Part shown: in pieces, positions 1-64,000 of the stretch
How the letters are laid out: each line of letters opens with the position of its first letter
Position numbering within the stretch: the stretch's first letter is position 1
Assembly: GCF_000736415.1 (NCBI RefSeq)
Contig: NZ_CP009043.1
Span: 1,488,001-1,552,000, forward strand
From: Campylobacter iguaniorum
GTDB lineage: Bacteria > Campylobacterota > Campylobacteria > Campylobacterales > Campylobacteraceae
Direction: 5' to 3'
Length of the DNA stretch: 64,000 nt
Program-made: the position numbers and the translations under genes
The notes under the pieces: generated by a model
What the model was told of the DNA's origin: nothing
Database searches by the model: none
What the model saw: the letters and a program-made list of their open reading frames with translations, nothing else

Positions 1-321
1 AAATTCAAGTTCGCATTCGTCATCTATACACATAACTTTTTTAAACTTAGTTTTTATTTCTGTAAAAAAACTAGCAGGCACATCATAACTATCCACTATT
101 AAAAAATCAGCTTTCAAAACAAAAATATCACTTAAGTTGTTGATTTTTATCAAATTAAATCCACACTTTTCAACTATGTGATGCCCCGTTTGATACTCTA
201 TTTTATTATCACTTACAAAACATACATCAAACATTTTTAGACTATCACAAAGTACAAGCATACGCATAATATGACCTAGCCCTATACACTCTCCACCATT
301 TGCGTATAGTAGAATTTTCAT
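1..321 (-). CDS. pseG: PseG, UDP-sugar hydrolase of pseudaminic acid synthesis (N-terminal part, runs off the window)
   Basis: The first 107 residues are in the window; the C-terminus lies beyond position 1. The N-terminus begins MKILLYANGGECIGLGHIMR, the glycosyltransferase-B-like start with the GxGHxxR motif typical of PseG. Known role of the family: it removes UDP from UDP-2,4-diacetamido-2,4,6-trideoxy-L-altrose in the cytoplasm, giving the sugar that PseI condenses with phosphoenolpyruvate. The ATG shares its last base with the stop codon of the methyltransferase upstream, so the two are probably translationally coupled. The divergent pseI gene at 2127 supports the call. Confidence 0.85.
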   Translation of the reverse strand, partial: MKILLYANGGECIGLGHIMRMLVLCDSLKMFDVCFVSDNKIEYQTGHHIVEKCGFNLIKINNLSDIFVLKADFLIVDSYDVPASFFTEIKTKFKKVMCIDDECELEF

Positions 322-983
322 TATTTTACCAAAGTAATCATATAATCATCATCTGCAAAACTATCATTTTCATGTGATTTTAGAATTCTATTTATTTCTA
401 TTTTTGAGAATTTATAAAACAAGCGTTTTACTTCATCTTTATCAAAAAAATACATCGGCATTCCATTTTCTTTAAATGCTGATTTTGCACTATCACTTTC
501 ATTGATAATAACTTGATATCTATCTTGTTTTATACTTTTTTCATATCTATAATCATTTAGATTTCTAACCACCACATAAGCTTTTGCCTCTGGCTTCAAT
601 ACCCTTCTTATCTCGTCTGCTGCCTTTTGGATTATCTCTTTTGAGTTATAGTAAAGAACACCATAGCATATTAATCCATCAAAAAAATTATCACTATATG
701 GCAGATCACTTACACTAGCTACTTCAAGATTTGCATTTAAAGAATTCTCATCCAATAAACTTTTAGTGGCAATAATACCATTTGATGAATAGTCACACCC
801 ATAAGCATTATAGCCAGCTTCTGCTAGAAACTTTACATGTCTTCCAGCACCACAACCAAGATCTAATATTGTTCCACCTCTGGTGAAATTCCTAAATACA
901 AAAGTTACAACATCATCACTTGGATATTTTGGTTGATGACGTTTTTCTTTGTGAAGCTCACACCATTCATTTTGATTTTGCAT
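321..983 (-). CDS. class I SAM-dependent methyltransferase in the sugar cluster
   Basis: This 220-residue protein has a Rossmann-type methyltransferase fold. Motif I is ILDLGCGAGRH near residue 40, followed by an acidic strand end (CDYS) and a second acidic strand around DGLICYGVLYY. It sits between a DegT-type aminotransferase and pseG with short or overlapping junctions, so a role in modifying a nucleotide-activated sugar or flagellar glycan is likely. That is inference from context; the substrate cannot be read from the sequence. The ATG at 983 follows the aminotransferase stop by about 15 bases, which suggests co-transcription. If so, expression may depend on the upstream phase-variable gene. 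Confidence 0.75.
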   Translation of the reverse strand: MQNQNEWCELHKEKRHQPKYPSDDVVTFVFRNFTRGGTILDLGCGAGRHVKFLAEAGYNAYGCDYSSNGIIATKSLLDENSLNANLEVASVSDLPYSDNFFDGLICYGVLYYNSKEIIQKAADEIRRVLKPEAKAYVVVRNLNDYRYEKSIKQDRYQVIINESDSAKSAFKENGMPMYFFDKDEVKRLFYKFSKIEINRILKSHENDSFADDDYMITLVK

Positions 984-998
984 TATTACTCCTTATTT

Positions 999-2021
999 TT
1001 ATATAGTTTTTAAGATTATATCGATATTTTGCTTAATTTGATTTTCGCTTATACTTTCATCAAGCCATAAATTTACTACTTGTTTTTCAAAGATTCTAGA
1101 GTTCTTAAGATCACAACACTTTCCATTAAAAATCTTATCATTACACTCATACCATGAACTACAATCTATATTTTTACTTCGTAATTTTTGTAGAAATTCA
1201 TCTCTATTTTGACCTATAAAGCGAAAAGTCCATCTCCAAGGCACAGTGTCATTAGAAATTTTAGGATTTATGATAAATTGATGTTTTAACTCACTTTGAT
1301 AAATTTTAGCCTTTTTTCTCCTAGCGATATAAATATCATCAAGCCTGTTTAACTTTTCTTCTAAAACTTCATTTTCGCTTTCTTTATATAAAAGTGTATA
1401 TTCTAAAAGCAACTCTCTAATTTTATTATAATAGTCTGCTTTATGCTTATCTATAGCATAATACCTATTCCTATACTCATCAAAAGCCTTTATATAGTTG
1501 CTAGGGCGTAAAGTCAAGGTATCATTTATAAACCTTATCTTATCTAAGTATTTATTACTCAAAACCGCACCCCCCCCCATTTCATTTTGTAAAAATTTGG
1601 TATGACCAAAACTTAATATAGCAAAATCTGAGTTTTTATCTATTTTATATGTTTGAGCACAGTCTTCTACTATAAATATAGACTTTTCTTTACAAAAATC
1701 TATTATTCTTTCATCACATATATGACCGTAGATATGAGCCAAAACAAGCGACTTAAAACCAAATCTTTCATAGCTCTCTTTAACACTATCAAAACTAAGT
1801 GTAAAATTATCTAAATTTATATCTCCAAAAATAGGCTCAAGACCAGCTTTAATAGAGGCACAAGAGACTTGCGGACAAATAATGTTTGGTATCAATATAT
1901 TTTTGCAACCAATATCTTTTAAGTGTCTGAAACAAGAATATAACGCACTGGTTCCAGAGGCAGTATATATGCAATCTTTTGCATTAAATTTTAAAGAAAT
2001 ACTTTTTTCAAGACCATTCAT
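999..2021 (-). CDS. DegT/DnrJ/EryC1/StrS-type sugar aminotransferase with a phase-variable G tract
   Basis: This 340-residue protein looks like a PLP-dependent sugar aminotransferase: SGTSAL near residue 22, VEDCAQ near 118, and SFGHTKF with the expected Schiff-base lysine at about residue 142. Such enzymes aminate keto-sugar nucleotides in the cytoplasm. A run of nine G on the coding strand encodes M-G-G-G-A-V at residues 148-152. A one-base slip there would truncate the protein shortly after the active-site lysine. As read here it is in the ON frame. It heads a minus-strand run with the methyltransferase and pseG, divergent from pseI. It differs from PseC, which is encoded separately at 15498, so it probably makes another sugar or a variant; the substrate is unknown. 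Confidence 0.75.
   Translation of the reverse strand: MNGLEKSISLKFNAKDCIYTASGTSALYSCFRHLKDIGCKNILIPNIICPQVSCASIKAGLEPIFGDINLDNFTLSFDSVKESYERFGFKSLVLAHIYGHICDERIIDFCKEKSIFIVEDCAQTYKIDKNSDFAILSFGHTKFLQNEMGGGAVLSNKYLDKIRFINDTLTLRPSNYIKAFDEYRNRYYAIDKHKADYYNKIRELLLEYTLLYKESENEVLEEKLNRLDDIYIARRKKAKIYQSELKHQFIINPKISNDTVPWRWTFRFIGQNRDEFLQKLRSKNIDCSSWYECNDKIFNGKCCDLKNSRIFEKQVVNLWLDESISENQIKQNIDIILKTI
1570..1578 (-). repeat. G9 homopolymer (C9 on + strand), probable phase-variation tract
   Basis: Nine consecutive C on the + strand (G on the coding strand) lie inside the aminotransferase at 999-2021, covering codons 148-151. Poly-G tracts of about eight or more bases are the established contingency switch of Campylobacter surface-glycan genes and mutate by slipped-strand replication. 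I saw no other G or C run of this length in the window. Confidence 0.85.
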
Positions 2022-2071
2022 AATTAAAACCTTATATCTAGTATATTTAACATTTTATTATACACTAAAGT

Positions 2072-2098
2072 TTAAGATATATTTCAAAAAGTCGATAT
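2072..2098 (+). promoter_or_regulatory. candidate sigma-28 (FliA) promoter of pseI
   Basis: TTAA at 2072-2075 is followed by 17 bases and then CGATAT at 2093-2098. The flaA promoter of this window shows TAAA, 17 bases, CGATAT. The -35 half has one mismatch. The distance to the pseI ATG at 2127 is reasonable. A sigma-70-like AT-rich stretch upstream is an alternative. Confidence 0.4.
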
Positions 2099-2126
2099 AT
2101 GATGAATAAAATTCAGAAAGATTAAG

Positions 2127-3149
2127 ATGAACTATCAATCGTCAAGACCATACATAATAGCTGAAATGTCAGCGAACCACTGCGGGGATAAAAACTTAGC
2201 TTTTAAAATAATCAAAGCAGCCAAAGAAGCTGGAGCAGACGCGGTAAAGGTGCAAACCTACACAGCCGACACTATCACCATTGACTGCAAAGACAAAATA
2301 TTTATGACTAGGGAAGATGGGCTTTGGGCAGGGCAAACATTATATGATTTATACAAAAAAGCATACACTCCTTGGGAGTGGCAAAGCGAGCTAAAAATAT
2401 ACGCTGACGAGATTGGAATAGACTTTTTCTCAACTCCGTTTGATTTTAGCGCAGTGGATTTTTTGGAAAGCATTAACGTTCCTATGTATAAAATCGCTTC
2501 TTTTGAAGCAATTGATTATCCGCTTATCAAATATGCTGCTAAATTTAAAAAGCCCATGATAATCTCAACTGGGATTTCAAGCTTAGAAGAAATTTATGAA
2601 GCAATTGAAACTTGTAAAAGTGCAGGAAATAATGATATCACCATACTCAAATGTACTTCAAGTTATCCTGCAAAAATAGAAGACATGAACCTTGCTACTA
2701 TAAAAGATATGCTTGAAAAATTTTCTCCTATGGGGGTAAAAGTTGGTCTTAGCGACCATTCTATGAGTTTAGAAGTTCCTATAACAGCAGTAGCGCTTGG
2801 GGCTAGCGTGATAGAAAAACACTTCACCATAGATAGGACTTTAGGCGGGGAAGATAGTGGTTTTTCACTAAATAGAGATGAGTTTAAAGCTATGAGTAGC
2901 GCAGTTAAAAATACTTATAAGGCGCTTGGAAGAGTGAATTATGACATAAATGAAAATAATAGAAAATTTGCTAGATCGCTTTTCGTGGTAGACGATATAA
3001 AAATAGGAGAGATTTTGACCTCTAAAAATATCAGATCTATAAGACCAAACAACGGACTTCATCCTAAATTTTATAATGAAATTTTAGGAAAAAGGGCAAA
3101 AGTAAATCTCAAATTCGGTCATCCTTTAAGCTTGGATGATTTTGAGTAA
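2127..3149 (+). CDS. pseI: PseI, pseudaminic acid synthase
   Basis: This 340-residue protein has the NeuB-family TIM barrel (residues 1-280; PYIIAEMSANHCGD at the start, KVQTYTADT, LKCTSSYPA, SDHSMS, IEKHFTIDR) and a C-terminal SAF/antifreeze-like domain (about 285-340; ARSLFVVDDIKIGE). Known reaction: condensation of 6-deoxy-2,4-diacetamido-L-altrose with phosphoenolpyruvate to give pseudaminic acid. The length fits the family (about 340 residues). It is transcribed away from the aminotransferase/pseG run, and a sigma-28-like box lies upstream. The alternative nonulosonate synthases NeuB and LegI are less likely given pseB, pseC, pseG and maf in the same window. Confidence 0.88.
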   Translation: MNYQSSRPYIIAEMSANHCGDKNLAFKIIKAAKEAGADAVKVQTYTADTITIDCKDKIFMTREDGLWAGQTLYDLYKKAYTPWEWQSELKIYADEIGIDFFSTPFDFSAVDFLESINVPMYKIASFEAIDYPLIKYAAKFKKPMIISTGISSLEEIYEAIETCKSAGNNDITILKCTSSYPAKIEDMNLATIKDMLEKFSPMGVKVGLSDHSMSLEVPITAVALGASVIEKHFTIDRTLGGEDSGFSLNRDEFKAMSSAVKNTYKALGRVNYDINENNRKFARSLFVVDDIKIGEILTSKNIRSIRPNNGLHPKFYNEILGKRAKVNLKFGHPLSLDDFE

Positions 3150-3173
3150 ATTTTAAATAGACTTTTTGATTTA

Positions 3174-3206
3174 AGTAAATTTGGTTGAAAATCAGCCAAA
3201 TTTACT
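3174..3206. terminator. bidirectional hairpin between convergent pseI and gdhA
   Basis: The arms AGTAAATTTGGTTGA and TCAGCCAAATTTACT pair over 15 bp with one G-T wobble and a loop of three A. It lies between two convergent stop codons. It shares the AAATTTGG/CCAAATTT arms with hairpins at 10128, 11476 and 52027. Confidence 0.65.
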
Positions 3207-3216
3207 ACTAAAACTA

Positions 3217-4581
3217 CTAAATATAACCTTGATCTATCATAGCATCAGCTACTTTTCTAAATCCAGCGATATTTGCACCAAGCACTAGGTTTCCAGCTTG
3301 TCCGAACTCAACTGAAGTATTATAACTATCTTCAAAAATATTTGTCATAATAGTATGAAGCTTGTTATCAACCTCATCAAATGTCCATTTTTGCATACTT
3401 GCATTTTGGCTCATCTCTAAGCCACTTGTCGCAACGCCACCAGCATTTGCAGCTTTTGCAGGACCAAATAAGAAGTCATTTTTGCTAAGCATAAAATCAA
3501 TCGCATCAAGAGTACTTGGCATATTCGCACCCTCACACACCAAACGGCAACCGTTTGCATAAAGAGTTTTGATATCAGCTAAGTGAAGCTCATTTTGAGT
3601 AGCACTTGGGAATGCTGCGTCACAAGGTACAGTCCAAACGCCGTTTTTACCAGCTTCATAAGAACTCACTGGAGTAAATATTGCTGATTTTTTCTCATTT
3701 ACATACTCTACTAAACCTTTTCTTTCGACCTCTTTTAAGCGTTTTAAAAGAGCTAGATCGATGCCCTCTTTGTCATAAATAAAGCCAGTTGAGTCGCTCA
3801 CAGTAACTGGAAGTGCGCCAAACTGATAAAGTTTTTCTACTGTATAGATCGCCACGTTTCCAGCGCCACTGACTGCACATACTTTGCCCTCAAGTGAGCC
3901 ACCAGCCTTTTGAAGCATCTCTTTTGCGAAATACACTGAACCATATCCAGTAGCTTCAGTTCTTGCAAGACTTCCGCCCCAGTTTAGTCCCTTGCCTGTC
4001 AAAGCTCCGTCAAATCTATTTGTTAGTTTTTTGTATGCACCAAACATATATCCGATCTCTCTACCGCCCACGCCGATATCGCCAGCTGGCACATCTTTTA
4101 CGTCACCTATAAGTTTGTAAAGTTCATACATAAACGCTTGACAAAATCTCATGATTTCGCCATCGCTTTTGCCTTTTGGATCGAAGTTGGCTCCACCTTT
4201 GCCACCACCCATGCTAAGCCCAGTTAGTGAGTTTTTGAAAATTTGCTCAAAACCAAGAAATTTGATGATATCAAGGCAAACTGACGGGTGAAATCTAAGA
4301 CCGCCTTTGTATGGTCCAAGAGCTGAATTGAACTCAACGCGGTATCCAAAATGGCTGCATGGCTCATTTTTGTCATTCATATAAGTCACCCTAAACATTG
4401 TAGTACGCTCAGGCATAACTATACGGTCGATTATGCGATGTTTTAGGTATTTGTCTTCCCTAGAAAGAAGTGGCTCAAGATTACGCAAGATTTCTGTTGC
4501 AGCTTGTAAGAATGTAGTTTGTCCAGGACTAGTTCTTTTGATGTGTTCAAGAGTTTGATCTATATATTCGTGTACTCCCAT
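3217..4581 (-). CDS. gdhA: NADP-type glutamate dehydrogenase
   Basis: The 454-residue length matches the hexameric NADP-linked GdhA family (about 450). The substrate region reads SLTGLSMGGGKGGANFDPKG, with the catalytic aspartate region PAGDIGVG downstream, and a nucleotide-binding fold is present (VCAVSGAGNVA). It makes glutamate from 2-oxoglutarate and ammonia in the cytoplasm. A strong ribosome site (GGGAGT) precedes the ATG at 4581. It is a single gene convergent with pseI. The ending ANAGGVATSGLEMSQN is typical of the family. Confidence 0.95.
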   Translation of the reverse strand: MGVHEYIDQTLEHIKRTSPGQTTFLQAATEILRNLEPLLSREDKYLKHRIIDRIVMPERTTMFRVTYMNDKNEPCSHFGYRVEFNSALGPYKGGLRFHPSVCLDIIKFLGFEQIFKNSLTGLSMGGGKGGANFDPKGKSDGEIMRFCQAFMYELYKLIGDVKDVPAGDIGVGGREIGYMFGAYKKLTNRFDGALTGKGLNWGGSLARTEATGYGSVYFAKEMLQKAGGSLEGKVCAVSGAGNVAIYTVEKLYQFGALPVTVSDSTGFIYDKEGIDLALLKRLKEVERKGLVEYVNEKKSAIFTPVSSYEAGKNGVWTVPCDAAFPSATQNELHLADIKTLYANGCRLVCEGANMPSTLDAIDFMLSKNDFLFGPAKAANAGGVATSGLEMSQNASMQKWTFDEVDNKLHTIMTNIFEDSYNTSVEFGQAGNLVLGANIAGFRKVADAMIDQGYI

Positions 4582-4695
4582 TTGTAACTCCCATTTTTAA
4601 GATTTTGTATTTGATTATATAAAAAAAGATTTAAAGGTTACTTTAATTTTTAAATTTATGGCAAATTATTTTTTTAGGAGTGTAAATTTGTAGCA

Positions 4696-5373
4696 CTATT
4701 TTGGGTCAAAGTTAAATTTTTTAGCCTCATTTAAAAATTTCTTTAAAGATTTCTTTTCTTTTATACCCATTTTATAACTTATAAAATTTAAATACCACTT
4801 TATATCACTACTTTTGACACCTCTAGTGGCTGCATAATTTTCAATAATATATCTTGGTATTTTTATTTTATGCTTTAAGAATTCTTTAACAAGTTTTTTA
4901 TAGCCACTTTTGTTTTTGATATAAGTAAATCGACCAAATACAAACGGCAAGCCTGTTTTAGCATTCCAAACCTCACCCATATCGTAAAATGCGTCTTTGC
5001 CGTCTTTTAAGTAGGCTTTTAGTGCATTATCTCCGATGATAACTTCACCATCTAAAGACAAAATTTTGCTAAGCATATTTGAGCTCATGGAAGCAGGATC
5101 TAGCCTTTTAGGGCTATTTTTACGGACTAAAACTGATTTTACGCCCTTTTTTGAGCATATTCCAAAATCTAAAGTTTTGTATTTGCTTCGCCTACTTTCC
5201 ACGCTTGAGATAACAGCAGCGTCCACTCTAGCATAATAAAGATCCTTGCAAAGCTTGCTTGGGACGCCTTTTTTGTATTCGATAGATTTTTTTACTGCAT
5301 TTTGAAGTGGATAACGCTTCAAAAAGACATGAAATGGGAGTAAATTTAGATAATCAATCTTACCAAAAAGCAT
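4696..5373 (-). CDS. mqnA: MqnA, chorismate dehydratase of the futalosine menaquinone pathway
   Basis: This 225-residue protein has the periplasmic-binding-protein-like fold of the MqnA/MqnD family. It starts MLFGKIDYLNLLPFHVF and carries VDAAVISSVESRR, GDNALKAYL and the tail region NYAATRGV. MqnA converts chorismate to 3-enolpyruvylbenzoate, the first step of menaquinone synthesis in Campylobacter, which lacks the classical Men pathway. It follows upp by 8 bases and is probably co-transcribed. The pairing with upp and the malic enzyme matches the C. jejuni order. It is shorter than typical MqnA (about 270), as is usual for the Campylobacter form. Confidence 0.8.
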   Translation of the reverse strand: MLFGKIDYLNLLPFHVFLKRYPLQNAVKKSIEYKKGVPSKLCKDLYYARVDAAVISSVESRRSKYKTLDFGICSKKGVKSVLVRKNSPKRLDPASMSSNMLSKILSLDGEVIIGDNALKAYLKDGKDAFYDMGEVWNAKTGLPFVFGRFTYIKNKSGYKKLVKEFLKHKIKIPRYIIENYAATRGVKSSDIKWYLNFISYKMGIKEKKSLKKFLNEAKKFNFDPK

Positions 5374-5381
5374 ATCTTGAC

Positions 5382-6011
5382 CTAATTTATAGTGTTAAAA
5401 ACTCTATCTCCAGCATCCCCAAGACCTGGGATTATATAGCCTTTTTCATTTAGCCCTTTATCGATGGCTGCGGTATAGACCTCAACATCTGGATAAATTT
5501 CACTAAATCTATTTAGCCCCTCAGGAGCTGCAAGAATAGAGATAAATTTAATCTTTTCGACGCCTTTGCTTTTTAGAAATTTAACCGCGTCAATCGCCGT
5601 ACCACCAGTAGCAAACATCGGATCTATGATGATTGCAAGGCGTTCTTTATGGTCTTTTGGAAGTTTAGCGTAGTAAAACTCAGCTTCAAGTGTTTGCTCG
5701 TTTCTTTGAAATCCCAAAAATCCCACGCTAGCATCAGGTAAAAGCTTAAATACGCTATCAAGCATTCCAAGAGCAGCACGTAAAATCGGGCAAATCATAA
5801 CTTTTGTAGCCATTTTTTTAGCTTTTGTGGTCGCAACTGGGGTTTGCACCTCTACATCTTTTAGCCCAAAATCTCTACTCGCCTCAAAAAGCATGAGATA
5901 AGTTATCTCATCGACAAGCATTCTAAACTGAAATGGATCTGTGTTAATATCTCTTAAAATAGCGAGTTTGTGTTCTATTAGCGGATGTGAGATTAGTTTG
6001 ATATTTTGCAT
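5382..6011 (-). CDS. upp: uracil phosphoribosyltransferase
   Basis: At 209 residues it is normal for Upp. The PRPP-binding signature is IIDPMFATGGTAIDAVKFL and the uracil-binding end is YIIPGLGDAGDRVF. It salvages uracil to UMP using PRPP. It starts at an ATG preceded by AAGGA and runs into mqnA. A terminator-like hairpin at 6099-6126 separates it from the malic enzyme gene upstream. Confidence 0.95.
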   Translation of the reverse strand: MQNIKLISHPLIEHKLAILRDINTDPFQFRMLVDEITYLMLFEASRDFGLKDVEVQTPVATTKAKKMATKVMICPILRAALGMLDSVFKLLPDASVGFLGFQRNEQTLEAEFYYAKLPKDHKERLAIIIDPMFATGGTAIDAVKFLKSKGVEKIKFISILAAPEGLNRFSEIYPDVEVYTAAIDKGLNEKGYIIPGLGDAGDRVFNTIN

Positions 6012-6098
6012 TTTATTTCCTTAAATTTAACCGGTAAATTTAATGAAATCAGATAAATTTAACCCAAAATGCGAAGCCACACTTTGGATTTATTTCAT

Positions 6099-6126
6099 TA
6101 ATTACCCAAAAAGTTTTGGGTAATTA
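6099..6126 (-). terminator. hairpin after the malic enzyme gene
   Basis: The arms TAATTACCCAAA and TTTGGGTAATTA are perfectly complementary with a four-base loop. It begins about 20 bases past the malic enzyme stop codon. No long U run follows, so termination strength is uncertain. Confidence 0.55.
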
Positions 6127-6144
6127 TAGTCAAATTTAGCTTAA

Positions 6145-7392
6145 TTATTGGAGTTTTTTAAGTTGTTCTACGTAAGCTGCTTTGTCAAATTCTTTTACCA
6201 AGCTCACTCCGTCATTTACAGCAGCTTCTGCGACTGCTGGAGCTACTACTAAAAGCACTCTTGGATCAAATGGTTTTGGTATGATATAATCTTTGCCAAA
6301 TTTAATCTCTTTGCCATTATACGCATCTCTTACGCTGCTTGGGACTTCTTCTTTAGCTAGCTGTGCAAGTGCTTTAGCTGCTGCCATTTTCATATTTTCG
6401 GTGATTTTTGTAGCGCGGACATCTAAAGCACCTCTAAAGATAAATGGAAAGCCCAAAACGTTATTTACTTGGTTTGGATAGTCACTTCTTCCTGTTCCCA
6501 TCATAATATCATCTCTCACGCTAAGAGCATCTTCTGGAGTGATTTCTGGGTTTGGATTAGCTAAAGCAAAAATAATAGGATTTGGCGCCATGCTTGCTAC
6601 CATTTCTTTGCTTACGACGCCAGCTTTTGAAAGCCCAAGAAACATATCAGCACCCTTCATTGCATCGCCTAAAGTTCTAGCCTCAGTGTCGATGACAAAC
6701 TCTTTTTTCTCAGCATTTAGATCAGTTCTGCCACTGTGTATTACGCCTTTGCTATCTACCATAGTTATGTGTTTTACGCCAAGATTTCTATACATTCTAG
6801 CGCAAGCTATACCAGCAGCGCCACTACCACTTACTACGACTTTTACATCGCTAGCTTTTTTGCCAGTTATTTCAAGAGCGTTTATAAGTCCAGCAGTTGT
6901 GATCATCGCTGTGCCGTGTTGGTCATCGTGCATAACTGGAATATTTACGCTCTCTTGAAGTTTTTTCTCTATATAGAAGCATTTTGGAGCGCAAATATCT
7001 TCAAGATTTATACCACCAAATGTAGGAGCTAGGGCTTTGCAGATTTCAACTATTTTATCTGGATCTTTTTCGTCTAATTCTATATCAAAAGCATCTACGT
7101 TTGCGAATTTTTTAAATAAAACTGATTTGCCTTCCATGACAGGTTTGCCAGAAACTGCGCCGATATCACCAAGTCCCAAAACTGCAGTTCCGTCGCTGAT
7201 AACTGCTACAAGGTTACCTTTGTTTGTGTATTTATACGCTAGCTCTGGATTTGCTTCTATCTCTTTGCAAGGTACTGCAACGCCTGGAGTGTATGCAAGA
7301 CTTAGGTCGTCTGCTGTTTGGCATGGTTTTTTTACATTGATTTCTATCTTACCATTTATATGGTACTCTAGGGCTTTTTCTCTTAAATCCAT
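6145..7392 (-). CDS. mez: malic enzyme (malate oxidoreductase, decarboxylating)
   Basis: At 415 residues this is the short bacterial malic enzyme without the phosphotransacetylase domain. Motifs are [11 protein letters not shown] at about residue 33, [14 protein letters not shown] at about 66, MHDDQHGTA and the dinucleotide fold [12 protein letters not shown]. It converts malate to pyruvate and CO2 with reduction of NAD(P), feeding gluconeogenesis and NADPH supply. The order upp-malic enzyme-gltX is that of C. jejuni. The long AT-rich region upstream (7393-7832) must hold its promoter, but I see no clear box. Confidence 0.93.
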
Positions 7393-7832
7393 TGTTTTTC
7401 CTTAAATTTTACTTGTGTTTATTTTGTAATTTTACGATTATAGCCAAAATATTTTTATTTATAATTAAAACTTAATTTTACAATATACTTTTTAAACAAA
7501 ATGTTACTTTTTGTAATTTTGATTTTTTTAAACTCTTTAAATTTATGTATAAATATATTTTAAGTTGGGTTTTATAATTTAATTTAGAGAAATTTTAAAT
7601 GGCGTATATTGGATATTTAGAAGTATTTTTATTTATCTGAATTTATAAAATAAATTTATCTCAAAATCAAATTCACGTCATATTGAAATTTGCCAAGCAA
7701 ATTTATTAAATTTTTTACTTATATTTATTGCTTTGATAGATAAAAGAAGATTATAATTATTTAGTTAGTATATTTTAAATTTATTTTAATCATCTGGCTA
7801 TAAAATTTAACCAGATGATTTAGTTTGAAAAA
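7393..7832. other. 440-bp gene-free AT-rich interval
   Basis: This lies between the malic enzyme start and the gltX stop (both minus strand). It holds the hairpin at 7789-7819 and the presumed malic enzyme promoter. I found no open frame with a ribosome site, no tRNA-like fold and no repeat shared with other parts of the window. An ATG at about 7600 opens only 13 codons. Confidence 0.6.
7789..7819 (-). terminator. hairpin after gltX
   Basis: The arms ATCATCTGG and CCAGATGAT (9 bp, perfect) enclose a 13-base loop about 15 bases downstream of the gltX stop codon. AT-rich sequence follows on the minus strand. Confidence 0.5.
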
Positions 7833-9209
7833 CTATTTTGATAGGAGTTTTGTGATTCTTGATTTGAGTTTTTGAGTGCCAATAACTTCGATAATCTCAA
7901 AAATACTTGGACTCACAGTCCCACCAGTGATAGCAATACGGATTGGCTGAGCGATGTCTTTTAGCTTTTTACCACGATTATCTAAAAATGCAATTGTCAT
8001 CTCTTCGTACTCTTTAGCACTCAAGTCCTTATCCCCAAGCTCATCTTTAAACTCGCCTAGAAGTGCTTTTGCCTCATCGCTGATAAATTTAGCCAAAGCC
8101 TTTTCATCGTAAATTTCAGGCTCATTTATGATATTTAGTGCTGAGTTTTTAAGCTCGAGCAAAGTTTTGCTACGCTCTCTAAGACTATCAAGAAGTAGCT
8201 CGCCTTTATTTATAGCCCTAAAATCCAAGCCAAAATACTTCATATCATCAGCCAAACGCTCATAAGGAAGGGTTTTGATATAGTGAGCATTTAGCCAGTC
8301 GAGTTTGGTTAGATTGTATGTTGAGGCTGATTTATTGATGTCGTGCGGATCAAAAAACTCAAGCATATCATGCATAGAAAAAATCTCATCATCGCCATGA
8401 CTCCAGCCAAGACGAATGAGGAAATTTAGCAACGCTTCAGGCAAATAGCCCATATTTTTGTATTCCATCACATCAGTCGCACCATGTCTTTTTGATAGCT
8501 TGCTGCCGTCGCTTCCATTTATCATCGCTACGTGGAAAAACTCTGGTATCTTAAAGCCCAAAGCCTCGTACAAAATGATCTGTTTTGGTGTATTACTAAG
8601 ATGATCGTCGCCTCTGATGACATGAGTCACGCCCATCAAAGCATCATCTATCACAACGCAAAAATTATAAGTCGGAGTGCCGTCACTTCTAGCGATAATA
8701 AAATCATCAAGTATGTCAGCGCAGTTGAATTTCATATCGCCTTTTATGCCATCTTTAAACTCAATTACACCATCAAGTGGAGCTTTTATACGGATAACTG
8801 GCTCTATGCCACTTGGTGGAGTGCCAGTAAAATCCCTATATCTGCCATCGTATTTTGGGCGTTCTTTTCTAGCTTCTTGAGCTGCTCTTAGCTCATCAAG
8901 CTCGACTTTGCTCATATAGCATTTATATGCTTTGCCCTCATCAAGGAGTTTTTGGATATATTCTTTGTACAGATCAAATCTTTTTGATTGGTATGTCACT
9001 TCGCCATCATAGTCTAAGCCACACCAGTTAAAGGCTTCTCTGATAGCCACAACTGCTTCTTGTGAGTTTCTTTTTAGATCCGTATCTTCTATACGTAGTA
9101 GAAATTTTCCGCCATTTTTCCTAGCATAAAGGTAGCTATAAAGTGCCGTTCTAAGCCCTCCGACGTGCAAAAATCCTGTTGGACTTGGAGCAAATCTAGT
9201 TGTAAGCAT
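7833..9209 (-). CDS. gltX: glutamyl-tRNA synthetase (GltX2-type by synteny)
   Basis: This 458-residue class I synthetase has the HIGH-type motif as PTGFLHVGG near the N-terminus and the KMSKS-type motif as SKLSKRHG. It charges tRNA with glutamate in the cytoplasm. In C. jejuni the gene beside the malic enzyme and SurA-like genes is the second of two gltX copies. In related Epsilonproteobacteria one copy charges tRNA-Gln for later amidation by GatCAB; which specificity this one has cannot be read here. The ATG at 9209 is directly followed by the conserved LTTRFAPSPTG. It is divergent from the SurA-like gene. Confidence 0.93.
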   Translation of the reverse strand: MLTTRFAPSPTGFLHVGGLRTALYSYLYARKNGGKFLLRIEDTDLKRNSQEAVVAIREAFNWCGLDYDGEVTYQSKRFDLYKEYIQKLLDEGKAYKCYMSKVELDELRAAQEARKERPKYDGRYRDFTGTPPSGIEPVIRIKAPLDGVIEFKDGIKGDMKFNCADILDDFIIARSDGTPTYNFCVVIDDALMGVTHVIRGDDHLSNTPKQIILYEALGFKIPEFFHVAMINGSDGSKLSKRHGATDVMEYKNMGYLPEALLNFLIRLGWSHGDDEIFSMHDMLEFFDPHDINKSASTYNLTKLDWLNAHYIKTLPYERLADDMKYFGLDFRAINKGELLLDSLRERSKTLLELKNSALNIINEPEIYDEKALAKFISDEAKALLGEFKDELGDKDLSAKEYEEMTIAFLDNRGKKLKDIAQPIRIAITGGTVSPSIFEIIEVIGTQKLKSRITKLLSK

Positions 9210-9241
9210 GTTATTAATTCCTATTATTTATCAAATTTGGA

Positions 9242-9247
9242 TATAAT
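9242..9247 (+). promoter_or_regulatory. sigma-70 -10 box of the SurA-like gene
   Basis: TATAAT lies 35 bases upstream of the ATG at 9282, in the divergent interval after the gltX start. AT-rich sequence lies upstream, as usual for Campylobacter promoters, which lack a strong -35 box. Confidence 0.6.
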
Positions 9248-9281
9248 TTTAACTCAAATTTGCTTTAATAAAGGTTTGTTA

Positions 9282-10109
9282 ATGAAAAAAATAGCATTTA
9301 GCTTTGCGTTTTTAGTTAGTTTGGTTCATGGAGGATATGTAAATGGTCTTGTTGCGACAGTAGAAAATGAACCGATCACAGACTATGAAATGAACTCAGT
9401 GATGAGACAGATGAATATAGACTCACAAAAAGCCCTAAATGTCTTAATAAGACAAAAGCTTGAAGACGCGCAAATAAGTGCTTTAAATATCACAGTTGAT
9501 CCATTTGAGGTAAATGAAAAAATTTCGCAAATCATCAGCGCAAACGGCCTTGATATGCAGACTTTCCAAAGTATGCTCGCCTCAAAGGGCGTAAGCTTTG
9601 ATATGTTTAAAAAAGATATAGAAAACGGCTTAAAAAAAGAAAAACTTTACGCTAGAATCCTGAATAATCCAAGCCAAAACATCACTCCAGAAAACGCAAG
9701 AAGATTTTATGAATCAAATTTGGGTATGTTTGCTCAGTTTGAAACTATAAATATAGTAAGATACTCTTCAAACTCAAAAGAAGCTTTAGAAAACGCAGCA
9801 AAAAGCCCTATGAGCGTGCAACCTGGCGTAAATATAGAAAACCTAAAACTAGAATCCAAAAATCTAAATCCACAGCTAAGATATATATTTTTAAATACCA
9901 AAAATAACACTTTCACTCCAGCTTTTGGTGGCAATGGCGAATATCAGATGTTTTACGTGGTTTCAAAAGAAGGCTCATACGTGCCTAGATTTGAAGATGT
10001 TGAAAAAGAGGTTATATCTGCTATGGCAAACCAAGAACGCGAAATCGCAGTGGCTGATTATTTCAACAAACTACGCTCAAAAGCAAATATTGAAATTGTA
10101 AAGAGATAG
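9282..10109 (+). CDS. SurA-like periplasmic chaperone (Cj1289 type)
   Basis: The start is taken at 9282, where an AAAGG site precedes ATG and the product begins with a signal peptide (MKKIAFSFAFLVSLVHGGYV); an in-frame extension back to 9165 lies inside gltX and is rejected. The mature protein has a SurA N-terminal-like region (GLVATVENEPITDYEMNSV and a helical part) and a C-terminal half resembling a parvulin domain. The position next to gltX matches C. jejuni Cj1289, a SurA-like chaperone of outer-membrane proteins. Whether it has isomerase activity is not evident. It is 275 residues long. Confidence 0.8.
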   Translation: MKKIAFSFAFLVSLVHGGYVNGLVATVENEPITDYEMNSVMRQMNIDSQKALNVLIRQKLEDAQISALNITVDPFEVNEKISQIISANGLDMQTFQSMLASKGVSFDMFKKDIENGLKKEKLYARILNNPSQNITPENARRFYESNLGMFAQFETINIVRYSSNSKEALENAAKSPMSVQPGVNIENLKLESKNLNPQLRYIFLNTKNNTFTPAFGGNGEYQMFYVVSKEGSYVPRFEDVEKEVISAMANQEREIAVADYFNKLRSKANIEIVKR

Positions 10110-10127
10110 TGGTTTGACAATAATTTA

Positions 10128-10163
10128 AATAAATTTGGTATCAAATTTGATACCAAATTTATT
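10128..10163. terminator. 36-bp perfect palindrome, bidirectional terminator
   Basis: The arms AATAAATTTGGTATC and GATACCAAATTTATT flank a self-complementary AAATTT centre. Outer arms TTTGACAAT (10113) and ATTGTCAAA (ending 10169) extend it. It separates the convergent SurA-like gene and ogt. Confidence 0.7.
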
Positions 10164-10178
10164 GTCAAAATTACAATT

Positions 10179-10712
10179 TTATAATGCACTACCCTTTTTA
10201 GGGATAAAAAAGCTTTCCATATTTGCCTTTTCTAGTTTAAGTAACTGCACTTTTTTATCGATACCACCTGCGTAACCAGTTAGGCTTCCGTTTGTTCCGA
10301 CCACACGATGACAAGGGATAATGAGCGATATTGAGTTGTGGCTCACAGCGTTGCCAACTGCTTGTGCTGACATTTTGTCTAGGCCATTTTCTTTGGCGAT
10401 TTTCGCAGCGATTTGTCCGTAAGTCATCGTGTGACCGTGTGGAATTTGCAGCATAATATCCCATACTGATTTGCGAAATTTAGAGCATTTCATCAAAAGT
10501 TTAGGCGTAAAATCTGGTATTTCACCACCAAAATAAATGTCTAGCCAACGCTTAGTTTCTTCAAAAACCAAAAGCTCCTTAACAAGGGCTTGTTTATCAA
10601 GCGTATCGGCAAAATATTTTTGATCATCAAACCACAAACCAATCAAACTCTCCCCGTCGCTACCAAGCGTAATACCACCTAGTGGCGAATCATAATGACT
10701 GATATATTGCAT
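10179..10712 (-). CDS. ogt: methylated-DNA--protein-cysteine methyltransferase
   Basis: At 177 residues it has the usual Ogt length. The active-site motif IPCHRVVG places the alkyl-accepting cysteine at about residue 134, and the preceding helix-turn-helix recognition region (MTYGQIAAKIA ... SAQAVGNAV) is intact. It repairs O6-methylguanine by a suicide transfer. The next gene upstream on the same strand is an AlkA-like 3-methyladenine glycosylase, ending 12 bases before this start, so the two form an alkylation-repair pair that is probably co-transcribed. Confidence 0.93.
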   Translation of the reverse strand: MQYISHYDSPLGGITLGSDGESLIGLWFDDQKYFADTLDKQALVKELLVFEETKRWLDIYFGGEIPDFTPKLLMKCSKFRKSVWDIMLQIPHGHTMTYGQIAAKIAKENGLDKMSAQAVGNAVSHNSISLIIPCHRVVGTNGSLTGYAGGIDKKVQLLKLEKANMESFFIPKKGSAL

Positions 10713-10724
10713 TTTCTCTCCATT

Positions 10725-11393
10725 TTATACCGTTTTATTGGATATTTTATTTATATTTTTTGTGTATTTTGGTGCGTAATCTCTCAGCTCAGGGATTGCC
10801 CCACCAGCAACCGCCCAAAAATACAGACTCACCACGCTGCAATAAGGGCTAAAACGCCTACGGTATTTTTCAAAAAGTTCTTTGCTAATGAATCTGTGAT
10901 GATAAACCATACGAATCCCGCGCAAAATAGCAAGGTCGCCGTAACTAAATACATTTGGTCGCTGCAAGCAAAATATCAAAATCATTTCAGCCGTCCATAC
11001 GCCAATTCCTTTGAGCTTTGATAACTCTGTGATAAACTCATCGTCGCCTAGCTGCGATAATTCATCTAAATTTAGTTCGCTAGATGCGACTTTTTTAGCA
11101 AAATCCAAAATATAATCTGCTTTGCGGTAGCTTATACCAAGCCCTTGAAGTTTATCTTGTTTAGCAATAATTGCTCCGGCATTTACTACGCCAAGTTCTG
11201 CTTGAAATTTACCCCAAATGCTCTGGTGAGCTTTGGTTGAGATCTGCTGACCTATGATAGAATTAACAACGCAAGCAAACAGATCCGAACGCACTTCTTT
11301 CTTGACGTGTCCTATTTGGTCTATGATGCGTGCTAGCATTTTGTCTTTATTTTTCAAATAATTTATCTCTTCTAATCCATACTGAAAATACAC
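10725..11393 (-). CDS. AlkA-like HhH-GPD DNA glycosylase (3-methyladenine type)
   Basis: This 222-residue protein has the helix-hairpin-helix/GPD signature LKGIGVWTAEMILIF (about 127-141) and the catalytic aspartate in YGDLAI (about residue 153). The family removes alkylated bases such as 3-methyladenine. It lacks the four-cysteine Fe-S loop of Nth/MutY, so an AlkA/MpgII-type assignment fits better. It lies directly upstream of ogt on the same strand. The C-terminus (YWAVAGGAIPELRDYAPKYTKNIN) is lysine-rich. Confidence 0.8.
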   Translation of the reverse strand: MYFQYGLEEINYLKNKDKMLARIIDQIGHVKKEVRSDLFACVVNSIIGQQISTKAHQSIWGKFQAELGVVNAGAIIAKQDKLQGLGISYRKADYILDFAKKVASSELNLDELSQLGDDEFITELSKLKGIGVWTAEMILIFCLQRPNVFSYGDLAILRGIRMVYHHRFISKELFEKYRRRFSPYCSVVSLYFWAVAGGAIPELRDYAPKYTKNINKISNKTV

Positions 11394-11475
11394 TATAGCG
11401 CCTTTTTGTTTTGATTAAATCTTAAAATTATAACTAAATTTGAGAATATTAAGTGATTTGCTTGAATAAATAATG

Positions 11476-11503
11476 AATTTGGCATCAAATTTGATGCCAA
11501 ATT
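11476..11503 (-). terminator. palindromic terminator directly after accC
   Basis: The arms AATTTGGCATC and GATGCCAAATT flank a central AAATTT, giving a 28-bp perfect palindrome. It begins at the base after the accC stop codon. It belongs to the same AAATTTGG family as 10128-10163. Confidence 0.7.
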
Positions 11504-12841
11504 TTAGTGTTTAGATAGATAGTTTGTATCGTAAAGGTTATTTATAAAATCGCTATTATCCATCATATTTAGATGGAAATCTTTTGTAGTTTTAATGCCT
11601 TGGATTACAAGCTCATCAAGTGCTACTTTCATCTTCGCAATGGCTCTAGTTCTGTCTTTATCATAAACTATAAGCTTGCCTATCATACTATCATAATACG
11701 GTGGCACGCTATAGCCCTCATAAACGTGGCTATCCATTCTTACATTTCTACCACCAGGTGCAATGTATTTTGTGATCTTGCCTGGGTTTGGAGTGAAACT
11801 TTTTGGATCTTCAGCTGTGATACGACACTCTATAGCATGACCTTTTAGATTTATCTCATCTTGGCTAAGAAGTTTTTCGCCTTGAGCGATTCTTATCATC
11901 CACTCGATCAAATCTAGTCCGCTACACATCTCGCTTACACAGTGCTCGACTTGAAGCCTTGTATTCATCTCAATGAAGTAAAATTTATTATCTCTTTGGT
12001 CGTATAAAAACTCAAATGTACCAGCTCCAGCGTATCCGATAGCTTTTGTAGCTTTGACTGCTGTTTCGTGAAGCTCTGCTCTGGTTTTTTCATCTAAGAT
12101 AACTGCTGGGCTTTCTTCGATGAGCTTTTGGTGGCGACGTTGGAGTGAGCAATCTCTCTCGCCTATATGCACGACATTTCCATGCTCATCGCCAAGGACT
12201 TGCACCTCTATATGGCGTGGATTTGTGATGTATTTTTCCATATACATTGTTCCATCGCCAAACGCACTCATAGCCTCGCTTTCAGCTGACCAGAAGTTTT
12301 TTTCAAGATCTTCTTCTCTCTCGACCACACGCATACCACGACCGCCACCACCAGCTGCTGCTTTTACGATGACTGGATAGCCGATTTCGCGAGCTAGTTT
12401 TTTAGCTGCTTCGATGTCTTTTATAGCGCCATCACTACCAGGGACGACAGGTATTCCAGCTCTCATCATGACTTGTTTTGCTTTGCTTTTATCGCTCATC
12501 AAAGCCATAGCTGCTACGCTTGGTCCAATGAATTTAATCCCATGTTTAGCACAAATTTCAACGAAATTTTGATTTTCGCTCAAAAATCCATATCCAGGAA
12601 ATATCGCGTCTGCTTCGCTAATCTCACAAGCTGTGATGATAGCTGGTATATTTAAGTAGCTTTCACTACTTCTTGGATTGCCTATACATATAGAAGCGTC
12701 TGCGTATTTGACATATAGTGCGTCTTTGTCAGCTGTAGAATGCACGACAATGGCTTCTTTGCCCATTTCTTGGATAGTTCTAAGAGCCCTTAAAGCAATC
12801 TCGCCACGGTTTGCGATGAGAATTCTTTTTATCTCTTTCAT
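11504..12841 (-). CDS. accC: biotin carboxylase subunit of acetyl-CoA carboxylase
   Basis: At 445 residues it has the normal AccC length. The ATP-grasp fold shows IIVKAAAGGGGRGMR... type glycine-rich loop (AAAGGGGRGMRVV at about 166), EKYITNPRHIEVQ, and the active-site stretch FIEMNTRLQVEH. It carboxylates the biotin on AccB using bicarbonate and ATP, the first step of fatty-acid synthesis. It overlaps accB by four bases (ATGA-type), so the two are translationally coupled. The order accB-accC next to dcd and the SurA-like gene is that of C. jejuni. Confidence 0.96.
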   Translation of the reverse strand: MKEIKRILIANRGEIALRALRTIQEMGKEAIVVHSTADKDALYVKYADASICIGNPRSSESYLNIPAIITACEISEADAIFPGYGFLSENQNFVEICAKHGIKFIGPSVAAMALMSDKSKAKQVMMRAGIPVVPGSDGAIKDIEAAKKLAREIGYPVIVKAAAGGGGRGMRVVEREEDLEKNFWSAESEAMSAFGDGTMYMEKYITNPRHIEVQVLGDEHGNVVHIGERDCSLQRRHQKLIEESPAVILDEKTRAELHETAVKATKAIGYAGAGTFEFLYDQRDNKFYFIEMNTRLQVEHCVSEMCSGLDLIEWMIRIAQGEKLLSQDEINLKGHAIECRITAEDPKSFTPNPGKITKYIAPGGRNVRMDSHVYEGYSVPPYYDSMIGKLIVYDKDRTRAIAKMKVALDELVIQGIKTTKDFHLNMMDNSDFINNLYDTNYLSKH

Positions 12842-13290
12842 ATCTTTTCAACCTCGTATAATGCCATTCCAAACTCAACTGGCTGTCCGTCTGCAACCAA
12901 AGATTTTACTATGCGGCAGTCAAACTCAGCTTCTATCTCATTCATGATTTTCATAGCTTCGATGATACCGATACAATCGCCTTTTCTTACAGTTTGACCT
13001 GGTTTTACAAACGCTGCCGCACCCGGGCTTGGAGCTACATAAAATGTTCCTACCATAGGTGAGTTCATAGTCTCATTTGCAGTTGATGCAACTGGAGCTG
13101 AGCTTTTATCGTTTACGACTACATTTATTGGAGCTGGGGCTGGAACTGGAGGGCAAACTACTGGAGTAGCAGCCACTTCTGGCTCGTATTTTTCAAGTTC
13201 GATTTCGAAATCTTTATCTTTTATCTTAATTCTGTTGATATTTGTTTCATCAAAGAAGGTCATAAGCTCTTTAACTTCATCTCTTGTCAT
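12838..13290 (-). CDS. accB: biotin carboxyl carrier protein
   Basis: At 150 residues it has the usual layout: an N-terminal region, an Ala/Pro-rich linker (about 40-75) and a C-terminal biotinyl domain. The biotinylated lysine is in EAMKIM, about residue 114. It carries CO2 between AccC and the carboxyltransferase AccAD, which is not in this window. A TAGGAG site precedes the ATG, and a TACAAT -10 box lies upstream at 13325-13330. Confidence 0.96.
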   Translation of the reverse strand: MTRDEVKELMTFFDETNINRIKIKDKDFEIELEKYEPEVAATPVVCPPVPAPAPINVVVNDKSSAPVASTANETMNSPMVGTFYVAPSPGAAAFVKPGQTVRKGDCIGIIEAMKIMNEIEAEFDCRIVKSLVADGQPVEFGMALYEVEKI

Positions 13291-13324
13291 GGAATTCTCC
13301 TAGAAATTTATTCTTAAAATTAAC

Positions 13325-13330
13325 ATTGTA
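13325..13330 (-). promoter_or_regulatory. candidate -10 box of the accBC operon
   Basis: On the minus strand this reads TACAAT, about 35 bases before the accB ATG, within a T-rich leader. One mismatch to TATAAT. Confidence 0.45.
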
Positions 13331-13414
13331 TCAAATTTAAGTAAAGATTTAGTTTAAATTTAAAAATTATGAATTGTAAATGATATTTTAAAATCTCAAA
13401 TCACGATTTTATGG

Positions 13415-14116
13415 TTAATTCTGCAATGCTTTTTTCTTAAGTAAATTTATGATAAAAAACATACTAAGGCTCAAAACAACAAGAATTAAGCTTAAAAATA
13501 GTGCTTTTTGGTTCTCGCCGTCATACACTGCATTAAAAATAGCTAGAGATATTGTATCTGTTTTGCCGATGATATTCCCGCCAAGCATAAGCGTGATACC
13601 GACCTCTCCAAGCCCTCTAGCAAGGGCTAAAATCAGAGATGAGGCGATTGTTCTTATGATATTTGGAAAAATAATAAAAATCGCGATTTCAAATTTGCTT
13701 TTTCCAAGACTCTGACCGGCTTCTATCAAAGTCTTTGGGAACGCTTCTAAGGCACTTTGTATGGGCTTGACAAATAGCGGAAGTCCGGCTAAAAAAGAGG
13801 CTAAAACAAGAGCTTTAAAGCTAAAAACTATCTCCAAACCAAAAAGCTCGCCTAAAAAACTGTTTCTACCAAGCAAATAAAGTAGCAAAAACCCAGTTGC
13901 AATAGGCGGAAAAATCAAAGGAAAAACGACTATGGTTTCAAGTACCACTTTGCATTTTCCTTTGTAAAATGCTAAAAAATAAGATAGCAAAATACCGACG
14001 CTAGCGAACAAAACCGCACACCACAAAAGCGTTTTGAAGCTAAGAAAAAGCGGGTTTAAAAACCGATCAAGATTATTTAAGTCCAAATTTAGCAAAAATA
14101 GCCTTTGAACGCTCAC
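13415..14116 (-). CDS. modB: ModB-like molybdate/tungstate ABC transporter permease
   Basis: A membrane protein with about five hydrophobic segments. The ABC-coupling EAA-type loop reads ALARGLGEVGITLMLGGNI, followed by GKTDTISLAI, as in ModB. It should form the inner-membrane channel for molybdate or tungstate. The longest frame starts at a GTG (14116) inside modA, with a 44-base overlap. A TTG about 30 bases later, inside the last modA codons, is an equally plausible start. No ATPase gene (modC) follows: the next gene, after about 125 bases, is accB. Confidence 0.8.
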   Translation of the reverse strand: MSVQRLFLLNLDLNNLDRFLNPLFLSFKTLLWCAVLFASVGILLSYFLAFYKGKCKVVLETIVVFPLIFPPIATGFLLLYLLGRNSFLGELFGLEIVFSFKALVLASFLAGLPLFVKPIQSALEAFPKTLIEAGQSLGKSKFEIAIFIIFPNIIRTIASSLILALARGLGEVGITLMLGGNIIGKTDTISLAIFNAVYDGENQKALFLSLILVVLSLSMFFIINLLKKKALQN

Positions 14117-14771
14117 TTTTTAGCTCGTTTATAAAGACCTCACATGACGCATTTGCCTTGCAAGCTTCAAGCCTTGCTGCACTGATATACACAGGAGAGT
14201 ATAAATCTTCATCAACATAAATGATAGAGCCAAACTCACCACTTCTAGCAATGGCTTCTGTGGAGTTGATAAATCCAGCTTCAACCTCGCCATTTAGGAC
14301 ATAAGCGACTGCTTGAGGCACTGTGGAAACTTCTAAAATTTTGCCTTGCAAAACGCCTTTTAAATTTGACTTTTCTAAAAACTCAGTCGCCCTAATACCA
14401 TAAATCGCTTTTTTAGGGTCAGGAATTGCGATTTTGCTAAGTTTTTCTAGCTCTTTTACATCTTTTATAACGATATTTTTTGGAGTGACTAAGACCAAAG
14501 CCCCCTTGCCTATCCTTTCATAACCACTCAAATTTAATCCACTTTTGTCCAAAAACGCTTCATCTCCGACGATGATAGACATTTTCCCTTCTTTTGCTTG
14601 GATAGTGATTTGTTTGATATTTGCAAACGCACCATCTACATTTACGCCATCTTTTTGCAAATTTGATATAACTTGCATGAGCGGTTTTTTGTACCCAGCG
14701 CCAGCTCCCACAAGCAGACTTTCACCAAAAACAAAACTACAAAGCAAAGCTGAAAATAAAATCTTTTTCAT
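14073..14771 (-). CDS. modA: ModA-like periplasmic molybdate/tungstate-binding protein
   Basis: This 232-residue secreted protein begins with a signal peptide (MKKILFSALLCSFVFGESLL) and then GAGAGYKKPLMQVISNL, as in the ModA family. Further landmarks are the IPDPKKAIYG hinge region and VAYVLNGEVEAGFINSTEA. It should bind an oxyanion in the periplasm and deliver it to the permease encoded just downstream. It is shorter than most ModA (about 250), and two cysteines near the C-terminus (CKANASC) may form a disulfide. It is divergent from dcd. Whether molybdate or tungstate is bound cannot be told. Confidence 0.75.
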   Translation of the reverse strand: MKKILFSALLCSFVFGESLLVGAGAGYKKPLMQVISNLQKDGVNVDGAFANIKQITIQAKEGKMSIIVGDEAFLDKSGLNLSGYERIGKGALVLVTPKNIVIKDVKELEKLSKIAIPDPKKAIYGIRATEFLEKSNLKGVLQGKILEVSTVPQAVAYVLNGEVEAGFINSTEAIARSGEFGSIIYVDEDLYSPVYISAARLEACKANASCEVFINELKSERSKAIFAKFGLK

Positions 14772-14889
14772 AGATAACTCCTTGAATTTAAGTCGTTTGA
14801 TTATATAAAATATAATCTTACATACATATAAATAACTATATTTTAAACCACTTTGATTTATGTTAAAAAAACACTATGAAAGATTATGT

Positions 14890-14895
14890 TATAAT
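14890..14895 (+). promoter_or_regulatory. sigma-70 -10 box of the dcd-pseC operon
   Basis: TATAAT 24 bases upstream of the dcd ATG (14919), with an AAAAGGA ribosome site between. Confidence 0.65.
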
Positions 14896-14918
14896 CCCAC
14901 AAATTTAAAAGGAAAATT

Positions 14919-15479
14919 ATGGGACTAAAAAGCGATAAATGGATACGCGAACAAAGCATAAATCACAAGATGATAGAGCCGTTTTGTGAAGAAAATGTCG
15001 GTCGTGGCGTCGTGAGTTATGGGCTTTCAAGCTATGGATATGATATAAGGGTCGGACGTGAGTTTAAGATATTTACAAACATCGGCGGAACTGTCGTCGA
15101 TCCTAAGAACTTTGATGAGAAAAATGTGGTTGATTTCGTAGGCGATATCTGCATCGTGCCGCCAAATTCATTCGCTCTAGCTAGGACTGTTGAATACTTC
15201 AAAATGCCACGCGACACACTTGCTATCTGTCTTGGCAAAAGCACCTACGCAAGATGTGGAATAATCGTAAATGTCACACCTTTTGAGCCTGGATTTGAAG
15301 GACACATCACGATAGAAATCTCAAACACAACTCCACTTCCAGCTAAAATTTACGCAAATGAAGGGATCGCTCAGGTGCTGTTTTTACAAGGTGATGAGCC
15401 ATGCGAAGTAAGCTACGCTGACAAAAAAGGCAAGTACCAAAGTCAAGAAGGTATTACATTGCCAAGAATTCTAAAATAA
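14919..15479 (+). CDS. dcd: dCTP deaminase
   Basis: At 186 residues it matches Dcd. Conserved elements are SYGYDIRVG..., [20 protein letters not shown] with the catalytic region, and [15 protein letters not shown]. It turns dCTP into dUTP and ammonia, feeding dTTP synthesis. A clear promoter and an AAAAGGA site lie upstream. pseC follows after 18 bases, so a housekeeping gene and a flagellin-glycosylation gene probably share one transcript, as in C. jejuni where dcd precedes pseB-pseC. Confidence 0.96.
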
Positions 15480-15497
15480 AATTTAAAGCGAGATAAA

Positions 15498-16625
15498 ATG
15501 ACTAATACTTATAGCAGACAAAGCATCGATGAAGACGATATAAAGGTAGTTTGCGACGCACTAAGAGGCGATATTTTAACAGGCGGAAGTAAGGTTAGTG
15601 AGTTTGAAAAAGCGCTTTGTGATTACACTGGAGCTAAATTTGCAGTGGTGATGAACTCTGCGACTGCAGCCCTGCACGCTGGATATTTGGCTCTTGGAGT
15701 ACAAAGTGGCGATGAGATTATCACTACACCTATCACATTTGCTGCCACTGCAAATACGGCTTTGATGTGTGGGGCAAATGTCAAATTTGCTGATGTGCTT
15801 GGCAATGGAAATATCGATCCAAAAAGCGTAGAAAAGCTAATAAGCCCTAAAACAAAAGTCATAACTCCTGTTGATCTTGGCGGATTTCCAGTCGATATGG
15901 ACGCTTTAAATTTACTCGCAAAAAGCCGTGGCATAAAGATACTTGATGACGCCAGTCACGCTCTTGGAAGCAGCATAAATGGCAAAAAGGTAGGCTCGCT
16001 AGCTGACGCCACCGTCTTTAGCTTTCATCCTATCAAGCCAGTTACCACGCTTGAAGGTGGAGCGCTCCTAACAGACGATGAAGAAATCGCCACAAAAGCA
16101 AGACTGATCCGCTCTCATGGAATAATCAAAAAAGAGGCTTGGAACTCAGATATGATAAGCCTAGGCTACAACTACCGCTTGAGCGACGTGGCATGTGCTT
16201 TAGGCACTTCTCAGATGAAAAAGCTTGATAAATTTATAGCCAAACGTGATGAAATAGCCAAATTTTATGACGCTAAATTTGAAAAAAGCCCATACCTTAG
16301 CACTATCAAAATCCCAGCAAATGTCAAAAGCTCTCACCATCTCTATCCTGTGCTTTTATTTAGAGAGTTTTGGTGTGCCAAACAAGATATTTACGAAGAG
16401 CTTCACGCCCAAAATATCGGCGTTCAAGTACATTATAAACCAACTTATCAGTTTAGTTTTTACAAGAATTTATACGGTGAGATGAGTTTACCAAATGTTG
16501 AAGATTTTTATAGGGCTGAGCTGAGTTTGCCTTGTCATCAGCTAATGAGCTTAGAAGATGCAAACTTTGTAGTAGAAAAGCTAAATGAAATTCTAGCTAA
16601 ATTTAAAGGATGTAAGGTAATTTAA
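15498..16625 (+). CDS. pseC: PseC, UDP-4-keto sugar aminotransferase
   Basis: This 375-residue DegT-family enzyme has a PLP lysine at about residue 180 in SFHPIKPVTTLEGG and the start YSRQSIDEDDI typical of PseC. It aminates the 4-keto product of PseB to UDP-4-amino-4,6-dideoxy-N-acetyl-L-altrosamine, the second step of pseudaminic acid synthesis. In C. jejuni pseB and pseC are adjacent. Here pseC is alone behind dcd, and pseB lies 14 kb away at 30612. The last codons are part of a 24-bp palindrome shared with the convergent gene. Confidence 0.92.
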   Translation: MTNTYSRQSIDEDDIKVVCDALRGDILTGGSKVSEFEKALCDYTGAKFAVVMNSATAALHAGYLALGVQSGDEIITTPITFAATANTALMCGANVKFADVLGNGNIDPKSVEKLISPKTKVITPVDLGGFPVDMDALNLLAKSRGIKILDDASHALGSSINGKKVGSLADATVFSFHPIKPVTTLEGGALLTDDEEIATKARLIRSHGIIKKEAWNSDMISLGYNYRLSDVACALGTSQMKKLDKFIAKRDEIAKFYDAKFEKSPYLSTIKIPANVKSSHHLYPVLLFREFWCAKQDIYEELHAQNIGVQVHYKPTYQFSFYKNLYGEMSLPNVEDFYRAELSLPCHQLMSLEDANFVVEKLNEILAKFKGCKVI

Positions 16626-16635
16626 ATTACCTTAC
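16612..16635. terminator. 24-bp perfect palindrome spanning both convergent stop codons
   Basis: The arms GTAAGGTAATTT and AAATTACCTTAC are exact reverse complements. The palindrome encodes the last codons and stop of pseC on the + strand and those of the TIGR04076-type gene on the minus strand. A role as two-way terminator is inference. Confidence 0.55.
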
Positions 16636-16971
16636 TGGCGTATAGTCTATTTTAGAGTCTATATCAGTGGCTTCGAGTTTGAAAATTACTGGACGAAGAC
16701 CGTCGTTGCAGCTACATATCGCAACGCCTGGTTTTCTTATCCAATCTCCATAATAAAACACCTCATTCCCACATCCATGAGCTAGAGCAAAAACATACTG
16801 ATATACAGCTTTCCATGCTTCATCACAAAAGCCATCTGGCTTAGCATAATCAGCCAAAAACTCTTGCCCTACCTTTAGCATAGGACAGGCTCCAAGCCCT
16901 ATTGCGCCGTACTCTTTAGCTAATTCTTCATCAAAAGTAGTCTTTAAGACTGTGATTTTTACCTTTTTCAT
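16627..16971 (-). CDS. TIGR04076-type small cysteine-containing protein
   Basis: This 114-residue cytoplasmic protein resembles the TIGR04076 family (starts MKKVKITVLKTTF; GLGACPMLKVGQEF; YQYVFALAHGC; CSCNDGLRPVIFKLE). Several conserved cysteines (GACP, DGFC, HGCG, CSC) suggest metal or redox chemistry, but no function is established to my knowledge. It follows the Fe-S protein gene by one base and is surely co-transcribed with it. Its last codons lie in the shared palindrome with pseC. Confidence 0.65.
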   Translation of the reverse strand: MKKVKITVLKTTFDEELAKEYGAIGLGACPMLKVGQEFLADYAKPDGFCDEAWKAVYQYVFALAHGCGNEVFYYGDWIRKPGVAICSCNDGLRPVIFKLEATDIDSKIDYTPVR

Positions 16972-16972
16972 T

Positions 16973-18235
16973 TTACAAAACCTTAGCTATAAGCTCGATT
17001 GGATTAAGACATCTCATGTCGGAAGCTTTAAGATGAAGAGCGTTGTTTAGCTGCATTTTACACGCACTACACTCAGCGCTCACAGAGCTAGCCTCAGTGG
17101 CGATGATAGAGCTAGCTCTACTCACTCCAGCAGCGCGGCTTAGGTGATACTTCTCGCTTTGCATTGTCACACCACCAAATCCACAGCAACTAACATTGTC
17201 GCTCATCTCTTTGATATTGTAAATTTTACTTAGCAAAGCTCTTGGTTCTTTCCATACGCCTTGCATTTTTTTAGCATGGCAAGGGTCGTGATAAGTGATT
17301 GTTTGCTTGTCTAAATTTGCTCCGATTCGAGCCAAAATCTCACCTAAATTTGTCTCTTTCTCAAAATACTGGGTCGCTAGAAAAATCCTTTTTGCCACGT
17401 TTTTAGCTCGTTCTTGCCACTGCTTATCATTGGCAAAAAAATGCTCGTAATCGACTTTTAGCATACCTGAGCAAGTCGCTTCTGGCACGATTATAGCATC
17501 AACGCTTGTTAGCATCTCTTCAAAATAAGCTATATTTTTTTTAGCCAAAACCTCAACAGTAGCAAAATCTCCAGTGAAATACGCCGGAGCGGCGCAGCAG
17601 CTTTGCTCTTTCATCAGATGTGCGTTTAATTTTACAGCCTTGCAGATTTTCAGTAGCCCCTCACCAATGCTTGTATATGCGTAGTTTCCCATACAGCCTA
17701 TGAAAATCCCGACAGTTTTACTTCCGCCATTGTCGATAAACTCAGGGTGCGAGTTCATAAAGCTTTTTTTACTCGCAGTTGGCAAAAGACGCTCTTTTTT
17801 CATCATCGGAATACTAAATCGTGGCTTCATTTCGCCGTTTGCCACCTTAAATCCACAGCTTTGAAACACATATCCCATGCTTGCAGCCATATCCATGATT
17901 TTGCGGTGTCTTAGCAGCCAGAAAAACGCTCTTTTAAACCAAGCTATGCCAAATTTATCAGCTATATCTCGCCTTACATTTTCTATCATCGTATCAGTTG
18001 CTAGTGAATTTGGGCACTCGCTTACGCAGTTAGTACACAAAAAACAGCTCTCAAAAATATCTTTTGCATTTTTATCTAGCTCAAGTTCGCCACGATTATA
18101 AGCCCCAAGCAGATCCAAAAATCCACGCGGACTTCTCACCTCATCGCCACTTATTTTAAAAATAGTGCAGTTTGGCTTACACTTACCGCACTTTACACAC
18201 ATATCTGAAATGGTATTAAAATTATATTTTTGCAT
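16973..18235 (-). CDS. GlpC/GlcF-like Fe-S oxidoreductase subunit (two 4Fe-4S, two CCG domains)
   Basis: This 420-residue protein has two ferredoxin-type clusters at the N-terminus (CVKCGKCKPNC and CFLCTNCVSECP) and two CCG-type motifs later (SCCAAPAYF and SCCGFGG). That layout is shared by GlpC, glycolate oxidase GlcF and lactate-utilisation subunits, which pass electrons from a flavin dehydrogenase to quinone. No flavin subunit is adjacent, so the substrate is unknown. The gene next to hemN in C. jejuni (Cj0991c) is also a ferredoxin-type oxidoreductase, so this is probably its counterpart. It lies between proC and the TIGR04076-type gene with one-base spacing on each side. Confidence 0.8.
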   Translation of the reverse strand: MQKYNFNTISDMCVKCGKCKPNCTIFKISGDEVRSPRGFLDLLGAYNRGELELDKNAKDIFESCFLCTNCVSECPNSLATDTMIENVRRDIADKFGIAWFKRAFFWLLRHRKIMDMAASMGYVFQSCGFKVANGEMKPRFSIPMMKKERLLPTASKKSFMNSHPEFIDNGGSKTVGIFIGCMGNYAYTSIGEGLLKICKAVKLNAHLMKEQSCCAAPAYFTGDFATVEVLAKKNIAYFEEMLTSVDAIIVPEATCSGMLKVDYEHFFANDKQWQERAKNVAKRIFLATQYFEKETNLGEILARIGANLDKQTITYHDPCHAKKMQGVWKEPRALLSKIYNIKEMSDNVSCCGFGGVTMQSEKYHLSRAAGVSRASSIIATEASSVSAECSACKMQLNNALHLKASDMRCLNPIELIAKVL

Positions 18236-18979
18236 TTAACTTCTTTGCTTATTACAACTCGCCTTAACAGCTTCAAAAAAAGCGTTTCTAACGCCACATT
18301 CTTCTAGCTTGGCAACGCCCTCTATCGTCGTGCCTGCTGGACTACAAACTGCTTCTTTTATGAGCGCTGGATGTGATGCTTCTAAAAGCTTGGCAAATCC
18401 ATCAAAAAGCCCACTTACAAGCTTGCTTGCATCATCTTTTTTGACGCCTTCACGCACGACAGCATTGGCTAGAGCCTCAGCCACGACAGCTAGATACGCA
18501 GGCGCACACCCTGCCACCACGCTAGCAGCGTCAAGCTCGTTTTTGGTTTCAAATTTAACACATTTGCCAAAACCATTTAGAATCTCTTCTATGATTTTTG
18601 TATCGCCCTGGCTCATAAAAGGAGTTATACTTGAGTTAAACTCTGCAGCGATATTTGGTAGGCAAATAGCGATATTTTTGGCTTTTAAATTTGTCTTTAC
18701 ATCTTCTAGGCTAGTTCTTGCTAGAACGCTTACGCATGAGTTTGCCTCTCCTTCAAGCAAACTACAAACGCTTTTTAAAGCGTAAGGCTTCACAGCTAAA
18801 ATCAGATTTTTGCCAGTTATATCAAATTTGCTTCCATATTCGCAAGTCTCAAAATCATTGCTTAAAAGCTCTAATTTATCCTTGTTTCTACCCACGATAA
18901 CGACTTCAAATTTAGCATTTTTAAGCCCATAAGCCATTGCAGTAGCCATAACTCCGCTACCTAAAATATGTATTTTCAT
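18236..18979 (-). CDS. proC: pyrroline-5-carboxylate reductase
   Basis: This 247-residue protein has an N-terminal NADP-binding fold (MKIHILGSGVMATAMAYGL) and the ProC C-terminal signature (CSPAGTTIEGVAKLEECGVRNAFFEAV). It makes proline from pyrroline-5-carboxylate. It overlaps the upstream gene by four bases and is followed after one base by the Fe-S protein gene, so it is part of a tight minus-strand operon. It is slightly shorter than E. coli ProC (269). Confidence 0.92.
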   Translation of the reverse strand: MKIHILGSGVMATAMAYGLKNAKFEVVIVGRNKDKLELLSNDFETCEYGSKFDITGKNLILAVKPYALKSVCSLLEGEANSCVSVLARTSLEDVKTNLKAKNIAICLPNIAAEFNSSITPFMSQGDTKIIEEILNGFGKCVKFETKNELDAASVVAGCAPAYLAVVAEALANAVVREGVKKDDASKLVSGLFDGFAKLLEASHPALIKEAVCSPAGTTIEGVAKLEECGVRNAFFEAVKASCNKQRS

Positions 18980-19797
18980 TTTACAACCTGTTTTAAGATA
19001 GAAATATCTGATTTATCTGGTATTTGGGTATCATTTTGGACGAAACTTTCTATTAGCTCTAATGAGTATTTGTTGTGATTAAACACAACTATGCTGATCT
19101 CATCTCCGTGATTTAAAAAATAACTCTCGTAAGCCTTTTCGTATCTAGTAGCTCCTACTGAAATAATTGCTTCTTTTATGTAGCCACTTTGCTTGGTGAT
19201 AGATGAAAGATTTTCTAGCACGGTGTAGTCTTTTTGGGTGTTAAAAGTGACTTTCATCCACTCTATAAGCGTGGAATAAAAGTAGTTATACTCGCTAAGT
19301 TTAGCACACTCTCCATACCTAAAAAAGCCATTTTGGTTTTTTAAAAACGACACTATAGAAAAGTTTTGACAGATTCCGTTACTGTCAAATTTATCTATCA
19401 AAATTTCATTTCCAAAGCCTTTTGAAGCGTTCGAAAAGTTCTTTTTTTGAGATACTTTTATAGCTGTCGTATCTCGCCTAATAGAAGCGTCATTAAACGC
19501 CATAAACGATTTTACTTTGATATCTTTTACCTTGCCATCTTCATCGTACTCAAGCTCACATCTTAAAGCCACTTCTGGCTCGGCTTGGACTAGCGTTTTT
19601 TCTGGCATTATCAAATAATTATTGTCAAAACAGTCATTTGACAAAAAATTATGTGCGTTTGGTACGTAAAATGGAAATATTCCCTTAGGAGCATTGTCAC
19701 AAGTAGTTTTGACAAGTGCAAATGTACTAGCCTCGCCTGCTTGCTCTAAGTGAAAAGCGAAATTCCCAACAACTCCAAAACCCAAAAAATCTCTCAT
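18976..19797 (-). CDS. uncharacterised conserved protein, possibly DUF5718 family
   Basis: This 273-residue protein has no signal peptide or membrane segment. Start: MRDFLGFGVVGNFAFHLEQAGE; later IPFYVP-like stretches and GNEILIDKFDSNG. I associate the pattern with DUF5718 of Campylobacter and relatives, from memory and unverified; a fumarylacetoacetase-like fold is a weak alternative. It follows hemN by 9 bases and overlaps proC by 4, so it belongs to the same operon. No function is proposed. Confidence 0.55.
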   Translation of the reverse strand: MRDFLGFGVVGNFAFHLEQAGEASTFALVKTTCDNAPKGIFPFYVPNAHNFLSNDCFDNNYLIMPEKTLVQAEPEVALRCELEYDEDGKVKDIKVKSFMAFNDASIRRDTTAIKVSQKKNFSNASKGFGNEILIDKFDSNGICQNFSIVSFLKNQNGFFRYGECAKLSEYNYFYSTLIEWMKVTFNTQKDYTVLENLSSITKQSGYIKEAIISVGATRYEKAYESYFLNHGDEISIVVFNHNKYSLELIESFVQNDTQIPDKSDISILKQVVK

Positions 19798-19806
19798 AAT
19801 TAGTCC

Positions 19807-21168
19807 TTAAACAGTCTTAGAAAAGCTATTTTTAACACCTTTAAATTTAACCATATATTCATCAAAACACATTGCGATATTGCGGATAAGCAGCGTTCCA
19901 GTCTCATTTACGCTGATTTTTTCATCAGTGATATTTACAAACTCACTAAGCTCTTTTAACTCTTCTAAGCTATCTTTGAAGTGAGTGAAGAAATTTATAC
20001 CAAATTTAGCTTCGATTTTTTTGATATCAAGAGCGAAATTTGCCATCAAATCCATAATCACAGCTTTTCTTAGCCTATCTTCATCGTTTAGCAAAATTCC
20101 TTTGAAATTTGGTAGTTTTCCAGCGTCTATTGCCTTTTCGAATCCCTCCATATCTTTGAAGTTTTGTGCGTAATAGTCCTCGCCCTCACCTATACTAGTA
20201 AGTCCTATTCCTATAAGATCAGCACCACCTTTTGTAGTATATCCTTGGAAGTTTCTGTGCAAAGTGCCGTTTTCAAGGGCTTTAAATAGCTCATCGCCAG
20301 GCTTAGCATAGTGATCCATACCTATCATTTTGTAGCCATTACTTGTTAAAAATTCCATTGTGTATTTTAGGATTTCTAGCTTGACTTTTGGGTTTGGCAA
20401 GGTGCTTTCATCAAATTTACGCATTGATTTTTTGATCCAAGGCACGTGAGCGTAATTAAACACCGCAAACCTATCTGGATTTATCGCCACTCCAAGCTCT
20501 AAAGTCTTTTTGAAACTCTCCAAGCTTTGAAATGGCAATCCATAAATAAGATCTGTATTTACGCTGATTATTCCTTTGGCTCTTGCCATATCTACGGCAT
20601 TTTTAGTCATATCAAAAGGCTGGATTCTGTGGATCTCTTTTTGGACTTTTTCGTCAAAATCTTGCACGCCAAAGCTAACACGGTTAAATCCGTGACTTAC
20701 TAAAACATCAAGTTGCTCTTCATTTAAAAATCTAGGATCAATCTCACAGCTGATCTCTGCGTCATTTGTGAAGTTTTTGAAGTGTTTTTTTATAGAAGTT
20801 ATCAAGCGATCAAGTTGTTCCGCACTATAAAATGTCGGAGTTCCACCACCAAAGTGCATCTGAGTGACTGGACGAGAATTATCCAAAATCCCACTCATTA
20901 GCTCAAGCTCACGCTCCACATAATCCAAATAGCGATCCATTTTATCACTTTTGCTTGTATAAATGACATTACAGCCACAAAAATAACAAGCTGAGCGGCA
21001 AAATGGTAAGTGAAAATATAACGATAAAGGCTTTTTAGGGTCGCCATTTTTTAGTCTTTTTATATATTCATCATAGTTAAAATCATCGCTAAACTCAAGC
21101 GCTGTGGGGTAGCTTGTATATCTTGGTCCTGGTTTAGAATACTTTACAAAAGCTTCAAAATCTATCAT
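19807..21168 (-). CDS. hemN: oxygen-independent coproporphyrinogen III dehydrogenase
   Basis: This 453-residue radical-SAM enzyme has the HemN signature: GPRYTSYPTAL at residues 14-24 and the 4Fe-4S cysteines C57, C61 and C64 in FCRSACYFCGC, then MHFGGGTPTF. It converts coproporphyrinogen III to protoporphyrinogen IX without oxygen. Its ATG overlaps the DUF2603 stop codon by four bases. With argF and hemB upstream this is the C. jejuni order Cj0992c-Cj0995c. A second, more distant HemN-like protein is encoded at 59216. Confidence 0.95.
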   Translation of the reverse strand: MIDFEAFVKYSKPGPRYTSYPTALEFSDDFNYDEYIKRLKNGDPKKPLSLYFHLPFCRSACYFCGCNVIYTSKSDKMDRYLDYVERELELMSGILDNSRPVTQMHFGGGTPTFYSAEQLDRLITSIKKHFKNFTNDAEISCEIDPRFLNEEQLDVLVSHGFNRVSFGVQDFDEKVQKEIHRIQPFDMTKNAVDMARAKGIISVNTDLIYGLPFQSLESFKKTLELGVAINPDRFAVFNYAHVPWIKKSMRKFDESTLPNPKVKLEILKYTMEFLTSNGYKMIGMDHYAKPGDELFKALENGTLHRNFQGYTTKGGADLIGIGLTSIGEGEDYYAQNFKDMEGFEKAIDAGKLPNFKGILLNDEDRLRKAVIMDLMANFALDIKKIEAKFGINFFTHFKDSLEELKELSEFVNITDEKISVNETGTLLIRNIAMCFDEYMVKFKGVKNSFSKTV

Positions 21169-21608
21169 TCTATTTCCTTATTTTGCATCAAATTTGACAT
21201 ATCAACGAACAAATTTGGATGTTCTTTTTTGATTTTTTTAATAACCAAATCTAAATTTGGCTCTTTTTTGATTTTTTTACTCTTTATCTCATCTATCGCC
21301 ACACTCCAAACATCGCCAAAATCGACTGGAATGTGTTGCCAGATGGACTTTTCAAGCTTCAGCTCAAAGCTCTCTTTTTGTGCGTTTTTGAGTGCATTTA
21401 TGATAGCTTCAAGTAAAGTTGCTGGCACTATTGCACACGCCTTGCCGTCATTGAAGCCAAACCAAGGCTGAATCTCGTCCATTTTACCTTTTGTTATGGT
21501 AAATTTCATCTCATTTTCATCTATTTTTTGCATGTCAAACATAGTTCTTTTTCGCTTTGTTATCCCCAAAGACTCACTCAAAGAATCTAGTTTTTGCATT
21601 TCATTCAT
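21165..21608 (-). CDS. DUF2603 (UPF0763) family protein
   Basis: I chose the ATG at 21608, which has AGGA 9 bases upstream and overlaps the argF stop by 8 bases; a GTG at 21623 would add five residues. The 147-residue product contains [38 protein letters not shown] and a lysine-rich C-terminus. The DUF2603 family is limited to Epsilonproteobacteria and has no known function. The position between argF and hemN matches Cj0993c. Confidence 0.8.
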
Positions 21609-22530
21609 AGCGTTTCCTGTCACACCAGACCATTACGGCTTTTTGGGCGTGAAGTCTGTTTTCTGCTTCGCTAAAAATCTCATCGCTATGAGCTTCAAAT
21701 ACGCTTTCACTCACCTCATAGCCACGATACGCTGGCAAACAGTGTAAAAATTTAGCTCCACTATTAGCTAAGCTCATCATCTCATCATCTACGCAATATC
21801 CCGCAAAATCCTTAACGCGTTTTTCTTTTTCATCTTCTTGGCCCATTGACACCCAAGTATCAGTTGTGACGACATCGGCGTCTTTTATAGCCTCTTTTGG
21901 ATCATTTGAGATGATGATTTTAGCTCCACTTATTTTTGCATTTTCTAAAGCGATATCAAGCACCCAGTTTGGCACTGCGTAAGCCTTTGGAGTGGCGACT
22001 CTAAGCTCAAATCCAAGCTTGCTTGCAGCCATTAGCCATGAGTTTGTCATGTTATTGCCATCGCCTACGTAAGCTACTTTCATGGTCTCTAAATTTAATC
22101 CAAGCTCGCTTAAAGTCAGCAAATCAGCCATTAGCTGAACTGGATGAAAATCATCGCTAAGCCCGTTTATGACTGGAACTCCGCTAAATTTAGCTAGCTC
22201 TTCAAGGTCGCTTTGTTTATAAACTCTAGCCATAATCATATCTACCATTCTGCCAAGCACTCTAGCAGTGTCTTTGACTGGCTCCCCACGTCCAAGCTGG
22301 ATATCACGACTGCTTAAAAACAGCCCCTTGCCGCCAAGCTGATGAATACCAACTTCAAAGCTAACTCTGGTTCTAGTTGAACTTTTTTCAAATATCATAG
22401 CCAAAGTTTGTTCGTTTAAATACGGAGTGTAGATCTTTTGCTTAGTCTCTTTTTTGATATCTTTTGCTAAATTTATTATATCTAAAATCTCATCTTTGCT
22501 AAAATCTTTAAGTGTCAAAAAATGTCTCAT
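21601..22530 (-). CDS. argF: ornithine carbamoyltransferase
   Basis: At 309 residues it is normal length. The carbamoyl-phosphate site is [15 protein letters not shown] and the ornithine loop is [13 protein letters not shown]. It makes citrulline for arginine synthesis. It follows hemB by 8 bases and overlaps the DUF2603 gene, in a run hemB-argF-DUF2603-hemN. The C-terminus [12 protein letters not shown] is typical. Confidence 0.96.
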
Positions 22531-22538
22531 GTATCTGC

Positions 22539-23510
22539 CTATTTATTTAAAATTTTTGCTACTTCTTTTGCGTGGTAGCTGATAATTAAGTCTGCTCCAG
22601 CACGCTTAAAGCCGACCATTGTCTCCATCATCACTCTTTCATAATCAATCACTCCAGCTTTTGCTCCAGCTTTTAAAAGTGCGTATTCGCCACTCACATT
22701 ATAAGCACAAACTGGAAGAAGTGTTCTATCTTTTAGATCGCGAATTATATCAAGATACGCAAGTGCAGGCTTGACCATCAAAATATCAGCGCCTTGCGCC
22801 TCATCTTCCAAGCTCTCACCGATTGCTTCAAGGCGGTTTGCTGGATCCATTTGATAGCTTCTTCTATCGCCAAAGCTAGGAGCTGATTCAGCCACGTCAC
22901 GGAATGGTCCATAGTAGGCTGAGGCAAATTTAGTCGAATACGCCATAATAGGCAGATTTTCAAATCCATTGTCATCAAGCGTCTCTCTTAAAGTCTTAAT
23001 AATACCATCCATCATTCCACTTGGCGCTATCATATCTGCACCATTTCTAGCATGGACTAAGGCTTGTTTGGCTGAGATTTCAAGTGTAGCGTCATTATCA
23101 ACTGTTTCATGGACGTGGTCAAGTATGCCACAATGCCCGTGATCTGTGTATTCGCAAAAGCAAAGGTCAGTGATGACGACTAATTTTGGGAATTTTTCTT
23201 TTATAGCTCTTAGGCTTCTTGCTATTATACCCTCATCGCTCAAAGCGTCGCTTCCTACGCTGTCTTTAAGCCCTGGAATGCCAAAAAGCAAAATTGATTT
23301 GATACCTAAATTTACGACCTCTTCGCACTCTTTTAGAAGTTCATCAAGGCTGAGTTGAAACACGCCAGGCATAGAGCCTATCTCTTTTCTCACGCCATTT
23401 CCCTCAACCACAAAAAGTGGATAGATAAAGTCTTCAACACTAAGTTTATTCTCTCTTACCATGTCGCGAACGGCTGGATTTATTCTAAGTCTTCTATATC
23501 TTTTAAACAT
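22539..23510 (-). CDS. hemB: delta-aminolevulinic acid dehydratase (porphobilinogen synthase)
   Basis: This 323-residue enzyme carries the metal region [16 protein letters not shown] and two Schiff-base lysine regions ([15 protein letters not shown] and [14 protein letters not shown]). It condenses two aminolevulinates to porphobilinogen. First gene of the hemB-argF-DUF2603-hemN run and divergent from ribA; the 116-bp gap 23511-23626 must hold both promoters. Confidence 0.96.
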
Positions 23511-23626
23511 ATTTAGCTCCTAAATTTTGGCTATTATATCTAAATTAATGTTAATTAAAAATTATCTATTTTTCATAAATTTAAATACTTTTGATAAACT
23601 TTGTCAAAAAAATAAAAGAAGAATAT

Positions 23627-24211
23627 ATGCAAATACAAAGTTCAAATATCGCAAATTTGCCAAGTCGTTTTGGTAAATTTAAGATAAAATCATACAAAGA
23701 GGGCTGCAAAGAGCATTTGGCGATATTTTCACCAAATTTGGACGTGGATAACGCTGTAAATGTGAGAATCCACTCAGAGTGTCTCACTGGAGATGCCATC
23801 GGTAGCCTTAAATGCGACTGCCGCGACCAGCTTGAAGCAAGCCTAAAATACATAAATGAGCATGGCGGAATGGTGATTTATCTTCGTCAAGAGGGGCGAA
23901 ATATCGGGCTTTTAAACAAAGTAAATGCTTACGCACTTCAAGACAAGGGCTTTGATACGATTGAAGCAAATCATCAGCTTGGATTTAAGGCTGATGAGAG
24001 GACTTACGAAATAGTCGATTTCATACTCAAAGATTTTGGGATAAAATCCATAAATTTACTCACAAATAATCCACTCAAACTAGCAGGTCTTACTTGCGTG
24101 AAGATAGAAAAAAGGATTCCTATCGAGATCGAGCCAAATGAGTTTAACAAAGAGTATTTGAAAGTAAAAAAAGAGCAAATGGGGCATATGTTAGATGAAT
24201 TTACCAACTAA
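23627..24211 (+). CDS. ribA: GTP cyclohydrolase II
   Basis: I start at ATG 23627, behind a purine-rich AAGAAG site, since MQIQSSNIANLPSRFG matches the family start. The 194-residue protein has the zinc site HSECLTGDAIGSLKCDC and the catalytic QEGRNIGL. It opens GTP for riboflavin synthesis. It overlaps rsmG by 17 bases. There is no fused RibB domain. Confidence 0.94.
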   Translation: MQIQSSNIANLPSRFGKFKIKSYKEGCKEHLAIFSPNLDVDNAVNVRIHSECLTGDAIGSLKCDCRDQLEASLKYINEHGGMVIYLRQEGRNIGLLNKVNAYALQDKGFDTIEANHQLGFKADERTYEIVDFILKDFGIKSINLLTNNPLKLAGLTCVKIEKRIPIEIEPNEFNKEYLKVKKEQMGHMLDEFTN

Positions 24212-24746
24212 TTTTTGGGACAAAGTGGGCGAGTTTGAGGTTATTTTAAAGCAGTTTAACAAGGTTCATAACCTAACAAACTATAACGATATAAAACCAG
24301 TCGTGCTTGATAGCATAGCTCCGCTTGAGTTTTTGGGATTTAGCCCAAAGAGCGTAATCGATGTGGGTAGTGGGGCTGGATTTCCTGCTGTATTTTTGGC
24401 GTTTATCTTGCGTGATAGCGAGTTTCATCTCTATGAGCCAATAGCCAAAAAATCAAGCTTTTTAACCTATATCAAGCTAAATTTGGACTTACCAAATTTA
24501 ACCGTGCATTCAAAAAAACTAGAAGATAGCTCAAAATTTATAACTGATCTAATCACGTCAAGAGCTTTGATGAGAACTGCGTTTTTGCTTCAAATTTGCA
24601 AAGGCTTTTATGATGAAAATAGCACGTTTTTACTCTACAAAGGCAGTGAAGCTGGAGCAGAAATAGCAAATTTAGAGTGTAAAAAAGATATAATACAAGC
24701 TAAAAATCATAGAAATTACGTGATATTAAAGGATGTCAAATGCTAG
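24195..24746 (+). CDS. rsmG: 16S rRNA (guanine527-N7)-methyltransferase
   Basis: This 183-residue protein has the GidB/RsmG SAM site VIDVGSGAGFPAVFLAF and NLTNYNDI before it. It methylates G527 of 16S rRNA. Start at ATG 24195 overlaps ribA. It is followed by, and overlaps, a small PP0621-type protein. The order hemB/ribA/gidB is that of C. jejuni Cj0995c-Cj0997. Confidence 0.93.
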   Translation: MNLPTNFWDKVGEFEVILKQFNKVHNLTNYNDIKPVVLDSIAPLEFLGFSPKSVIDVGSGAGFPAVFLAFILRDSEFHLYEPIAKKSSFLTYIKLNLDLPNLTVHSKKLEDSSKFITDLITSRALMRTAFLLQICKGFYDENSTFLLYKGSEAGAEIANLECKKDIIQAKNHRNYVILKDVKC

Positions 24747-24934
24747 GAAAAATAATAATTTTTGCTCTAATTGTGGCGATAATTTACTTTTTTATTGTGC
24801 CTAAATTTAGAAAAAAAGATGATAAAAAAGATAGTCAAAACTTCGTCGAATGCGAAAAATGCGGCACTTTTGTTAGCCTTGATGAAGCAGTTTTGAGTAG
24901 TGGTAAATACATCTGCAAGGAGTGTCTGAAATGA
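24740..24934 (+). CDS. PP0621-type small membrane protein with zinc ribbon
   Basis: This 64-residue protein has one N-terminal transmembrane helix (about 3-22), a lysine/aspartate-rich linker and two CxxC pairs (CEKCG and CKEC) that look like a zinc ribbon. It resembles the PP0621 family, whose function is unknown. It overlaps rsmG at its start and the next gene at ATGA. Confidence 0.75.
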   Translation: MLGKIIIFALIVAIIYFFIVPKFRKKDDKKDSQNFVECEKCGTFVSLDEAVLSSGKYICKECLK

Positions 24935-25245
24935 CAGTTATCGGTAGTGAGTTTGTGCCGTTTAGAAATGCTAAAATCACTAAATTTAGCTTGCAAGCTA
25001 TGCAAAACCAAAGCGAATTTGTGCTGGTTAATTCCAAAAAAGAAGCAGTTTTGGCAAATGCAAACGAGATTAAATTTATAGTTTGTAACAACTTAAATTT
25101 AGCCAGACAGATCCAAAGCCTAGCCAACGACTACATATTTGACTCAAAAATCGCCCTAATAATCGCAAATGATGACGAGCTAGAAGATGCCATAGAAGCA
25201 AGAATCGACGCAGTCATCTACCAAAAAGCCGTGATCGGAGCCTAA
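24931..25245 (+). CDS. conserved hypothetical protein, 104 residues
   Basis: The ATG at 24931 overlaps the preceding TGA and is preferred to a GTG at 24922. AAGGAG lies upstream. No signal peptide or membrane segment. The sequence is mixed alpha/beta (MTVIGSEFVPFRNAKITKF; FIVCNNLNLARQIQSLANDYIFDSKIALIIANDDELEDAI). I do not recognise a family. Two bases separate it from htpX, so it is in the ribA-rsmG-htpX run. Confidence 0.7.
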   Translation: MTVIGSEFVPFRNAKITKFSLQAMQNQSEFVLVNSKKEAVLANANEIKFIVCNNLNLARQIQSLANDYIFDSKIALIIANDDELEDAIEARIDAVIYQKAVIGA

Positions 25246-25246
25246 A

Positions 25247-26104
25247 ATGGAGATCTTTAAAACCGCATTTTTGATGGTTGCATTAATGCTTTTATTTATC
25301 ACAGTTGGATTTTATATCGGTGGAAGCGGTGGTATATTAATCGCCTTTTGTGTCGCACTTGCTATGAACTTTTTTAGCTATTTTTTTAGCGATAAATTAG
25401 TACTCAAGCACTACAACGCTCAGCCCGTCCTAGAAAGCTCAGAGCTTTACAATATAGTAAGAAGCCTTGTTGCAAAAGCAAATTTGCCAATGCCAAAACT
25501 CTACATAATCGCTGATGAGACACCAAATGCATTTGCCACTGGAAGAAATCCCGCAAACGCAGCAGTAGCCGTGACTAGTGGGCTTTTAAATTTGATGAGC
25601 GAAAATGAGATAAAAGCAGTCATCGCTCACGAGCTAGGACATGTAAATCACTACGATATACTTACTGGAAGTATCGCAGCTGTATTTGCTGGCTCTATAG
25701 CGATGCTTGCTAATTTCGCTCAACTTGGAGCAATTACAAATCAAAATAATAACAGGCCAAATATCGCCGTAACTCTGATACTAGCTATCATTATGCCACT
25801 TGTTGCGACTATCATTCAGATGAGTATTTCAAGAAGTAGAGAGTATGAGGCAGATCGCTATTCAGCGTTTTTGAGCGATCCAAAGTGGCTAATAAGTGCT
25901 TTATCTAAGCTAGAAAATTACTCCAAAAACGGCGTTAGAAACGCCGATCCCCAAACCGCGCATATGTTTATCATAAATCCATTTGGGCTAAGAGCCTCAA
26001 GCATGGCAAATCTATTTCGCACACACCCAACCACAGAGCAAAGAATCGCAAAGCTAGAGAGCTATGTAAAAAGCTCGCCAGCTTCAAGATATTTTAATAG
26101 CTAA
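25247..26104 (+). CDS. htpX: HtpX-type membrane zinc protease
   Basis: This 285-residue M48B protease has the zinc motif HELGH at about residues 128-132, a later EYEADRYSA that supplies the third ligand, two N-terminal membrane segments and further hydrophobic helices around 145-165 and 175-195. It should degrade damaged inner-membrane proteins on the cytoplasmic side. It is the last gene of the + run. Its stop codon overlaps that of the convergent alr by four bases. Confidence 0.92.
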   Translation: MEIFKTAFLMVALMLLFITVGFYIGGSGGILIAFCVALAMNFFSYFFSDKLVLKHYNAQPVLESSELYNIVRSLVAKANLPMPKLYIIADETPNAFATGRNPANAAVAVTSGLLNLMSENEIKAVIAHELGHVNHYDILTGSIAAVFAGSIAMLANFAQLGAITNQNNNRPNIAVTLILAIIMPLVATIIQMSISRSREYEADRYSAFLSDPKWLISALSKLENYSKNGVRNADPQTAHMFIINPFGLRASSMANLFRTHPTTEQRIAKLESYVKSSPASRYFNS

Positions 26105-27111
26105 ACGATTGTTCTTTTTATAATAGGGCTTAGTTTGACTAGCACGTCATAGCTGATAGTGCCAAAAAACTCAGCCCACACTCTTGCATCATCAAACACG
26201 CAAACTCTATCTCCAGCGTATTTCGTGCTAAAGCTATCCATAGACATTTTGCCAAGTAACAAGTTGCCGTTTGCAAGTTTTAGCTCGCCAATTCCTGCGT
26301 ATCTCAAAAGTCCGTCACCATATCCAAGATCATAAGTGGCGATTTGTATATCTTCTTTGGCTGTAAATTTAGCCCCATATCCCACGCTTTGACCAGCTTT
26401 TAAAACTCTTTTACTGACAAGATCCGCCCACAAGCTCATTACTGGTTTTAAGCTCAAGCTAGAATTAAATTGCTCATATCCGTGCTGAGCTATTCCAGCT
26501 CTGACGAACTCATCATCAAAGTCGGTCGCTCTTTCTATTCCAGCTGAATTATTTGAATGAAAGGTTAAATTTAGTCCAAATTTAGCGCCCAAAGCTTTGA
26601 TTTTGGCTTTGGCTTTGGCGAAATTTTCTCTTTGGACGAAGTATTCTGCGCTTGTTTCATCACTACTTCTAAAGTGCGTAAATGCACCACAAATTTCGAT
26701 ATTTCTTTGACTTGCGATCTCAAAAGCACTCTCAAGCTCATCTTCGCCAAGCCCATTTCTATGCATCAAAGTATCAATGCCAAGATGAACTTTGCAGCCG
26801 CTTTTTAAAACGCTTAAATTTGAAATATCATTTATTGTATAGATAAATCTTAGGTCTTCATCGCCTGTTGGAATATGCGATAAAATAAGGATATTTTTGA
26901 AAAACTCAGCGATCTCCTGTGCTTCGCTCATCGTTCTAACGCAAGCGAATTTGATCCCAAACTCGCTTGCTAGCTTTGCGATTTGCAATGCACCATGTCC
27001 GTAAGCATTGTCTTTTAAGATGACGATTATTCGGTCTTTTGAGCCTACTTTATTTGAAATTTGGGTTAGATTGTGAAGATAGGCAGCCCTATTTATCAAG
27101 ATTTCAGACAT
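26101..27111 (-). CDS. alr: alanine racemase
   Basis: This 336-residue PLP enzyme has the lysine at about residue 33 in VILKDNAYGHGA and the C-terminal region DLGYGDGLLRYAG. It supplies D-alanine for peptidoglycan. It overlaps the small upstream gene by 8 bases. The neighbour pgp2 is also a cell-wall gene, as in C. jejuni (Cj0905c, Cj0906c). It is shorter than typical Alr (about 360). Confidence 0.93.
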   Translation of the reverse strand: MSEILINRAAYLHNLTQISNKVGSKDRIIVILKDNAYGHGALQIAKLASEFGIKFACVRTMSEAQEIAEFFKNILILSHIPTGDEDLRFIYTINDISNLSVLKSGCKVHLGIDTLMHRNGLGEDELESAFEIASQRNIEICGAFTHFRSSDETSAEYFVQRENFAKAKAKIKALGAKFGLNLTFHSNNSAGIERATDFDDEFVRAGIAQHGYEQFNSSLSLKPVMSLWADLVSKRVLKAGQSVGYGAKFTAKEDIQIATYDLGYGDGLLRYAGIGELKLANGNLLLGKMSMDSFSTKYAGDRVCVFDDARVWAEFFGTISYDVLVKLSPIIKRTIV

Positions 27112-27364
27112 TAAAGCTCACACCAAATCTTTTATAGACATAAGGCAAAATTTTTCTTATCGAGTAGTCGTAAGAATAAAATTTGGCGTAAAGCTCTTTT
27201 AAGCTTTTATCTTTGCAAGCATCGAAGTCAAAAACGTTGCTATTACCTTGTTTTGGGACGTTTGCGTCAAGCACTGCTAAAAACTCATCACGTGCTTTTA
27301 GCATTGTTTCGATCTGGCTTTTTATAAACTCTTTTTCTTCGTTTGAAATCTCTTGATTTTCCAT
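27104..27364 (-). CDS. conserved small protein, 86 residues
   Basis: A soluble, charged protein (MENQEISNEEKEFIKSQIE...), with helical N-terminus and an aromatic-rich C-terminus (YAKFYSYDYSIRKILPYVYKRF). AAGGAAAA precedes the ATG. It overlaps alr by 8 bases and follows pgp2 by 12, so it is translated from the same message. I do not recognise the family. Confidence 0.65.
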   Translation of the reverse strand: MENQEISNEEKEFIKSQIETMLKARDEFLAVLDANVPKQGNSNVFDFDACKDKSLKELYAKFYSYDYSIRKILPYVYKRFGVSFNV

Positions 27365-27376
27365 ATTTTTCCTTTA

Positions 27377-28345
27377 TTATTGTTCTGTTAAAATCTTCAT
27401 TTTATCACCGTCAAGCTTGACATAAAGGGTTTTTTCTCCATCAAATTTATAAGTTGCAGTTCTGTATTTTTCCATAAAACTAACTCTAAAAATCTTATCT
27501 TTGCTTGTAGATGGATATGGAGTTATCTCAAATTTGGTAAATTGTATGAATTTATCCTCTTTTTTAGCAAAAATACTCTTTTTCATCTCACTAAATCTAT
27601 CAAATTTAACCCCATCAAACCGAACAAAAGTTTTATCATAAAAATTTAAATATTTGTTTATATCGCTGTCACTCCACGCTTTTTTCCACTTAAAAAGCTC
27701 AGCAAAAATAGCAGAAATTTGATCATTTGAAGCCTCTGCGATAGAGTTTTCATTGATAAGAACAAAGCCACCTTTGTCACCCACAAACTTCTCATATTCG
27801 ACCAAAAAATTATTTGGTATGGCAATACAGCCTTTTGTTTTAAGTGTATCTTCTCTGACTACGCCTTGCATCGGAAAGCCGTGTATCCATATGCCGCCGC
27901 CAGTTCTATCTCTTGCTTGATCATAGATATTTGGGTACGAAAGACTAAAAGCAACTGGCCCATAATACGTGTCGCTTGGCACAAATCTTCTTGTGATGTT
28001 ATAAACCCCAACAGGCGTTTTTAGGTCGCCCTCTTTTAGTTTATCGCCCATAAGACCAGTTAAAATTTCGTGGTTAAATTTTTTATTTAACTTGCCATTT
28101 TTATATTCATAAAGAAAAATATTTTTTGATTTTTTATCCACGATTGTTAGGAGTTTGTCATCTTCGTAATATCCGTATCTCAAATCCATATCTTTGATCT
28201 TGTTTGACCAATAATCCTTGCTTTGCAAATTTGATTCTATCGCATTTTGCACAGCTACTATGCCATTTTCTAAGTAAATTTCTTCAAGAGATTTTGCAAA
28301 AAGCACACTAAATCCCAAACAAATGAAAAACGCTATCTTTTTCAA
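27377..28345 (-). CDS. pgp2: L,D-carboxypeptidase (YkuD fold), Pgp2/Csd6 type
   Basis: This 322-residue exported protein has a signal peptide (first 18 residues), a YkuD-type catalytic domain with IWIHGFPM (H155) and TKGCIAIP (C173), and a C-terminal NTF2-like domain (about 210-322). That combination is that of Csd6 of Helicobacter and Pgp2 of Campylobacter jejuni, which trim tetrapeptides of peptidoglycan to tripeptides and are needed for helical cell shape. The neighbouring alr supports the match (Cj0906c beside Cj0905c). It is divergent from the copper chaperone gene. Confidence 0.88.
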   Translation of the reverse strand: MKKIAFFICLGFSVLFAKSLEEIYLENGIVAVQNAIESNLQSKDYWSNKIKDMDLRYGYYEDDKLLTIVDKKSKNIFLYEYKNGKLNKKFNHEILTGLMGDKLKEGDLKTPVGVYNITRRFVPSDTYYGPVAFSLSYPNIYDQARDRTGGGIWIHGFPMQGVVREDTLKTKGCIAIPNNFLVEYEKFVGDKGGFVLINENSIAEASNDQISAIFAELFKWKKAWSDSDINKYLNFYDKTFVRFDGVKFDRFSEMKKSIFAKKEDKFIQFTKFEITPYPSTSKDKIFRVSFMEKYRTATYKFDGEKTLYVKLDGDKMKILTEQ

Positions 28346-28465
28346 CCAAGCCGCCTTAAATGTAATATTTGAGGCGTTATTATAGCTGAACTAATTTTAA
28401 TTTTAAGTTATAATTTATATGGTTTCATATAAAATTGTATAAATCTTAATTTTAAGGAGACAGAT

Positions 28466-28900
28466 ATGTTGAAATTTTTAGGTTTAGCATCTTTAGCTGC
28501 TAGTTTAGTTTTAGCTGCAAATATCGAAATCAGCAACGCTTACGCCAAAGCTACTCCGCCAAATGCCAAGAACAGTGCTGCTTTTATGAAAATAACAAAC
28601 AACACCGATAAAAACATTGCGCTTGTTTCAGGTAGCAACAGCGTGAGTGAGTTTACAGAGCTTCACACTCACGTAAGTGAAAATGGTATGAAAAAAATGA
28701 TTCAAATACCAAAGATAGATGTCCCAGCAAAAAGCACAGTAGAGCTAAAACCAGGCAGTCTTCACATCATGATGATAGGACTAAAACAAGCCGTAAATCC
28801 TGGTGATAAAGTTGATCTTACTCTTAACTTCGATAATGGCGATAAGGTTGATTTAAAAGGTATAGAAGCTAAAAAAATCCAACCTATGAAAATGAAATAA
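28466..28900 (+). CDS. PCu(A)C-type periplasmic copper chaperone
   Basis: This 144-residue exported protein has a signal peptide (about 1-18) and the copper motif of the PCuAC family: H67/H69, M75/M78, then H100 with M102/M103 (LHIMM). It should bind Cu(I) in the periplasm and help assemble the CuA or CuB site of cytochrome oxidase. No SCO1 partner is next to it here. AAGGAG precedes the ATG. A TATAAT box lies at 28409-28414 and a strong terminator follows the stop. Confidence 0.87.
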   Translation: MLKFLGLASLAASLVLAANIEISNAYAKATPPNAKNSAAFMKITNNTDKNIALVSGSNSVSEFTELHTHVSENGMKKMIQIPKIDVPAKSTVELKPGSLHIMMIGLKQAVNPGDKVDLTLNFDNGDKVDLKGIEAKKIQPMKMK

Positions 28901-28904
28901 TCCT

Positions 28905-28924
28905 AAGGCGACTTTTGTCGCCTT
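28905..28924 (+). terminator. terminator after the copper chaperone gene
   Basis: The arms AGGCGAC and GTCGCCT with a TTTT loop are followed by a T-rich stretch (TTCTGCTCTTT). It ends about 12 bases before the ATG of the AsnB-like gene. Confidence 0.75.
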
Positions 28925-28935
28925 TCTGCTCTTTA

Positions 28936-30558
28936 ATGAAAACTCTCTGCGAAAATTTAAACGTAATCTTTGATAAATTTGTAACCTTAGGTAACACAAC
29001 TATATTTTTTGATGAAGATATTTATAACAAGCAATTTTTGGGCGATAAAATTTGTGGTAATGCTAAAAATAGTGGTGAAATTTTACTTCAACTTTATGAA
29101 AAATATGGCTCTGATTTTTTGAGTCAGCTAAATGGGAATTTCGCCTTTTTGATCTACGACAAAGACGCAAATTTAGCATTTGGTGCGAATGACACTCTTG
29201 GTGCTAAGCAGCTTTTTTACTATAAAAAATCTGGCAAATTTATATTTTCAACCAGCATAAAATCGATTTTATCAGCTCTTAATCACACTCCAAGCCCAAA
29301 TTTAAAAGCCCTTGATAGCTATCTTAGTTTTATGAAAACAACAAGCTACGAGACGTTTTATGAGGGTATTTTTTGTCTTAATGGGGGCGAGTATTTTAGG
29401 CTAGAAAATGGCAAATTTGAGATAAATAGTTTTGAGAATTTGCGTGGTATTGATGAGATAAATTTGGATTTTGAAACGGCTTCAAAAAAGGCTTTAGATT
29501 TGCTAGCTAAATCGCTAAATTTAAGAGTGGCAAGTAGCCAAAATCCTTGTTTTTTGCTCTCTGGCGGGATTGATAGCTCCATGATTTGCGCACTTTATAA
29601 GCAAATTTATGGTGGTAAATTTGATACATTTAGTCTTGGATTTGATGAGTTTAAAAACTACGATGAGAGTGCTGCGGCTTTAGAAAGTAGTAGATTTCTA
29701 GACTCAAACTACCACCAAATCACGTTAAATAAAAGTGATTTTTTAGATATTTTGGATAATTTTTTTGAGATTTTTGATGAGCCAATTGCTGATAGCGCAT
29801 GTTTGCCACTTTATCATTTAAGCAAAAAAATCACGCAAAACGGCTTTTGTGAGGCGTTTAGTGGCGAGGGCGGTGATGAGTGTTTTTTAGGATATAGGTT
29901 ATACTTTAGGGTGCTTGAGTTTTATCAAAAAAGCCTATCCAAGCAAGATTATCCGCCCATCAGCAAGGACTATGAATATCTAAGGCGGAAAGAGCTAGGA
30001 CTACCAATATATGGCTCTTTTGGGGAGGTTTTTACGCATTTTGGTAAGTCGCATTTGCTAAAAAACTACGCCTTAGGCGAACCGCTAAGCGAGTATAAAA
30101 ATGACTACACAAATTTACGCCAAATGAGTTATATTGACTTTAAAATTTGGACTGGCGTGGCGATGAGTAAAACAAGGCAAATCGGCGTCAAAAACGCTCT
30201 AAACTTTAAAACGCCGTTTTTGGATCTTGATTTGGTTAAATTTAGCCTAAGTTTGGCTGATAGCACGAAATACCAGCATTCTACCAAAGATATTTTAAAA
30301 TTTATAGCTAAGGATTTTCTGCCAAAAGAGATCATAGAACGCAAGAAAAAGGGCTTTAGTTCGCCATTTATGGAGTGGATTTTAGCTGAATTTGGCAAAA
30401 CGATAATAGATGAAATTTTAAGCGTAAATAAACTTATACCACTTTTTGATGAAGAATTTGTCAAAATCCTCTACCAAAAAGCCACTCAAGGCAGATTCAA
30501 ACAGCACCTTTACTCGCTTTTCATCTTTGCAAAGTGGTTTAAGAAAAATTACATTTGA
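28936..30558 (+). CDS. AsnB-like ATP-dependent amidotransferase lacking the glutaminase active site
   Basis: The likely start is ATG 28936 (a TTG at 28915 overlaps the terminator). The product has 540 residues. The C-terminal synthetase domain is intact: PP-loop LLSGGIDSSMICALY (209-214), FSGEGGDECFLGYR. The N-terminal class II glutaminase domain is incomplete: the usual Met-Cys-Gly/Ser start with the catalytic cysteine, and the following 60-70 residues, are replaced by about 40 unrelated residues. Alignment with AsnB resumes at GEILLQLYEKYG. It may use free ammonia, or be a relative that adenylates another carboxylate, as beta-lactam synthetases and some polysaccharide amidotransferases do. 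Its place beside pseB and the flagellins suggests flagellin-sugar amidation; that is inference. Confidence 0.75.
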   Translation: MKTLCENLNVIFDKFVTLGNTTIFFDEDIYNKQFLGDKICGNAKNSGEILLQLYEKYGSDFLSQLNGNFAFLIYDKDANLAFGANDTLGAKQLFYYKKSGKFIFSTSIKSILSALNHTPSPNLKALDSYLSFMKTTSYETFYEGIFCLNGGEYFRLENGKFEINSFENLRGIDEINLDFETASKKALDLLAKSLNLRVASSQNPCFLLSGGIDSSMICALYKQIYGGKFDTFSLGFDEFKNYDESAAALESSRFLDSNYHQITLNKSDFLDILDNFFEIFDEPIADSACLPLYHLSKKITQNGFCEAFSGEGGDECFLGYRLYFRVLEFYQKSLSKQDYPPISKDYEYLRRKELGLPIYGSFGEVFTHFGKSHLLKNYALGEPLSEYKNDYTNLRQMSYIDFKIWTGVAMSKTRQIGVKNALNFKTPFLDLDLVKFSLSLADSTKYQHSTKDILKFIAKDFLPKEIIERKKKGFSSPFMEWILAEFGKTIIDEILSVNKLIPLFDEEFVKILYQKATQGRFKQHLYSLFIFAKWFKKNYI

Positions 30559-30585
30559 CGATTTTTAAATAAATCTAAAATTTGG

Positions 30586-30591
30586 TATAAT
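30586..30591 (+). promoter_or_regulatory. sigma-70 -10 box of pseB
   Basis: TATAAT 20 bases before the pseB ATG, with AAAAGGA between. pseB therefore probably has its own promoter rather than depending on the AsnB-like gene. Confidence 0.6.
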
Positions 30592-30599
30592 CCAAATAA

Positions 30600-31604
<1,005 letters not shown>

Positions 31605-31619
31605 TTAATTCAAAAATAA

Positions 31620-31643
31620 ATATCCCCAAAAAAAAGGGGATAT
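31620..31643 (-). terminator. terminator of the flaB transcript
   Basis: The arms ATATCCCC and GGGGATAT surround eight bases. Read on the minus strand the loop is eight T and the stem is followed by TTATTTTTG, a U-rich tail. It may also stop pseB transcripts from the other side, less efficiently. Confidence 0.65.
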
Positions 31644-31674
31644 CGGACTAAAGAGTTTTGGTAAGTGTGAGATT

Positions 31675-31706
31675 TTCCCAAAACGAACCTACCAACATTT
31701 TGGGAA
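31675..31706. other. hairpin in the pseB-flaB interval
   Basis: The arms TTCCCAAAA (31675-31683) and TTTTGGGAA (31698-31706) are perfect 9-bp complements. It is one of at least five hairpins between pseB and flaB and may act as an extra terminator. Confidence 0.45.
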
Positions 31707-31734
31707 TGTGTCTCTTAATAATAGCTCTTAATTA

Positions 31735-31758
31735 TTATAACTTTAAGACATTCTCAAA
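31735..31758 (-). repeat. decayed copy of the flagellin 3' end (second after flaB)
   Basis: On the minus strand the eight codons read F-E-N-V-L-K-L-stop, matching the FlaB ending (NVLKLLQ stop) with the last two residues lost. It is preceded by GGTTGTTTC, which also precedes the flaA-side copy at 33843-33872. It lies 108 bases downstream of the true flaB stop codon. Confidence 0.6.
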
Positions 31759-31775
31759 GAAACAACCTTAACGTC

Positions 31776-31801
31776 GTAAAGCGGCTAAAAAGCTACTTTA
31801 C
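31776..31801. other. hairpin in the pseB-flaB interval (GC-richer)
   Basis: The arms GTAAAGCGGCT and AGCTACTTTAC form an 11-bp stem with one wobble and one mismatch and a four-A loop. It lies between the two tail copies. Confidence 0.5.
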
Positions 31802-31811
31802 TCGCGTAGAG

Positions 31812-31845
31812 ACGTATTAAAACTATTGTAATAGTTTTAATACGT
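31812..31845. repeat. palindromic copy of the flagellin 3' end (first after flaB)
   Basis: The minus strand of 31823-31852 reads L-E-N-V-L-K-L-L-Q-stop, a ten-codon copy of the FlaB ending. The overlapping arms ACGTATTAAAACTA and TAGTTTTAATACGT (14 bp, perfect) make a hairpin with a TTACAA loop. The same design, arms CTTAAAGTTA/TAACTTTAAG with loop CTACAA, covers the true flaB stop codon at 31859-31884. Confidence 0.65.
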
Positions 31846-31865
31846 TTTCAAGGAAATGCTTAAAG

Positions 31866-33425
31866 TTATTGTAGTAACTTTAAGACATTTTGTTGTACCG
31901 CATTAGCTTGGCTCATTGCATAACTTCCTGATTGGGCTAATATATTATATTTAGAGAAGTTTGCACTCTCTTCAGCGAAGTCAACATCACGGATTTGGCT
32001 TTCTGCACTCTTGACGTTTACTTGAGTTACGCTAATGTTATTAATAGTGCTTACTAGTTGGTTTTGTACAGAACCTAAGTCAGCTCTAATGCTATCAAGT
32101 GTTTTTTGAGCTGATTGAGCTACATCTATCATAGCTTGAGCTCCGGCAAATGTATTAACGCCACCCGATTGATCGGTTGCCATTTCTCCACCTTTGAAAA
32201 ATCCCATAGCTTTAGCTATAGCACTTGAAATAGTTCCTGAGTTCATATATTTCAAATTTACAGAAGCTTGATTGTAAGCTATCGAAGCGACAGAAACAGT
32301 TGAAATATTTGCTGCAGTAGAGAAAGTAGCAGACATACCACCCACAGAAAGACCATTTATACCTACTTTTATATCTCTAGCATCTTGTCTTGTAAAAGTA
32401 AGCTGACCAAGATATACACCACCAGCGCCACTACCGACTACTGCTTTACCACCAGCTATGCTAAATCCACCCACAGAAGAAGCATCTATACGTATAGCCC
32501 TGCCATCTTTAGCAGCTAGAGTTAGCTTGCCATTTTCTATACTTGCTTCTATGCCTGTTTCATCTTTGACTTTATTTATGGCAGCAGTTAAGATATTTCC
32601 CTCATCTCCAGCTTTTATAGTAAGGTCACCTATAAGAACGCCATTTATTCTAAGGTCTTTTATAGTACCAGCTTGAACTCCAACTGACATAACTTGAGTA
32701 TTATTTACACTAGCCTTTACTCCGGTTAAATCCGATATAGCATTTATTTGATCGGCAACTGCTTTAAAGCCATCTACTTTTAAAGTATCAGCATCTATAG
32801 TTTTAAAAACATAACCAGCTGGATATCTATCTATACCACTAAGCTTCACCGTTAAATCAGTTAATGCACTAATCGCTGAAGCAACTGCGTTTTGAGTAGT
32901 TTCAAATCTAGTATGACCTATAGAATTTGATCCTGTAGCACCTATGCTTACTTTTGCAGTTTCATTTGAATATGAGCCGATTTGAAACTCTTTATTGCTG
33001 AAGCTTCCATTTAGGAGTTGTTGACCGTTAAAACTAGTAGTACTTGCGATATTATCTAACTCTTCAAGTAGTCTTGAGATGTCGTTTTGTAGCGCACGTC
33101 TTGAGTCACTGCTTTGACCATCTTGAGCTGCTTGGATAGATTTGGTTTTGATAGTATCAAGGATTTTTATTTGCTCATCCATAGCTTTATCTGCTGTTTG
33201 GACGATACCTATTGCATCGTTTGCGTTTTTGACTGCTTGTCCAAGACCGCTTGCTTGGCTTCTTAGAGAGTCTGCGATACTCATGCCAGATGCGTCATCT
33301 GCTGCTGTTTGGATACGAAGTCCTGAGCTAAGACGACCAAGAGAGCTGTCTAAGCTACGGTTATTTACCACCGCATTTGTGTGGGCGTTCATAGCCGCTA
33401 TATTTGTGTTGATTCTAAAACCCAT
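31866..33425 (-). CDS. flaB: flagellin FlaB (sigma-54 type promoter)
   Basis: This 519-residue flagellin has the conserved D0/D1 N-terminus ([19 protein letters not shown], then [21 protein letters not shown]) and C-terminus ([27 protein letters not shown] ... NVLKLLQ). The central part (about 190-400) differs from FlaA and is the surface-exposed, glycosylated region. An AAAGGA site precedes the ATG, and a sigma-54 type promoter lies at 33458-33473, the arrangement of flaB in C. jejuni. It is in tandem behind flaA but separated by a terminator and about 460 bases. There is no signal peptide; it is exported by the flagellar secretion system. Confidence 0.94.
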
Positions 33426-33457
33426 TTTTAGTCCTTTAAAATAGTTTGGACTAATAA

Positions 33458-33473
33458 AGCAAAAGATGTTCCA
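33458..33473 (-). promoter_or_regulatory. sigma-54 (RpoN) promoter of flaB
   Basis: On the minus strand this reads TGGAACATCTTTTGCT, that is a TGGAAC -24 element, four spacer bases and TTGCT at -12. The ATG of flaB is about 33 bases downstream. Confidence 0.8.
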
Positions 33474-33488
33474 AAATTAAAGAATTAT

Positions 33489-33659
33489 CTACTCTTCAAG
33501 TAAATTCACTATAAGTTTTATGATTATATCTTTTTGGCTTGGTTCGCTTTTAGCAGTCATCAAAGCTATGGTGGTAAGGGCATTATCGTTTATTTTTAAC
33601 TCATTATTTGGTTTATAAAGCAATGAGTTTTTAGACAAAAACAAGTTAAACTGTCGCAA
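33489..33659 (-). CDS. possible small protein (56 residues) between flaA and flaB
   Basis: An open frame from a TTG at 33659 to a TAG at 33489 encodes a soluble 56-residue peptide with a plausible composition (ending SEPSQKDIIIKLIVNLLEE) and codon use like its neighbours. It ends 15 bases before the flaB promoter. There is no good ribosome site at the TTG; an AAGGAG lies about 29 bases upstream. A later ATG would give 23 residues. It may be a real small gene, or a remnant of a longer one. Confidence 0.35.
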   Translation of the reverse strand: MRQFNLFLSKNSLLYKPNNELKINDNALTTIALMTAKSEPSQKDIIIKLIVNLLEE

Positions 33660-33803
33660 AATTTATGACAACTGAATTTCTATCTAAACTCCTTATCACT
33701 AAAAACATTATTGATATGCTTACCTATTATTTTTGAGTATTTTATCACAATGAGATTACTAAGACAAGCGAATTTTAAGAGAGGAAAAAGGGAGAAATTT
33801 AAA

Positions 33804-33825
33804 AAGCCGGAGTTGCCTCCAGCTT
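33804..33825 (-). terminator. terminator of flaA
   Basis: On the minus strand AAGCTGGAG, a GCAA tetraloop, then CTCCGGCTT (9 bp with one G-T pair), followed by TTTAAATTT. It lies 62 bases past the flaA stop codon. Confidence 0.8.
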
Positions 33826-33842
33826 CGGATTTATGATTTAGA

Positions 33843-33872
33843 TTATTGTAACAATCTTAATACATTTTCAAG
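33843..33872 (-). repeat. decayed copy of the flagellin 3' end after flaA
   Basis: Ten codons on the minus strand read L-E-N-V-L-R-L-L-Q-stop, a copy of the FlaA ending (NVLRLLQ stop) starting 14 bases after the true stop codon. GGTTGTTTC precedes it, as at the copy ending 31758. It is followed by a weak inverted arm. Confidence 0.6.
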
Positions 33873-33886
33873 GAAACAACCTCAAA

Positions 33887-35440
33887 CTACTGAAGTAGTC
33901 TAAGAACGTTTTGTTGTACTGTATTAGCTTGGCTCATTGCATAGCTACCACTTTGAGCTAAGATGTTAAATTTAGAGAAGTTTGCACTCTCTTCAGCGAA
34001 GTCAACATCACGGATTTGGCTTTCTGCTGATTTAACGTTTACTTGAGTTACGCTAATGTTATTAATAGTGCTTACTAGTTGGTTTTGTACAGAACCTAAG
34101 TCAGCTCTAATGCTATCAAGTGTTTTTTGAGCTGATTCAGCGACATCTATCATAGCTTGAGCGCCTGCGAAGCTATTTACACCACCTGATTGAGCTGTAG
34201 CTGTTTCACCACCTTTAAAGAATCCCATAGCCTTAGCAATATCAGAAGCTATAGTTCCTGAGTTCATATATTTCAAGTTTACAGAAGCTTGATTGTATGA
34301 ACTTGACGCAACAGACGCAACAGAAATAGATGCGCCAACAGACATACCAGAAGAAGACATTGCTGAAAGACCGTTTATACCTATTTTGATATCTCTAGCA
34401 TCTTGTCTAGTGAATGTAATTTGTCCTAAATATGTTTTACCAGCACCCGTACTAGCAGTAACTTTACCACCAGCTATACTAAATCCACCAAGAGATGTTG
34501 TATCTACGGCAATAGCTCTACCGTCTTTGGTGGCTAGAGTTAATTTACCATTTTCTATACTTGCTTCTACGCCAGTTTCATCTTTTTTCTTATTGATAGC
34601 AGCTGCTAGGACATTGTCGCTATCTCCAGCTTTTACAGTTATATCACCTATTAAGACACCATTTATAGTTAAGCCTTTTATAGTACCAGCTTGAACTGCT
34701 ACACTCATAACTTGAGTATTGTTTACACTAGCTTTTACACCTGTTTGATCAGATATAGCATTTACTTGATCAGCTAATGCTTTATAACCATCTTGTTTTA
34801 AAGTATTAGCATCTATAGCTTTAAATGTATATCCGCTAGGGAATCCATCTATACCACTTAATTTTACAGTAACAGAACCAGCCAAACTTGTTGTGACAAC
34901 AGTATTCATTGTAGTTTCAAATCTAGTATGACCTATAGAGTTTGAATCTGTAGCACCTATGCTTACTTTAGCTGTTTCGTTTGAGTATGCACCGATTTGG
35001 AATTCTTTATTGCTAAAGCTTCCGCTCAATAGTTGTTGTCCGTTGAAACTTGTTGTTTTAGCTATGTTATCTAGCTCTTCAAGTAGTCTACTGATGTCGT
35101 TTTGAAGTGCACGTCTTGAGTCACTGCTTTGACCATCTTGAGCTGCTTGGATAGATTTAGTTTTGATAGTATCAAGAATCTTGATTTGCTCATCCATAGC
35201 TTTATCTGCTGTTTGAACTATACCGATTGCGTCGTTACCATTTTTGATAGCTTGACCAAGACCATTTGCTTGACTTCTCAAGCTGTCGGCGATACTCATA
35301 CCAGAAGCATCATCTGCTGCTGATTGGATTCTTAGACCTGAGCTAAGTTTTCCAAGTGAGCTATCAAGGTTACGGTTATTCATAACTGAGTTTGTGTGTG
35401 CAGACATCGCAGCGATGTTATTGTTGATTCTAAATCCCAT
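33887..35440 (-). CDS. flaA: flagellin FlaA (sigma-28 promoter), major filament protein
   Basis: This 517-residue flagellin is nearly identical to FlaB over the first 170 and last 100 residues and more different in the middle (about 180-400). Conserved landmarks: [43 protein letters not shown], and the C-terminal ENVLRLLQ-type end (here VQQNVLRLLQ). The promoter at 35498-35524 is sigma-28 type, as for C. jejuni flaA, which makes it the major filament subunit. AAAAGGA precedes the ATG. Serines and threonines in the centre are the expected pseudaminic acid sites. The maf transferase gene is just upstream. Confidence 0.94.
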   Translation of the reverse strand: MGFRINNNIAAMSAHTNSVMNNRNLDSSLGKLSSGLRIQSAADDASGMSIADSLRSQANGLGQAIKNGNDAIGIVQTADKAMDEQIKILDTIKTKSIQAAQDGQSSDSRRALQNDISRLLEELDNIAKTTSFNGQQLLSGSFSNKEFQIGAYSNETAKVSIGATDSNSIGHTRFETTMNTVVTTSLAGSVTVKLSGIDGFPSGYTFKAIDANTLKQDGYKALADQVNAISDQTGVKASVNNTQVMSVAVQAGTIKGLTINGVLIGDITVKAGDSDNVLAAAINKKKDETGVEASIENGKLTLATKDGRAIAVDTTSLGGFSIAGGKVTASTGAGKTYLGQITFTRQDARDIKIGINGLSAMSSSGMSVGASISVASVASSSYNQASVNLKYMNSGTIASDIAKAMGFFKGGETATAQSGGVNSFAGAQAMIDVAESAQKTLDSIRADLGSVQNQLVSTINNISVTQVNVKSAESQIRDVDFAEESANFSKFNILAQSGSYAMSQANTVQQNVLRLLQ

Positions 35441-35497
35441 TTTAAATCCTTTTAATTTGAATTATCTTTTAGCGTCCTTGCTAAAAAGTTATTAGAT

Positions 35498-35524
35498 ATA
35501 TCGGAGTGGTTTTGAAAATGTTTA
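35498..35524 (-). promoter_or_regulatory. sigma-28 (FliA) promoter of flaA
   Basis: On the minus strand TAAA, 17 bases, then CGATAT, the spacing of the FliA consensus. The ATG of flaA is about 58 bases downstream of the -10 box. Confidence 0.78.
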
Positions 35525-35589
35525 TAGATGAATGAGGAAATTTTAGATTTTTTGGGGTTGATTTTAGATTGTCAAGTTCGTTTCACTCA

Positions 35590-35621
35590 CTCGCAATGAC
35601 GCTTAAATTTGTCATTGCGAG
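35590..35621. repeat. REP-like palindrome with 11-bp arms
   Basis: The arms CTCGCAATGAC and GTCATTGCGAG are perfect complements around ten bases. It lies between the flaA promoter and the maf stop codon (both minus strand). Eighteen bases of it (35605-35622) recur inverted at 57761-57778. It may also end maf transcription, though no U tail follows. Confidence 0.65.
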
Positions 35622-35634
35622 ATTAAAATAAAAG

Positions 35635-37641
35635 CTAATTATCACCCATCCAGTCTTTAGACGCTTCTTTTAGTCTACCTAGTGCAGCGTCTATGCTTCC
35701 TGCTAGACTAAAAAACCAGTAGCTTTGGCATGAAACCCACTCAAAAAGCTTATCGTTCTTTTCATCTTCATTATCGACTCTTCTAGCAGATATTACAGCA
35801 AGCTCTAGTTCTTGGTGTAATAGCATAGAGCTACAAACGGCGTAATATACTGATAGGAACATTGGTTCTTTGTATGTTTTTTCTTTGAGTGCATCTATAT
35901 CAAAAGAAATTTGTTGTAGTTTCATATAATCGATTTTATCTTTTTGATCTTTGGCGATCAACTTTTTATCTTTTTCTATCTCTTTTGCTATCTTTAAAAA
36001 CATTTTTTCACACTGTTTTTGTAGTTTTTCACCATATTTCAATACACTTTTTAGGTATCTTTTAGTTTTTATCAAACGCAATTCTTGTTGTTTTGGTGTT
36101 AATTTTGGCACAGTAGCGAATTTCTTTTTTATACCAGCTTTTATGATTTCGTCTGCTTTTTGTTTAAATGGAACTTCTATGGTGCCTTCTATCCTAGCGC
36201 CACCTTCTGTGCAGTTATATACTGGATATTCTCCATTTGCTCTTTTTAAATTTGCTATAGAATGCTCGAAATATGTCCTAAATACATTCCAAGTGGTCGT
36301 AGTGGCTATCTCGCCGACGCCACCGTATTTTGTCGTCATAATCTTTTCGCGTTTAGTTGGATCTATTTCGGTAGATTTAAAAATATGACCTTTTGAATGG
36401 CTAGAACCATCTTCACCAAAAGCCAAATCCTGACCGATAAGTATGATATCGTCACATTCTAAGACTTGAGCTACGTTAAAAGCCATGTGAGCTGCACTTT
36501 GACCCCCACCGATATATCCAAAAGTATAATCCTTAAAACTCATTTCATAAGCTAGTGGTCTAAGCGCGTAACAAACCTCTCTACCTTTTAAATTTGCCAC
36601 AGTATCATCATGTGTAAGTGATGCTACAATAAATATAATACCATTATCGAAGTCGCTTACAGGCTCACTAAAAAATTTTGATGTCGCTGGAACTCTCTCG
36701 ATAGATGTAACATAATCAGGCTTGATACCGTACTTTTTAAGCACTGGATAGCTCGCATCAACTGCTATTATGGTTGTATATGGGGCTAATTTTTTAAGCA
36801 TGGGGAGCTGTTTGGCAAGAGATGGACCAGTAGAAACTATAACTGCTGATTTACACTTTTTTTTACGCTTATCAATAATACGTTTTAAAGGAACTCCTGA
36901 AAAGACGTTTGGCAAATGTTTTGTAGTATACTCCATACCTATAAGATTGTCTTTAGAGTCATTGCCACGCTCTTTTATCGCTTGGGAAATAGCTCTTGCC
37001 ATTTCTTGATTTATCGTAAGTATATTATCTTTATACTTATCTTGTGCGTAATAGTCATTTATAATATGAAGGTTATACAATCTTAAACTATTAAATATAT
37101 CTGGAATTCTGCATATAATATACAACTCTATAAACTTAACCATATCTGCTTTAAGGATGATTAACCTATCTTTGAAAATCTCTTGTGAAAAATCAATCAA
37201 ACTAAGAGCCGCGTACAAAATCTCAAGTTCTGGCTCGAATACAATGATTTTTGCGTGAGAGGGATTGGCTAATAATGATTTTAAGAAAATTCCATTACCT
37301 ATACCGTATATAAATATCGCTTTGTGGCGACTATATTCTTTTTCAAATTCTATAAGCTTTTTTTCTACATCTTTGGCTGGGCTTTCGTATAGATACTCTT
37401 TAGTTTCTAAATTTACTATATTTATATCAAGCGGATCTTTACCCATGAATACACCAAATTTGGTATTTTCTTTCAGCTCGAAAAGCTCAGTAGCTGTATC
37501 TATAGCATAAGGCATAATGGATACGATGTTTCTATCTAGCGTGGTTATCTCTTTTTTGGTTGCTATTTTGTCTGCGAGTTTGTCGTTTAGCTCTTTAAAT
37601 TTAATCTCATCGGGCGTTAGTTTTCTAGCTTCTTTTTCCAT
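35635..37641 (-). CDS. motility accessory factor Maf/PseE, flagellin nonulosonate transferase
   Basis: This 668-residue protein has the DUF115/Maf layout: an N-terminal region (1-250), then the glycosyltransferase-like core with VSTGPSLAKQLP, VDASYPVLKKYGIKPDYV, GGGQSAAHMAFNVAQVL and LIGQDLAFGEDGSSHSKGH, and a helical, lysine-rich C-terminus. Maf proteins attach pseudaminic or legionaminic acid to Ser/Thr of flagellin in the cytoplasm before export. Its position beside flaA and with pse genes in the window fits. Homologues form a family with several members per genome, so I do not assign a number. Confidence 0.88.
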   Translation of the reverse strand: MEKEARKLTPDEIKFKELNDKLADKIATKKEITTLDRNIVSIMPYAIDTATELFELKENTKFGVFMGKDPLDINIVNLETKEYLYESPAKDVEKKLIEFEKEYSRHKAIFIYGIGNGIFLKSLLANPSHAKIIVFEPELEILYAALSLIDFSQEIFKDRLIILKADMVKFIELYIICRIPDIFNSLRLYNLHIINDYYAQDKYKDNILTINQEMARAISQAIKERGNDSKDNLIGMEYTTKHLPNVFSGVPLKRIIDKRKKKCKSAVIVSTGPSLAKQLPMLKKLAPYTTIIAVDASYPVLKKYGIKPDYVTSIERVPATSKFFSEPVSDFDNGIIFIVASLTHDDTVANLKGREVCYALRPLAYEMSFKDYTFGYIGGGQSAAHMAFNVAQVLECDDIILIGQDLAFGEDGSSHSKGHIFKSTEIDPTKREKIMTTKYGGVGEIATTTTWNVFRTYFEHSIANLKRANGEYPVYNCTEGGARIEGTIEVPFKQKADEIIKAGIKKKFATVPKLTPKQQELRLIKTKRYLKSVLKYGEKLQKQCEKMFLKIAKEIEKDKKLIAKDQKDKIDYMKLQQISFDIDALKEKTYKEPMFLSVYYAVCSSMLLHQELELAVISARRVDNEDEKNDKLFEWVSCQSYWFFSLAGSIDAALGRLKEASKDWMGDN

Positions 37642-37712
37642 ATTTTTCCTTATATAAATGTATAACTATTTGGTATTAGATCGGCAAAGATAAGATTTTA
37701 TGAAAGGTTTAT

Positions 37713-38387
37713 CTATCCTTTTAAATTTACAACTTCAAATCCGTATTTCAAGTCGCTATTTCCTAAAAACGCCACAGTTCCTTGCATATTTTTATCAAGG
37801 CTAAAAGTAGCTTCAAGCTCTTTTTGGCTTGTTTTTAGGCTGACTTTGGCGCCGTCTTTAATCTTAGCAGCCATAGCAAAGTACATTCCGCCTCTAAACT
37901 CATCAAATTTAGGGTGAGTAAATACAACTCCGCCATCAAAGCTCTCAAGCTCGCTAAGCTCGTTTAATTCGCCATTTAGGCTGATTTTTTCTCCGCTTAA
38001 ATCCACGATATCAAAGCCAAATTTCATACTTAGTAGATTTAGCATTTGCTTGGTTTGTGAGCCATTTGTGCTAAAAATCTCATCGCTTACGACGCAAACT
38101 TTTGTATTTTCTATAAATTCGCATATTTCTGGGATTTCTTCTTCTCCGATGTTGCTCTCGCCACTCAAATATCCCTCGTCAAGGTCATCAAAAAACTCAT
38201 CATCAAGCAAGTTTTTGCATATCAAAGCTAATGTGTAGCTCATAGCACCGATCTCGCATTTGATAAATTTAGCATTTGCCAAAGCATCTTTTAGAGGGCT
38301 GATGACTAGTATTTCATCATCTTTATATACGTTTGCTAAATTTGGAGATTGAAAAGATAAAATAGTTGCTAGACTTAGGATTTTCAT
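37713..38387 (-). CDS. uncharacterised 224-residue protein
   Basis: The product starts MKILSLATILSFQSPNLANVYKDD; the first residues are hydrophobic, but a clean signal peptidase site is not evident. It is rich in acidic residues at 60-90 (FFDDLDEGYLSGE). The C-terminal 70 residues (FRGGMYFAMAAKIKDGAKVSLKTS) loosely recall the molybdopterin-binding end of NuoG-type subunits, which would make it a remnant or relative; this is a weak impression only. It lies between dcuA and maf on the same strand, with its own gap on both sides. No function proposed. Confidence 0.55.
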   Translation of the reverse strand: MKILSLATILSFQSPNLANVYKDDEILVISPLKDALANAKFIKCEIGAMSYTLALICKNLLDDEFFDDLDEGYLSGESNIGEEEIPEICEFIENTKVCVVSDEIFSTNGSQTKQMLNLLSMKFGFDIVDLSGEKISLNGELNELSELESFDGGVVFTHPKFDEFRGGMYFAMAAKIKDGAKVSLKTSQKELEATFSLDKNMQGTVAFLGNSDLKYGFEVVNLKG

Positions 38388-38487
38388 GAAATTGCCTTAA
38401 ATTTAAATTTGAAAGATTATAACTGAAATTTGTTTATGAAATGCTTTTAAAATAGTATGAAAAAATGGAGTAAATTTGAGTATAAAT

Positions 38488-38516
38488 ATAGCCACCTTGC
38501 TAGGCAAAGTGACTAT
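38488..38516 (-). terminator. terminator of dcuA
   Basis: On the minus strand ATAGTCACTTTGC pairs with GCAAGGTGGCTAT over 13 bp (two G-T pairs) with a three-base loop. It starts about 9 bases past the dcuA stop codon and is followed by AT-rich ATTTATACTC. Confidence 0.65.
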
Positions 38517-38524
38517 AAATTTGT

Positions 38525-39871
38525 TTATGCAAACATTGGAGCTATTAAAAATCCAAGTGCTACAGAAATAGCGATAGCTAAAACACCTGGGACTAAGAAT
38601 GCATGGTTGAATATGTATTTTCCAAGTCTAGTTGTACCTGTATCGTCCATTTGAACTGCACCAAGCAAAGTTGGGTAAGTTGGAAGAACGAACAAGGCTG
38701 AAACTGCTGCGAAGCTAGCAACTAGCATATAAGCGTCGCCTGGGTTTGCTGCACTGATACCAAGAGCTGCAACTGCAACTGGAGTTATGGCTTTTGCAGT
38801 AGCTGCTTGAGAGTATAGAAGCATAGCTGCAAGGAAGAAAACAACTGCAAGTAGAGCTGGAATTGCTTTAACCCAGTTTTCAGCTAGACCTTTAATCTCG
38901 TTTGTGTAACCACCAACAAATGTATTACCAAGCCATGCAACACCAAGAACGCACACACAAGCTACCATACCGCTTTTAAATACGCTACTTTCGCCTATTT
39001 TGCCTACTTCGATTTTGCAAAGCATAGTGATAAATGTAGCCACACCAAGCATAAAGCTCATGATAGCTGCGTCACGTGGAACGATTACGTTTTCTATAAA
39101 TACTGGTTTGCCACCGATTTTTGAGATAGCAGTTGCGTATAAAACAACAAGTAAAACGCCGATCAAGAATATACCAACAGATAGTTTAGCACCTGGTTTT
39201 AATTCAATATGTTGAGCGCCTTTTGGTGGGTTTACAAGACCTGCTGCTAATCTTTCTTGATAAACTTTGTCTTTTGAAAGATCAAGATCTGTGATAAGAG
39301 TCATGATAAAAGCTGTAAGCATACAAGCTGCAAATGTAGTAACTATCCAAATACCAAGTAGTAGTGGGTAACTCCAACCAAGTGGCTCTAAAACACCACT
39401 CATATAAACAACTGCTGCTGAAACTGGGCTTGCTGTAATTGCTATTTGAGATGCGACAACAGCTATACTAAGTGGTGAGCTTGGTTTGATGTTTTGCTCT
39501 TTTGCAACCTCAACGATAACAGGAATCATTGAAAATGCTGTGTGCCCAGTACCTGCTAAGATAGTTAAGAAATAAGTAACTGTCGGAGCTAGGTAGTTGA
39601 TGTGTTTTGGGTTTGAACGCAAGATTTTCTCTGCGATTTGAACCAAATAATCAAGACCGCCAGCAAGTTGCATAGCTGAAATTGCAGCAATAACAGACAT
39701 GATGATAAGGATAACATCCCAAGGAATGCTACCTGGTTTCATACCAAGGCAAAGCCCCAAAATAACAACGCCTAGACCACCAGCGTAACCTATGCCTATA
39801 CCGCCAAGTCTGATACCTACATAAATGGCACCAAGCAAGACTATTACTTGTAAAATCAACATAATGTCCAT
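38525..39871 (-). CDS. dcuA: anaerobic C4-dicarboxylate transporter DcuA
   Basis: This 448-residue membrane protein with about ten helices has the Dcu signatures: AGGLGVVILGLCLGMKPGSIPWDVILIIMSVI-type start (begins near residue 32), TGHTAFSMIPVIVEVAK and ASQIAITASPVSAAVV. It exchanges aspartate or fumarate for succinate across the inner membrane. It follows aspA on the same strand, separated by a 182-base gap with two hairpins. The aspA-dcuA pair supports fumarate respiration and aspartate use. Confidence 0.93.
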   Translation of the reverse strand: MDIMLILQVIVLLGAIYVGIRLGGIGIGYAGGLGVVILGLCLGMKPGSIPWDVILIIMSVIAAISAMQLAGGLDYLVQIAEKILRSNPKHINYLAPTVTYFLTILAGTGHTAFSMIPVIVEVAKEQNIKPSSPLSIAVVASQIAITASPVSAAVVYMSGVLEPLGWSYPLLLGIWIVTTFAACMLTAFIMTLITDLDLSKDKVYQERLAAGLVNPPKGAQHIELKPGAKLSVGIFLIGVLLVVLYATAISKIGGKPVFIENVIVPRDAAIMSFMLGVATFITMLCKIEVGKIGESSVFKSGMVACVCVLGVAWLGNTFVGGYTNEIKGLAENWVKAIPALLAVVFFLAAMLLYSQAATAKAITPVAVAALGISAANPGDAYMLVASFAAVSALFVLPTYPTLLGAVQMDDTGTTRLGKYIFNHAFLVPGVLAIAISVALGFLIAPMFA

Positions 39872-39957
39872 GAATTCTCCTTATTTATACTACCTAAACT
39901 AGATAGCATTTGTGTATTTAGCTTGTGACTAAATTTTTTACGATACTAAGTTTGCTT

Positions 39958-40041
39958 AGCTGGCGCTTTAGGCGTCAGCTTTTGCAAAATGGTTTTTTAT
40001 TCCAAATTTTTGCCGCCAAACGCTCATTTAGAGCCTTTGGC
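39958..40041. other. two hairpins between aspA and dcuA
   Basis: The first (39958-39980) has arms AGCTGGCGC and GCGTCAGCT with one wobble. The second (40015-40041) has arms GCCAAACGCTC and GAGCCTTTGGC with one mismatch. Both sit downstream of the aspA stop, and both are next to a TTTTGCAAAA sequence. They may protect or partly terminate the aspA message so that dcuA is made at a different level. No further gene is visible in the gap. Confidence 0.5.
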
Positions 40042-40053
40042 TTTTGCAAAAAT

Positions 40054-41478
40054 TTAATTTTTAAATTTACTTTTATCTTCACTTGTCATATGTGGGTTCA
40101 ACATATTTTCTGGGCGAAGAATATCGTTGATTTGATCTTGGGTTAAAAGACCTCTTTCAAGTGCGATAGCTGAAACGCTTTTACCAGTAGTTAGAGCTTC
40201 TTTAGCTATGCTTGCACTGTTTTCATAACCGATATATGGGTTAAATGCTGTAACAATACCGATTGAATTATAAACAAAATCAGCACAAACTTTCTCATTT
40301 GCAGTGATTCCATCGATACATTTTGTAGCTAGAGTTTTGCAAGCTTTTTTAAGCATAGCAATTGAATTAAACAAGCTGTAAGCTACAACTGGTTCAAATA
40401 CGTTTAGTTCTAATTGACCGCCTTCGCAAGCTAGAGTTACAGTAATGTCGTTTCCGATAACTGAGAAGCAAACTTGGTTTACAACTTCAGGGATAACTGG
40501 GTTTACTTTACCTGGCATAATGCTTGAGCCTGGTTGCATTTTTGGTAGATTTATCTCATTTAATCCACATCTTGGACCACTACTTAAAAGTCTTAAGTCG
40601 TTACAAATTTTACTTAGTTTTGTACTAACTCTTTTTAATACGCCTGAAATTTGAACGTAAGCACCAGTATCTTGAGTAGCTTCTATAAGGTTTCCAGCTG
40701 TTATAAATGGACGTTTTGTAACTTCTTGAAGTTTTGTCTCAACTACTTTTGGATAGTCTGGGTGAGAGTTGATACCTGTACCGATTGCTGTACCACCAAG
40801 ATTTATCTCGCGAACTAGGTTTCTAGCTTCTCTTACTCTATCGATATCTTCGCCAATCATGATAGCAAATGTTTTAAACTCTTGACCAAGAGTCATAGGA
40901 ACTGCATCTTGAAGTTGAGTTCTACCCATTTTTAAAACATCTTTAAACTCTTCAGCTTTATTTTCAAAGCTATTTTTTAAGATATGCATAGCTTCAGTTA
41001 GCTCGCAAAGTCTCTCATATATAGCTACTCTTAGAGCTGTTGGGTAAGCGTCGTTTGTACTTTGGCTTAGATTTACGTGGTCGTTTGGATGGCAGTATTG
41101 ATACTCACCTTTTTTGTGACCCATCATCTCAAGTGCGATATTTGCTATAACTTCGTTAGCATTCATATTTGTACTTGTTCCAGCGCCACCTTGTATCATA
41201 TCGACGACAAATTGGTCATTGTATTTACCGCTCATTACAGCATCGCAAGCATCGCAAATAGCGTTTTTGATTTTTGCATCTAATAAGCCTAAATCAAAGT
41301 TAGCTAAAGCTGCTGCTTTTTTAACTTGAGCAAGTGCAACTATGAAATTTGGAAAATTGCAAAGTCTTTCATGTGTAATATTGAAATTTTCAACTGCTCT
41401 AAATGTTTGAACGCCATAATAAACGTTGTCAGCAATCTCTAATTCACCTATAAAATCGTGTTCTTTTCTAGTACCCAT
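40054..41478 (-). CDS. aspA: aspartate ammonia-lyase (aspartase)
   Basis: At 474 residues it has the fumarase/aspartase family signature GSSIMPGKVNPVIPE and begins with TRKEHDFIGELEIADNVYYG, typical of AspA. It converts aspartate to fumarate and ammonia, supplying both carbon and a respiratory electron acceptor. The ATG at 41478 is preceded by AAAGGAG. dcuA lies downstream, as in C. jejuni Cj0087-Cj0088. The upstream 265 bases (41479-41743) are AT-rich and hold its promoter; I see nothing else there. Confidence 0.95.
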   Translation of the reverse strand: MGTRKEHDFIGELEIADNVYYGVQTFRAVENFNITHERLCNFPNFIVALAQVKKAAALANFDLGLLDAKIKNAICDACDAVMSGKYNDQFVVDMIQGGAGTSTNMNANEVIANIALEMMGHKKGEYQYCHPNDHVNLSQSTNDAYPTALRVAIYERLCELTEAMHILKNSFENKAEEFKDVLKMGRTQLQDAVPMTLGQEFKTFAIMIGEDIDRVREARNLVREINLGGTAIGTGINSHPDYPKVVETKLQEVTKRPFITAGNLIEATQDTGAYVQISGVLKRVSTKLSKICNDLRLLSSGPRCGLNEINLPKMQPGSSIMPGKVNPVIPEVVNQVCFSVIGNDITVTLACEGGQLELNVFEPVVAYSLFNSIAMLKKACKTLATKCIDGITANEKVCADFVYNSIGIVTAFNPYIGYENSASIAKEALTTGKSVSAIALERGLLTQDQINDILRPENMLNPHMTSEDKSKFKN

Positions 41479-41743
41479 TTTGTTCTCCTTTGAACTATGA
41501 AATCAGAGAAAATCGTATCCTAGAATTATTAAAATTAGCTTAAATAAATAATTAAGCCGTATAACAATGGACTTAACGTATTCTTAGAAAAAAAATTTAT
41601 TGCGTAAATTTATCAAAAAAATATTTTATCGATAAAAAATATAATAATCCGAATACTATTTAAGCTAAATATAAAAATAATGTTACTAAAAGTTGCACTT
41701 TTTGAGAAAAACTTAATCTTTACTTAAACAAATTTATTTTTGA

Positions 41744-42397
41744 TTAAGCTAAATTTAATAAAAATTTTTGGGTCTGCGCTACATTTCCAAGCAATAAAAT
41801 AACATCACCCTTGCATAATACTAAAGAATTATTCACACTATTTTTCCACTCATCATCTCTTTTTAGAGCTATTATATTTATGTTTGGTATAGTTTGATTT
41901 GAAAACTCTTCTATAGTGATATTTGCATATTTAGAAGGTATTTTGTATTTTATGATTTTCATTGTATTAGTTATGTCTATGAGTTCTACTTTTGGGTTTG
42001 TAGTAATACCTTTAACAAGTCTGTTTGCTGCGTCTCTTTCTGGATATATGACTCTATCTGTGCCTATTTTTGATAGTATTTTACCGTGAATTTGACTATG
42101 GGCTTTAGCCATAATCTCCTTTACGCCAATCTCTTTTAGAGCCATAACTGTAAGTATGGACGCTTCTATATTTTCACCAATGCTAACTATAGCTGTATCA
42201 ACCTCATTTATACCAGCTTCTTTTAAAGAGAGTATATCTGTCGTATCTATGATAAATAAATTTTCGCAGATATTTTTAAACTCTTTGAGCTTATCTTCGT
42301 TTTTATCTATCGCGATGACTTGTTCTTCATTTTGTAATAGATCAAGGGCGACTTGAGAGCCAAATTTACCAAGCCCAATTACTGCGTAAGTTTTCAT
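41744..42397 (-). CDS. ktrA: potassium uptake regulatory subunit (KtrA/TrkA type)
   Basis: This 217-residue protein has an RCK/TrkA-N domain (MKTYAVIGLGKFGSQVALDL, a Rossmann nucleotide site) and a TrkA-C domain from about 135. It binds NAD(H) or ATP/ADP on the cytoplasmic side of the Ktr channel and gates it. It overlaps ktrB by four bases, so they are coupled. The single RCK unit favours KtrA over the duplicated TrkA. Confidence 0.9.
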   Translation of the reverse strand: MKTYAVIGLGKFGSQVALDLLQNEEQVIAIDKNEDKLKEFKNICENLFIIDTTDILSLKEAGINEVDTAIVSIGENIEASILTVMALKEIGVKEIMAKAHSQIHGKILSKIGTDRVIYPERDAANRLVKGITTNPKVELIDITNTMKIIKYKIPSKYANITIEEFSNQTIPNINIIALKRDDEWKNSVNNSLVLCKGDVILLLGNVAQTQKFLLNLA

Positions 42398-43722
42398 AAT
42401 ACAACTCCTTCTTGTGGATATTTTATATTTATTGATTTGCTCTTTTTAAGTATAGCCATACTAAAAACCAAAACCCCAACCCTACCCATAAACATCAAAA
42501 GTATAATATAAAGCTTGCCAAACTCACTAAATTTAGCCGACAGTGATAAGCTTCCACCATCTCCCACGCTCACTCCAACAGTACCAAAAGCCGAACAAAT
42601 CTCAAAAAGCAAGCCTAAGAAAAATGAGTTTGTCTTATCATTTGTTGCACTCAAAATCATAATAGAGACAACTATATATAATGTAGCTATAATAAATATC
42701 AAAAAGGCTTTTTTGACTATAGCTTCTGGTATTTCTCTTTTAAAAACGACTGGATCTTTATCTCTTAAAGAGCAATAAGCATAAATAAGCAAAACCGCTA
42801 CAGTAGTGACCTTTATACCTCCAGCAGTACCACCAGGAGCAGCGCCTACTATCATAAGCAGTGATGAGAAAAACAAACTTTGGTCGTTTAAGGTACTAAG
42901 ATCTATAGTGTTAAATCCTGAGGTTCTTAAATTTACAGAAGCAAAAAATGTAGTCAAAAACTTACTAAAAACATCATACTCGCCAATGCTTTTTGGATTA
43001 TTCCATTCAAACACTAGCAAAACAAATATTCCAAGCACCAAGCAAATAGCCGTCGCTATCAAAACTATCCTTGTATGAATGCTGATTCTTGAGCTTTTTT
43101 TATAAAAGTTAAAACACTCACTAAGCACTAAAAATCCAAGCCCACCAAAGATTATCAAAAAGCAAATTGTCAAATTTAGAACAAAATTATCTCTATAACC
43201 CATTAAGTTATACTCAAATATACTAAATCCAGCATTGTTAAAGGCTGAAACTGAGTGAAAAATCCCAGCCCAAATAGCTTTTGTTAAAGACATATCAAGC
43301 ATAAAATTTAGCGTCAAAAGTACAGCTCCGACCAGCTCTATACAAAGTGTAAATATAAAAATTTTCTTTAGATATTTGATAAGACCTTGCATAGTCGGAT
43401 AATCAAGCGACTCTTTTAAGGTCATTTTACCTTTGAAATCCACTCTTTTGCCTATCAACAAAAACAAAAATCCAGCCAAACTCATATACCCAAATCCACC
43501 AGCTTGGATAAGCAAAAGTATAATGCCTTGACCATAAATACTAAAATCAGTTGCCGTATTTGCCACGATAAGCCCAGTCACACAAACTGCCGAAGTAGCA
43601 GTAAAAAGCAAATCTATGAAAGCAATCGGTCTTACACGCATTACATCAAAGCTCAAAATAACAGCTCCTAAAAAGGCTAGTAAAACGTAGCTTATTAGGA
43701 TAGTTAAAAAGATTTTATTCAT
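42394..43722 (-). CDS. ktrB: potassium transporter membrane subunit (KtrB/TrkH type)
   Basis: This 442-residue protein has repeated M1-P-M2 units. A first selectivity region reads TATSAVCVTGLIVANTATDF, and later pore regions are SVSAFNNAGFS, NLRTSGFNT and CSAFGTVGVSVG, each with the conserved glycine. It forms the potassium channel in the inner membrane together with KtrA. It shares one base with the stop codon of the preceding AI-2E family gene, so the three are likely one operon. Confidence 0.9.
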   Translation of the reverse strand: MNKIFLTILISYVLLAFLGAVILSFDVMRVRPIAFIDLLFTATSAVCVTGLIVANTATDFSIYGQGIILLLIQAGGFGYMSLAGFLFLLIGKRVDFKGKMTLKESLDYPTMQGLIKYLKKIFIFTLCIELVGAVLLTLNFMLDMSLTKAIWAGIFHSVSAFNNAGFSIFEYNLMGYRDNFVLNLTICFLIIFGGLGFLVLSECFNFYKKSSRISIHTRIVLIATAICLVLGIFVLLVFEWNNPKSIGEYDVFSKFLTTFFASVNLRTSGFNTIDLSTLNDQSLFFSSLLMIVGAAPGGTAGGIKVTTVAVLLIYAYCSLRDKDPVVFKREIPEAIVKKAFLIFIIATLYIVVSIMILSATNDKTNSFFLGLLFEICSAFGTVGVSVGDGGSLSLSAKFSEFGKLYIILLMFMGRVGVLVFSMAILKKSKSINIKYPQEGVVL

Positions 43723-44732
43723 TAATCCGCTTTATTACTCAGCAAAATGGCTAAAAATTTGGTCTTTGGATTTTCATTTAGGGCGATTTTTATACTCATT
43801 GTTAAAGGAACTGCTAAAAACATACCGCCAATTCCAAGCAAAAATCCCCAAAAAAGCAGGCTTAAAATAACCACCAAAGTCGAAATCCCAAGCCCTGAGC
43901 CAAGAAATTTCGGCTCTATGAAATTTCCTATAGCAATATTTACTATAAGATAGATCGCACTTAGCCAAACCACTGTGCTAAGGTCGTTTGCGATGAGTGC
44001 CATAAGAAGTGCTGGAATAGCTGCTATGATAGAGCCGATAGTTGGAATGTAATTTAGTATAAATGCCACAACCGCCCAAAGTGGCGCATAAGGCACACCA
44101 AAATAAACTAAAACTCCCCAAAGTATCAGTCCAGTTGCGATAGATGAAACTGTTTTTATCGCCAAATATCTTTTTAAATTTGATATGAAGTTATTTACTA
44201 TGTCGTGGGCTGAATTGTGTTTTTTAGAAAAATACTCGACCTTGTCTTTAAAAACTTGAGTTTCAACAAGCATAAAAATCACAAGCAAAAACACCAAAAA
44301 CGACTTGGTAACTATCTCGCTAGTCTGCCTTAGCACAGTACTTGTGGTCGCAAATATTTTATTCGTATCGATACTATCAATCACAAAGCTATTGATTTTA
44401 ATGATTTCATAAGAGTTTAGCCACGCCACAGCCTCATCCATGAAAGCTTTAAGCTGAGCTTGATACTCTGGCAAAGATGCGCTAAAACCGTTTAGTGCGA
44501 CAGATACCACACTACCTAAAAACCAAAGCACAAGGATAAAAGCCGATATAAGCATGATAAAAGCTAGGCTTTTACGCACTTTGAGTCGCTCCATAAATCC
44601 AAGCACCGGAGAAACGACGATCGCTATAAAAACTGCTAGCAAAAATGGAACCATAATAGCCGAAGCCGCGCTCAGTCCAGCTGCGATAATCACAAAACTC
44701 GCAACAGAAATTAGCATAAGTTGGTATTTCAA
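43722..44732 (-). CDS. AI-2E family (PerM/YdiK) membrane transporter
   Basis: This 336-residue protein has about eight membrane helices and the family signatures: FVILNYIP-like segment (FILNYIPTIGSIIAAIPALLMAL) near residue 215 and SLLFWGFLLGIGGMFLAVP near 290. The family is named for AI-2 export, but roles as antiporters or permeases are also reported, so the substrate is open. First gene of the minus-strand run with ktrB-ktrA. It has a long periplasmic loop (about 80-150). Confidence 0.83.
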   Translation of the reverse strand: MKYQLMLISVASFVIIAAGLSAASAIMVPFLLAVFIAIVVSPVLGFMERLKVRKSLAFIMLISAFILVLWFLGSVVSVALNGFSASLPEYQAQLKAFMDEAVAWLNSYEIIKINSFVIDSIDTNKIFATTSTVLRQTSEIVTKSFLVFLLVIFMLVETQVFKDKVEYFSKKHNSAHDIVNNFISNLKRYLAIKTVSSIATGLILWGVLVYFGVPYAPLWAVVAFILNYIPTIGSIIAAIPALLMALIANDLSTVVWLSAIYLIVNIAIGNFIEPKFLGSGLGISTLVVILSLLFWGFLLGIGGMFLAVPLTMSIKIALNENPKTKFLAILLSNKAD

Positions 44733-44825
44733 ATTTAATCCTTAGGCAAAAGAAAAATCCTATCCATATTCGCCTTAACAACTCATAAATTTATAAATAT
44801 TTCCAAATTTGACTTACTTTTTGAA

Positions 44826-45569
44826 CTACTTCAAATCATAGACTATAGGGACTTCTAAGCGTATATCTTTATCCAAAATCGGGAAATCTTTTGACGCGGT
44901 TTTAATGGTCTGCAAGGCGCTTTCATCAAGCACGTCGTGGCTGGAGCTTTTTTTGATTTTTAAATCTTTTAAAACACCGTTTTTTTGCCATAAAAACTCT
45001 ACCCAAACCTCGCCGCTAAGCCGCATTTTTCTAGCTTTGCGTGGATAAAATCCAGCTTCATCGATAGCCATTTTTATCTTTTTTAGCCTTTCATCGTTTG
45101 TTTTGCCATAAGTTAGAGTTTGGGGTAAATTTGAAGTCGTGGCTGGGGAGGGCAAATTTGAGCTTTGGGCTGGATTTGCAGCTTGAGTTTGAGCTAAATT
45201 TGAAGCCTTGGTTTCTTCTATTTTTGGCGTATCTTTAAGCATGTCTTTTGGTTTTTCTGGATTTTTACTAGGCTTTTTTATCTCTTTTTTAATATGCTTT
45301 TTTATAGGTTTTTTGGGTGGCTCTTCTTTTTTGATCTCTTCTTTTATTGGCTTGAGATTTGGCTCCATAGTTTTTGGCTCTTTTGGTTGTGAGCTTGCTA
45401 CAAACTGAGCTATTTGCATAGAAAAATTCTCATTTTGAAGTTTAATTGGTTCCAAAACAACCGCATTTGCACTTTGGTAAATAAGAAACAAAGTCAAAAT
45501 GCTAATAACCAAACTTATATAAAACGCTTGAAATTTATGCGTCCAAAACGGCAAAAATAGGCTTTTCAT
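44826..45569 (-). CDS. tonB: TonB energy-transducing protein
   Basis: This 247-residue protein has one N-terminal membrane anchor (about 15-35), a long Pro/Lys/Glu-rich spacer (about 55-140, repeated KKP/KEI-type) that crosses the periplasm, and a C-terminal TonB domain (MRLSGEVWVEFLWQKNGVL ... near 175-247). It carries proton-motive energy from ExbB/ExbD to outer-membrane receptors. Start overlaps exbD by four bases. The receptors at 46591 and 49913 are the obvious partners. Confidence 0.92.
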   Translation of the reverse strand: MKSLFLPFWTHKFQAFYISLVISILTLFLIYQSANAVVLEPIKLQNENFSMQIAQFVASSQPKEPKTMEPNLKPIKEEIKKEEPPKKPIKKHIKKEIKKPSKNPEKPKDMLKDTPKIEETKASNLAQTQAANPAQSSNLPSPATTSNLPQTLTYGKTNDERLKKIKMAIDEAGFYPRKARKMRLSGEVWVEFLWQKNGVLKDLKIKKSSSHDVLDESALQTIKTASKDFPILDKDIRLEVPIVYDLK

Positions 45570-45955
45570 TGCTCTTTACTCGTGATGATTTGAAACTTTT
45601 CATGCCCTTTTAGTTTTAAGGCATCGACTATGACTACAAAACTATGAAATGTCGCATTTTTGTCGCTTTTTAGCTCCACTAAAGTATCTTTGTGTAAATC
45701 CATTATTCTATCTTTTATTTCGCCCTCGCCCTGCTCCTTGTCATCTATAAAAAACTTGCTCTGACTATCAATAACTATCAAAAGCCTATCTTTTTCATCC
45801 TCCATTTTCACAGATGACTGTCCGCTTGGCAGATCTACTTTGATTTTGCCCTCAGCCACGAAGCTAGAAATGCTTAGCACAATCGCTAGCAAAACTAGGA
45901 TTATATCGATAAAAGGAACTATGTTTAACCCCTCATTTTTTGGTAGTTTTATCAT
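45566..45955 (-). CDS. exbD: ExbD biopolymer transport protein
   Basis: This 129-residue protein has one membrane helix with the conserved aspartate (D17 in VPFIDIILVLLAIV), the proton-carrying residue of the ExbD family, and a periplasmic C-terminal domain. It works with ExbB to energise TonB. Overlaps of four bases with exbB and tonB indicate a coupled exbB-exbD-tonB operon. Confidence 0.94.
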   Translation of the reverse strand: MIKLPKNEGLNIVPFIDIILVLLAIVLSISSFVAEGKIKVDLPSGQSSVKMEDEKDRLLIVIDSQSKFFIDDKEQGEGEIKDRIMDLHKDTLVELKSDKNATFHSFVVIVDALKLKGHEKFQIITSKEQ

Positions 45956-46371
45956 AATTTTGCTTTGTATTTGTTGGCTATCAAATTTACCTTTCTAAGC
46001 AAGGCATTGTAAGCTATAAGCGTAGGAATAGCCACAAAAAGCCCAAGAGCAGTAGCTTTGAGCGCCAAAGATAGACCAGAAACGACTGATTTAACATCTA
46101 TATTTCCAGCTAAGCTCATATCGTAAAATGTTATCATAATTCCGATAACCGTTCCCAATAATCCAACATAAGGAGCATTAGAATATATGATGTAAAGCGT
46201 CGTCAAATTTTCGCTCAAACTATCTTCAAATTCATCTTGGCTTTTGTAATTATCAAGATTAATTTTCCTAAAAAATAGCAATCTTTCTATAACACACCAA
46301 AGCGCTATAAATGCCATAATACCAAGTATTGCAAAGATACTTAAATCAATATATTCTTTTATGAGTTCCAT
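45952..46371 (-). CDS. exbB: ExbB biopolymer transport protein (short form)
   Basis: This 139-residue protein has three membrane helices, with GLLGTVIGIMITF and ALKATALGLFVAIPTLIAYN as family hallmarks. It forms the proton channel with ExbD. At 139 residues it is shorter than E. coli ExbB (244) because the cytoplasmic loop is reduced, as in other Campylobacter. Its start faces the first TonB receptor across a 219-base control region. Confidence 0.93.
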   Translation of the reverse strand: MELIKEYIDLSIFAILGIMAFIALWCVIERLLFFRKINLDNYKSQDEFEDSLSENLTTLYIIYSNAPYVGLLGTVIGIMITFYDMSLAGNIDVKSVVSGLSLALKATALGLFVAIPTLIAYNALLRKVNLIANKYKAKL

Positions 46372-46456
46372 TATTTTCCTTAGTTAAATTTGCCGAATTA
46401 TACAAGAACAAAAATAAATTTATAATTAATATCAATTTGTTTTTTACTTGATTTTA

Positions 46457-46475
46457 TTTGATAATTAATATTAAA
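46457..46475. promoter_or_regulatory. candidate Fur box between exbB and the first receptor gene
   Basis: TTTGATAATTAATATTAAA is a nearly perfect 19-bp palindrome resembling the GATAAT-based Fur operator. A similar half site (ATTAATATCAA) lies at 46425-46435. They sit in the divergent region serving exbB-exbD-tonB and the receptor. Confidence 0.5.
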
Positions 46476-46498
46476 ATAAAATCTATAAATTTAATTTT

Positions 46499-46556
46499 GA
46501 TAGTTACTACCAAAATTCAGTGGATATTAAATAAATTTACAATAATATTCGCTTTA
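46499..46556 (+). repeat. promoter-region repeat, copy 1 (before receptor 1)
   Basis: About 57 bases starting GATAGTTACTACCAAAATTC and ending ATTCGCTTT recur, with roughly six differences, before receptor 2 at 49823-49879. The TTGATAGTTACTACCAA at its start is itself a partial palindrome. It is part of a duplication covering promoter, leader and signal peptide. Confidence 0.7.
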
Positions 46557-46590
46557 TCAAATCAAATTTATAAAAAATCAAAGGGAAAAA

Positions 46591-48693
46591 ATGCGTAAAT
46601 TTACCAGCAAAAGCTTTGTTTGCGTACTCGCAAGTTCTTGTATTATGACAAATTTAGTAGCGAATGATAGCGCTACTTTAGACAAATCAGTAATCAGTGC
46701 AAGCGGGTTTGCTCAAGACATCAAAGAAGCTCCAGCGACCATAAACGTGCTAACTCAAAATGAACTCCAAAGCAAACCATACCGTGACGTCGCAGAAGCC
46801 ATCTCAGACGTGCCTGGCGTGGATCTATTTGCTAGCAAAGGCAAAACAGGCACATACAATATCACAATGCGTGGAATTACTGGTTATACGCTGATTTTGA
46901 TAGACGGCAGACGTCAAGGCGTGGGTGGCGAGATCGGACCAAACGGCTTTGGCGAGGTCGGCTCAGCACTTTTACCACCACTCTCATCAATAGAGCGAAT
47001 AGAAGTCATCAAAGGCCCGATGAGTACACTGTATGACTCTGAAGCACTTGGTGGCGTGATAAACATCATCACCAAAAAAGTCAGCAATGAATGGCACGGC
47101 TCAGTAAGCTTGGACGCCTTGATACAAGAAAATAGCGACTGGGGCAATACTTGGGGGCAAAGCGTGTTTTTAAATGGTCCGCTTATTGAGGACAAACTAG
47201 GTCTTAGCCTAAGGCTCAAAAACTCCTACAGACAAGCCTCAGATGTGACCTACTCCACTCCAGATGGCAAGCAAGTTGATGCCACTCAAGCCCAAAGCCC
47301 AACCAAGGCAAACAACTACAACATCGGAGCTAAATTTGATTATTTAGTCGATGATAAAAACACGCTCACATGGGATATCGACTACAGCCAAAACCACTAC
47401 AACAATTCAAAAGGTCAGCTTGGCACTCTTACTGCTCCTGGCAAACAAGCTGGATCTCTCACTGGTGGATATACCGATAAAATGGATATAAAAAAGCTTG
47501 TAACCTACCTTGCTCACGAAGGAGATTATGATGATTTTAGCCTAAGTTCAGCACTACAATACAATCGCGTGACAAATAACGGTCGCGAGGTCGTGGGTCA
47601 AAAAACTCAGCCGTTTTTAGGCGAAAATAGAGATATAAAAGCTGAGGATTTCATCGCCGATACAAAGAGCGTTTTTAACGTCGGCTCATCAAACACATTC
47701 ACACTTGGCGCCGAATATCGCCTTGAAAAAATGCACGACAAAATCGCAAATCCAACTAGCTTTGATCAATATATGCTTGCATTTTATGGCGAAGATGAGA
47801 TAAGCTTGAGAGAAAATTTACTCCTAACACTTGGTGGAAGATATAATTACCACGAAATCTTTGGCAACAACTTCTCTCCAAGAGCCTATTTAGTCTATAT
47901 TCCTACAGATGAAATCGTGCTAAAAGGCGGCGTCTCAACTGGCTTCAAAGCTCCTTATGCAAACCGCTTAATAGCTGGCGAATACAACTTCAGCGGTCAA
48001 GGCAAAATCCCAGTATATGGCAATCCAAACTTAAAAGAAGAAACATCGATCAATTACGAGCTTGGCGCAAACTACGATAATGGCGTATTTAATGCAGGCT
48101 TGACTGGATTTTTGACTAAATTTAAAGACAAAATCTCTTCAAGAAAATATGCGAAAAATGAAAGCATTCCAAGTATTGGAGTTTGCACGGCAGATAGTTG
48201 CTATCAAGCAATAAACCAAGGCGAAGTCGAATATAAAGGGCTTGAAGCAAGCGTTGGGCTTAAACCTACATCAAATTTAGATCTAAATTTAGGCTGGACG
48301 TATCTTGATACCAAAGTCAAAGAAAGTAGCTCACCAGAAGAGATTGGCAAGCCAGAAGTCGGCAGCTTAAAGCACAATCTAAGCGCAAAAGCATCATACA
48401 AAATAGGCAAATTTACGCCATGGATAAAGGGCGAATGGCAAAAAGACAGATACATGGGCGATACTAACATAGACCGTGAATACTACAAAGATATATTTTT
48501 AGCCTCTCTTGGCGCACGTTATGACTTTAGCAAAAATTGGAGCTTAAATTTAAGCGTTCATAATCTCTTTGATAAAGACTTCACAGATAGCTTCGAGAGC
48601 TACACTAGTGGTGGCAGCACAAGCTGGGTCAATGCGTACAATAGAGTAGAAGAAGGCAGGAGATATTATTTGCAAATCACTGGCAATTTTTAA
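46591..48693 (+). CDS. TonB-dependent outer-membrane receptor 1 (ferric siderophore type)
   Basis: This 700-residue protein has a signal peptide (about 1-24), a TonB-box-like stretch near TLDKSVISAS, a plug domain (about 45-155: APATINVLTQNEL, NITMRGITGYTLILIDGRRQ, IERIEVIKGPMSTLYDSEALGG), a 22-strand barrel and a terminal aromatic residue (ITGNF). It resembles CfrA/FepA/CirA-type receptors for ferric catecholate siderophores; the true ligand is unknown. Two cysteines (CTADSC) in the barrel may form a loop disulfide. The leader and signal peptide are duplicated before receptor 2. Confidence 0.88.
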   Translation: MRKFTSKSFVCVLASSCIMTNLVANDSATLDKSVISASGFAQDIKEAPATINVLTQNELQSKPYRDVAEAISDVPGVDLFASKGKTGTYNITMRGITGYTLILIDGRRQGVGGEIGPNGFGEVGSALLPPLSSIERIEVIKGPMSTLYDSEALGGVINIITKKVSNEWHGSVSLDALIQENSDWGNTWGQSVFLNGPLIEDKLGLSLRLKNSYRQASDVTYSTPDGKQVDATQAQSPTKANNYNIGAKFDYLVDDKNTLTWDIDYSQNHYNNSKGQLGTLTAPGKQAGSLTGGYTDKMDIKKLVTYLAHEGDYDDFSLSSALQYNRVTNNGREVVGQKTQPFLGENRDIKAEDFIADTKSVFNVGSSNTFTLGAEYRLEKMHDKIANPTSFDQYMLAFYGEDEISLRENLLLTLGGRYNYHEIFGNNFSPRAYLVYIPTDEIVLKGGVSTGFKAPYANRLIAGEYNFSGQGKIPVYGNPNLKEETSINYELGANYDNGVFNAGLTGFLTKFKDKISSRKYAKNESIPSIGVCTADSCYQAINQGEVEYKGLEASVGLKPTSNLDLNLGWTYLDTKVKESSSPEEIGKPEVGSLKHNLSAKASYKIGKFTPWIKGEWQKDRYMGDTNIDREYYKDIFLASLGARYDFSKNWSLNLSVHNLFDKDFTDSFESYTSGGSTSWVNAYNRVEEGRRYYLQITGNF

Positions 48694-48700
48694 GCTAGTT

Positions 48701-48721
48701 GGCTCGCTGTTTTGGTGAGCC
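48701..48721 (+). terminator. hairpin after receptor 1
   Basis: The arms GGCTCGC and GTGAGCC (one G-T pair) enclose TGTTTTG, starting eight bases past the stop codon. No strong U tail follows. Confidence 0.5.
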
Positions 48722-48839
48722 GATTAGTCAAATTTAGTCTAAATTTAGCCCAAATTTAATCCAAAATCTGCAAAATATAAGCAAATAATATGCAAATATG
48801 GTGTAAAATCAGCTTTTAAATTTGTTAAAAGAGTGGATT

Positions 48840-49616
48840 ATGGAATTATCTTATATATTTATTGGTATTGTCTCAGGGGTCGCTTCTGGGCTTTTTGGGA
48901 TTGGCGGCGGTATGATTATCGTGCCATTTATGCTTACTATTGGATTTAGCTCTCATCACGCCATAGCGATCTCTGTTTTTCAGATGATGTTTTCGTCGGT
49001 TTTTGGCTCATTTATAAACTACAAAAAGAAAAATTTAAATCTAAAAGACGGCGTTTTAGTCGGTATCGGTGGGCTTTTTGGAGCTAGTTTTAGCGGCGTG
49101 ATAGTAAGAATGTTTTCAGACGTGGCGCTTACTGGCGCGTTTTTATGTTTGAGTATAATATTTTTCTTAAAATACGCATTTGATGTAAAAAACGTCGTCA
49201 ATCAAACTCAAAGAAATGAGCTACAAAAACGCATTATTTTGGTTGGGGCTGGAGCTGTGACTGGGGTTTTTGCTATATCTTTAGGCATCGGTGGCGGACT
49301 ACTTATAGCACCGATTTTGGGATATATGCTAGGATTTGATAGCAAAAAAGTCGTGCCTATATCTCTGTTTTTTGTGGTATTTGCATCTTTTTCAGGTACG
49401 ATTTCTTTCATAAGCTCTGGAGTTATAAACAAAGATATCATAAATGCTGGAATTACTGTTGGAATTTCATCTATGATTGGCGTTGTTATAGGCATAAAAA
49501 TCATAGAAAAAATGCAACTTAAAGCTCACAAAAAAGTGCTTCTAAGCGTATATTTGCTATCGATAATTCTCACATTCATAGGACTACTAAGAAAATTAGA
49601 GATTTTAAATTTTTAA
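48840..49616 (+). CDS. TauE/SafE (TSUP) family membrane permease
   Basis: The start at ATG 48840 follows AAGAGTGG; a TTG at 48822 is possible. The 258-residue protein has about eight membrane helices in two halves with repeated glycine-rich motifs (GVASGLFGIGGGMIIVPFM and GVFAISLGIGGGLLIAPIL). The family exports sulfite, sulfoacetate or related organic anions. It lies between two iron receptors, which is unusual and leaves its substrate open. Its placement may simply reflect insertion between duplicated receptors. Confidence 0.85.
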   Translation: MELSYIFIGIVSGVASGLFGIGGGMIIVPFMLTIGFSSHHAIAISVFQMMFSSVFGSFINYKKKNLNLKDGVLVGIGGLFGASFSGVIVRMFSDVALTGAFLCLSIIFFLKYAFDVKNVVNQTQRNELQKRIILVGAGAVTGVFAISLGIGGGLLIAPILGYMLGFDSKKVVPISLFFVVFASFSGTISFISSGVINKDIINAGITVGISSMIGVVIGIKIIEKMQLKAHKKVLLSVYLLSIILTFIGLLRKLEILNF

Positions 49617-49812
49617 TAAACAAAACTATTTCATAGATACGCAATAAAATTAAAAAATAAAATTTAATTTTTATAAATTACTGATAACCACTATAATCTA
49701 AAAAAATATTATTAATATTCCTTTAGTAGCCATTTTCTACGCAAATTCTGACTGCAAATTTAAATCAAATTTATAGAATTTTTTGATAATCTATACCAAA
49801 AAATACCTCTCA

Positions 49813-49879
49813 ATATAATTATGATAATTGCTACCAAAATTCAGTTAATATTAAATAAATTTATAATACTATTCGCTTT
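49813..49879 (+). promoter_or_regulatory. control region of receptor 2 (promoter repeat copy 2 with Fur-like box)
   Basis: The stretch from 49823 repeats 46499-46556 with about 89% identity by eye. ATATAATTATGATAATT at 49813-49829 resembles a Fur operator (ATAAT/GATAAT units). An AAAGGAG site precedes the ATG at 49913. The rest of the 296-base gap after the permease gene is AT-rich with nothing else evident. Confidence 0.5.
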
Positions 49880-49912
49880 GTAAATTAAATTTAAACAAAA
49901 CAAAGGAGAAAA

Positions 49913-52021
49913 ATGCGTAAATTTACTAGCAAAAGTATGACTACTATACTAGCGAGTTCTTGCATTGTAGCAAATTTATTAGCAGCAGATGAAAGCGCTA
50001 CTTTAGATAAATCAGTAATCAGCGCAACAGGATTTATACAAGAGATAAAAGACGCGCCAGCGACTATTAGTGTCATTTCATCTACCGAGATTATGAGTAA
50101 GCCTATTCGCGACCTTGGAGACATAGTCCAAGAGATTCCAGGAGTATCGACTTCTGTCGAAAAAACTGGAGCCACAAGCATTCTTATGCGTGGAATGAGT
50201 AGCGACTATACTCTTATCTTGGTCGATGGAAAAAGAATTAACCAATCAAAAGGCTTTGATGGAAATGGATTTGACTCAACTAGTGGTTTTATACCGCCAA
50301 CTTCTATGATAGAAAGAGTAGAAGTCATCAGAGGACCTGCTTCTTTAGTCTATGGAAGCGACGCTATGGGTGGAGTTATCAACATAATCACAAAGAAAAA
50401 TACAAAAGAAGCTAAAGCCAGCATAGGACTTGAAACAAGACTTCAAGAAGACCACGATACTTGGGGTAATACATACGGATTAGACGGTAACGTTTTTGCC
50501 CCTATAAACGATCAGCTCTCTATCAATGTTCGCGGTAAATACGTTTACGGAGAGAAGAATGAATTTTTACAAAAAGATATAGCTGGATGGACGCCATCAG
50601 GTACCAATCCATACACAAGCCACTCACCATCTGCATACAGAAACTACTCTTTAGGCGGCAGATTAAACTGGGAAGTTGATCCTCAAAACAACATCTACGC
50701 AGACGCAGACTATGGATTTCAACGTTTTGGTAGCTTAAATACCTCAAGCTCACAAATCCAAGCAAAAAGAAACTACTATAAATACAAAGGCGTATTAAAC
50801 CACGACGGAGATTATGACTGGGGTAAGACAAACAACTACGTACAGTTGATGAGAACAAAAATACTTCCATACACCAAACAAGTTGGCAGAGGGCTTGTTG
50901 TCACTGATTCAGAAAATAAAGATGGTCTAATACAAAATGACAATATCACATTAGGCAACTCAAATGCTGTAAATTTTGATTTCAAAAATTATGGTTCTAT
51001 GATTTTTACTTTTGGTGAGTATTTCCAATATGAAGAGCTATACAAAAGAGCTGATGATTTCAAAAAAGACCAATACACTTTAGCTGGTTTTGCAGAAGCT
51101 GAATATATGTTTAATGAATATTTTTCTACAACAACTGGCGCTAGGGTAAATTATATAGAAAAATACGGCACTTTTGTAAATCCAAGATTGTATTTTAACT
51201 ACTATCCAACTGAGGATTTGACATTTAAATTTGGCATAAGCACTGGCTTAAAAGCTCCACAACTTGGCGCTCAATATGATGGATACTACGACACAGATGG
51301 CACGACTGATCTATACGGCAACCAAAACTTAGATGTCGAGCAAACTACAAGCTATGAAATAAGCTCTATATGGGAGACATATTTAGCAGATTTTACTGCT
51401 ACAGCATTTTATACAGAGTTTAAAGACGCTATTAATACAAAAACTTATGATAGCGGTGCAACTTTGCCAGGAGGATATGGCACTTGCGGTAGCCAAGGTG
51501 GCGCAACTTGCTCGATATATGAAAATGTAGATGAAGCCACATCAAAGGGATTTGAGCTTGCTATAAACTCAAAACCGCTATTTGAAAGAGTAATTCCACG
51601 TGGAATTTACGTTGATTTTAGCTATGGATATACAAAAACAGAGCAAAAAAGCGGAGACAACAAAGGCAAAGCCCTAAACGACGTCCCAAAACACAATCTA
51701 ACAACCAAAATATCATACAAAGCCCCGAGCTGGAATACCTACTTAAGATGGGTTGCTAAGCTAGACACTCCAGCAGACAATGCCCATACAGCCAACAGCG
51801 GACTTGATGATAAATTTAAAGATATGCACGTTGTAGATCTTGGATATAACTATAAATTCAAAAACGGCATAACAGTCGGTGCAGTTATCAATAATTTACT
51901 TGATGAAAACTTTGTAGATTATCAAACATATCAAGGCTCTAGAGGACTTGCTTACACAAATACTTACCAAAGAATGATTCCAAGACGAAATCTTTGGCTA
52001 ACTATAAGAGCTGATTTCTAG
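49913..52021 (+). CDS. TonB-dependent outer-membrane receptor 2 (paralogue)
   Basis: This 702-residue protein has a signal peptide nearly identical to that of receptor 1 (MRKFTSKS..., ...LASSCI), the same DKSVISA TonB-box region, a plug (IERVEVIRGPASLVYGSDAMGGVINIITKK) and a 22-strand barrel ending in F (TIRADF). The barrel differs strongly from receptor 1, so the ligand probably differs. A CGSQGGATC cysteine pair lies in a loop. The downstream PepSY protein gene suggests use with a periplasmic or membrane iron reduction step. Confidence 0.88.
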   Translation: MRKFTSKSMTTILASSCIVANLLAADESATLDKSVISATGFIQEIKDAPATISVISSTEIMSKPIRDLGDIVQEIPGVSTSVEKTGATSILMRGMSSDYTLILVDGKRINQSKGFDGNGFDSTSGFIPPTSMIERVEVIRGPASLVYGSDAMGGVINIITKKNTKEAKASIGLETRLQEDHDTWGNTYGLDGNVFAPINDQLSINVRGKYVYGEKNEFLQKDIAGWTPSGTNPYTSHSPSAYRNYSLGGRLNWEVDPQNNIYADADYGFQRFGSLNTSSSQIQAKRNYYKYKGVLNHDGDYDWGKTNNYVQLMRTKILPYTKQVGRGLVVTDSENKDGLIQNDNITLGNSNAVNFDFKNYGSMIFTFGEYFQYEELYKRADDFKKDQYTLAGFAEAEYMFNEYFSTTTGARVNYIEKYGTFVNPRLYFNYYPTEDLTFKFGISTGLKAPQLGAQYDGYYDTDGTTDLYGNQNLDVEQTTSYEISSIWETYLADFTATAFYTEFKDAINTKTYDSGATLPGGYGTCGSQGGATCSIYENVDEATSKGFELAINSKPLFERVIPRGIYVDFSYGYTKTEQKSGDNKGKALNDVPKHNLTTKISYKAPSWNTYLRWVAKLDTPADNAHTANSGLDDKFKDMHVVDLGYNYKFKNGITVGAVINNLLDENFVDYQTYQGSRGLAYTNTYQRMIPRRNLWLTIRADF

Positions 52022-52026
52022 CATAT

Positions 52027-52050
52027 AAAACCACCAAATTTGGTGGTTTT
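52027..52050 (+). terminator. terminator between receptor 2 and the PepSY gene
   Basis: AAAACCACC and GGTGGTTTT are perfect arms around AAATTT. It lies six bases past the stop codon and may let only part of the transcripts reach the downstream gene. Confidence 0.7.
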
Positions 52051-52071
52051 ACTAAATTTAAAGGAAAAGCG

Positions 52072-53211
52072 TTGCTATTTAAAAAGAAAAAACTGATTTT
52101 TAATCTACACCTGATTTTGGGATTTTTAGCTTGTTTGCCACTAATCATCATCGCCGTAACTGGCTCAATGATAAGCTACAACAACGAAATACGAAACACC
52201 ATAAACTCTCTAAGCTTCAAAGCTGATTTTAACCAAATCCACACCATAGCCAAAACGACCCAAATGTTTAAAAACAACTATCCAAACTTAGAGATAAACT
52301 CTATTAAATTTGAAATCCAAAATCCAAATTTACTCACCATTACTACGCACAAAGACCAAACAAATTATCTCATAAGCAGAAGTGACGGAGCTATTTTAGG
52401 CACTGATTTAGGGGCTAAAGTCATGCAAATCGCCCTTGCCTTACATAGAAATCTAGGGCTTTCTTTGATTAATAGTAGCTTTGATGGTAGGATTATTGGC
52501 AAACACATAGTTGGAGTTTGTTCCATTTGTCTTATTGTTTTGTGTTTAAGTGGTCTATATCTTTATGCTCCACGCTTAAAATACGCATTTTTTCGCTCTT
52601 TAAAGCCAAATTTCAAACTAAAAAAATATCAATTTTTTTATAATTTTCACTCGGTTTTTGGGGTATGGAGCTTTGCTATTTTGATTTTGATATCGCTTAC
52701 TGGTTTGTTTTGGTCTTATGCTTGGGTGAATTCTTTGTTTCACAAAGCTTTTGGAATAGAGCAAGTTCAAAGAGATAGCAAAATGCGTACTAAACAAACT
52801 CAAAAAACAGCGCAAGCAAAGTTTGATCAAACCAGCTTAGAAGTGGTTTTAGCTACATTCGAACAAAATGTAAAACCCGGCTTTCAAAAGCAGACTATCA
52901 AACAAACCAGCCCAAATATATATGAGATAGCCTATCAAAACGATCTTGATACAAGAGTATCAAACAGCGTCGCAATAAATGCAAGCACTGGCGAAATCTT
53001 AAATCATCAACTAGCCAAAATCAGCCCACAAAGAGCTCTGAGCTTGACTATTTTAGACTTGCATAGTGGTAAATTTTTTGGCAAAATAGGACTTTTTATA
53101 TTTTGTATTGTTTCACTTTTAGCCGCACTTTTTGCTATTAGTGGCGTTATTATGAGCTATTTTAGACTAAGCAAAAAACCCAAAATAGGCAAACACACCA
53201 AAAAGATTTAA
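52072..53211 (+). CDS. PepSY-associated membrane protein (iron-uptake type)
   Basis: The start is a TTG at 52072 behind AAGGA. The 379-residue protein has about four membrane helices: one near residues 10-33, then pairs near 135-160, 195-220 and 340-365, with two PepSY-like periplasmic parts. Histidines near the membrane (HRNLGLSL, HSVFGVW, HSGKFFG) suggest heme or metal binding. The family is linked to siderophore iron reduction. Its position right after receptor 2 supports that. It is separated by a hairpin and begins an own, weaker expression unit. Confidence 0.8.
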   Translation: MLFKKKKLIFNLHLILGFLACLPLIIIAVTGSMISYNNEIRNTINSLSFKADFNQIHTIAKTTQMFKNNYPNLEINSIKFEIQNPNLLTITTHKDQTNYLISRSDGAILGTDLGAKVMQIALALHRNLGLSLINSSFDGRIIGKHIVGVCSICLIVLCLSGLYLYAPRLKYAFFRSLKPNFKLKKYQFFYNFHSVFGVWSFAILILISLTGLFWSYAWVNSLFHKAFGIEQVQRDSKMRTKQTQKTAQAKFDQTSLEVVLATFEQNVKPGFQKQTIKQTSPNIYEIAYQNDLDTRVSNSVAINASTGEILNHQLAKISPQRALSLTILDLHSGKFFGKIGLFIFCIVSLLAALFAISGVIMSYFRLSKKPKIGKHTKKI

Positions 53212-53234
53212 CTCAAATTTTAGTAAATTTAAAA

Positions 53235-53240
53235 TATAAT
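53235..53240 (+). promoter_or_regulatory. sigma-70 -10 box of the 53268 operon
   Basis: TATAAT 27 bases before the ATG at 53268, followed by GGGGCA as ribosome site. Confidence 0.55.
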
Positions 53241-53267
53241 AAAAGCTAAATCAATCTGGGGCAATAT

Positions 53268-53891
53268 ATGAAAAAAGTTCTAGTCCAAGAAGCAGCTGAG
53301 ATTTTGGGCATCACCAAAGAAGCAGTTTATAACCGTATTCGCAGAGGCTCTTTGAAAATGACAGAAACAAACGGCACAAAATACGTCTTTATAGGAGACA
53401 CCAAAGAGACCAAACCCAAAAAAGAAGTCACCAAAAAATCCAAAAAACCAGATGATGATTTTGGAGCCTATCTCATATCTCAAGTTGAGCAACTCAAGAA
53501 AGAAAACCAAAAGCTTCAAGATGACAAAGACGAGCTTTTTAGACAAAAAGAGCAGATTTTGATAAGCAAAAATGAAGAGATAAAAGAAATTTACAAAAGC
53601 AATGATGAACGCCTAAGAAATATCCTAACCATGCTCCAACAACCGCTATTAGCCAGACAAAACGGCGAATACATCGAAGCCATCGACGTCGAGCCAAGCG
53701 ATGAAATAGACAGAAAATGGATAAATTTGAATGATTTTTTATCAAATTTAGCAATAAAACAAAAAAAGTTAAAAAAACTTCAGAATTATTTGCTAAAATG
53801 TATCGGCAAAGAGAAATTTATAAAGTACAAAAACGGCATTATTTACGTCAAATTTGACTTAGACTACAAAAAAATCAAGGAGAAAATTTGA
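53268..53891 (+). CDS. helix-turn-helix DNA-binding protein with coiled coil
   Basis: This 207-residue protein has a MerR/excisionase-like helix-turn-helix at the N-terminus (VQEAAEILGITKEAVYNRIRRGSL, read in two parts: VQEAAEILG then ITKEAVYNRI), a lysine-rich linker and a heptad-like coiled coil (about 70-125). The C-terminus (about 155-207) is basic. It probably regulates its own transcript or neighbours; targets are unknown. It overlaps the lipoprotein gene by four bases. Confidence 0.7.
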   Translation: MKKVLVQEAAEILGITKEAVYNRIRRGSLKMTETNGTKYVFIGDTKETKPKKEVTKKSKKPDDDFGAYLISQVEQLKKENQKLQDDKDELFRQKEQILISKNEEIKEIYKSNDERLRNILTMLQQPLLARQNGEYIEAIDVEPSDEIDRKWINLNDFLSNLAIKQKKLKKLQNYLLKCIGKEKFIKYKNGIIYVKFDLDYKKIKEKI

Positions 53892-54520
53892 AACATATAA
53901 AAACATTAAAAGATATAAGCAAAACTGCGGGTCTTGGGGCTGTGCTGGTTTTAGGTTTAGCAGCTTGTGGAAATGGCGATCAAAATAGTGGTGCAAATAG
54001 TGGCGCTATAAATGAAGCCGCACAAAAACAAGGCGCAACCGTATTTATAGAAAAAAACCCTGACGGCAGCTACAAGATAGCAGATGAGTTCCCAAGCAAC
54101 GAAACAAGAGTGTTTTTACGTGAAGCAGACGCCACTGGAGCTATGAGCGAAAGACTTCTTAGCCAAGCCGAGCTTGACAAACTCATGCAAGAAGAAAATG
54201 CCAAAATAGAAGCTGGCACAAGTGGGCTGACTAACCAAAACGCAAGCGTGAGTAGCGGCGGAATGAGTCTTGGAGAAACGATACTAGCAAGTGCAGCTGG
54301 AGCGATTATCGGTAGCTGGATAGGAAGCAAACTATTTAATTCTCCAGGCTACCAAAACCAACGCCAAACCGCATACAAAAATCCAAGCGCATATAATAGA
54401 AGCGTAAATAGCTTCAACAAATCAGCCACCACAGGAGCTAGAACTACTGGTGGCAAAAGCGGATTTTTTGGCGGGTCAAGCACGGGAGCAAGCACAAGTT
54501 CTACTTCAACTGGCGGTTGA
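53888..54520 (+). CDS. UPF0323 family lipoprotein (Cj0371 type)
   Basis: The start is a TTG overlapping the preceding stop (TTGA), with AAGGAG upstream. The 210-residue product has a lipobox LAAC with the lipidated cysteine at residue 27, a middle region (QKQGATVFIEKNPDGSYKI), a glycine-rich hydrophobic patch (LASAAGAIIGSWIGSKL, about 130-147) and a Ser/Thr/Gly-rich tail. C. jejuni Cj0371 belongs to this family and precedes the same GSP-synthase-like gene; reports link it to chemotaxis and virulence. The exact role is unclear. Confidence 0.82.
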   Translation: MKHIKTLKDISKTAGLGAVLVLGLAACGNGDQNSGANSGAINEAAQKQGATVFIEKNPDGSYKIADEFPSNETRVFLREADATGAMSERLLSQAELDKLMQEENAKIEAGTSGLTNQNASVSSGGMSLGETILASAAGAIIGSWIGSKLFNSPGYQNQRQTAYKNPSAYNRSVNSFNKSATTGARTTGGKSGFFGGSSTGASTSSTSTGG

Positions 54521-54573
54521 TAGGCTAAATTTGGCTTGGAATTTGCTTTTAGCTTTTAAAACAAGGAGCAAAT

Positions 54574-54855
54574 ATGCAAATCTCAAACCAATTAAACTCT
54601 GTTTTACAAGAATATGTCCAAAAAACCAGCCTTGGCGACACATCTTTTAGCGATATGTTAGAAGAAAATTTATCTAAATTTGACGAGCTTGAAGACAAGA
54701 TGAAATCCATTACCGAACAAGCTAAAAAAGATAGCGATATGTTTAAGGTATTTGATTTTATGCAGATAATGAACCAGCTTATTTATGGAAATGTCAGCGA
54801 CAAAGAGAGATCAAAGCTTCTTGCAAAAGCTAAAGAGATCAGCCAAAGCGTATAA
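54574..54855 (+). CDS. conserved small helical protein, 93 residues
   Basis: A soluble, mostly helical protein (start MQISNQLNSVLQEYVQK, end SKLLAKAKEISQSV) with AAGGAG upstream of the ATG. No motif recognised. It lies between the lipoprotein and the GSP-synthase-like gene with short gaps (53 and 14 bases), so it is probably co-transcribed. Confidence 0.68.
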   Translation: MQISNQLNSVLQEYVQKTSLGDTSFSDMLEENLSKFDELEDKMKSITEQAKKDSDMFKVFDFMQIMNQLIYGNVSDKERSKLLAKAKEISQSV

Positions 54856-54869
54856 ATTTAAGGAAAATA

Positions 54870-56042
54870 ATGAATTTAAAAACAATAAAACCACTTGATA
54901 ATGATTATCTTCAAAGTATAGGATTTAGCTGGCATACAGATCCAGACAACACACCATATATCGCTGATGAGCTTGTAGAGGTTAGCAGTGATGAGTGTGA
55001 GGCATATTACGACGCGGCAAATGAACTTTATGATATGTTTGTCGCAGCAGCCCAGTATGTGATAGACAATGACCTTTTTCACGAGCTTGGGATTCCTTTT
55101 AATCTAATCGATACAATCAAACAAAGCTGGGAAAATGAAGTCCACTGGCATCTTTATGGCCGTTTCGACTTCGCTGGCGGGACTGGTGGTAAGCCGATTA
55201 AATTAATCGAATTTAACGCCGATACGCCAACAAGCGTCTTTGAAACAGCCATAATCCAATGGGCTATGCTTAAATTTAACAGTCTTGATGAGGGCAAACA
55301 ATTTAATGATTTGTACGATGGTTTGGTCGAAAATTTCAAACGCCTTGTCACGTTGGACGAGGATACAAGCAGTTTTGATGAACATTATGAGGGCTGGAAA
55401 ATTTTATTTAGTTGCATAAGTGGTAGCGATGAAGATGAAAGCACTACAAGACTACTTCAAAGCGCAGCGAATGACGCTGGATTTGAGACCAATTTTTGTT
55501 ATGTAAACGACGTGAGTTTTGATGATGAAAACGGTATTTTTTATGATGGTCAAAACTACGAATACTGGTTTAAACTTATCCCTTGGGAGAGCATTGCTAT
55601 AGAAGAAGGCGAGCTAGCCTTGATACTCAAAAACATCATAAATAACCAAAAAGCCATAGTCTTAAATCCAGCCTACACACTGCTTTTTCAAAGCAAAGGC
55701 ATTATGAAAATTTTATGGGATTTATACCCAAATCACCCACTTTTGCTAGAGAGTAGTTACGAGCCACTAAGCGGCAAAAAACAGGTCAAAAAGCCATTTT
55801 TAGCTCGCGAAGGAGCAAATGTCACATTGCTTGATAATGACGGAAATATCATTAAAGAAAATGGCGGAAGCTACGGCAATGGTAAATTTTTGTATCAAGA
55901 GTTTGCCGAGTTTGACAAAAGTGGCGATGAGAGCTATCAAGCTGGGGTATTTTTCGCTTTTGAAGGATGTGCGCTTGGCTTTAGAAAAGGCGGCGACATC
56001 ATCGATAACTACTCTAAATTTGTCGGTCACATCATAAAATAA
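54870..56042 (+). CDS. glutathionylspermidine synthase-like ATP-grasp ligase
   Basis: This 390-residue protein matches the GSP synthase C-terminal (ATP-grasp) family: GRFDFAGGTGGKPIKLIEFNADTP is a hallmark (read GRFDFAGG and LIEFNADTPTS), then LLESSYEPLSG and the end GFRKGGDIIDNYSKFVGHII. These ligases join an amine to a peptide carboxylate. Campylobacter is not known for trypanothione-like chemistry, so the true substrate is open. It shares one base with ubiX. C. jejuni Cj0372 is the counterpart. Confidence 0.85.
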   Translation: MNLKTIKPLDNDYLQSIGFSWHTDPDNTPYIADELVEVSSDECEAYYDAANELYDMFVAAAQYVIDNDLFHELGIPFNLIDTIKQSWENEVHWHLYGRFDFAGGTGGKPIKLIEFNADTPTSVFETAIIQWAMLKFNSLDEGKQFNDLYDGLVENFKRLVTLDEDTSSFDEHYEGWKILFSCISGSDEDESTTRLLQSAANDAGFETNFCYVNDVSFDDENGIFYDGQNYEYWFKLIPWESIAIEEGELALILKNIINNQKAIVLNPAYTLLFQSKGIMKILWDLYPNHPLLLESSYEPLSGKKQVKKPFLAREGANVTLLDNDGNIIKENGGSYGNGKFLYQEFAEFDKSGDESYQAGVFFAFEGCALGFRKGGDIIDNYSKFVGHIIK

Positions 56043-56587
56043 TGAAAATAATCGTTGGAATAACTGGAGCAAGCGGAGCAAATTTAGGCGTAAAACTGGC
56101 AAATTTATTGCCAAATTTAGGTCATGAAACCAGCGTGATTTTAAGCGACGCAGCTAAAATTTCGCTTGAAAAAGAGGGGTTTGAGTCTAAATTTAATGAG
56201 CAAATTCATATTTATTCTAACGATGAAATTTACGCCCCAATGGCGAGCGGATCGGCTAAATTTGATAAAATGATAGTGGCACCTTGTTCTATAAACTCAC
56301 TTGCCAAGATAAGCTGCGGCATCGCTGAGAGTTTGATTTTAAGGGCGTGTGCTGTAACGCTTAAAGAAAAAAGAGAGCTGATTTTGGGCGTGAGAGAAAC
56401 CCCGTTTTCGACCATTTCGCTTATGCAAATGGCTGAGCTTTCTAAGCTTGGCGTCATCATCGCACCACCAGTTTATGGGGCTTATAGTAAGGCAAAAAGT
56501 ATAGATGAGCTAGAAAATTTCATCATAGGTAAGTGGCTAGATCTACTTGGCGTGGAGCATGAAATTTACAAAAGATGGAGTAAATAG
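56042..56587 (+). CDS. ubiX: UbiX-type flavin prenyltransferase
   Basis: This 181-residue protein has the family start IIVGITGASGANLGVKLANLL and the conserved VAPCSINSLAKISCGI and RETPFSTISL stretches. It attaches a prenyl group to FMN, giving the cofactor of UbiD-type decarboxylases. In futalosine-pathway bacteria a UbiD-like enzyme (MqnL/MqnP-linked step) needs it for menaquinone, so it complements mqnA of this window. No UbiD homologue is adjacent. Confidence 0.9.
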   Translation: MKIIVGITGASGANLGVKLANLLPNLGHETSVILSDAAKISLEKEGFESKFNEQIHIYSNDEIYAPMASGSAKFDKMIVAPCSINSLAKISCGIAESLILRACAVTLKEKRELILGVRETPFSTISLMQMAELSKLGVIIAPPVYGAYSKAKSIDELENFIIGKWLDLLGVEHEIYKRWSK

Positions 56588-56682
56588 CCCAAATTTAAAA
56601 TAATTTTTGCCAAATTTACAAGTTGTAAATAATATTTTTGTAAATTTCAGACAATTTAAACCATAGAAATTATAAAAACAAA

Positions 56683-56803
56683 GGCGAAGTATTTTTTCGC
56701 TAGACAAGGCGATTTTAAAATTTAGAAAAGAGCGGACTAAACGTCCGTGACTGACTAAATTTAAAAATCAACAAAGTCTAGTAGAAAAAAGATGAGCCGC
56801 AAA
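56683..56803. repeat. structured intergenic repeat, copy A (about 120 bp)
   Basis: Copy A begins GGCGAAGTATTTTTTCGC and ends GCCGCAAA. It is about 96% identical (four differences over 110 bases) to copy B at 57806-57926. It is largely self-complementary: CTAGAC...GTCTAG, then GATTTTAAAATTTAG with CTAAATTTAAAAATC (one mismatch), and an apical GCGGAC-type stem (CGGACTAAACGTCCG). It ends directly before the ribosome site of the next gene. It contains no convincing frame. Confidence 0.75.
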
Positions 56804-56812
56804 GGAAAATAT

Positions 56813-57745
56813 ATGAAAATAGTATGCTTAGACGCCGATACCTTAGGCAACGACGTAGATTTAAACCAGTTTTTTTCCAAATTTGGAGAGTTCATCAGTT
56901 ACCCAAAAACAGAAGCCAAAGACACAATAGAGAGACTAAAAGACGCTGATGTGGTGCTCACAAATAAAGTTCTCATCACCAAAGAAGTCCTTGCAAACAC
57001 TAGTTTAAAGCTCATTTGTGTGACTGCAACAGGGGTAAATAACATAGACCTTGAAGCAGCCAAAGAAGCTGGCGTAAGTGTCAAAAACGTCGCTGGATAC
57101 TCCACTTCTAGCGTCGCACAGCAGACTTTTGCAAACCTTTTAGCTCTTAGAAACCAAACAAGTTATTATGATAGCTACTGCAAAAGCGTAGAGGGCTGGG
57201 CGAAGAGTGAGATTTTCGTGCATTTAAATAAGCCGATTTTTGAGCTTAGCGGCAAGAGTTTTGGCATCGCGGGGCTTGGAAGTATCGGCAAAAGCGTCGC
57301 AAACATCGCCAAAGCCTTTGGCTGCGAAGTCTGCTACTACTCAACAAGTGGCAAAAATGACAATAACGAGTTTAAAAAAGTGAGTTTTGATGAACTTTTA
57401 AAATGCGATATTATCAGCATTCACGCTCCGCTAAACGCCGATACTAAGGGACTTTTTGATGAAAAAGCCCTTTTAAATTTAAAAAACGGCGCGACTTTGA
57501 TGAACTATGGTCGTGGTGGAATAGTAGATGAAACTGCCATTGCAAGGCTAGTTGATGAGCGTGAGATCTACTTCGCAACTGACGTACTTGAAACTGAGCC
57601 GATGAGAGCCGATCATCCGTTTTTGAGTGTCAAAAACAAAGACAGATTGCTTCTTAGCCCACACATCGCTTGGGGAAGCGTTGAAGCTAGAAAAAGGCTT
57701 TTGGAGCTTGTTGTCAAAAATATTGAGGATTTTTATCAAATTTAG
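56813..57745 (+). CDS. D-2-hydroxyacid dehydrogenase (NAD-dependent)
   Basis: I start at ATG 56813, seven codons inside the longest frame (56792), because AAAGGA lies just before it and the longer form would include the repeat. The 310-residue protein has the NAD fold GLGSIGKSVANIAKAFG, an arginine-glutamate-histidine-type active site (GRGGIVDETAI, DVLETEPM, LLSPHIAWGS). The substrate (glycerate, hydroxypyruvate or another 2-hydroxyacid) cannot be told; Cj0373 is the counterpart. It is flanked on both sides by the structured repeat. Confidence 0.87.
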   Translation: MKIVCLDADTLGNDVDLNQFFSKFGEFISYPKTEAKDTIERLKDADVVLTNKVLITKEVLANTSLKLICVTATGVNNIDLEAAKEAGVSVKNVAGYSTSSVAQQTFANLLALRNQTSYYDSYCKSVEGWAKSEIFVHLNKPIFELSGKSFGIAGLGSIGKSVANIAKAFGCEVCYYSTSGKNDNNEFKKVSFDELLKCDIISIHAPLNADTKGLFDEKALLNLKNGATLMNYGRGGIVDETAIARLVDEREIYFATDVLETEPMRADHPFLSVKNKDRLLLSPHIAWGSVEARKRLLELVVKNIEDFYQI

Positions 57746-57760
57746 ACAACCTTTACAAAG

Positions 57761-57778
57761 TCTCGCAATGACAAATTT
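57761..57778. repeat. half of the REP-like palindrome of 35590-35621
   Basis: TCTCGCAATGACAAATTT is identical to the reverse complement of 35605-35622. The second arm is degenerate (GCATTGAAAA). It lies 15 bases after the dehydrogenase stop and 27 bases before repeat copy B. Confidence 0.6.
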
Positions 57779-57805
57779 GCATTGAAAAATCAAATAAAAA
57801 TAAAA

Positions 57806-57926
57806 GGCGAAGTATTTTTTCGCTAGACAAGGCGATTTTAAAATTTAGAAAAGAGCGGACTAAACGTCCGCGACTGACTAAATTTAAAAATCAACACCGT
57901 ATAGTAGAAAAAAAACAAGCCACAAA
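57806..57926. repeat. structured intergenic repeat, copy B
   Basis: Second copy of the element at 56683-56803, same orientation, 1123 bases apart. Differences inside the 110 aligned bases: T to C in the apical stem (making it GCGGAC/GTCCGC, better paired), AA to CC, and the right arm GTCTAG changed to GTATAG. It is followed by the ribosome site and start of yajQ. Confidence 0.75.
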
Positions 57927-57945
57927 ATAAACCAAAGGAGACATT

Positions 57946-58443
57946 ATGGCAGACGAACACAGCTTTGATATAAGCGCTAGCGTTGATTTGATGGAAGTCA
58001 AAAACGCTATTGAAACTTCTAAAAAAGAGGTTGGCTCAAGGTTTGATTTCAAAGGGCTAAAAGCAGAGATTGACTTAAACGAAAAAGACAAAACCATAAC
58101 TCTTTTGAGCTCAAGCGATTCAAAAATCGACGCTTTAAAAGACATAGTCATAAGCAAACTCATCAAACGCGACATTCCACCAGTTGCGATAACTGAGCTA
58201 AAAAGAGAAAATGCAAGTGGCGCAAACACCAAATGCACGCTCAAGCTCAATGATACGCTTGATTCAAACAATGCCAAAAAAATCACAAAAGCTATCAAAG
58301 ATGAGAAGCTAAAGGTAAATGCGAGCATTCGCGGCGAAGAGGTGCGAGTAACTAGCAAGTCAATCGATGAGTTACAAGCTGTAATTAAACTAGTAAAAGG
58401 GCTAAATTTGGAGCTTCCACTTAGCTTTAGAAATTTAAAATAA
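57946..58443 (+). CDS. YajQ family nucleotide-binding protein (UPF0234)
   Basis: This 165-residue protein matches Yaj[21 protein letters not shown] and [12 protein letters not shown] near the start, and [21 protein letters not shown] later. The family binds cyclic di-GMP or RNA-like ligands in some bacteria; the role in Campylobacter is not established. AAAGGAG precedes the ATG. It lies in the conserved order dehydrogenase-yajQ (Cj0373-Cj0374) and is followed after 10 bases by a DsbA-like gene. Confidence 0.92.
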
Positions 58444-58453
58444 AGGATTAAAT

Positions 58454-59122
58454 TTGAGTAAATTCAGACTATTTTTAGGAGCGATTACGCTATTTTGCGC
58501 TGTTTCATTAAACGCCATTACTGAGGGCAAAGACTACATCAAGCTAAACTCAGCTCAGCAAATACCAGATGCCGATGATAAAATAATCGAGCTTTTTAGC
58601 TATAGTTGTATCCACTGCTACAACCACTTCAAAGGTGGCACTCTTGAGTTTGTCGCTGAGCTTTTGCCAGAGTTCAAATATGAAGAGTGGCAAGTAAGAC
58701 AAATGGGCGATTATGGCTATTTGATGGGCGAAGTTTTGGCTTATGCTAAGATGATGGATGAGGCAAATCTTATCAAATCAACAAGCAAAAAATCAGCCTA
58801 TCACGCAGTTTTGAAAGCGTATTTTGAGGCGTATTTCAAACATCGCCAAAGATGGAACACTGGGGCTGCATTTTATCAAGTAGGCGCAGACGCTATCAAA
58901 GAAGCAACCAAAAAAGATGTAAGCATAAGCGATATATCTGAGTATGCAAGCAGCGATGAGGGTAAGAAATTTACTTCAAGATTAGATGACGGACTAGAAG
59001 TAGCTAAGCTAAACGGAACTCCAGCTTTTATCATCAAAGGAAAATACCTTGTAAATTTAGAAAATGTTAAAAGCGAAGATGAATTAGTGAATATTATAAA
59101 AGAAATAATTAAACTTAAATAA
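58454..59122 (+). CDS. DsbA-family thiol:disulfide oxidoreductase
   Basis: TTG start at 58454 behind AAAGGA. The 222-residue product has a signal peptide (about 1-20) and the active-site CIHC (C52, C55) in ELFSYSCIHCYNHF. The cis-proline loop is GTPAFIIKGKYLV. It should oxidise cysteines of periplasmic proteins. The dipeptide IH between the cysteines differs slightly from the CPHC of E. coli DsbA. A strong terminator follows. Confidence 0.87.
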   Translation: MSKFRLFLGAITLFCAVSLNAITEGKDYIKLNSAQQIPDADDKIIELFSYSCIHCYNHFKGGTLEFVAELLPEFKYEEWQVRQMGDYGYLMGEVLAYAKMMDEANLIKSTSKKSAYHAVLKAYFEAYFKHRQRWNTGAAFYQVGADAIKEATKKDVSISDISEYASSDEGKKFTSRLDDGLEVAKLNGTPAFIIKGKYLVNLENVKSEDELVNIIKEIIKLK

Positions 59123-59126
59123 AAAT

Positions 59127-59148
59127 GAGCCACAAATTGGCTCTTTTT
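59127..59148 (+). terminator. terminator after the DsbA-like gene
   Basis: The arms GAGCCA and TGGCTC with a CAAAT loop are followed by TTTTTAT. Starts five bases past the stop codon. Confidence 0.85.
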
Positions 59149-59215
59149 ATTTGCATTTAAATTTAATATACAAATTTATGATAAAATCTTATAATTTTTT
59201 TAAGGAAAAGTATTA

Positions 59216-60523
59216 ATGTTTATGGACAAGATCCAAAATCTTGCTGTAAAATATGCAAGTTTCACTATGCAAAAATCCTTGCGTCAAAATTTGCAAATAG
59301 ATATTTTACACAAAGATTTTACTAAGCAACCAAATTTAGATAAAAGCTATATGCTTTATGCTCATATCCCTTTTTGCCATACGTTTTGTCCGTATTGTTC
59401 GTTTCACAAATACGCATATAATGAAGAAAAAGCCAAAGCTTACTTTGAAAATTTAAGAGCCGAGATGATAGATAAAAAAAATCTTGGCTATAATTTCACC
59501 TCCATGTATGTCGGCGGCGGCACAACTCTCATAAACGAAAATGAGCTGCTAAAAACACTCGAGCTTGCTAAAAAGCTCTTTGATATCAAAGAAATCTCAT
59601 GCGAAACAGATCCAAATCATATAAATCCAAATGAATTATCTAAATTTAAAGGTCTTATAGACAGGATCAGCGTCGGAGTGCAAAGCTTCGATGATGAGAT
59701 ACTAAAAAAAGTAGCAAGATACGATAAATTTGGCTCAAAAGATGTCCTCATTGACAAACTTAGCAAAGCCATTGGAATACTTCCAGTTACGAGCTTGGAT
59801 CTGATTTTTAACTTTCCTTTCCAGACAAAAGATGGACTAATAAACGATATATCAATAGCCAAAGCTCTAAGCCCAGATCAAATCACATTTTATCCACTGA
59901 TGAAATCAAACATCACAAAAGACAAAATTGCTTCAAGTCTTGGCATCAGCCAAAAAGACAATGAAGCCCAGTTTTACGAGATAATACGTGCTGAATTTAA
60001 AGACTATCATAGCAACAACTCTTGGTCGTTTTCTAAAACAAAATCAAATCTCCAAGATGAATATGTCGGCTCAAATCACGAATATTTGGGCGTCGGAAGT
60101 GGTGCTTTTAGCTTTATGGATGGAGAGCTTTATGTCAATGCCTTCGACCTTGATGAGTATGGCTCAAGGATAATAAATCACAGAAGTGCAACCATAGCTA
60201 AATGCAAATTTGAGCAAAAACAAAGGCTAAAATATCTATTTTTAACAGAACTTTTTGACGGGCAAATTTGCATAAATGAATTCAATCAAAAAAACCAAGC
60301 AAATTTAACCCAAAGCCTATTTTTAGAACTAACAATGCTAAAACTTACAAAAGCAATCATTATCAAAGACGGCAAAATAACCTTAAGCAAATTTGGCAGG
60401 TATTTGTTTGTCGTGCTTATGAAAGAGTTTTACATAGGTATGGATATGGTAAGAGCAGTTTTTAGAGACGGCAAAAAGCTAAAATCAGGCACAAAACTAA
60501 AAGTAATGGAGGGCTTAGAGTAA
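59216..60523 (+). CDS. HemN-like radical SAM protein (coproporphyrinogen oxidase family)
   Basis: This 435-residue protein has the radical-SAM cysteines C54, C58 and C61 in FCHTFCPYCSF and the HemN-type YVGGGTT... continuation. It lacks the GPRYTSYPTA start of true HemN (encoded at 19807), so it may be HemW-like, a heme-utilisation or ChuW/HutW-type protein, or a methyltransferase. Cj0363c is a possible counterpart. ATG 59216 has AAGGA 10 bases upstream; an ATG six bases later is an alternative. Its end overlaps the convergent AAA+ gene by nine bases. Confidence 0.8.
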   Translation: MFMDKIQNLAVKYASFTMQKSLRQNLQIDILHKDFTKQPNLDKSYMLYAHIPFCHTFCPYCSFHKYAYNEEKAKAYFENLRAEMIDKKNLGYNFTSMYVGGGTTLINENELLKTLELAKKLFDIKEISCETDPNHINPNELSKFKGLIDRISVGVQSFDDEILKKVARYDKFGSKDVLIDKLSKAIGILPVTSLDLIFNFPFQTKDGLINDISIAKALSPDQITFYPLMKSNITKDKIASSLGISQKDNEAQFYEIIRAEFKDYHSNNSWSFSKTKSNLQDEYVGSNHEYLGVGSGAFSFMDGELYVNAFDLDEYGSRIINHRSATIAKCKFEQKQRLKYLFLTELFDGQICINEFNQKNQANLTQSLFLELTMLKLTKAIIIKDGKITLSKFGRYLFVVLMKEFYIGMDMVRAVFRDGKKLKSGTKLKVMEGLE

Positions 60524-62221
60524 GCCCACTCTTTTATCCTCGCCAAATGCTGAGTTTAGCTCCCTTTTTATCTCATTTTCAAACTCACGCATGGTAAATA
60601 TCCCATTATCACTGCAAGCTACTTTGAGCGCTGTATTTTTGAGAGTAAGCATGATCTGAGCTCCGCTTAGCTCGTATTTTGCTAGCTCTTCTAGACTAAA
60701 ACTCTCTTCAAAACTAGCATTTTGTGGAATGACCTTTTGCCAAATTTCAAGTCTGGCTTTGAAATCAGGCTTTTTAAATTCAATTTTATAATCAAATCTT
60801 CTTGAAAAAGCATGATCCAAGCTTTGCATAAAATTTGTTGTAGCGATCAAAACTCCCTCAAATTTTTCTATCTGTTCTAAGAAAATATTTTGCATTTGGT
60901 TATGCATTTTATCACTTCCAGAGCTTGCATCGACGCGGGTTGAGAGGAATTGATCTGCTTCATTTAGTAGCAAAACTGGCTCACTTTTACTCTTGGTGCA
61001 AATTTCTTTATAAGTATCAAAAATCTTGCGGACATTTTGCTCGCTTTCGCCCACATATTTGCTTAAAATCTTAGAACAATCAAAGCTTAGAACCTGCTTT
61101 TTAAGGCTCTTTGCGAGGCTTAAAGCGCTCATTGTTTTGCCAGTGCCTGGACTTCCGTAAAATATCACTTTTACCATAGCGCTTTTTGCCTTTTTAAATC
61201 CCCATGAGTTTAGGCGATTTAGTACCTTTTTATCGCCTTGTTTTAGGATATTATCAAGCAGCTCTTTTGTCCCAGCATTTAGCACGACGTCATTTAGATC
61301 GCTGCTTGGCTCGATGAGTTCGAAAATCTCGCTTTCTTTTACTAGCGTTTCTAGCTTTAGTTTTTTTGATTTTTTGGAGTTTTGTGGGTGCATGATGAGC
61401 TGCAAAATATCTTCATTGATAAAAAAGCTCCTACTTACACTCCCAAAAGCATTTAGCACCTCATCATAGTCAATAAGCCCATTTTCAAGCAAATTTGAGC
61501 CCTCTTCAAGCAAACTTCTGCTCTTCATTCGCTCCATTTCATCCTTGCTAACAAGGCTTACAAGAGTGTTTAAATCACGCAAAGCCTCAAATTCGCCACT
61601 ATATTCTTCTTTTAGCAATGCCAAAAATATAATCTGCTCTTTTGGACTTAGTGCATTATCTTTAAAAATTTGCTCGCAAGCTAGAGGAATTTTGCTGATT
61701 TTTAGGCGATTTTCCACGATATTTTCTATCTTTTGGATCTTGCTTTCTAGCTTTGAAATGCTATTTTGACTATGATTATTTAGCCTTTTTTGATAAAGCT
61801 CGATTTTCAAAAACTGATCTTTTAGATACTCCAAATGGTCATTATATGGCTCACTTACTGGCATTAAATTTATGCTTTTGCCCTCTTCTAAAAGCACCAA
61901 AAACGGCTCACTAAGCTCAACTTCACTATAAAGCATACTTAGTTTGCTAAGCTTTGGTTTGTTTTCTTTAAAAAATGAGAAATTTTGCGTCAAATAGCCA
62001 GCGTCTATAAGATTTTTTAGCTTTGAAATTTTATCTAAATGTTCGAAATCTTTTGGACTAAAAACAGCATTTAAAAGATCGAAAACACTAATAGAGCTAA
62101 CTCCATTTATATAACTTTTTGTTAGATGTCTTAAAATTTCAAGCTCGTCGCTATCGCACTCAAGCAATGAAAAAATCTCAGAGTCAGCATTTGCGTTCAA
62201 AAAATCTTTTAAATATTTCAA
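60515..62221 (-). CDS. AAA+ ATPase (Cj0377 type)
   Basis: This 568-residue protein has an N-terminal helical part (1-330, with a coiled-coil stretch near 130-175) and one AAA+ module: Walker A GSPGTGKT (356-363), Walker B VLLLNEAD (N420, E421), sensor-1 TTN (463) and an arginine-finger pair FSRRFDY (474-475). The usual Asp before the Walker B Glu is Asn here, while the catalytic Glu remains. Function is unknown; such proteins remodel protein complexes. It overlaps fadD by four bases and so is translated from the fadL-fadD message. A close counterpart exists in C. jejuni (Cj0377), in another context. Confidence 0.8.
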   Translation of the reverse strand: MKYLKDFLNANADSEIFSLLECDSDELEILRHLTKSYINGVSSISVFDLLNAVFSPKDFEHLDKISKLKNLIDAGYLTQNFSFFKENKPKLSKLSMLYSEVELSEPFLVLLEEGKSINLMPVSEPYNDHLEYLKDQFLKIELYQKRLNNHSQNSISKLESKIQKIENIVENRLKISKIPLACEQIFKDNALSPKEQIIFLALLKEEYSGEFEALRDLNTLVSLVSKDEMERMKSRSLLEEGSNLLENGLIDYDEVLNAFGSVSRSFFINEDILQLIMHPQNSKKSKKLKLETLVKESEIFELIEPSSDLNDVVLNAGTKELLDNILKQGDKKVLNRLNSWGFKKAKSAMVKVIFYGSPGTGKTMSALSLAKSLKKQVLSFDCSKILSKYVGESEQNVRKIFDTYKEICTKSKSEPVLLLNEADQFLSTRVDASSGSDKMHNQMQNIFLEQIEKFEGVLIATTNFMQSLDHAFSRRFDYKIEFKKPDFKARLEIWQKVIPQNASFEESFSLEELAKYELSGAQIMLTLKNTALKVACSDNGIFTMREFENEIKRELNSAFGEDKRVGLL

Positions 62222-63756
62222 CCAATCTTACCTTTTATCTGTTCTTTTAGAACTCTTTTTAGCACTTTTCCAGCAGCATTTTTTGGCAATTCATCTGCGA
62301 AATATATGCTTTTTGGAATTTTGAAGTTTGCAAGGTGTCCTTTTAAAAACGCCTTTACTTTAGCCCCGTCTAAGCTCATATCTTCTTTGAGCTGGATAAA
62401 TGCGATCACATCTTCATCTTCAGCTTCATCTTTGATGCCTATTACTGCACACGCCTCGACCTCTTCAAGCTTGTAAATAAGCTCTTCGATCTCTCTTGGA
62501 TAGATGTTTTGACCTTTTGAGATGATAAGGTCTTTCAGTCTATCTACAATGTAGATAAATCCGTCTTTATCGACTTTTCCAAGATCTCCAGTTTTGAGCC
62601 AGCCATTTATGATTGTATCATCAGTAGCAGTAGGATTGTTTAAGTATCCTTGCATGACGTTATCGCCTTTGACGATGATTTCACCGACTTCGCCGATCTT
62701 TTTTTCTACCATTTCTTCATCTACGATTTTGACTTGATAATTTGGCAGCGCTAAGCCTACGCTTGAGACTTTTTTGTTTTCTGGGCGGTTTACGCTCACA
62801 AGTGGTGAACATTCACTTAAGCCATATCCCTCAAGTAGTTTCGCACGTGGAAAAATACGCTCAAAATCATCGATTGTCTGCTTTGCTAGTGGAGCTGATC
62901 CGCAGACAAAATATCTAATAGAGTTAAACCACTTAAAATACCATGGGATTTTTGCCTTAGCAATAGCCGTATAAATCGCTGGAACACCCAAAAATACAGT
63001 AACCTTTTTAAGTAAAGTCTGTTTTAGGACGTTTGAAAATGGAAACACTGATTTTACCACGACTTCACTACTCGCGCTAAAAAGCGGCATGATAACCATA
63101 ACGGTCAAAGTAAAGCTATGAAACATCGGCAAATACACGATAAATCTATCTTTTGGAGTTATGCTAAAAATCTCATTTATGCCAAGTATATTTGAAAATA
63201 CGTTTTTGTAGCTGATTATCGCGCCCTTTGGGTGTCCAGTCGTGCCTGAAGTATACATGATATTTGCGATATCATCTAGCTTGGCTGGGCAAATTTGAGT
63301 GGTTGGCTCACAAGCAAGTGCGTCGCTAAATTTAAGATAATCATCTCTTTTAGCTTCACCGATAACTACTACATTTTGGATTTGCGTGCTTTCTTTGAGT
63401 CCTTGGGTCTCTTTTTGGTGTGAGTCTGAGACGAAAAGCATTTTTGCATTACAATCATTTAAGATATAAGCGAACTCATCTTTTTTCAAAAACGTATTTA
63501 TAGGAACTGCAATCGCTCCTATAGAAGTAATAGCCAAAAACGATATGATAAACTCACTTGAGTTAGTCACTATCATCGCCACTCTATCTTTGTATGAAAT
63601 CTCATGATTTCTTAAAAACTGAGCTACTCGATCTACTTTTTGCTTCAAATCTTTATAGTTGATTTTGACTTCATTTTCAAAAATCGCTACAGTCTTGGGA
63701 TACTCTAAAGCCGAATTAGTAAGCATCTCATAGTAGTTATTAAATTTATATTCCAT
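62218..63756 (-). CDS. fadD: long-chain fatty acid--CoA ligase (AMP-forming)
   Basis: This 512-residue adenylating enzyme has the AMP signature IMYTSGTTGHPKGAIISY, the YGLSECSPLVSVN motif, the hinge GWLKTGDLGKVDKDGFIYIVDRLKDLIIS (read GWLKTGDLG and DRLKDLIIS) and the C-terminal lysine in NAAGKVLKR. It activates fatty acids as CoA esters. It starts two bases after the stop codon of the fadL-like gene, so uptake and activation are coupled. Specificity for chain length is not visible. Confidence 0.88.
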   Translation of the reverse strand: MEYKFNNYYEMLTNSALEYPKTVAIFENEVKINYKDLKQKVDRVAQFLRNHEISYKDRVAMIVTNSSEFIISFLAITSIGAIAVPINTFLKKDEFAYILNDCNAKMLFVSDSHQKETQGLKESTQIQNVVVIGEAKRDDYLKFSDALACEPTTQICPAKLDDIANIMYTSGTTGHPKGAIISYKNVFSNILGINEIFSITPKDRFIVYLPMFHSFTLTVMVIMPLFSASSEVVVKSVFPFSNVLKQTLLKKVTVFLGVPAIYTAIAKAKIPWYFKWFNSIRYFVCGSAPLAKQTIDDFERIFPRAKLLEGYGLSECSPLVSVNRPENKKVSSVGLALPNYQVKIVDEEMVEKKIGEVGEIIVKGDNVMQGYLNNPTATDDTIINGWLKTGDLGKVDKDGFIYIVDRLKDLIISKGQNIYPREIEELIYKLEEVEACAVIGIKDEAEDEDVIAFIQLKEDMSLDGAKVKAFLKGHLANFKIPKSIYFADELPKNAAGKVLKRVLKEQIKGKIG

Positions 63757-63758
63757 AA

Positions 63759-64000
63759 TTAGAACCTATATTTTATACCTAAATTTACTAGTTGAGAGTT
63801 GGCATTTGTCATCTCGCCTACGACGTTGTTAAATTTAGCCCTTTCATCGTTTTTGTCGATATGCCTATTTTGTCTATCTTGGAATAAATATCCAAATGCA
63901 ATCTCTATATCTTCATTATACTTGTAGTTCAAACCAACTGAATATATATAAGCTGAAGTATCAGGAAGCTCAAAACCTATGAGTGTCGGGTCGCTTGGGC
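63759..64000 (-). CDS. fadL: FadL/OmpP1-type outer-membrane fatty acid transporter (C-terminal part)
   Basis: Only the last 80 residues are in the window; the gene continues beyond 64000. It reads DPTLIGFELPDTSAYIYSVG and ends in NLGIKYRF, a C-terminal aromatic residue as in outer-membrane barrels. The PDTSA-type stretch and alternating strands match FadL. It should let fatty acids or other hydrophobic compounds cross the outer membrane. Its stop codon is two bases from the fadD start, so fadL-fadD-AAA form one operon. Confidence 0.75.
   Translation of the reverse strand, partial: PSDPTLIGFELPDTSAYIYSVGLNYKYNEDIEIAFGYLFQDRQNRHIDKNDERAKFNNVVGEMTNANSQLVNLGIKYRF

What the first reader, a model, noticed from the sequence alone, without database searches (positions are those of the whole stretch)
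56683..57926. Duplicated 110-bp self-complementary intergenic element flanking one gene
Two copies, same orientation, about 96% identical, lie at 56683-56803 and 57806-57926 on either side of the 2-hydroxyacid dehydrogenase gene. Each is built as nested inverted repeats (GATTTTAAAATTTAG with CTAAATTTAAAAATC, outer CTAGAC with GTCTAG, apical GGAC/GTCC stem), and each ends right before a ribosome site. The apical T-to-C change in copy B improves the stem (compensatory direction), which hints at selection on structure. It could be a non-autonomous mobile element, a structured 5' UTR or small RNA, or a recombination site for the gene between.
Basis: partly seen in the sequence, partly recalled or inferred. 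Interest (0 to 1): 0.72.

Follow-up and report, generated by a model that had tools for sequence, protein, structure and literature searches.

The report
Mobile folded hairpins beside genes
The two repeats belong to a large, apparently undescribed family of about 120-base mobile DNA hairpins, spread across the Campylobacter phylum, that keep one precise folded shape while their sequence changes and that sit right against gene ends; they are not a unit that carries the gene between them.

Summary
The repeat pair is real: two direct copies, 93% identical over 121 nt, each a strong hairpin. It is not a local curiosity. A covariance model built only from other species finds exactly these two places in the 64 kb window (E 6e-25, 3e-23). 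The genome has four copies. Related hairpins occur in 117 of 397 Campylobacterota genomes (28 genera), up to 44 in one genome. No Rfam family matches the window copies.

The fold is selected. In 104 distinct copies (median identity 52% among representatives), 93% of pair cells are paired and 39 of 41 pairs show two-sided change. Three internal-loop motifs keep fixed spacing. G·U outnumbers A·C 3-5 to 1, so one strand is the folding strand.

The copies are mobile. Relatives have the dehydrogenase next to yajQ without hairpins. At one C. concisus-like locus one hairpin is precisely gained or lost, with no visible target duplication. The gene between the window copies is ancestral, not cargo. Right ends almost always abut a gene end, start or stop.

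How they move is unresolved. IS200/RAYT-type transposase is missing from nearly all carriers searched and no genome has a bona fide integron integrase. Movement as folded single strands is my inference.

The parts
56681..56801 (+). Hairpin element, copy A (full model length; left end AAGGCGAAGTA, right end ...GAGCCGCA)
   Evidence: Covariance models R2 (E 7.5e-25) and R3, built without this genome (E 5.8e-25); fold z -7.5
57804..57924 (+). Hairpin element, copy B (left end AAGGCGAAGTA, right end ...CAAGCCACA)
   Evidence: R2 (E 3.6e-25) and R3 (E 2.9e-23); fold z -7.0
56683..56691 (+). Copy A: basal motif GGC-GAAGTA, opposite ...GAGCC at 56794-56798
   Evidence: Conserved ends in the family
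56703..56710 (+). Copy A: middle internal-loop motif GACAAGGC, opposite CAACAAAGT at 56769-56777
   Evidence: Most conserved block of the family, RAGGC / CAACGAAG
56730..56751 (+). Copy A: apical motif GAGC-GGACTAAACGTCC-GTGAC, with the G.U pair 56732-56748
   Evidence: G.U constant in 96 of 104 copies; G-C in copy B
56711..56769 (+). Copy A: inner helix GATTTTAAAATTTAG / CTAAATTTAAAAATC (arms 56711-56725 and 56755-56769); sequence free, pairing kept across the family
   Evidence: Two-sided changes at 14 of the 15 pairs in helices 6 and 7 of A4
56813..57745 (+). D-2-hydroxyacid dehydrogenase gene between the copies; ancestral in this place, not cargo
   Evidence: Pfam PF02826 and PF00389; adjacent to yajQ in relatives without hairpins
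57946..58443 (+). yajQ (DUF520) gene downstream of copy B
   Evidence: Pfam PF04461
56042..56587 (+). UbiX-like flavoprotein gene upstream of copy A
   Evidence: Pfam PF02441; same neighbourhood in several relatives

Best explanation
The two repeats are insertions of a non-autonomous mobile hairpin about 121 nt long, from a phylum-wide family. Shown here: members share one fold (helices of free sequence and nearly fixed length, separated by three conserved internal-loop motifs, roughly GAAGTA/GACAA, GACRAGGC/CAACGAAGT and GGAG/UGACC); the fold is under selection and specific to one strand; copies are gained and lost at otherwise unchanged loci; the right end lies against gene ends; neighbouring hairpins are direct or head-to-head, never tail-to-tail. 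Inferred: a trans-acting factor recognises the left-to-right strand as a folded single strand (ssDNA or RNA) through the loop motifs and their spacing, and inserts it, right end first, at gene boundaries or at the right edge of an older hairpin, without target duplication. In the window, copies A and B probably lie in the 5' UTRs of the dehydrogenase and yajQ as by-products of insertion; any effect on those mRNAs would be secondary.
For: Held-out model R3 finds only these two places in 64 kb and the genome's other two copies. Covariation: 92.9% of cells paired against 38-43% in slid controls, 39 of 41 pairs with two-sided change; MAFFT-only alignments agree. G.U 138 against A.C 32 in 52 representatives, 93 against 32 without the constant pair. 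Fixed segment lengths at 52% median identity. Empty sites; one-hairpin gain or loss; different hairpins behind one junction. Placement: right end within 30 nt of a gene in 49-52 of 58 independent sites, left end in 4-5; 27 direct, 8 head-to-head, 0 tail-to-tail neighbours. Spread: 117 of 397 genomes, 28 genera.
Against: No helper enzyme was found, and no transposition was observed. Target duplications were judged at one close locus only. The strict gene-edge placement is not predicted by any known mover of such hairpins and could reflect function instead. G.U excess does not tell RNA from ssDNA, and the larger alignment was fitted to the model. Some copies are old and shared by related species, so part of the pattern is inheritance.
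Confidence: 0.72

Rival explanations
1. A functional RNA element (mRNA stabiliser, RNase III or other processing site, or terminator-like barrier) that is kept at gene ends because of what the hairpin does to the adjacent transcript; spread by ordinary recombination.
For: Strict adjacency to coding starts and stops, tRNA, 5S, SRP and 23S ends; conserved fold; terminator-like pieces on the - strand of both window copies.
Against: In about 75% of sites the adjacent gene transcribes the complementary strand, which is not the strand favoured by the G.U test. No shared gene function among neighbours. Sites are empty in close relatives, and orthologous sites carry unrelated hairpins.
Confidence: 0.2
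2. attC-like recombination sites of an integron-type system: folded single-stranded sites in direct arrays, acted on by a tyrosine recombinase.
For: Variable helices with conserved loop bases, strand specificity, direct arrays, newest-looking unit next to the anchor gene, no visible target duplication.
Against: No integron integrase over the curated cut-off in 150 genomes; the sub-threshold matches are partial, also ring in all 14 control genomes and in non-carriers. The ends lack the attC boxes (sequence). No ORF cassettes between hairpins in the arrays examined; anchors are many unrelated genes.
Confidence: 0.1
3. REP/REPIN elements moved by an IS200-like (RAYT, Y1) transposase.
For: Short hairpins, single-strand specificity, no target duplication.
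Against: Y1 transposase family is missing from the window genome and from nearly all carriers; 10 of 150 genomes match, mostly non-carriers.
Confidence: 0.03
4. The two copies form a composite unit that mobilises or duplicates the gene between them, or are a simple local duplication.
For: Two direct copies around one gene; the genome's other two copies also lie around one gene, in inverted orientation.
Against: The dehydrogenase is in the same operon position in relatives without hairpins; the repeat ends with the hairpin and is no 1-kb duplication.
Confidence: 0.03

Closest known systems
ERIC elements of enterobacteria and other bacterial palindromic MITEs (Correia/NEMIS)
   Same: About 100-150 nt, imperfect palindrome, non-coding, dispersed between genes and often co-transcribed, strain-variable, no own transposase (review PMC10969869; PMC1590033).
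   Different: Here helix sequence is free while shape, loop motifs and helix lengths are kept, one strand is favoured, the right end abuts gene ends, and no target duplication was seen at the one locus examined. No sequence relation was found.
Integron attC sites
   Same: Works-like resemblance: strand-specific folded site, variable helices, conserved unpaired bases, direct arrays.
   Different: No integron integrase over cut-off in 150 genomes, no attC boxes, no gene cassettes; many unrelated anchor genes.
REP/REPIN elements with RAYT transposases
   Same: Short repeated hairpins between genes.
   Different: Y1 transposase missing from nearly all carriers; one long hairpin with three internal loops instead of paired short REPs.
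Rfam structured RNAs
   Same: Covariation of the strength expected of a structured RNA family.
   Different: No match at E<=1 in the window segment; in 16 other loci scanned at gathering cut-offs only rRNA, tRNA and SRP RNA were reported.

Membership tests
MITE | Short, non-coding, dispersed, mobile | tested here: met
   About 121 nt, many sites, empty sites and one-unit gain or loss
MITE | Terminal inverted repeats shared with an autonomous transposon | tested here: inconclusive
   Ends are complementary but differ in sequence between sites; no longer element with a transposase was seen among unpaired ends in three high-copy genomes
MITE | Target-site duplication | tested here: inconclusive
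   None visible at one close gain/loss locus; other empty sites too diverged
ERIC | Sequence match to the ERIC consensus | not tested
   No ERIC consensus was compared; similarity is of kind only
Integron attC | Integron integrase in carriers | tested here: not met
   TIGR02249 over cut-off in 0 of 150 genomes
Integron attC | RYYYAAC...GTTRRRY boxes at the ends | tested here: not met
   Ends read AAGGCGAAG...GACAAGCC or other complementary pairs
REP/REPIN (RAYT) | Y1 transposase in carriers | tested here: not met
   PF01797 absent from the window genome and nearly all carriers
Known Rfam family | Match to a curated covariance model | tested here: not met
   Window segment: no match at E<=1
Structured nucleic-acid family (new) | Covariation above controls and recognition by a model built without the query | tested here: met

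The most novel reading that the evidence does not exclude
A new class of mobile element: short hairpins that travel as folded single strands recognised by loop geometry and not by helix sequence, and that are inserted right end first exactly at gene boundaries by an unidentified machinery present across the phylum Campylobacterota.
Probability: 0.3. Interest if true: 0.87.

Novelty: new variant of a known kind. Interest (0 to 1): 0.7.

Why it matters
If it holds, a whole bacterial phylum, including Campylobacter species of people and animals, carries a structure-conserved mobile repeat family that matched no Rfam model in the window and that I did not find described in the papers searched. It would be a natural system in which shape and not sequence is kept during movement, and it poses a directly testable question: what places DNA exactly at gene ends, and is the travelling form ssDNA or RNA? 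It also affects annotation of 5' UTRs and rRNA spacers, draft assemblies (contigs of one carrier often end near these repeats) and strain typing.

Tried and rejected
Rfam, plasmid and phage searches: nothing. Viral contigs: one diverged copy in a contig and one pattern match that the model does not confirm. Literature searches on Campylobacter/Epsilonproteobacteria palindromic repeats, structured RNA, rRNA spacers and MITEs: no description found; absence from this library is not proof. Promoter at the left end: TATAAT-like hexamers are not sharply enriched beside it. Target consensus to the right of the element: none. Search for an autonomous partner through unpaired ends in high-copy genomes G129, G137, G161: only longer, mosaic or decayed hairpins and a second hairpin type. 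Replication-strand bias: positions, assuming the origin at base 1, gave a weak excess that gene co-orientation alone could produce; not used. REPIN and integron membership rejected for lack of the enzymes. One-sided deletion after insertion was considered for the gene-edge placement; the extra hairpin that lies between the gene stop and the older hairpin makes it less likely but does not exclude it. ORF insertions at one hairpin site were considered as cassettes; no family hairpin was found in those loci.

Full report
Observation. The window holds two direct copies at 56681-56801 and 57804-57924 (bounds by covariance model). They are 93.4% identical over 121 nt, and each folds into one long hairpin (z -7.5 and -7.0 as RNA on the + strand). 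Copy A lies between a UbiX-like flavoprotein gene and a D-2-hydroxyacid dehydrogenase gene, copy B between the dehydrogenase and yajQ. No Rfam family matches at E<=1.

Family. The same genome has two further copies, on either side of a NAMPT-like gene between nrdD and a downstream radical-SAM (nrdG-like) gene, in inverted orientation. BLAST found diverged copies in other species and genera, with like ends and middle helices that are unrelated in sequence but still pair. A model from nine copies (R1) found the family in 55 of 150 Campylobacteraceae genomes and 44 times in one draft genome. A larger model (R2) found it in 117 of 397 genomes of the phylum, 28 of 68 genera, seven families. Named carriers include C. 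concisus and C. showae. As a held-out test I aligned 15 copies from other species with MAFFT, let RNAalifold choose the structure, and built R3. In the 64 kb window R3 finds these two places and nothing else (E 5.8e-25 and 2.9e-23), and in L005 the genome's other two copies. The 15 sequences had been collected with R2, so the test is independent in sequence, not in the way the members were found.

Structure. On 104 distinct copies 92.9% of pair cells are standard pairs, 39 of 41 pairs show two-sided change, and the covariation score is 0.607 against 0.185 in shuffles and at most 0.09 in slid controls. That alignment is fitted to the model; the MAFFT alignments A1 and A6 agree. Segment lengths between the three loop motifs are nearly constant (26, 22, 19, 22, 31 nt) at a median identity of 52% among 52 representatives. 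G.U cells outnumber A.C cells 138 to 32 in the representatives, and 93 to 32 without the constant G.U pair at the base of the apical stem. On the complementary strand those would be A.C mismatches, so the strand read left to right (GGCGAAG to GACAAGCC) is the folding one. This does not separate RNA from single-stranded DNA. A second hairpin type shares the basal motif but has another apex.

Mobility. In at least ten relatives of the genus the dehydrogenase and yajQ are adjacent, with gaps of about 0-10 nt and no hairpin in the nine inspected; this genome has about 200 nt there, including copy B. The gene between the copies is therefore ancestral in its place. At one C. concisus-like locus, strains have either one hairpin or two before the same gene stop; the extra unit of about 124 nt lies exactly between the stop codon and the other hairpin, and no target duplication is visible. 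Behind a saccharopine-dehydrogenase-like gene, different strains carry different hairpins after an identical junction.

Placement. In 124 copies the right end is within 30 nt of a gene in 99 and the left end in 7. With redundant sites removed at random, 49-52 of 58 right ends against 4-5 left ends, sign-test p below 1e-7. If the neighbour runs the same way, the hairpin usually ends just before its ribosome site; if it runs the opposite way (75%), the hairpin mostly begins within 12 nt of its stop codon. The same holds beside tRNAs, 5S rRNA and SRP RNA, and about 30 nt from the 23S 3' end. Neighbouring hairpins are direct (27) or head-to-head (8), never tail-to-tail. The flanking DNA shows no consensus. 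I cannot explain this rule. Insertion directed by the right end is the simplest reading; a functional demand at gene ends is the main rival.

Mechanism. The Y1 transposase is missing from nearly all carriers, and no genome of 150 has an integron integrase over the cut-off. ERIC, MITE and REP elements are the nearest kinds in behaviour; attC sites are the nearest in anatomy. Recognition of a folded single strand through the loop motifs is inferred from the strand asymmetry together with fixed geometry, conserved loops and free helix sequence. Not shown: transposition itself, the helper enzyme, transcription, or any effect on the two window genes.

The T-to-C change in copy B departs from a family-constant G.U pair and does not show compensation. 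Identity is 93%, not 96%. The idea that the pair mobilises the gene between is not supported.

Noticed in passing
L179-L183, L186, L189, L190, L193, L195 (from the stop of the saccharopine-dehydrogenase-like gene): The 3' end of this gene is an integration hot spot: about ten genomes carry unrelated ORFs right at its stop, including a TIR-like protein shared by two strains and other pairs of shared ORFs (possibly defence genes), where other strains carry hairpin arrays.
   Followed up: partly
L005:7295-8674 (G000 C1 about 83,294-84,673): A NAMPT-like (nadV-type) gene lies between nrdD and a radical-SAM (nrdG-like) gene in the window's genome, between two family hairpins in inverted orientation; empty sites were not checked.
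   Followed up: no
L069, L070, L094, L099 (G129) and similar loci of G137 and G161: In high-copy genomes 200-300 nt to the left of the hairpin are repeated too, with further small palindromes (for example CCCCACTGCACGTGAGAGG..., GGTGCGGGTCTCGGCGAG...), so intergenic regions are mosaics of repeats.
   Followed up: partly
G090 contigs, L140-L159: Three hairpin subfamilies with different helices in direct arrays (beta-alpha, gamma-alpha-gamma-alpha), often beside two other repeats, GGATTGCCACG...CGCAATGACG and CCACCCCGCCC...CACCCCTCC.
   Followed up: partly
window 57763-57775: CTCGCAATGACAA left of copy B resembles the end of the GGATTGCCACG...CGCAATGACG repeat seen in G090; possibly a remnant of another insertion.
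   Followed up: no
L062, L069, L070, L103 and others: A second hairpin type shares the basal GGCGAAGTA/GACAAGCC motif but has an apex of the kind AAGGCTAGAC-loop-GTCTGCCG; some have the outer helix ATCGTGAG/CTCGCGAG.
   Followed up: partly
L050, L063-L066, L206, L207, L209, L210: Members of the family occupy rRNA operon spacers (23S-5S, or beside tRNA-Ile/tRNA-Ala) in several genera, in several genomes as three identical copies that look like one copy per operon.
   Followed up: partly
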